Positions 1-20,808 of a stretch of 20,808 nucleotides of DNA are shown piece by piece. Source of the DNA: Prevotellaceae bacterium (lineage in GTDB: Bacteria > Bacteroidota > Bacteroidia > Bacteroidales > UBA932); the NCBI GenBank assembly GCA_031288885.1, contig JAITQP010000291.1, forward strand, positions 1-20,808, in the 5' to 3' direction. The position numbers and the translations under genes are program-made. The stretch's first letter is position 1, and the number at the start of each line of letters is the position of its first letter. The notes under the pieces were generated by a model, which saw only the letters and a program-made list of their open reading frames with translations, made no database searches and was not told where the DNA came from.

Positions 1-394
1 CGTAGTTCAATATTTTGCCCCATCCGGCTAAAGGCATTTCCATATTCGATTGTCCGGAACAAATCCAAACTTCACCAATCAGGATATTCTTCAAGGTCAA
101 TTTTTTTCCGTCTGAAATAGAAATGGAATAGGGTCCGCCGGCGCCAGGCGTTTTTACCCGGATAAGCCATTTTCCATTGGCGTCCGGTTGCGTCGTGTAA
201 GTTTGATTATCCCACGAAGTGGTGATTTTTACATTTTTACCGGTGGCTTTTCCCCAGATTGGGGCATCGGTTTGCTGCTGTAAAACTAAGTTGTCCGAAA
301 AAATTTCGGGTAACGTAATAGCAGAGAATGACGGGAAAGATAAAAACAACCAGACAAACAGCCAAGTTCCTTTTAAGATAAGTTTGTTTTCCAT
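1..394 (-). CDS. Sialate O-acetylesterase, N-terminal part (runs off the left edge)
   Basis: The reading frame opens at ATG 394 and is open to base 2, giving 131 residues without a stop, so the C-terminal part lies outside the window. Residues 1-24 form a signal peptide (short basic start, Trp/Phe/Leu-rich core, then SFSA), so the product is exported. After a beta-rich stretch with the typical PEIFSDNLVLQQ opening and a G-K-W strand, residues 112-119 read CSGQSNME. This is the GQSN block of SGNH-type 9-O-acetyl sialate esterases, with Ser116 as the likely nucleophile. Such enzymes strip O-acetyl groups from sialic acid or plant polymers and are common in gut Bacteroidetes. The catalytic Asp/His would be in the missing half. 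Codon use is more AT-rich than in the genes to the right. The family call is secure; the true substrate is not known. Confidence 0.88.
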   Translation of the reverse strand, partial: MENKLILKGTWLFVWLFLSFPSFSAITLPEIFSDNLVLQQQTDAPIWGKATGKNVKITTSWDNQTYTTQPDANGKWLIRVKTPGAGGPYSISISDGKKLTLKNILIGEVWICSGQSNMEMPLAGWGKILNY

Positions 395-436
395 GATTTT
401 ATAGTTTATTGAATATTGTGTTTTTCTTGCCTTTGT

Positions 437-509
437 GTCTCCATCTGAGGCTCGAACTCAGGATCCCATCCTTAAAAGGGATGTGCTCTACCTGCTGAGC
501 TACTGAATC
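437..509 (-). tRNA. tRNA-Lys (anticodon TTT), acceptor stem poorly paired
   Basis: Read on the minus strand, all inner parts of a tRNA are present with standard spacing. The D arm is GCTC/GAGC, the anticodon stem is CATCC/GGATG around loop CTTTTAA (anticodon UUU, Lys), the variable loop has five bases, and the T arm is CTGAG-TTCGAGC-CTCAG. The acceptor stem does not close well: 5' GATTCAG faces 3' ATGGAGA, and only four of seven positions can pair, one of them a wobble. No CCA is encoded. It could be a functional but divergent tRNA, a decayed copy, or a gene whose 3' edge was replaced by recombination. Confidence 0.8.
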
Positions 510-535
510 GGGGGCTTTTTCATCAAAAGCGGGTG

Positions 536-566
536 CAAAGGTATATTTTAATTTGCTCAATCGCAA
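536..566 (-). promoter_or_regulatory. Bacteroidetes-type promoter for tRNA-Lys
   Basis: On the minus strand TTG (566-564) is followed after exactly 20 bases by TACCTTTG (543-536). This matches the Bacteroidetes -33 TTG and -7 TAnnTTTG pattern. It lies 26 bases upstream of the tRNA 5' end. Confidence 0.7.
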
Positions 567-605
567 ATTTTTTTCCCGATTTCGGCGTTTTTTTCCAAAA
601 AAACT

Positions 606-635
606 TTGAGAGTTGAAATAAAATTCTCATCTTTG
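606..635 (+). promoter_or_regulatory. Promoter of the rpmB-rpmG-DUF4295 operon
   Basis: TTG at 606-608, a 19-base spacer, then CATCTTTG at 628-635, one base off the TAnnTTTG consensus. It diverges from the tRNA-Lys promoter. The leader to the rpmB start is about 50 bases. Confidence 0.6.
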
Positions 636-692
636 CACCCTCAAAATTTATGAGCATAGAATTTTTAGTTTACTCAAAAATATCAGAAAGCA

Positions 693-935
693 ATGTCACG
701 AGTTTGTCAGGTTACCGGAAAGAGCGTGCAGCGTGGGCATAACGTATCGCACTCCAACATTAAAACTAAGCGGGAATTTGAGCCTAATCTGCGGAAAAAG
801 AGATTTTGGCTGGAAGATGAAAAGCGCTGGATAACCCTCAAAGTTTCAGCAGCAGGAATCCGCACCATCAACAAGAACGGGCTGAAGGCCGTGTTGGATA
901 AGGCGCAGGCCAACGGCTTGATATCCATCTACTAA
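693..935 (+). CDS. rpmB: 50S ribosomal protein L28
   Basis: The 80-residue product is a complete bacterial L28, a 23S-rRNA-binding protein of the large subunit. The N-terminus MSRVCQVTGK and the motif NVSHSNIKTKR (residues 17-27) are typical, followed by the basic RKKRFWL block and the C-terminal ITLKVSAAGIRTI strand. Length matches the family. The start at 693 gives the conserved N-terminus directly. It is the first gene of a three-gene cluster; rpmG begins 22 bases after its stop. The order rpmB-rpmG-DUF4295 is characteristic of Bacteroidetes and supports the taxonomic call. Confidence 0.97.
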   Translation: MSRVCQVTGKSVQRGHNVSHSNIKTKREFEPNLRKKRFWLEDEKRWITLKVSAAGIRTINKNGLKAVLDKAQANGLISIY

Positions 936-957
936 AAACACTTAAAGACAACATAAA

Positions 958-1140
958 ATGGCAAAGAAAGGTAACAGGGTACAGGTAATTTTGGAGTGCA
1001 CCGAGCAAAAAGAAAGCGGCGTGCCCGGTATGTCGCGCTACATTACCACCAAAAACAAAAAAACTACGCCCGATAGGCTGGAGCGCAAAAAGTATAACCC
1101 ACATCTGAAAAAGGTAACCGTACACCGCGAAATAAAGTAG
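958..1140 (+). CDS. rpmG: 50S ribosomal protein L33
   Basis: The product has 60 residues and the standard L33 start [16 protein letters not shown], a central [10 protein letters not shown] block and the end [18 protein letters not shown]. Only one cysteine is present, so this is a zinc-independent (C-minus) form rather than the four-cysteine zinc ribbon form. It sits between rpmB and the DUF4295 gene with short gaps, consistent with one transcript. Confidence 0.96.
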
Positions 1141-1191
1141 CAGCGCGCTGGCGGTTGATTACTTGCAGTTTAACTTACTATATTATAGACC

Positions 1192-1353
1192 ATGGCAAAG
1201 AAAGCAGTTGCAGCGTTTAAGGCTGACAAGAGCTCGGCAAAGAGCTACACCAAGTGTATTAAGCTGATAAAATCGGAAAAAACCGGAGCTTACACGTTCA
1301 AGGAGGAAGTGATACACAACAACGAGGTGAAAAACTTTTTCTCGGAGAAGTAA
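1192..1353 (+). CDS. DUF4295 family small basic protein
   Basis: This short frame encodes 53 residues, starts MAKKAVAAFKADKSSAKSY and ends EVKNFFSEK. That is the pattern of the DUF4295 family, a Lys-rich protein found almost only in Bacteroidetes directly after rpmG. Function is not established; the position suggests a ribosome-associated role, which is inference. The start at 1192 follows rpmG by 51 bases. One cysteine (residue 22) is present. In many relatives ftsY comes next; here it is absent and the transcript appears to end at the terminator at 1402-1435. Confidence 0.9.
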   Translation: MAKKAVAAFKADKSSAKSYTKCIKLIKSEKTGAYTFKEEVIHNNEVKNFFSEK

Positions 1354-1370
1354 CTCTCCGTTTGACCTGC

Positions 1371-1388
1371 CCGCCGGCTGGCCGGCGG
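1371..1388. repeat. Perfect GC-rich inverted repeat
   Basis: CCGCCGGC and GCCGGCGG face each other across two bases, and fold as a 7-bp stem with loop CTGG. It lies between the DUF4295 stop and the terminator and could stabilise the 3' end of the ribosomal transcript. Confidence 0.6.
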
Positions 1389-1401
1389 CAGCGGCAATTT
1401 T

Positions 1402-1435
1402 GACCATCACCGGTACGGTTGGTGGTCTTTTTTTT
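1402..1435 (+). terminator. Rho-independent terminator of the rpmB operon
   Basis: GACCA/TGGTC and ACCG/CGGT stems with a small internal loop are followed by eight T residues (1428-1435). The hairpin covers the upstream extension of the birA frame and argues for the birA start at 1463 rather than 1400. Confidence 0.75.
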
Positions 1436-1462
1436 ACACAAATCCGAAATCTGCAGTACGGC

Positions 1463-2197
1463 ATGAATTTGCTTTTTTTCGATACGCTTACCTCCTCCAA
1501 CGACAAGGCGCTGGAGCTGCTGGAGCAGGGTTGTCCGGAGGGGACTACGGTGGTTGCGCAGCGGCAAACCAGCGGGCGAGGGCAGCAAAACGCGCGCTGG
1601 GAGAGCGAGGCGGGGCTTAACCTTACGTTCTCCATTGCGCTGCGCCCCGCGTTTTTGCCCGCCGAAAGCATGTTTTATCTTTCCAAAGCCGTATCGCTGG
1701 GCATCGTTGCCTACCTGCGCGGGGAGGGCATAGGCGCTACCGTTAAGTGGCCTAACGATATATACGTAGGCGACGAAAAAATTTGCGGATTTCTCATTGA
1801 GCAGAGCATTTGCGGCGAGCATATTGCTCAATCGGTGGTGGGCGTTGGGCTAAACGTAAACCAGCGGCAGTTTGCGCACGCCGCAAACGCTACCTCCATG
1901 CTGCTGTGCGACGGAAAAACGCGCGACGTTGGGCGCGAGGTGAGGGTGCTGGTGGGCAATATTCTCAACCGCTACGAGGCGCTAAGGGACGCCGTGAGCA
2001 GAGGCGGCTGGGCGGAGGTAGACGGCGAGTACGCCTCGCTCCTGTACCGCAGCAGCGGCGTTTTCCCCTACCGGTGCGGCAGCAGCGTCTTCACGGCGAG
2101 CATCGCAGCGGTGCAGGCGGGCGGCGAGCTGACGCTGCGAACGCCCGACGGCAAGCTGCGCACCTTTGGGTTTAAGGAGGTGGAGTTTGTCCGCTGA
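1463..2197 (+). CDS. birA: Biotin--[acetyl-CoA-carboxylase] ligase, catalytic-domain-only form
   Basis: The 244-residue product activates biotin to biotinyl-AMP and transfers it to the biotin carrier lysine of carboxylases. Visible family motifs are SSNDKA (11-16), TSGRGQ (36-41; the biotinyl-AMP loop, usually GRGR), KWPNDIYV (95-102) and GDEKICGFLIE (103-113), where Lys106 matches the biotin-contacting lysine. There is no N-terminal helix-turn-helix, so this is a group I enzyme without repressor function. The frame stays open to 1400, but that extension would run through the terminator hairpin. ATG 1463 places the motifs at their usual distance from the N-terminus. It converges with the WbqC gene, with only two bases between the stops. 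Confidence 0.92.
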   Translation: MNLLFFDTLTSSNDKALELLEQGCPEGTTVVAQRQTSGRGQQNARWESEAGLNLTFSIALRPAFLPAESMFYLSKAVSLGIVAYLRGEGIGATVKWPNDIYVGDEKICGFLIEQSICGEHIAQSVVGVGLNVNQRQFAHAANATSMLLCDGKTRDVGREVRVLVGNILNRYEALRDAVSRGGWAEVDGEYASLLYRSSGVFPYRCGSSVFTASIAAVQAGGELTLRTPDGKLRTFGFKEVEFVR

Positions 2198-2199
2198 CC

Positions 2200-2844
2200 T
2201 CACGGCTTGCAGCAAAGGCTGCGAGCGCCTTTCTTCACCACCGCCAGCGCCTCCGGCCCTTCGTTGAACAGCAAATCGAGAATGCTGAGGTTGGGCACAA
2301 AGCCGAATTTTTTGGAAAATACCTGATAGTACTCCGTCGCCACAAACGCGCTACCGCGCTGCCGGTGGGAGTTTTTGGGGCTAATGCTCAGGCGGAAGTC
2401 AAACGCGTTGTCCGCGGCCTTTTGGTAGGCGTCGGTCAGCAGCAGGCGGGGGCAAATGCCCGTCAGGTCGCACATCAGGCGGGTTACGTTCAGGTTGAGG
2501 TCAAATAGAAAGGTTTCGCGCCGCCTGAAAACAGGCTCAACTTCGTCGGCGTAGTGCATAAAAAACGGCGAGGAGCTGTACGCCGCCACGAGCGAACGCC
2601 AGTGCGTGCGCTGCCACGCCTGCGTGTAGTCGATGCGCACGTCGCGAATGGGTATTTTTTCGCCGTGCACCCTCTCCACCGGCACCACCAGCGGCTGTAC
2701 GCCGTTGGCTCCAAGGATTTCGCAGCGCGTACGGTAGGTTTGCTTGAGGTAGTTCTCGTGCGCCTCAATAAAAACCTGCCGGTCGGAGGCCGCTGCGCAA
2801 AAGTACTGCACCGGCGCAAAGTAGGCTGTGGAAAGAAGCAGCAT
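2200..2844 (-). CDS. WbqC-like family protein
   Basis: The 214-residue product matches the WbqC-like family. It has the opening LLSTAYFAPVQYF, then E-A-H-E-N-Y-L-K-Q-T-Y-R-x-R-C, a VPVERVHG turn, IDYTQAWQRTHWRSL, AYSSSPFF, and near the end SILDLLFNEGP. WbqC was named from an O-antigen cluster, and its reaction is not settled; in Bacteroidetes the gene is often found near signal peptidase genes. ATG 2844 is preferred over the in-frame TTG at 2847. It follows the GNAT gene on the same strand by 27 bases, and that gap is a heptamer repeat tract. The two are probably co-transcribed. Confidence 0.85.
   Translation of the reverse strand: MLLLSTAYFAPVQYFCAAASDRQVFIEAHENYLKQTYRTRCEILGANGVQPLVVPVERVHGEKIPIRDVRIDYTQAWQRTHWRSLVAAYSSSPFFMHYADEVEPVFRRRETFLFDLNLNVTRLMCDLTGICPRLLLTDAYQKAADNAFDFRLSISPKNSHRQRGSAFVATEYYQVFSKKFGFVPNLSILDLLFNEGPEALAVVKKGARSLCCKP
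2205..2226. terminator. Hairpin at the birA / WbqC convergence
   Basis: GCTTGCAGC and GCTGCGAGC form a nine-base stem (one G-T pair) around AAAG. It lies eight bases after the birA stop and inside the last codons of the WbqC gene. There is no clear T tract, so a terminating role is uncertain. Confidence 0.35.
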
Positions 2845-2852
2845 CAACGTTC

Positions 2853-2886
2853 AACTTTTAGTTCTTAACTCTTAGCTCTTAAGTTC
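2853..2886 (-). repeat. Heptamer-like GAACTAA/GAGTTAA tract at the end of the GNAT gene
   Basis: On the minus strand the units GAACTTAA, GAGCTAA, GAGTTAA, GAACTAA and AAGTTGAA follow each other. The tract encodes the last residues and the stop codon of the GNAT gene and continues almost to the WbqC start. Related tracts lie at 9622-9638, 9781-9808 and 11418-11457. Confidence 0.6.
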
Positions 2887-3354
2887 TTTTCTCCAGTAGT
2901 ACATTTCGGGGGATGTTTCCGCAAATCCCAAATCGCGGTAGAGGTTTTGCGCCACGGCGTTATCTTTTCTGACCTCCAGCGTTATTCGGCTGCACCCTTT
3001 TGCCTCGGCTTGCTGGATGGCGGCGCTCATGAGCAACCGCCCAACGCCTTTGCCCCGAAACGGCTTCAGCACAATCAAGTCGTGGATATTCACCATAGGC
3101 TTAGCCGTGAACGTCGAAAAGTTCTCAAACGCCACGAGCATTCCCGAAAAGGCGCCGCCGGTTTTTGCCAGCAGCACCATGGCGGTGGGGTGCTGTGATA
3201 GCCCACCAATAAGCCGCTGCTTTTCCTGTGGAGTGAGCGGCAAGCCACCCCCCATTTCGTCGGCAATGTAGGCCGACAGCAGGGCTATTACCGCCTCCGA
3301 ATGCTCAGCATCGGAGTAGCGGCACTCCAGTATCTCGGTAAAAGCAGCGCTCAT
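2872..3354 (-). CDS. GNAT family N-acetyltransferase
   Basis: The 160-residue product has one GNAT fold. The acetyl-CoA pyrophosphate loop is RGKGVGRLL (100-108), preceded by the strand VNIHDLIVLKPF and followed by ITLEVRKDNAVAQNLYRDLGF (motif B with the usual aromatic at the end). It transfers an acetyl group from acetyl-CoA to an amine; the acceptor cannot be told from sequence. An upstream in-frame start at 3387 would overlap the preceding gene. ATG 3354 sits 14 bases after that gene's stop and is preferred. The final residues ELKS and the stop come from the heptamer tract. Confidence 0.88.
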   Translation of the reverse strand: MSAAFTEILECRYSDAEHSEAVIALLSAYIADEMGGGLPLTPQEKQRLIGGLSQHPTAMVLLAKTGGAFSGMLVAFENFSTFTAKPMVNIHDLIVLKPFRGKGVGRLLMSAAIQQAEAKGCSRITLEVRKDNAVAQNLYRDLGFAETSPEMYYWRKELKS

Positions 3355-3368
3355 TTGAAGTACGCTAT

Positions 3369-3548
3369 TTACTTTGCCGGCTCCCAAAAGCAGCGCTTGG
3401 GCGACACGATGCAGCCGTCAGCCTTCAGCTTGGTCATGGCCTTTTCTACTTCTTTTTTGTCAATGCCGGTCAGCGTAGCAACTTTTCCGGCGTTTAGCGG
3501 CTCGCCAGCCTTGCGCATGGCGTCCAGCACCTTTTCTTCGGTTGTCAT
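3369..3548 (-). CDS. Small winged-helix (HTH) protein
   Basis: The 59-residue protein starts MTTEEKVLDAMRKAGEPLNA. It continues as helix-turn-helix (GKVATLTGIDKKEVEKAMTKL) and a short wing ending SPKRCFWEP. It looks like a minimal MarR/winged-helix DNA-binding domain known as a conserved small protein in anaerobes. ATG 3548 fits the family start; an upstream extension to 3683 has no family features and crosses the putative promoter. It is probably the first gene of an operon with GNAT and WbqC. No target site can be assigned. Confidence 0.75.
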   Translation of the reverse strand: MTTEEKVLDAMRKAGEPLNAGKVATLTGIDKKEVEKAMTKLKADGCIVSPKRCFWEPAK

Positions 3549-3598
3549 AATCAAAAATTTTAAATTCAACAATTGTAGTGTTTGCAGTAAATGCAGAA

Positions 3599-3606
3599 CA
3601 AATATA
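3599..3606 (-). promoter_or_regulatory. -7 box candidate for the HTH-GNAT-WbqC operon
   Basis: TATATTTG on the minus strand matches TAnnTTTG, about 50 bases upstream of ATG 3548. No TTG is found at the expected -33 distance, so confidence is limited. Confidence 0.4.
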
Positions 3607-3758
3607 GCACAAGTTGATGAAATATGCGCATTCTCCCCGAATAAATCTGGCGGCTGTTTTTGGATAATGTTGGTGAAAATCATATTACTATAAAAATATT
3701 ACGTAGCCTTATAGCCGCTTTTGCAGCAAAATTTGTGAGTGAAGATACTCAAGGCGTA

Positions 3759-3787
3759 CTAACCAACAAGATTTAGTTGTACCTTTG
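3759..3787 (+). promoter_or_regulatory. Promoter and likely operator of toxin-antitoxin locus 1
   Basis: TACCTTTG at 3780-3787 is a perfect -7 box. Just upstream, CTAA (3759-3762) and TTAG (3773-3776) form a split inverted repeat. The 15 bases 3773-3787 are identical to 6731-6745 ahead of the second locus, so the half-sites are candidates for antitoxin autoregulation. Confidence 0.55.
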
Positions 3788-3831
3788 CCGAAAGATACAA
3801 CCGAGAAACAACCCCAAAAAACATACAAATC

Positions 3832-4038
3832 ATGTTAGCAACAAAACCACAACCAGCAACGCAGCGTATGCCGGTTTACACACCGAGCAGCAACGACGCC
3901 CTCATTGACGACGATACGCTTATGACGAAGGAGGAGCTACATGCTACAATAGACAATGCGCTGAGAGAGGTAGCGCAGGGTAAATGTAGGGTAATTCGTT
4001 CAGACAAAGAGCTGCATGACTACTTCGCTTCGCTATAA
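3832..4038 (+). CDS. Antitoxin of YoeB-type locus 1
   Basis: The 68-residue acidic protein lies 17 bases upstream of a YoeB-family toxin. It has a Pro/Gln-rich start, then DDDTLMTKEELHATIDNAL (26-44) and VAQGKCRVI. The core DDTLMxKEE...D..L..V..GK is shared with the antitoxin at 6763-6987. It is not recognisable as a Phd/YefM antitoxin, the usual partner of YoeB, so the call rests on position and on the second copy. It would bind and neutralise the toxin and probably repress its own promoter. The start at 3832 follows a leader of about 40 bases. Confidence 0.7.
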   Translation: MLATKPQPATQRMPVYTPSSNDALIDDDTLMTKEELHATIDNALREVAQGKCRVIRSDKELHDYFASL

Positions 4039-4055
4039 CGTAATTTCGCTGTCGT

Positions 4056-4331
4056 ATGGAGTACGAACTCATTTTCCCCAAACAGGTGGAGAAAAAAATA
4101 GAGGCGCTCAAAAGAGATGAGCCGCAGGTGCACGAAAAGTTGCTGAAGCTTATAGCGGAGCTAAGAAAGCATCCCGAAGCTGGAACGGGGCACGTAAAAC
4201 CATTAAAGTGTAATTTGGCGGGATGCTATTCACGTAGAATAACGCAAAAGCACAGGCTGATTTACCAAATCAACAAAGAAGAACAAGCAGTATTGATAAT
4301 TGCTGTAGGAGGTCATTACGCCGACAAATGA
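4056..4331 (+). CDS. YoeB/Txe family toxin with a substituted catalytic glutamate
   Basis: The 91-residue protein is a RelE-superfamily ribosome-dependent mRNA endonuclease of the YoeB/Txe type. It shows GTGHVKPLK (43-51), YSRRITQKHRLIY (58-70) and the end GGHYADK. In E. coli YoeB the catalytic residues are Glu46, Arg65 and His83. Here Arg67 and His87 align, but the glutamate position (PEPL in the family) reads VKPL, giving Lys48. The usual WSRRI is YSRRI. The paralogue at 6975-7247 keeps both. The toxin may be weak, inactive or retained as a binding partner. It ends at 4331 and is followed by a terminator. Confidence 0.85.
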   Translation: MEYELIFPKQVEKKIEALKRDEPQVHEKLLKLIAELRKHPEAGTGHVKPLKCNLAGCYSRRITQKHRLIYQINKEEQAVLIIAVGGHYADK

Positions 4332-4395
4332 TTTGCTATCGTTCCCCTGCGGTAAGCTGAAGCGTAGCAGAGTTCGGTGCAGCTAATTGATATAA

Positions 4396-4428
4396 AAAAG
4401 GATTTTCTTTATGTGAGAAAATCCTTTT
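4396..4428 (+). terminator. Terminator of toxin-antitoxin locus 1
   Basis: AAAAGGATTTTCT and AGAAAATCCTTTT form a perfect 13-base stem around a seven-base loop. The arm ends in TTTT, with A residues on the other side, so it may act in both directions. Confidence 0.7.
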
Positions 4429-4521
4429 CTCATAAGAATCTGTGGAGCAGGGGTGGTTGCCGCGTTGCCGCCTTAGGAAAAAAATATTTCGCACAAGATT
4501 TTTTCATATCAGATATTTTTG

Positions 4522-4529
4522 TACTTTTG
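4522..4529 (+). promoter_or_regulatory. -7 box of the tRNA-Leu transcript
   Basis: TACTTTTG matches TAnnTTTG and lies 16 bases before the first tRNA-Leu. The expected -33 region is T-rich but lacks a clear TTG. Confidence 0.5.
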
Positions 4530-4545
4530 CAGTCCAAAGTCAAAA

Positions 4546-4629
<84 letters not shown>

Positions 4630-4648
4630 CGTGAGAGCTTCAACAAAA

Positions 4649-4732
4649 GCCCAGATGGCGAAATTGGTAGACGCACCACTTTGAGGGGGTGGCGCCGGTT
4701 ACGGTGTGCAAGTTCGAGTCTTGTTCTGGGCA
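4649..4732 (+). tRNA. tRNA-Leu (anticodon GAG)
   Basis: This is a class II tRNA of 84 bases. Acceptor arms GCCCAGA/TCTGGGC pair, the anticodon stem CCACT/GGTGG encloses TTGAGGG (anticodon GAG), and there is a long variable arm and a normal T arm. CCA is not encoded. It shares the transcript of the preceding tRNA-Leu and ends 10 bases before a strong terminator. Confidence 0.95.
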
Positions 4733-4741
4733 CAGGGAAAA

Positions 4742-4783
4742 GGCAATGCGCTGTGGTTACATTAGCGTGTTGCCGTTTTTTTT
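4742..4783 (+). terminator. Terminator of the tRNA-Leu operon
   Basis: GGCAATGCGCT and AGCGTGTTGCC pair over 11 positions (two G-T wobbles) and are followed by G and eight T residues. The next gene starts at 4793. Confidence 0.8.
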
Positions 4784-4792
4784 GAACGTAAT

Positions 4793-5749
4793 ATGAAACA
4801 CAGCCTCCAGCTTCTTTTCCGCGATTTTTCCGCATTTTTTCGGCAGGATTTCAACCTGTGGGCGTACGCCTATACGGTTTTGCTGGTGGCGTGCAGCGTT
4901 GCGCTGATGTACGGCGCCGCGTGGGGGCGCGACTTTGAGCGGGGCGTAACGCCGTTTGGCAACGTTTACGCCAACCATGCGCTGCGCTACGTGGGGATTT
5001 ACTTTCTGGCAGCCATCCCGTCGCTGGCGCTCAGGCGCAGGTACGCCGAGCTGCGCAGCGGGGCGTTTTACGGCAAGGCAATTGTGCTGATGCTCCTGCT
5101 CAGCTTTTCCGACGCGTTCTCGTGGCGCACGGCGGTTGACTTTTCGGGCTACTCGCACGTGGAGCAATCCTACCTGTTTAAGGTGATGTGGCGCATGCGC
5201 AACCTTCTCTTCATTCTTCCGCTGCTAATAGCGATGCGCATTTTTTTCGACAAAAAGGTAAAAGGCCTATACGGGCTTTGCCGCGGCAGGCACCACGTGA
5301 GGGCGTACCTGTGGCTGTACGTGGTGGTTGTTCCGCTGCTCATTTTCGCCTCCTTTACCAACGATTTCCTCTCCTACTACCCCAGCTACAAGCCGTGGGT
5401 TTTTGGGGACATTTTCGGTCGCCCTGCGTGGCTTAACGCGCTGATGTTTGAAACCGTTTACATGGCAGATTTTGTGATGGTGGAGCTGTTTTTTCGCGGC
5501 GCGCTGGTCATCGGCATGGCGGCAACGCTGGGGCGCAGCGCGGTGCTGCCCATGGTGGCGGTGTACGTTGCGCTGCATTTCGGGAAGCCTGCGCTGGAGG
5601 CCATTTCGGCACTGTTTGGCGGGTATTTTCTGGGGGCGCTGGCGTTTCAAACGCGGCACATCTGGGGCGGCGTTATCATTCACATGGGCATTGCGCTACT
5701 CATAGAGCTGCTGCGGTTTTTTGAGCACTACGCGCTGGGGGTAGGTTGA
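4793..5749 (+). CDS. CPBP family intramembrane metalloprotease
   Basis: The 318-residue protein has about eight hydrophobic segments (roughly 25-42, 66-80, 96-108, 137-150, 172-188, 225-245, 250-262, 275-310). The C-terminal half carries the CPBP (Rce1/CAAX-protease-like) motifs. VELFFRG (230-236) is motif 1, His262 followed by FGKPALEA is motif 2, and IIHMGIAL with His297 is motif 3. The first glutamate of the usual EExxFRG is Val230; Glu231 and Arg235 remain. These proteins cleave within membranes or process peptides such as bacteriocins, and the substrate here is unknown. The gene follows the tRNA terminator closely and converges with ispH. No obvious promoter is seen between 4783 and 4793, so transcription may come from read-through. 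Confidence 0.85.
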   Translation: MKHSLQLLFRDFSAFFRQDFNLWAYAYTVLLVACSVALMYGAAWGRDFERGVTPFGNVYANHALRYVGIYFLAAIPSLALRRRYAELRSGAFYGKAIVLMLLLSFSDAFSWRTAVDFSGYSHVEQSYLFKVMWRMRNLLFILPLLIAMRIFFDKKVKGLYGLCRGRHHVRAYLWLYVVVVPLLIFASFTNDFLSYYPSYKPWVFGDIFGRPAWLNALMFETVYMADFVMVELFFRGALVIGMAATLGRSAVLPMVAVYVALHFGKPALEAISALFGGYFLGALAFQTRHIWGGVIIHMGIALLIELLRFFEHYALGVG

Positions 5750-5781
5750 GGTCGGGCAGGCGTGCGCGTCGCTGCGCCGCG

Positions 5782-6648
5782 TCAGGCGTGCGCGCCGCTT
5801 TTTATGGCGTCCGCCACCCTGTCCATCAGCCAGCGCGGCGTGGAGGTCGCGCCGCACACGCCTGCCGAGCGGCAGCCCTCAAACCACTCCGCCCGCAAAT
5901 CCTCCACGTCCTGCACCATGTGGCTGCGCTCGTTCACCTCGCTGCACGCCTGATAGAGCTCCTTGCCGTTGGAGCTGTTGTAGCCGCTCACAAAAATTAT
6001 TACGTCGTGCTTGCTGGCGAACCTGTGCAGGTGGGGCTTGCGGTGCGACACCTGCCGGCAAACCGTATCGTGCGCCTCAAACAGCAGCTCGGGCGGCAGG
6101 CGCTTGCGCACCTCGCGGCAGAGCAGCGCAAATTGCTCCAAGCTTTTGGTCGTTTGCGAGTAGAGGATAATGGGGCGCGAAAAGTCCAGCAGGTGCAGCT
6201 CGTCCACGCTCTCCAGCACCGTAGCGTCGCCCTTTGCCTGCCCCACCAAGCCGTTGACTTCGGCGTGCCCGCGCTGCCCAAAGATGACCAGCTGCGCGCC
6301 CGTTTCCTTTGCCTTTTTGTAGCTTTTGCTGATGTTGCTTTGCAGCTTGAGCACCACGGGGCACGTGGCGTCGATGAGCGCGATGCCGTTTGCGGCGGCC
6401 ACCTCGTAGGTTTGCGGCGGCTCGCCGTGCGCGCGGATGAGCACCGTTGCCCTGCGCAGCTGCCCAAGCTGCTCCCGATTGATGACCTTCAGCCCCTTTG
6501 ACTTCAGCCTGTTCACCTCAACGCTATTGTGCACTATTTCGCCCAGCGAGTACAGCGTTACGCCGCTATCGAGCTGCTGCTCGGCCTTTTCGATAGCCCG
6601 AATTACGCCAAAGCAGCACCCTGATTTTTCGTCCACCTCTACGTGCAT
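5782..6648 (-). CDS. ispH: 4-hydroxy-3-methylbut-2-enyl diphosphate reductase
   Basis: The 288-residue product catalyses the last step of the MEP pathway, reducing HMBPP to IPP and DMAPP with an iron-sulfur cluster. The three cluster cysteines are at 12 (CCFGV), 96 (DATCPVV) and 197 (DTVCRQ), the same numbers as in E. coli. Active-site motifs include EIVHN (His41), RAHGEPP (His74) and RGHAE (127-131). The C-terminus VCGATSTPRWLM is typical. ATG 6648 gives this numbering; the longer frame to 6687 overlaps its promoter. It is full length for the family. The gene converges with the CPBP protease, and the 12-base motif CAGGCGTGCGCG occurs twice around its stop (5757 and 5783). Confidence 0.96.
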   Translation of the reverse strand: MHVEVDEKSGCCFGVIRAIEKAEQQLDSGVTLYSLGEIVHNSVEVNRLKSKGLKVINREQLGQLRRATVLIRAHGEPPQTYEVAAANGIALIDATCPVVLKLQSNISKSYKKAKETGAQLVIFGQRGHAEVNGLVGQAKGDATVLESVDELHLLDFSRPIILYSQTTKSLEQFALLCREVRKRLPPELLFEAHDTVCRQVSHRKPHLHRFASKHDVIIFVSGYNSSNGKELYQACSEVNERSHMVQDVEDLRAEWFEGCRSAGVCGATSTPRWLMDRVADAIKSGAHA

Positions 6649-6686
6649 ATTTTTTTTATGAATGAAGATTTGAATTATTGGGGACA

Positions 6687-6694
6687 CAAAAGTA
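6687..6694 (-). promoter_or_regulatory. -7 box of ispH
   Basis: TACTTTTG on the minus strand matches TAnnTTTG, with a leader of about 30 bases. No good TTG lies at the -33 position. It diverges from toxin-antitoxin promoter 2. Confidence 0.45.
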
Positions 6695-6720
6695 GCGAAA
6701 AGATGCTCAAAACGTGCCAG

Positions 6721-6745
6721 CTAATCCAAATTAGTTGTACCTTTG
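6721..6745 (+). promoter_or_regulatory. Promoter and likely operator of toxin-antitoxin locus 2
   Basis: CTAAT (6721-6725) and ATTAG (6730-6734) form an inverted repeat directly before TACCTTTG (6738-6745). The stretch 6731-6745 is identical to 3773-3787. The start of the antitoxin follows 17 bases after the -7 box, so the leader is very short. Confidence 0.55.
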
Positions 6746-6762
6746 TCAAAAACACACAAGCC

Positions 6763-6987
6763 ATGTTAGTAACACCACGCACCAAAGCAAAGCCGTATGA
6801 CGTCGGCTACGTACCGCACAGCGCATCGCATGATGATGAATATGACGATACGCTGATGAGCAAGGAAGAATTTTTTGCGGAAGTAGATCGCTCTTTGCAG
6901 CAGGTTAAAGAAGGGAAAGTACTCTATATGCTCCCCGAAGAAACGTTGGATGAATTTCTCATCAGAACACAAGGATGTATAGAGTAG
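6763..6987 (+). CDS. Antitoxin of YoeB-type locus 2
   Basis: The 74-residue acidic protein is related to the antitoxin at 3832. It shares DDTLMSKEEFFAEVDRSL (28-45) and VKEGKV and then has its own toxin-binding tail ending RTQGCIE. It overlaps the toxin gene by 13 bases, a sign of translational coupling. ATG 6763 matches the start context of locus 1 (both begin ML followed by Lys/Pro-rich residues). The longer frame from 6643 runs through the promoter and is rejected. No known antitoxin fold can be assigned with confidence. Confidence 0.7.
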   Translation: MLVTPRTKAKPYDVGYVPHSASHDDEYDDTLMSKEEFFAEVDRSLQQVKEGKVLYMLPEETLDEFLIRTQGCIE

Positions 6988-7247
6988 GTTTTACCATAAA
7001 AGCTCGAGAAGACGTCGCAAAGCTTGGCAGGTCAGAGCGGCAAGCGCACAAAAAATTTACACTGCTAATTCAGGAATTGTGCGAACACCCCGAAACCGGC
7101 ACAGGACACCCCGAACCATTAGGAGGTAGCAGAGCGGGGCAATGGTCGAGGAGAATAACGCAAAAACATCGTCTCGTTTACCTGATTAACAAAGAAGAAA
7201 TGGAGGTGCTTGTGATTTCTGCGTATGGTCACTATGATGATAAATAG
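6975..7247 (+). CDS. YoeB/Txe family toxin
   Basis: The 90-residue protein is a YoeB-type mRNA interferase acting on ribosome-bound mRNA. GTGHPEPL (42-49) holds the catalytic Glu47, WSRRITQKHRLVY (57-69) holds Arg66, and SAYGHYDDK ends the protein with His86. All three residues known from E. coli YoeB (Glu46, Arg65, His83) are therefore present, unlike in locus 1. It is about 50 percent identical by eye to the toxin at 4056-4331. It overlaps the antitoxin frame and is followed by the hairpin at 7285-7325. Confidence 0.9.
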   Translation: MYRVGFTIKAREDVAKLGRSERQAHKKFTLLIQELCEHPETGTGHPEPLGGSRAGQWSRRITQKHRLVYLINKEEMEVLVISAYGHYDDK

Positions 7248-7284
7248 CAAATTTGCTTGAGGTGTGCCAACACCGGCGCTACAC

Positions 7285-7325
7285 AACAAGGAGAATGGAA
7301 GTTGCTTACTTCCATTCTCCTTGTT
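7285..7325. terminator. Perfect 17-bp inverted repeat between convergent genes
   Basis: Bases 7285-7301 and 7309-7325 pair perfectly around loop TTGCTTA. It sits between the toxin stop (7247) and the stop of the minus-strand gene at 7358, so it fits a two-way terminator, although neither side has a long T run. A stem just beyond the variable region is also seen in some DGR targets. Confidence 0.65.
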
Positions 7326-7357
7326 TGCTTATCCTGTAGGAACGCCGGCAAGAAAAG

Positions 7358-8068
7358 TTAAGGCAAAACCACGCGGAAGCCAATGCTGTTGTTGCGGATG
7401 TTGGGGATATTGTAGTGGCGGGCAGCAACGCGAGACCAGGGGGCGGCATCGCCGGTGTAGCACTTGCCATCGGTGGGCTGAACGTCGGTCGTCCCGTTGC
7501 ACTCAATCTGAAACGTGCCGCCCTCCACGCGCACCATCTCAATATCCAGCTCCGCGGGGTAGCTACGCGCGGGAGCGGGGGCGTTGTGCCTACGCTCTGG
7601 ACCGTCCAGCTGTCGCGTTAGCGCCTGCGCTACCCGCGGCAGGTCTGTGCTGACCACGCCGGTGCGAATGTAGCTGCCTCTGCCGGAAACTTTGCTATCT
7701 TTTGCGTCAATGAGGTGCGCATAAAACATGTGGTCGCTACCTTTGATAGCATCAGCTACCAAGCATATCGTAGATATGCCGTTTGTGCGCCCCCATGCGG
7801 CAAGCGCGTTTCGGTCTATGTTGCCTGCACCTTGCGTGCGCAGCTCGGTGAACTTTGCCTGCACAGCGGCGTCATTGGTTGCTACCGTGTAGCGGCTGTT
7901 GCGGTTCAACTCGCTGCCTATCTGGGTGGCAAGCGCATCGCCCAGCGTGTTGTCCATGCCTACCACAAGTACTGCCAACTTAGGCGCGGCTTGTGCTCTG
8001 GCGGTCATCATGCTCACTGCTCCAACGAGCAGCAAAGCACATAAAGAAATCTTGTAATTCTGTTTCAT
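7358..8068 (-). CDS. Exported protein with shortened SUMF/FGE-like C-terminus; candidate DGR target
   Basis: The protein has 236 residues from ATG 8068. Residues 1-27 are a signal peptide (MKQNYKISLC start, hydrophobic core, ARAQA). Residues 29-156 form an alpha/beta domain (KLAVLVVGMDN, TLGDALATQIGSELNRN, STICLVADAI) resembling periplasmic CsgG/LpoB-like domains; this likeness is tentative. After a Pro/Ala linker, MVRVEGGTF (178-186) is the usual start of a SUMF/formylglycine-enzyme domain and NNSIGFRVVLP (226-236) its usual end. The roughly 150-200 residues normally between them, with the catalytic cysteines, are absent. Codons before the end are GCC, CAC, TAC, AAT, ATC, AAC, ATC, AAC, AAC, AGC, as expected if AAC codons had been changed at adenines. 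The frame continues to 8290 upstream, but the signal peptide fixes the start. Confidence 0.7.
   Translation of the reverse strand: MKQNYKISLCALLLVGAVSMMTARAQAAPKLAVLVVGMDNTLGDALATQIGSELNRNSRYTVATNDAAVQAKFTELRTQGAGNIDRNALAAWGRTNGISTICLVADAIKGSDHMFYAHLIDAKDSKVSGRGSYIRTGVVSTDLPRVAQALTRQLDGPERRHNAPAPARSYPAELDIEMVRVEGGTFQIECNGTTDVQPTDGKCYTGDAAPWSRVAARHYNIPNIRNNSIGFRVVLP
7361..7459 (-). other. Putative DGR variable region (VR-like)
   Basis: Residues 204-236 of the exported protein include WSRVAARHYN and IPNIRNNSIGF. Nearly all candidate variable codons are NNC or NNT, differing from AAC/AAT only at the first two bases. The fixed part GGCTTCCGC-GTGGTT near the stop would be the place of the initiation-of-homing site. 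No template copy and no reverse transcriptase are in the window, so this is a hypothesis. Confidence 0.4.
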
Positions 8069-8214
8069 GTTTACGAAATTGTTTTTTGGGTTATTTAATA
8101 TATCTACCGGCGTTCCACCCCCTGACGAGGAGCGGTGGAGGAGAATATTCCGATTATTTTGGGCTGCACCACAGCTCATACAACGCTGTTTTTTGCTATT
8201 TTTGTGGTTTAATG

Positions 8215-8354
8215 AGAAAAACGAGCTGACCGTCATGCTTGCAACACCGTGGTCAGCTCGCTCCCGAAGATGCTTGCCTGCGTGGCGCACAATGCGCAGC
8301 GCGCTGTGCCTATGCCTGCTCGCATCTTTACTAATATCTCTATCGCGTAGATTG
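8215..8354 (-). ncRNA. Candidate structured small RNA or leader with terminator
   Basis: Within the 381-base gap between 8068 and 8450, the minus strand has a nested stem (AAGATGC 8328-8322 with GCATCTT 8273-8267; GGCACA with TGTGC inside). It is followed by a rho-independent terminator: CGAGCTGACC and GGTCAGCTCG (8260-8251 and 8231-8222) and then TTTTT (8221-8217). CATTTTTG (8368-8361) is a near-consensus -7 box upstream. The rest of the gap holds a weaker hairpin (8114-8139) and no convincing gene. It could be a stand-alone small RNA or an attenuator for the gene at 8068. No known RNA family was recognised. Confidence 0.4.
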
Positions 8355-8449
8355 GCGCTGCAAAAATGATTTCACGGGGGAAATTTATGAATAAAATTCA
8401 CAACATTGTAATATTGTTCATAATAAATACATTTAAAAAATGCGAACTT

Positions 8450-8806
8450 ATGGCTAAATTCAAGCTAATCAGAGAACTTGCAAAGGAGAGGCAAATCTCC
8501 ATGCGTGAATTAGCGTCACGCATAGGTAAAGATGAAACCACGCTACAAGCTATTATCAGAAATGGCAGCACCAACACCAAAACTATAGAGGAGATAGCCA
8601 GCGTGTTGGATGTTCCTGTGGGCGTGTTTTTTGGGGAGGCTTGTGCTCAAAAAAGCAGTGACGGTACGGTGGAAATGCCGGATAGCGTGCGCCGGCTGGC
8701 CAATGGTGAGGGAGCGGAATATGCTGAATTTTATTCGGAAATAATAAGGAAGAAAGATGAGCAAATTGATAGGCTGCTTAAAATCATCGAAAGCAGCAAA
8801 TTGTAA
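8450..8806 (+). CDS. XRE-family transcriptional regulator
   Basis: The 118-residue protein has an N-terminal Cro/CI-type helix-turn-helix. It starts KLIRELAKERQISMRELASRIGK, continues TLQAIIRNGSTNTKTIEEIASVLDVPVGVFF (about 5-61), and has the conserved final FF after VPV. The second half (85-118) is charged and ends in a probable short coiled coil, SEIIRKKDEQIDRLLKIIES, likely for dimerisation. ATG 8450 is preferred because the upstream extension to 8366 is AT-rich and lacks family residues. Similar small regulators are widespread in Bacteroidetes. No operator can be assigned. It diverges from the candidate RNA and DGR-like gene and converges with ung. Confidence 0.85.
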   Translation: MAKFKLIRELAKERQISMRELASRIGKDETTLQAIIRNGSTNTKTIEEIASVLDVPVGVFFGEACAQKSSDGTVEMPDSVRRLANGEGAEYAEFYSEIIRKKDEQIDRLLKIIESSKL

Positions 8807-8836
8807 TGCGCCGTCAAGCTGTATAAAGTCCCATAA

Positions 8837-8889
8837 AGATTTACGCTGAAGGCTATGCGTAAAACCCTGCCGCACGTAGCGTAAAATCT
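8837..8889. terminator. Inverted repeat between XRE gene and ung
   Basis: AGATTTACGCT (8837-8847) and AGCGTAAAATCT (8878-8889) pair with one bulged base; a shorter GCGTAAA copy lies between them. The place between convergent genes suggests a two-way terminator. Confidence 0.45.
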
Positions 8890-8902
8890 GAAATCTGGGC
8901 GC

Positions 8903-9571
8903 TCACAGCCTCCAGTCGATTGGCTCCAGCCCCTGCTGCTGCAAGATGTTGTTGGCTTTGGAGAAGTGCCGGCAACCGTTGAATGCGCCCCGAGCCAGCG
9001 GCGAGGGGTGCGCCGCCTCCAGCACGTGGTGCTTGCTTGCGTCTATCAGCGCGCTCTTGGCGCGGGCAAAGTTGCCCCACAGCAGGAATACAACGCCGCG
9101 CTTTTCGTCCGAAATTTTGCGGATAACCGCGTCGGTGAACGTTTGCCAGCCAATGCCGCTGTGCGATGTGGGGGTGTTGGCGCGCACCGTGAGGATGGCG
9201 TTGAGCAAAAACACGCCCTGCTGCGTCCACGCTTCGAGGCAGCCGTGGCTGGGCGGGTCGATACCCAAGTCGTCCTTTATCTCCTTAAAAATGTTGACGA
9301 GCGAGGGCGGAGCGCTCACGCCCAGCGGCACCGAAAAGCATAGCCCGTGCGCCTGCCGGTAGCCGTGGTAGGGGTCTTGGCCAAGGATAACGACCTTTAC
9401 CTTGTCGAACGGCGTTTGGTTGAAGGCGTTGAAGATTAGCCCCCCCGAAGGATACACGGTTTGACCCGCGGCAATCTCCGATTTTACGTAGCTCACCACC
9501 TCGGCAAAGTAGGGCTTGTCAAATTCATCTTGTAGCACAGCCTTCCACGAAGGCTCAATTTTTACGTCCAT
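8903..9571 (-). CDS. ung: Uracil-DNA glycosylase, family 1
   Basis: The 222-residue enzyme removes uracil from DNA and begins base-excision repair. Motif GQDPYHG is at 64-70 with catalytic Asp66. Next come the FSV stacking segment (79-81), LLNAILTV (122-129), the uracil-recognition strand VVFLLWGN (160-167), and HPSPLAR (188-194) with His188; most homologues have HPSPLS. The length is normal. ATG 9571 gives the usual MDVKIEPSWKAVL start. It is followed by the XRE gene in convergent orientation. Upstream lies a repeat-rich gap of 221 bases before gldF on the same strand, and no clear -7 box was found there. Confidence 0.97.
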   Translation of the reverse strand: MDVKIEPSWKAVLQDEFDKPYFAEVVSYVKSEIAAGQTVYPSGGLIFNAFNQTPFDKVKVVILGQDPYHGYRQAHGLCFSVPLGVSAPPSLVNIFKEIKDDLGIDPPSHGCLEAWTQQGVFLLNAILTVRANTPTSHSGIGWQTFTDAVIRKISDEKRGVVFLLWGNFARAKSALIDASKHHVLEAAHPSPLARGAFNGCRHFSKANNILQQQGLEPIDWRL

Positions 9572-9621
9572 TGGATTTCAAGTTTCAGATTTTAGATTTT
9601 CAATGTTTATAGATTTTGCGT

Positions 9622-9808
9622 CAGCTTAATTCTTAATCACGTTGTTGCAACGCAGCCTTGCTCCCATCATTGCTCACGCCTCGCGTCATTGCGAGCAAAG
9701 CGTGCGGGGACAGAAACATGCGAGGAGATTTCTCGCTCCGCTCGAAATGACGGCAAGGGCGGGCATCGTTGCAACAAAGTCATTCCTAATTCTTAATTCC
9801 TAATTCTC
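9622..9808 (-). repeat. Heptamer repeat tract split by an inserted element
   Basis: GAATTAA/GAATTAG units occur at 9781-9808, where they form the last codons and stop of gldF, and again at 9622-9638. The 139-base inverted-repeat element lies between, as if it had inserted into one tract. Confidence 0.5.
9641..9779. mobile_element. Small MITE-like element with terminal inverted repeats
   Basis: The ends GTTGTTGCAACG (9641-9652) and CGTTGCAACAAAG (9767-9779) are inverted copies of TTTGTTGCAACG. Inside, 9684-9702 and 9734-9752 pair at 16 of 19 positions (CGTCATT...AATGACG). No ORF is present. A related element lies at 14411-14485. Whether it moves is not shown; it may instead be a REP-like palindrome. 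Confidence 0.45.
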
Positions 9809-10542
9809 CTCCCCCACGCTCTTGCCCTCAGCTTTAGGCGTGCGGCGGAGAGGAAGAGGACGATTACGCCGGCAAAGTACGCCATGTCGCGCGCGTCCAC
9901 CACGCCGCGGCTGATGGATTTGTAGTGCTGGCTGAGGCCAAGGTTGGCCACCGCGCTGTTGATATTTTTTACGTAGGGCAGGGCGGCTAAGCCGTCGAAG
10001 CCCAAGTACAGGAAAAAGCACATGGCCGCCGCAAGGAGAAACGCCACCAGCTGGCTGTCGGTGAGCAGCGACGCAAAAATCCCCACCGCAGCGTAGCAGG
10101 CCGCCAGCAGCAGCAGGCCAATGAGCGCGCCCCACGTGGCGCCGCTGTCGATGTTGCCCACGGGGTTGCCCAAGTTTGAAACGGTGTAGAAGTACAGCAG
10201 CGCCGGCAAAAGCGAAATAGCCACTACGGTTACCGCCGCCAGAAATTTTCCGGTAATCAGCTGGGCCTCGGTGAGGGGATGCGTGAGCAGCATCTCCATG
10301 GTGCCGGCTTTGCGCTCCTCGGCAAAGCTGCGCATGGTAATGGCCGGCGACAAAAACAGGAAGAGCCACGGAGCGATGAAAAACAGCCCGTCGATGTTGG
10401 CGTATCCTGCGCTGAGCACGTTCAGGTCGTTTGGCGAGAGCCACAAGAACCAGCTGCACAGCAGCAGGAATACGCCTACCGCAATGTAGCCCGTGAGCGA
10501 CGAAAAAAACGAAACGACCTCTTTTTTAAAGATAAAAAACAT
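9793..10542 (-). CDS. gldF: ABC-2 type permease, gliding motility-associated GldF
   Basis: The 249-residue membrane protein begins MFFIFKKEVVSFFSSLTGYIA. It has about six membrane segments and the conserved ABC-2 stretch RSFAEERKAGTMEMLLTHPLT (71-91) after the second one. This is the GldF pattern, the permease of the GldA-GldF-GldG ABC transporter of Bacteroidetes, present also in non-gliding members. The start at 10542 follows the promoter region; the longer frame to 10674 crosses two -7 boxes. gldG normally follows gldF, but here ung comes next, after the repeat element. Its last three residues I-R-N and the stop are encoded by heptamer repeats. Confidence 0.88.
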   Translation of the reverse strand: MFFIFKKEVVSFFSSLTGYIAVGVFLLLCSWFLWLSPNDLNVLSAGYANIDGLFFIAPWLFLFLSPAITMRSFAEERKAGTMEMLLTHPLTEAQLITGKFLAAVTVVAISLLPALLYFYTVSNLGNPVGNIDSGATWGALIGLLLLAACYAAVGIFASLLTDSQLVAFLLAAAMCFFLYLGFDGLAALPYVKNINSAVANLGLSQHYKSISRGVVDARDMAYFAGVIVLFLSAARLKLRARAWGRRIRN

Positions 10543-10585
10543 GAAATTTCCCCAATAACTTAACGAATTCTCCCGCAAAGTTAGG

Positions 10586-10612
10586 CAAAAATAGCAAAGT
10601 ATGCTACTTTTG
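10586..10612. promoter_or_regulatory. Divergent -7 boxes for gldF and mtgA
   Basis: TATTTTTG on minus (10593-10586) faces gldF and TACTTTTG on plus (10605-10612) faces mtgA, only 11 bases apart. Neither has a clear TTG at the expected -33 position. Binding at one may exclude the other. Confidence 0.45.
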
Positions 10613-10623
10613 CAGGCGGTAAT

Positions 10624-11430
10624 ATGCCTAATTTGTGCAATTTGCTCATTACAAAAGTGAAAAACAGGCTCCACATAATTTACATAGCCTACTTGGTAAT
10701 CAATAAGTTGGTGAGGATATCGCTGGCCGTATTAGCTACGGCGGCGCTGTCTATTTTGCTGATAGTGTACGCGCTGCGGAGCGCACCGGTGAGCGTTACG
10801 CCGCTCATGGTCATCAACCAAAAAAAAACGGGCGTTGCGCCGGAAAAGCGCTGGACGCCCCTCGACAGCATTGCGCCCGATGTGGCGCGCGCCGTGATTG
10901 CCGCCGAGGACAACAACTTTTTTTACCACAAGGGGTTTGACGTTGACGCTATCGCGTGGGCGATGAGGCGCAACAGCGAGCAGAACAAGAAGGTGTACGG
11001 CGCCAGCACCATTTCGCAGCAAACCGCCAAGAACGTTTTTTTGCCGCCCAACCGCACGTGGCTGCGCAAGCTGGTGGAGGCGGGCTTCACCACGCTGATA
11101 GAGGCCATGTGGAGCAAGGGGCGCATCATGGAGGTTTACCTGAACGTGATAGAAACGGGCAGCAGCATGTACGGCGTGGAGGCCGCCGCGCAGCGCTACT
11201 TCCGCAAGCCGGCGCTGAAGCTCACCAAAAGCGAAAGTACGCTCATCGCCGTGTCGCTGCCCAACCCGCACAGGTTCAATCCGGCGAGGCCGTCGGCCTA
11301 CATGCTGCAGCGGCGAGACCACATCTACACCGTGATGACCAAAATGCTCGAAACGGGGTGGTACAGCAATATTAAGGATATCAAAAAAATAAAGGTGAAC
11401 TACCTTGAGCAATGGAAAGTTGAAAATTAA
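10624..11430 (+). CDS. mtgA: Monofunctional biosynthetic peptidoglycan transglycosylase
   Basis: The 268-residue protein is a GT51 glycosyltransferase that polymerises lipid II into glycan strands at the outer face of the inner membrane. One membrane anchor lies at about 28-50. Family motifs are AAEDNNFFYHKGFD (93-106) with catalytic Glu95, GASTISQQTAKN (126-137), RKLVEAG (148-154) and IMEVYLNVIETG (168-179). There is no transpeptidase domain, so it is the monofunctional type. The ATG at 10624 lies only about 11 bases beyond the -7 box, so the mRNA would have almost no leader, or another promoter or start is used. The last residues V-E-N and the stop fall in a heptamer-like repeat tract. Confidence 0.93.
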   Translation: MPNLCNLLITKVKNRLHIIYIAYLVINKLVRISLAVLATAALSILLIVYALRSAPVSVTPLMVINQKKTGVAPEKRWTPLDSIAPDVARAVIAAEDNNFFYHKGFDVDAIAWAMRRNSEQNKKVYGASTISQQTAKNVFLPPNRTWLRKLVEAGFTTLIEAMWSKGRIMEVYLNVIETGSSMYGVEAAAQRYFRKPALKLTKSESTLIAVSLPNPHRFNPARPSAYMLQRRDHIYTVMTKMLETGWYSNIKDIKKIKVNYLEQWKVEN

Positions 11431-11457
11431 GAGTTTTGAATTGAGAACTAAGAACTA
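11418..11457 (+). repeat. Heptamer-like repeat at the end of mtgA
   Basis: AAGTTGAA, AATTAA, GAGTTTTGAA, TTGA, GAACTAA and GAACTA follow one another. The mtgA stop is the first TAA. The TPR gene starts 10 bases after the tract. It has the same type and orientation relative to the gene as at 2853 and 9781. Confidence 0.5.
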
Positions 11458-11466
11458 CCCCTGAAA

Positions 11467-13461
11467 ATGTTTCGGAACATAGCAACAGCGCTACTTTTTT
11501 CATCCCTGCTGTTTTGCCAAAAAGCGTTTGCGCAAATCAACAAGGAGTACTTTTTTATGAAAGGCACAGGCGACCTCATTGAGCGCAAGTACTCTGCCGC
11601 CATCGAGAGCTTCAACGTGCTCATAAAGGTGGATACCAACATGCACGACGCCTACTTCCGCCGCGCCATTGCCAAGTATAACCTCGGCGACTTCATTGGC
11701 GCGCTGAGCGACTTCAACAGGGCGATACGCCTCAATCCGGTGTTCACCTACGCCTACTTCTACCGCGCCATCACGCACAACAGCCTCGGCAACCACAGCG
11801 AGGCGCTCAAGGACTTGGAGGAGGCCAACGAGCTGCGCCCCGAGCTGCCCGGGGTGTACTACAGCCGCGCGCTGAGCTACTTCTTCCTGCAGCAGTTTGA
11901 TAAGGCTATCAGCGATTTTGACCGATTTTTGCGCTACGAGCCCAAGGCGTCGGAGGGCTACGTAAATCGCGGCACGTGCAAGCTCTTCCTCAAGGACACC
12001 GCTGGCGCTATTGGCGACTACAACCGCGCCATCTCCATCAACCGCTACGACGCTGACGGCTACAGCCGTCGGGGGCGCGTGTACGCCCTGCAGAGCAAAA
12101 ACGACCTCGCGCTGAAGGATTTTAACGAAGCCATACGCCTCGACACCACCTCGGCCATCAACTACTACTTCCGCGCCATCACCCTCTACAACAGCAAGAA
12201 CATAAACGGCGCGCTCCTCGACTTTGACAAGGTGCTCGCGCTCGACCCCTACAACGCCCTGACGCTCTACAACCGCGCCCTCATGCTTTCGCAAACGGGC
12301 GACTACGACCACGCGCTCGAGAGCTACACGCAGGCCGCCGACATCAACCCGGGTAACGTGCTCATTTACTACAACCGCGCCGCCGTTTACCTCGAAAAAA
12401 AGATGCCCCGTGAGGCTATCGAAGACTACACTAAGGCGATTGAGCTCTACCCCGACTTTGCCAACGCCTACCTCAACCGCTCCTACGCCAAGCGGATGCG
12501 TAGCGATATGCGCGGCGCAAAGCAGGATTACGACGTTGCCATGAAAAAAATTGCCGAGCACCAGAGCAAGCTCGCGTCGGACAGCAGCATGGCCGAGTAC
12601 GCCGATACGAGCCAAAAGTTCAACCAGCTGGTGGCGTTTGACGCCGACTTTGGCAACAAAAACTTCTCCGGCGACCAGCTGCAGTACCGCCGCGTGGACA
12701 TTACCCTGCTGCCGCTATTCCGCATAGCGGTTGGAGCGGGCGACGACCGGCGCCGCTACAGCGCATACTTCAACGCCAGCTTGGAAAAATTCCGCCAGCA
12801 GGCGTACGCCCTGCAGGTTTCCGTGGTGAACGGAAAGCCTGCGCGCGACGCGGCCACCCTGCGGCAGCTCACGCAGCAAAGCGAGCGCCTTATCGACAGC
12901 GCGAGCGGAAGCAGCCTCGGATACTTCGCCAAGGCCTCGCTGCTGGAGGAGCAAAGCCAGTACACCGCATCGCTCACCTACTACCGGCAGTCGCTGAGCA
13001 TAGACAGGAGCAACGCTTTCTACTACTTTAACCGCAGCGTGGCGCAGAGCGAAATGGTGGAGTTCATCTCAAGCATCGACAACAACACGCAGACCATTGT
13101 GCTGGAGCGCGACAACTCCACCTCCATGCAGTACAAATCGAACAGCGAGGCCAAGCTCTACAACTACAACGACGCCATCAGCGACCTCCGGCAAGCCATT
13201 GAGCTGCAGCCCGACTTTGCGTACGCCTACTACAACCTCGGCAACCTGCAGTGCAACTCCAACCAGATGCCCGAGGCGATTGAGAGCTACACGCACGCCA
13301 TTGCGCTGCACCCCAGCATGGGCGAAGCGTACTACAACCGCGGGCTGGTGCAGCTTTACCTGCGCGACACCGAAAAGGGCTGCCTCGACGTTAGCAAATC
13401 CGGAGAGCTGGGCGTTAAGGAGGCGTACAACGTTATCAAGCGATTTTGCACAAAAAAGTAG
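11467..13461 (+). CDS. Exported tetratricopeptide-repeat protein
   Basis: The 664-residue protein has a signal peptide (MFRNIATALLFSSLLF, cleavage near AFA-QI). About ten TPR units follow at residues 25-360. Each carries the usual W/Y-G/A-Y...F/Y-A/P pattern, for example AYFRRAIAKYNLGDFIGALSD. A non-repeat region at about 365-480 begins with a Gln/Ser-rich stretch. Further TPR units lie at about 485-520 and 565-650. TPR arrays bind partner proteins; in Bacteroidetes such periplasmic proteins are often scaffolds, but the partner is unknown. It follows mtgA by 36 bases on the same strand and may share its transcript, which would suggest a cell-envelope role. It ends before the terminator at 13487. 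Confidence 0.88.
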   Translation: MFRNIATALLFSSLLFCQKAFAQINKEYFFMKGTGDLIERKYSAAIESFNVLIKVDTNMHDAYFRRAIAKYNLGDFIGALSDFNRAIRLNPVFTYAYFYRAITHNSLGNHSEALKDLEEANELRPELPGVYYSRALSYFFLQQFDKAISDFDRFLRYEPKASEGYVNRGTCKLFLKDTAGAIGDYNRAISINRYDADGYSRRGRVYALQSKNDLALKDFNEAIRLDTTSAINYYFRAITLYNSKNINGALLDFDKVLALDPYNALTLYNRALMLSQTGDYDHALESYTQAADINPGNVLIYYNRAAVYLEKKMPREAIEDYTKAIELYPDFANAYLNRSYAKRMRSDMRGAKQDYDVAMKKIAEHQSKLASDSSMAEYADTSQKFNQLVAFDADFGNKNFSGDQLQYRRVDITLLPLFRIAVGAGDDRRRYSAYFNASLEKFRQQAYALQVSVVNGKPARDAATLRQLTQQSERLIDSASGSSLGYFAKASLLEEQSQYTASLTYYRQSLSIDRSNAFYYFNRSVAQSEMVEFISSIDNNTQTIVLERDNSTSMQYKSNSEAKLYNYNDAISDLRQAIELQPDFAYAYYNLGNLQCNSNQMPEAIESYTHAIALHPSMGEAYYNRGLVQLYLRDTEKGCLDVSKSGELGVKEAYNVIKRFCTKK

Positions 13462-13486
13462 GGGCAAATGCTCCTGTCAGGCGCAA

Positions 13487-13522
13487 CAAAAGCCGGCAGC
13501 TAATTAAAGCTACCGGCTTTTG
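13487..13522. terminator. Two-way terminator after the TPR gene
   Basis: CAAAAGCCGG and CCGGCTTTTG pair perfectly, extended inward by AGCT/AGCT past one mismatch. The arms begin and end in A4 and T4, so it suits both the plus-strand TPR gene and the minus-strand gene ending at 13541. Confidence 0.75.
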
Positions 13523-13540
13523 TACGTGCTGCTGGGTGCG

Positions 13541-13858
13541 CTACAGCCCCAACCCAAACATGGCTGCAATCGTTCCAAACACCGTTAAGAGCAAAATCAA
13601 GTCAACCACCGACAGGATAAAACCGGTAATCGCAAGTCCCTTTGGGCTTTTGAACAGCCCCACAGACGAGAGGACAAGGCCTAATACCCATAAAATCCAC
13701 CCGAAGACGGGTATCCACCCAAGAAAAACGGCTAATAAGGCCAGCACAAACCCCGCCGTGCCAACCCCATTTGACGCTTGCTCTACTTGGTTAACAATGA
13801 TTGTCTGACCATTTTGCTGTGAGCCCTGCTCACCGCTGTTTGTTGTAACTTCTGACAT
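13541..13858 (-). CDS. Small membrane protein (DUF4190-like)
   Basis: The 105-residue protein has a polar Gln/Ser/Asn-rich N-terminus (1-30). Three membrane segments follow at about 34-49, 52-69 and 76-100. The pattern is GTAGFVLALLAVFLGWIPVFGWILWVLG, then SPKGLAITGFILSV. This resembles small DUF4190-type membrane proteins, in which G-x-A-x-x-G-F-x-L segments repeat. No function is known. ATG 13858 gives the only sensible N-terminus. It stands alone, convergent with the TPR gene. No clear -7 box was found upstream in 13859-13960. Confidence 0.7.
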   Translation of the reverse strand: MSEVTTNSGEQGSQQNGQTIIVNQVEQASNGVGTAGFVLALLAVFLGWIPVFGWILWVLGLVLSSVGLFKSPKGLAITGFILSVVDLILLLTVFGTIAAMFGLGL

Positions 13859-14041
13859 AAGATTAAATTTTGAATGTTCTGCCTACTCTTTACAGGATTT
13901 TCGGCATACCTCCTTTTATTTGGCTACAATTAACCACAAAATAACAACATTATTCTGAAATAACCAAATATTTCTTCAGCTGTATGAAAAATTGCAAAAT
14001 TCACATTTCGGCGTTGTTGATTTTTAGCAACGATAAAGATG

Positions 14042-14118
14042 TTGATTATACAAACAAAACTACTACCTTTGTTATCGTATATGATAATATCATATATGGT
14101 ATTATCATATACGATAAC
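14042..14118 (+). promoter_or_regulatory. Promoter with a 19-bp palindromic operator for the DUF2281 gene
   Basis: TTG (14042-14044), 19 bases, TACCTTTG (14064-14071) is a full consensus promoter. Starting at the last base of the -7 box, 14071-14089 (GTTATCGTATATGATAATA) is repeated in perfect inverted form at 14100-14118, with a 10-base spacer. A repressor bound here would cover the transcription start. The leader from there to ATG 14129 is short. The rest of the 270-base gap from 13859 shows nothing else. Confidence 0.75.
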
Positions 14119-14128
14119 ATCACGCATC

Positions 14129-14332
14129 ATGGAAACATCTGTTTTATACCGAAAAATTCTTCAGCTGCCTTTACCCATGCAGCAGGAGGTGTCGGACTAC
14201 GTAGAGACGCTGCTGCGTAAAGGCTATGAGCGCTCCTCGCGGAGGCCTCGCGCCGGCTGCATGAAAGGCACTTTTGCCTATATGAGCGAGGATTTCAACG
14301 CGCCGTTAGACGATTTTAAAGACTACGTGTAA
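14129..14332 (+). CDS. DUF2281-type antitoxin, without adjacent toxin
   Basis: The 67-residue protein begins METSVLYRKILQLPLPMQQEVSDYVETLL and ends AGCMKGTFAYMSEDFNAPLDDFKDYV. This is the pattern of small VapB-like DUF2281 proteins, which normally sit directly upstream of a PIN-domain VapC ribonuclease. Here the stop is followed by repeat debris and then carB, and no PIN frame is seen on either strand nearby. ATG 14129 lies 10 bases after the operator; the longer frame from 14039 would run through the promoter. The intact operator suggests the gene is still regulated. It may act on a distant toxin or be a relic. Confidence 0.72.
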   Translation: METSVLYRKILQLPLPMQQEVSDYVETLLRKGYERSSRRPRAGCMKGTFAYMSEDFNAPLDDFKDYV

Positions 14333-14340
14333 ATTTTGCG

Positions 14341-14570
14341 CACCATCATTGCTACGCTCCGCTTACAATGGCGAAATTGCATTAGGCGTATTATTAGCCC
14401 ATTACAAAGACGTTGTTGCAACGATGAACGCCGTAGGCGTTGCGTTCCGGTGCCATGATGGGGATAACGTATCGCTGCAACAAAGCACATTACAAGCTTC
14501 GTCTTTCCCCTTTTTACCCGTATATGGGTTCGGGGCTCGCAATGACGCGAGGCGTGCCTCTCCGTTAATG
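14341..14570. repeat. Repeat-rich gap between DUF2281 gene and carB
   Basis: The 388 bases from 14333 to 14720 hold no gene. They contain CATTG...CAATG stems near 14347-14374, a small inverted-repeat element (14411-14485), and a 22-base segment at 14535-14556 that is the exact reverse complement of 9675-9696. The carB promoter region follows. Confidence 0.5.
14411..14485. mobile_element. Second small element with GTTGTTGCAACG-type ends
   Basis: CGTTGTTGCAACG (14411-14423) and CGCTGCAACAAAG (14473-14485) are inverted ends like those at 9641-9779. CATTACAA occurs just outside both ends (14400-14407 and 14488-14495), as a target duplication would. The inside differs from the first copy and holds the hairpin AACGCC-GTA-GGCGTT. 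Confidence 0.45.
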
Positions 14571-14686
14571 TAAATTTTTATCGGACTTTATATAGGCATT
14601 ATCCGGTAAAGTGGTTGTGGAAATAGCTACCAAAAAAACTTGCAGCCTTCCCAGCATTTGCCGCGCGGCATTCAAAAAAATTCATG

Positions 14687-14694
14687 TATATTTG
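14687..14694 (+). promoter_or_regulatory. -7 box of carB
   Basis: TATATTTG matches TAnnTTTG, 26 bases before ATG 14721. The nearest TTG (14678 or upstream) is not at the usual spacing. Confidence 0.45.
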
Positions 14695-14720
14695 CAGCGC
14701 AAAATTATACCCTAAATTTT

Positions 14721-17700
14721 ATGTACCAACCACGCAGCGTAAAGAAAGTTGTCCTCCTCGGATCGGGGGCGCTCAAGATTGGCGAAGCGGGCGAGTTTGA
14801 CTACTCCGGCTCGCAGGCGCTCAAGGCTTTTAAGGAGGAGGGTATCGAAACCATCCTGATTAACCCCAACATTGCCACCATTCAAACTTCGGAAAATATT
14901 GCCGACAAGGTTTACTTCCTGCCGGTGACGCCCGAGTACGTCGAGGAGGTCATCGCAAAGGAGCGCCCGCAGGGCATCCTGCTGGCCTTTGGCGGGCAAA
15001 CGGCGCTCAACTGCGGCGTGAAGCTTTTTCAGCGCGGCGCGCTGGAAAAGTACGGCGTGGCGGTGCTGGGCACGCCCGTGCAGGCTATCATCGACACCGA
15101 AGACCGCGAAAAGTTTGTGAAGAAGCTGGACGAAATCGACGTGAAGACCATCAAGAGCGAGGCGGTGACCACCGTGAAGGAGGCCAAGCGGGTTGCCGGC
15201 GAGCTGGGCTACCCCGTCATTATCCGCGCCGCCTACACGCTGGGCGGGCTGGGGTCGGGCTTCTGCGACAACGAGGAGGAGATGGAGGCGCTGGCGCAAA
15301 AGGCGTTTACGTACTCCCCGCAAATCCTCGTCGAAAAGTCGCTCAAGGGCTGGAAGGAGGTGGAGTACGAGGTGGTGCGCGACCGCTACGACAACTGCAT
15401 CACCGTGTGCAACATGGAAAACTTTGACCCGCTGGGCATCCACACGGGCGAGAGCATCGTGGTAGCGCCCTCGCAAACGCTGACCAACTCCGAGTACCAC
15501 AAGCTGCGCCGGCTGGCCATCAAGATTATCCGGCACATCGGCATTGTGGGCGAGTGCAACGTGCAGTACGCGCTCGACCCCAGCTCGGAGGACTACCGCG
15601 TGATTGAGGTCAACGCGCGGCTGTCGCGCTCGTCGGCGCTGGCGTCGAAGGCTACGGGGTACCCGCTGGCGTTTGTGGCGGCAAAGCTGGGCTTGGGCTA
15701 CGGGCTGCACGAGCTGAAAAATTCGGTCACCAAAACCACCACCGCCTGCTTTGAGCCGGCGCTCGACTACATCGTCTGCAAAATTCCCCGCTGGGACTTG
15801 GGCAAGTTCAAAGGCGTGTCGCGCGAGCTGGGGTCGAGCATGAAGTCGGTGGGCGAGGTGATGGCGATAGGGCGCAGCTTTGAGGAGGCCGTGCAGAAAG
15901 GGCTGCGCATGATTGGGCAGGGCATGCACGGCTTTGTGGCCAACAAGGAGCTCGCGGTGGACAACATCGACGAGGCGCTGAGCCACCCCACCGACCGGCG
16001 CATCTTTGTTATTGCCCACGCGCTCTACAAGGGCTACAGCGTGGAGAAAATCCACGCGCTGACAAAAATTGACCGGTGGTTTCTCGAAAAGCTGCGCAGC
16101 ATTGTTGCCCTCGAAAAGAAGCTGGAGGCCTACAGCGGCATGGAGAGCCTCCCCGACGAGCTGCTGCGGGAGGCAAAGCAAAAGGGTTTTTCGGACTTCC
16201 AGCTGGCGCGAACGGTGCTCAAGGCCAAGAGCGACAGCATGGAGAATAAGCTGCGGGAGGTGCGGGAGCAGCGCAAGGCGCGCGGCGTTACGCCGGTGGT
16301 GAAGCAGATAGACACGTTGGCGGCGGAGTATCCCGCCAAAACAAACTACCTCTACGTAACCTACAACGGCACGGCGCACGACGTGGCGTTCCCCCAAGAC
16401 GGGCGCGACGTGGTGGTGCTCGGCTCGGGCGCGTACCGCATCGGCAGCTCGGTGGAGTTTGACTGGTGCAGCGTGAACGCCAGCCACACCATCCGCCGGC
16501 GGGGGTACCGCTCCATCATGATAAACTTCAACCCCGAAACCGTCTCCACCGACTACGACGAGTGCGACCGCCTCTACTTTGACGAGCTCACCCTCGAGCG
16601 GGTGCTCGACATCGCCGACTTGGAGCGGCCTGCGGGCGTGGTGGTCTCCGTGGGCGGGCAAATCCCCAACAACCTCGCCATGCGCCTGCACAGCTACGGC
16701 GTCCCCATTCTGGGAACGTCCGCCGAGAACATCGACCGCGCGGAAGACCGCCACAAGTTCTCCTCCATGCTCGACGAGCTCGGCGTTGACCAGCCCCGCT
16801 GGAGGGAGCTCAGCTCCATCAGCGCCATCTACAAGTTTGTGGAGGAGGTGGGCTTTCCGGTGCTCATCCGCCCCTCCTACGTCCTCTCGGGCGCCGCCAT
16901 GAACGTGGTGTCCAACAAGGACGAGCTGGAGTACTTCCTCACGCTGGCCACCAGCGTCTCCAAGCAGCATCCGGTGGTGGTGAGCGAGTTTATCGAAAAC
17001 GCCAAGGAGATTGAGATTGACGCGGTGGCGCAGCGCGGCGAAATGATTGCCTACGCCATCTCGGAGCACGTGGAGTTTGCCGGCGTGCACTCCGGCGACG
17101 CTACGCTGGTGTTTCCGGCGCAAAAAATGTACGTGGAAACCATGCGGCGCATCAAGCGCATATCGCACGAGGTGGCGCGCGGGCTCAACATTTCGGGGCC
17201 GTTCAACATGCAGCTGCTGGCAAAGGACAACGACATCAAGGTGATTGAGTGCAACCTGCGGGCGTCGCGCAGCTTCCCGTTCGTATCCAAGGTGCTCAAG
17301 GTAAACTTTATTGAGCTGGCCACCCGCGTCATGCTGGGCGAGCAGGTGGAGCCGCCGCACAAGTCGGCGTTTGAGCTGGACTACGTGGGGATAAAGGCGC
17401 CGCAGTTCTCCTTTTCGCGCCTCCAGAAGGCCGACCCCGTGCTCGGCGTGGAGATGGCGTCAACGGGCGAGGTGGGCTGCATTGGCGACGACTTCGCGGA
17501 GGCTATCCTTAAGGCAATGCTGTCGGTGGGGTACAACATTCCGGAAAAAAACATCCTGCTCTCCACCGGCGACAGCCGCTCCAAGGTGGACATGCTCTCG
17601 GCGGCGGTGGCGCTGCAGGAAAACGGCTACAGCATCTTCGCCACCAAGGGCACGGCGGATTTTCTGGAGACCAACGGCGTAAAGGCTACCGTGCTCCACT

Positions 17701-17945
17701 GGCCTGACCAACCCGACCAGCCCAACACGCTCACCTACATTAAGGAGAAAAAAATTGACCTCGTGGTGAACATCCCCAAAAACCTCTCCAAGGACGAGCT
17801 CAACAACGACTACCTCATCCGCCGCAGCGCGGTGGACTTCAACATCCCGCTCCTCACCAACGCCCGCTTGTCGAGCGCCTTTATCCACGCTTTCTGCAAG
17901 CTGACAAAAAAGGACATAAAAATCAAAAGCTGGAACGAGTATTAG
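14721..17945 (+). CDS. carB: Carbamoyl-phosphate synthase large subunit
   Basis: The 1074-residue protein makes carbamoyl phosphate from bicarbonate, ammonia and two ATP for pyrimidine and arginine synthesis. Both halves are present. The first begins VVLLGSGALKIGEAGEFDYSG and the second, near residue 562, VVVLGSGAYRIGSSVEFDW. Each has a pre-ATP-grasp and an ATP-grasp domain (PVIIRAAYTLGGLGSG and PVLIRPSYVLSGAAM). The C-terminal MGS-like allosteric domain starts near 940 (NILLSTGDSRSKVDML) and includes FATKGTADFL. The length equals the family norm. ATG 14721 gives the standard start; the upstream extension to 14640 crosses the -7 box. carA, its glutaminase partner, is not adjacent. High GC at third positions creates a long antisense frame that is not a gene. 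Confidence 0.98.
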   Translation: MYQPRSVKKVVLLGSGALKIGEAGEFDYSGSQALKAFKEEGIETILINPNIATIQTSENIADKVYFLPVTPEYVEEVIAKERPQGILLAFGGQTALNCGVKLFQRGALEKYGVAVLGTPVQAIIDTEDREKFVKKLDEIDVKTIKSEAVTTVKEAKRVAGELGYPVIIRAAYTLGGLGSGFCDNEEEMEALAQKAFTYSPQILVEKSLKGWKEVEYEVVRDRYDNCITVCNMENFDPLGIHTGESIVVAPSQTLTNSEYHKLRRLAIKIIRHIGIVGECNVQYALDPSSEDYRVIEVNARLSRSSALASKATGYPLAFVAAKLGLGYGLHELKNSVTKTTTACFEPALDYIVCKIPRWDLGKFKGVSRELGSSMKSVGEVMAIGRSFEEAVQKGLRMIGQGMHGFVANKELAVDNIDEALSHPTDRRIFVIAHALYKGYSVEKIHALTKIDRWFLEKLRSIVALEKKLEAYSGMESLPDELLREAKQKGFSDFQLARTVLKAKSDSMENKLREVREQRKARGVTPVVKQIDTLAAEYPAKTNYLYVTYNGTAHDVAFPQDGRDVVVLGSGAYRIGSSVEFDWCSVNASHTIRRRGYRSIMINFNPETVSTDYDECDRLYFDELTLERVLDIADLERPAGVVVSVGGQIPNNLAMRLHSYGVPILGTSAENIDRAEDRHKFSSMLDELGVDQPRWRELSSISAIYKFVEEVGFPVLIRPSYVLSGAAMNVVSNKDELEYFLTLATSVSKQHPVVVSEFIENAKEIEIDAVAQRGEMIAYAISEHVEFAGVHSGDATLVFPAQKMYVETMRRIKRISHEVARGLNISGPFNMQLLAKDNDIKVIECNLRASRSFPFVSKVLKVNFIELATRVMLGEQVEPPHKSAFELDYVGIKAPQFSFSRLQKADPVLGVEMASTGEVGCIGDDFAEAILKAMLSVGYNIPEKNILLSTGDSRSKVDMLSAAVALQENGYSIFATKGTADFLETNGVKATVLHWPDQPDQPNTLTYIKEKKIDLVVNIPKNLSKDELNNDYLIRRSAVDFNIPLLTNARLSSAFIHAFCKLTKKDIKIKSWNEY

Positions 17946-18010
17946 TCAGCTTCACCTCTGAATCTCACTTGTTCACCGTTTTGAGTTATCTTGGTGTTGT
18001 GAAGAACAAA

Positions 18011-18040
18011 CAAAGACGAAGTTTGCAGCTTCGTCTTTTG
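18011..18040 (+). terminator. Terminator of carB
   Basis: AAAGACGAAG and CTTCGTCTTT form a ten-base stem with a seven-base loop, flanked by AT-rich sequence. It is 65 bases after the carB stop. Confidence 0.7.
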
Positions 18041-18104
18041 ATATATACTCCTGCCCATTTCGTGGAGAGAATTCGGGAGAGTTGGAGGTGAGGTTGGAGT
18101 GATG

Positions 18105-18134
18105 TTGATTATAAGAGAATTTTGTATAACTTTG
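18105..18134 (+). promoter_or_regulatory. Promoter of the mrr-fic operon
   Basis: TTG (18105-18107), a 19-base spacer and TAACTTTG (18127-18134) match the Bacteroidetes consensus. A leader of about 110 bases follows to ATG 18254. The gap 17946-18253 otherwise holds only the carB terminator. Confidence 0.7.
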
Positions 18135-18253
18135 CGAGGAATAAATTGTAAAAATTTCGTAGCCTTGGTGGTAAAAGCATACCGTCAATTAGTAATCAAT
18201 AAAAACAGACCTGCTTTGAGAACAGTATTTACCAAAAAAATAAAAAAAATAGT

Positions 18254-19168
18254 ATGATACCCGATTTTCAAACGTTAATGCTCCCTTTATTGGATTCGGT
18301 AAAGGACAAAAAGGAATACCGCTTCAACGACATTGTTGATAATTTAGCGGGAAAATTTACTTTGTCTGAAGAGGAGAAAAAGAAATTGCTACCCAGTGGC
18401 GTAGATTTTGTATTTAGAAATAGGGTTGGCTGGGCAAAAACCTATCTAAAAAAGGCAGGATTGTTGGAAACTCCCAAGCGAGGTTTTACCTACATCACGC
18501 AAAGAGGTATAGATGTTTTGAAGCAAAAGCCTAAAACAATCAATCTTGCATTCTTAAAGAAATTTCCTGAATTTTTGGAATTTCGAAGTATATCAACAGA
18601 AAATATTTCGGCAGAAGGCGCTAGTACTCAAAATAATGAACAACTTAAAACGCCGGAAGAAATTCTTGATGATACCTATCAAGATATTCAAAAAACGTTG
18701 GCGCAAGAATTATTGGATAAAATTCAGCAACTATCGCCTCCTTCTTTTGAGCGTTTGGTTGTTGACCTGCTGGTAAAAATGGGCTATGGCGGCTCTGTGA
18801 AAGACGCTGGAAAAACGACCGGAAAAACCGGAGATGAGGGCATTGATGGAATTATAAAGGAGGACAAACTCGGGTTAGATATTATTTACATACAAGCAAA
18901 AAAGTGGCAACAAGGTAATACAGTAGGGCGTCCTGAAATACAGAGGTTTGTAGGCGCGTTAGCTGGTCAAGGCGCAAAAAAGGGCATATTTATTACAACA
19001 TCCTCCTTTACCAAAGAAGCGTTGTCATATATTCCCCGCAACGAAACAAAAATTGTATTAATCGACGGGCTTCAGCTGGCGCAGCTGATGATTGACCACA
19101 ACCTCGGAGTGACAGTTCAGCACACCTACGAAATAAAAAAAGTTGATATGGATTATTTTGAAGAGTAA
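18254..19168 (+). CDS. mrr: Mrr-family type IV restriction endonuclease
   Basis: The 304-residue protein has an N-terminal winged-helix Mrr domain (1-92), with blocks YRFNDIVDNLA, NRVGWAKTYLKKAGLLE and GFTYITQRGIDVLK. A linker (110-150) follows, then the Mrr catalytic domain (155-285). The PD-(D/E)xK nuclease core is FERLVVDLLVKMGY, GDEGIDGII with Asp198, and DIIYIQAKKW with Gln214 and Lys216. In the family it cleaves methylated DNA. The catalytic set looks complete. Base composition is AT-rich compared with carB and pyrF, a sign of transfer. It overlaps the fic start by one base (TAATG), so the two are translationally coupled. Confidence 0.93.
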   Translation: MIPDFQTLMLPLLDSVKDKKEYRFNDIVDNLAGKFTLSEEEKKKLLPSGVDFVFRNRVGWAKTYLKKAGLLETPKRGFTYITQRGIDVLKQKPKTINLAFLKKFPEFLEFRSISTENISAEGASTQNNEQLKTPEEILDDTYQDIQKTLAQELLDKIQQLSPPSFERLVVDLLVKMGYGGSVKDAGKTTGKTGDEGIDGIIKEDKLGLDIIYIQAKKWQQGNTVGRPEIQRFVGALAGQGAKKGIFITTSSFTKEALSYIPRNETKIVLIDGLQLAQLMIDHNLGVTVQHTYEIKKVDMDYFEE

Positions 19169-20040
19169 TGATGAAAACAATAGGTGAGTTACATAAAGAA
19201 TGGCTTTCGCTACAGCCGTTGAGGGCGGAATACCAGCGTAGGTTAGACCGTAAGCTGATGCTGGAGTTCAACTACAACTCCAACCACATGGAGGGAAATA
19301 CGCTAACTTACGGGCAGACCAAGCTGCTTTTTATGTTTGGCGAAACAACGGGAAGCGCCAAGCTGCGGGACTACGAAGAAATGAAAGCCCACAACGTAGG
19401 GTTGGAGCTGACAAGGAGGGAGGCCGCTGATGCTGAACGTCCCCTAACCGAGAATTTTATTCGCGAGCTAAACAAAACCATCTTTGTGGAGGACTTTTGG
19501 AAAACGGACGCCCGTCAAGCTTCCTCCTACCAAATTCATGCTGGGGTGTACAAAACCCGCCCAAATTCTGTGGTAACGGTTACGGGTGAAACATTTGAGT
19601 ACGCTTCGCCGGAAGAAACGCCTGCGCTAATGTCTGATTTGGTAGCATGGTACAACGCAACAGAGCGGCAAAACGCCCTACATCCGGTAGAGCTGGCGGC
19701 GTTGCTTCACTATCGCTACGTTAGGATACACCCGTTTGAGGATGGCAACGGCCGCATAGCCCGATTGCTGGTTAACTATGTTCTGTTGAAGAATAATTTC
19801 CCGATGCTAATTGTTCTGAGTTCCGACAAAGAGAATTACCTGCGGATTTTACACCAATGCGACGTAGCCGTGGGCGACAACCCTACAGACGGAGCAACGG
19901 CAACGGTAGCGCAAATCCGTCCGCTTGCGGATTACCTTGAAAAGTTAGCGATACGCTCACTGCAGGTAGCCATCAAGGCGGCAAAGGGAGAGCTTGTTGA
20001 CGAGCCGGACGACGTGGATAGAAATTTACGCAACCAATAA
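19168..20040 (+). CDS. Fic family protein with N-terminal inhibitory motif
   Basis: The 290-residue protein carries the Fic active site HPFEDGNGRIAR (188-199), with catalytic His188 and the full HPFxDGNGRxxR consensus. It is therefore expected to transfer AMP (or another nucleotide part) to a target protein. Near the N-terminus SNHMEGN (38-44) matches the inhibitory helix (S/T)xxxE(G/N), with Glu42 positioned to block ATP. It is thus a self-inhibited class II Fic. The beta-hairpin flap is around YASPEETP (145-152). The C-terminus has helical segments. The start overlaps the mrr stop; a second ATG is at 19171. pyrF follows after 20 bases and may be on the same transcript. Confidence 0.92.
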   Translation: MMKTIGELHKEWLSLQPLRAEYQRRLDRKLMLEFNYNSNHMEGNTLTYGQTKLLFMFGETTGSAKLRDYEEMKAHNVGLELTRREAADAERPLTENFIRELNKTIFVEDFWKTDARQASSYQIHAGVYKTRPNSVVTVTGETFEYASPEETPALMSDLVAWYNATERQNALHPVELAALLHYRYVRIHPFEDGNGRIARLLVNYVLLKNNFPMLIVLSSDKENYLRILHQCDVAVGDNPTDGATATVAQIRPLADYLEKLAIRSLQVAIKAAKGELVDEPDDVDRNLRNQ

Positions 20041-20060
20041 CACCTTAGCTGAGAAAAACA

Positions 20061-20808
20061 ATGAACGCACAGCAGCTTTACGAGCAAATACGGCGCAAGA
20101 AATCGTTTCTATGCGTAGGGTTAGATTCGGATATGAAGAATTTGCCTGCCCACCTGCAGCGCGAGCAACGCCCAATGCTGGCGTTTAACAAGGCAATTGT
20201 GGACGCTACGGCGGCGTATGCGGTTGCCTACAAGCCCAACGTGGCGTTCTACGAGGCGTGCGGAGCCGAGGGCTGGGTGCAGCTGGAGGAAACCGTGCGC
20301 TACATTCGCCGGCGCCACCCCAACATCCTCATCATTGCCGACGCCAAGCGCGGCGACATTGGCAACACCTCGCGCCTGTACGCCGAAGCCTTTTTCAAAA
20401 AGATGGATGTGGACGCCGTTACGCTTTCGCCCTACATGGGGCGGGACACGGTGCAGCCTTTTCTGGAGTACGCCGGCAGGTGGGCTGTTCTGCTGGCGCT
20501 CACCTCCAACCCCTCCGCCTCCGATTTTGAGCTGACCGTTGGCGCGGACGGGAAAATGCTGTTTGAGCGGGTGCTGGAAACCTCCATGCAGTGGGGTAAC
20601 CCCAACAACACCATGTACGTGGTGGGCGCAACCAAGGCCGAGATGCTGTTGGACATTCGCCGGATAGCGCCCGAGCACTTCCTGCTGGTGCCCGGGGTAG
20701 GCGAGCAGGGCGGCAGCTTGGAGGAGGTGGCAAAAAGCGGAATGAACAGCCGCTGCGGCCTGCTGGTAAACTCTTCGCGCGCGATTATCTTTGCCGATAG
20801 CAGCGAAA
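20061..20808 (+). CDS. pyrF: Orotidine 5'-phosphate decarboxylase, type 2 (3' end outside the window)
   Basis: The frame opens at ATG 20061 and is still open at the right edge (249 residues). It decarboxylates OMP to UMP, the last step of pyrimidine synthesis, which links it to carB in the same window. Visible motifs are FLCVGLDSD (16-24), YKPNVAFYE (58-66), the catalytic [10 protein letters not shown] (94-103) with Lys96 and Asp99, and late VPGVGEQGG and NSSRAIIF. These are typical of the longer type 2 PyrF of Bacteroidetes and actinobacteria. It begins 20 bases after fic with no promoter seen between. GC content returns to the level of the core genes here. Confidence 0.95.

Follow-up and report, generated by a model that had tools for sequence, protein, structure and literature searches.

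In diversity-generating retroelements (DGRs) of the HRDC type, the first ~26-30 nt after the template (TR) recur in most loci examined (52 of 65), reverse-complemented, right after the variable region (VR) of the target gene. Judged from sequence comparison, it is an evenly balanced proposition that these DGRs choose their targets by RNA-guided docking, with the spacer behind the TR antisense to the DNA behind the VR. What is new here is the inverted flank, along with the large target set of the source genome, and not the gene that had been flagged at 7361-8068 of the window (the whole stretch of 20,808 nt that was analyzed), which alone is a modest result, a decayed member of a family. We think it quite probable that this gene is a decayed target of an HRDC-type DGR serving many dispersed genes, and the preliminary description, which had proposed a DGR target from the sequence alone, was right in kind and is partly supported. 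The inverted flank is not described in the available portions of PMC3240598, PMC3521204, PMC4891356, PMC12875486, PMC10907252, PMC8144416, PMC4372165, PMC8867640 and PMC7517822, and may be published elsewhere.

Targets, reverse transcriptases and templates in the source genome

The source genome is a 79% complete MAG of 2.49 Mb in 320 contigs, of which the window is contig C320. The window protein gave 73 matches in this genome at E <= 10, the best 30 of which (window protein included) had E <= 1.6e-45, and the FGE-sulfatase family PF03781 gave 58 matches. Fifty-one of these 58 rows are genes with a VR-type C-terminus, one of them, on C120, with an internal TAG; the rows dropped were two targets whose contig ends before the VR (C170:5884, C74), two TR copies (C170:4003, C235:11741), the second piece of the C88 gene and two genes with different ends (C315, C185). 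Together with the window gene there are 52 visible VR-type genes, where ‘VR-type’ denotes a common C-terminal frame and activity is putative, in agreement with the earlier assignment of the window protein’s C-terminus to a DGR target family. The model of a full-length paralogue (mean pLDDT 84) had as its best PDB match the Treponema denticola variable protein 2y3c (E 3.4e-19). A second species of the genus (G001) holds 18 matches to the target family and no match to the C67 reverse transcriptase (RT) of the source genome at E <= 1e-10; its targets may be served by another RT, or the RT may be missing from the assembly.

The machinery, which the preliminary description had placed elsewhere in the genome, was indeed found there, as two DGR-type RTs and two TRs. 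RVT_1 had two matches: an RT of 336 aa on C67, with a YMDD motif, whose gene overlaps that of an HRDC protein (E 1.9e-15), and a second RT, 80% identical to the first, which is truncated where C272 begins. Among named RTs, the nearest relatives (best 67% identical) are mostly from Bacteroidota and Chlorobi, and in the two related loci read the gene order is target with VR, HRDC, RT, TR. No TR was seen directly behind either RT of the source genome, as it is in the relatives; the two TR modules lie away from the RTs, TR-A on C235, where a target gene precedes it by ~240 nt, and TR-B on C170, and the spacer that stands behind the relatives’ TRs is also present behind both. A covariance model of this spacer found TR-A and TR-B, whose scores follow by construction because both were in the model’s alignment, and nothing else in the genome below E = 2. 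TR-B has G at several sites where TR-A has A. TR-B (L210:1003-1342) also carries an in-frame TAG that recurs in its copy at C120 (L076:541-679), and this template can therefore put a stop into a rewritten gene. The proposed genome check for a template and an RT accordingly brought out RTs and TRs, though no TR of the window gene’s own VR class (class 1) was found in the 79% complete assembly with an inferred query or the spacer covariance model; the matches of the inferred query were VRs and the known TRs.

At least one VR bears the trace of an A-specific transfer. Compared with TR-B, the C120 VR is changed at 7/23 A and 1/100 other positions (p = 2.4e-5), with the TAG kept, and TR-A differs from the neighboring VR at 17/29 A and 17/94 other positions (p = 5e-5). 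When each of 42 VRs was set against whichever TR was nearer, p < 0.05 resulted for 35, the nearer TR being chosen by fewest non-A changes, which mildly favors an A-biased result. At the level of the genome there are thus a DGR-type RT, an HRDC accessory gene and a non-coding TR with A-specific VR change. The window VR, for which the two TRs are of another class, differs from them at 11/23 A and 31/96 non-A positions (p = 0.12) and is among the 7/42 that were not significant. Among nine class-1 paralogues, mean VR entropy at codon positions 1, 2 and 3 was 0.87, 0.81 and 0.46, whereas the segment upstream of the VR in the same nine showed the reverse trend (0.68, 0.52 and 0.83); set against these nine, the window VR (22 codons) has 10.1, 8.6 and 4.1 differing sites at codon positions 1, 2 and 3. 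Beside its paralogues, then, the AAC-type codon pattern first noticed in the window gene exceeds chance, the nine class-1 VRs varying mostly at codon positions 1 and 2. GCC, which had been listed with the variable codons, is not a variable site, because it is near-invariant in class 1. A leave-one-out A-test was discarded because its rule favors A by construction; a control segment also gave p < 0.05 in 9/10.

The window gene

The CDS, C-terminus and codon list are present in the sequence as first described, the protein ending in RHYNIPNIRNNSIGFRVVLP; Table 1 gives the layout. A hydrophobic N-terminus is visible on reading the protein sequence, making export putative. The structure model is confident at residues 31-150 (pLDDT 92-97) and drops to pLDDT 44-69 from ~residue 161 onward, and Foldseek with the N-domain gave TolB, PelC, GNA1162 and LpoB as best matches. 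Pfam detected a sub-threshold FGE tail only (12 bits vs a cut-off of 23.3). Alignment with paralogue proteins recovered the N-terminal portion and ~30 residues at the C-terminal end, with the FGE core absent; on this point the preliminary description, which had associated the C-terminus with a SUMF/FGE-type fold, was not borne out. At the DNA level, blastn matches of the CDS to loci of its own genome run out at about CDS nt 575 and begin again at about 613-630, the ~38-nt linker in between matching none of the own-genome paralogue loci compared, and the class-1 paralogue VRs are 76-81% identical to the VR remnant.

Table 1. Layout of the window gene and of the DNA behind it (window positions).
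Feature	Positions	Strand	Basis or remark
CDS, shortened DGR-target paralogue	7361-8068	-	236 aa without stop; stop 7358-7360
N-terminal domain, residues ~29-155	7604-7984	-	TolB/PelC/LpoB-like in model
Linker without paralogue match, at site of missing FGE core	7457-7494	-	blastn and protein alignment
VR remnant, class 1, ends GFRVVLP	7361-7456	-	Paralogue DNA identity; codon-position pattern
Site of reverse-complement TR-spacer copy in paralogues	7323-7356	-	Here eroded likeness by eye; score equals chance
Perfect 18-bp stem-loop behind gene	7285-7325	-	Arms 7285-7302 and 7308-7325, 5-nt loop

Descent from the target family is supported by the paralogue matches and alignments. The variable residues, however, no longer sit on a C-lectin fold (the core is absent and the tail has pLDDT 44-69), and behind the VR there is an 18-bp stem with loop AAGCA and an inverted-flank score of 12 in place of a target signal. 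The window gene is thus a DGR target by descent, which as a working target fails on fold and target signal and has no template of its own in the assembly. With the core gone and no docking site to be detected, this copy has probably ceased to be of use as a target.

The missing core could also be an assembly fault, which is a point against the decay reading. We regard a chimaera, in which the core was lost when near-identical paralogue reads were joined, as unlikely: the fragmented MAG of 320 contigs does contain many similar paralogues, and among the matches listed the exact protein occurs on one contig only (the next match is 87% identical), but the ~38-nt linker matches no compared paralogue stretch, and a simple mis-join would not make it. 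Somewhat less credible still is a live compact target, in which a short diversified tail on the N-terminal domain has replaced the lectin domain; in its favor are the open frame and the codon pattern retained in the VR remnant, yet the tail is modeled at pLDDT 44-69, the inverted flank is absent behind the gene, and there is no second compact form among the matches listed (85 relatives, all but a few of which carry PF03781). That this is an ordinary family which owes its pattern to gene conversion, without any DGR at work, is hardly tenable in light of the RT, HRDC gene, TRs, C120 transfer and codon-position pattern.

A perfect stem lies ~33 bases past the stop of the window gene, as had been noted, its length being 18 bp instead of the 17 given, and RNA folding of 7262-7365 gave z = -6.5 vs 200 shuffles. 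Its proposed role as a DGR target signal is not borne out here, because the VR flanks of related HRDC-type loci lack stems of at least 7 bp within 60 nt (0/65). As a DGR cruciform, moreover, its size and its loop AAGCA do not fit, the BPP-1-type signal used for comparison being a short GC-rich cis hairpin with a GRNA loop. Stems of at least 10 bp stand behind 10/52 targets vs 11/500 random stretches, and stem and inverted flank tend, weakly, to exclude each other (1/10 vs 21/42, p = 0.03). From its position, the 18-bp stem is probably a transcript end signal; a consensus terminator scan called no terminator at it, so this assignment draws on position and on the stems behind nine other targets. 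Long perfect stems with a common AACCCTAACAGG-like sequence lie downstream of the C304, C103, C195, C282:4724, C240 and C236 targets.

Elsewhere in the window we observed two type II toxin-like ORFs (YoeB/ParE) at 4056-4331 (+; E 1.5e-15) and 6975-7247 (+; E 6.9e-18), the DNA ahead of which is partly similar (3742-3793 vs 6700-6751, 73%; 3910-3935 vs 6844-6869, 85%). A match to the Rfam family DUF805b RNA (RF02914; 43.5 bits, cut-off 35.6) at 13880-13915 (-) stands just ahead of the ORF at 13541-13858 (-). There are also three tRNA matches, at 4546-4629 (+), 4649-4732 (+) and 445-502 (-), the first two being a tandem pair with 80% likeness; a perfect 22-bp inverted repeat at two distant intergenic sites, 9675-9696 and 14535-14556; and a 25-bp near-perfect palindrome at 14070-14119.

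The inverted flank in related loci

We examined the inverted flank in 80 loci of RT relatives, in which a script search for A-biased repeat pairs found a TR/VR pair in 67, 65 of them with flanks long enough; 13 loci without a repeat pair and two with short flanks were left out. Each TR flank was locally aligned to the reverse complement of the VR flank and the alignment scored; 52 of the 65 HRDC-type loci reached the threshold of at least 24. Cognate flanks had a median score of 31 vs 14 for non-cognate ones, partner permutation equaled this in 0/2000, and the cognate VR flank was the best-scoring of all 65 in 35 loci. Forward flank scores exceeded 20 in L121, L137 and L187 only, where the two flanks match in direct orientation as well. 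The inverted match mostly starts at TR+1 and spans ~VR+1 to VR+35.

The departures from a perfect match were directional. Duplicate aligned pairs were dropped, which left 50. Mismatches that keep a G-U type pair were found in 42/381 G/T contexts and those that break it in 3/414 A/C contexts (p = 3e-11), although p-values here overstate independence because the loci are related to each other; within TR+1 to +13 alone, changes that keep the pair outnumbered those that break it by 10 vs 0. Wobble does not explain 18 T-to-A changes in the inverted flank. Predicted duplex energy had a median of -41.2 kcal/mol for cognate pairs, compared with -20.5 for non-cognate and -17.8 for shuffled ones. The TR spacer itself contains a 4-bp stem, its loop mostly GGAY, with compensatory changes at 2/4 pairs.

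For 13 loci the score was below 24. With wider flanks, six of them (L119, L125, L126, L130, L141, L159) beat 100 shuffles, the match of L119 being displaced to VR+73, while seven of the 65 (L137, L169, L181, L183, L186, L195, L197) were without an inverted flank even then; mis-set repeat ends were accordingly rejected as the cause of all misses. The accessory ORFs of 10 loci, followers of the flank and exceptions alike, were all HRDC, and the inverted flank is therefore frequent, not universal, in the HRDC type. A held-out test on 28 phylum-scan loci gave 16 with a pair, 13 of whose TR flanks were already in the first set, and of the three new loci one fits. In the source genome, the 99% level set by 3000 random stretches is passed by 22 of the 52 VR flanks and missed by 30, the latter including that of the window gene (score 12, background mean 12.6).

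Two other groups served as controls, with 15/67 BPP-1-type and 8/80 third-group loci dropped without a usable pair. Inverted-flank scores of at least 24 occurred in 0/52 BPP-1-type phage DGRs and in 1/72 of the third, viral DGR group; among the HRDC-type RTs there was no confirmed viral contig. Cis hairpins had a stem of at least 7 bp in 14/52 BPP-1-type loci and of 6 bp in 29 more, and a stem of at least 6 bp in 6/72 of the third group. The third group is thus often without either feature, and ‘inverted flank instead of hairpin’ is therefore a contrast with the BPP-1 group only. In the BPP-1-type group the cognate mean was 14.8 vs 13.8 for non-cognate pairs (0/2000 permutations), and BPP-1 itself scored 23 vs a maximum of 22 in 200 shuffles; a faint trace of the inverted flank may therefore exist in this group, as far as these alignments indicate.

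Target choice in HRDC-type DGRs

According to the available part of PMC12875486, it is incompletely understood how the cDNA of a DGR locates its target and gets into it. As described there for BPP-1, cDNA synthesis is primed by a spacer adenine; the cDNA remains joined to the TR-RNA and is thought to pair with the exposed target strand. In the docking that we propose for the HRDC type, reverse transcription of the TR-RNA would introduce errors at A, and the resulting cDNA would replace the VR in trans, the target being chosen by the common 3' end of the VR together with pairing of the TR-RNA spacer behind it. The first ~26-30 nt of the spacer would pair with the strand directly behind the VR, the same one with which the cDNA pairs, which would place the cDNA next to its own RNA on a single DNA strand. 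This docking site may, with about equal weight for and against, stand where BPP-1-type phage DGRs have their cis hairpin, and allow a few templates and one RT to serve dozens of dispersed genes. In BPP-1 the stem sequence downstream of the VR can vary, going by what was available of PMC3240598, and pairing is therefore not needed there.

The main rival, possible if clearly less favored, is that the TR-RNA acts as an antisense regulator of target mRNAs, with the flank in their 3' UTR. Base pairs and wobble bias would be no different under this reading, but the match begins exactly where TR/VR homology ends, on both sides, for which retrohoming is the simpler explanation. That the flank is a functionless leftover of an old inverted duplication, passed on by inheritance, seems improbable: although the loci are related and the held-out test was nearly empty, partner permutation (0/2000), the best rank of the cognate flank in 35 of 65 loci and departures that mainly keep wobble pairs all speak against it.

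Among known systems, the T. denticola TvpA DGR (PMC4891356, seen in part; PDB 2y3c) is similar in having an HRDC gene that overlaps the RT, dispersed targets and an FGE-like variable protein. It has two to seven targets per isolate, whereas the source genome has 52 visible VRs, TRs apart from its RTs and a TolB/PelC-like N-domain. The HRDC-type DGRs of Bacteroidota and Chlorobi (L118-L197) share RTs up to 67% identical, the same TR spacer, HRDC in 11/11 accessory ORFs tested and, in the loci read, FGE-like targets; they differ in that the TR follows the RT in most of those loci that have a pair, whereas the RTs of the source genome have no adjoining TR. The BPP-1 DGR (NC_005357; PMC3240598 and PMC12875486, as far as available) is alike in RT, TR, VR, IMH logic and A-specific change, and unlike in its Avd accessory, its cis hairpin behind the VR and its lack of a clear inverted TR flank. 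Thiohalocapsa PB-PSB1 (15 targets; PMC10907252) and Trichodesmium (18 loci with TR/VR homology; PMC8867640) likewise have dispersed targets, incomplete loci and proposed action in trans; they have fewer targets, the accessible parts of both papers do not mention an inverted flank, and they are known with population data, whereas the source genome is known from assembly alone.

With 52 visible VR-type genes, the target set of this genome is larger than the 7, 15 and 18 given in the available portions of PMC4891356, PMC10907252 and PMC8867640, the three reports with which it was compared. The inverted flank offers a sequence rule for locating remote targets, and a short antisense site shared between template spacer and target flank would be a testable answer to the question of how targets are found in one large cellular group of DGRs.
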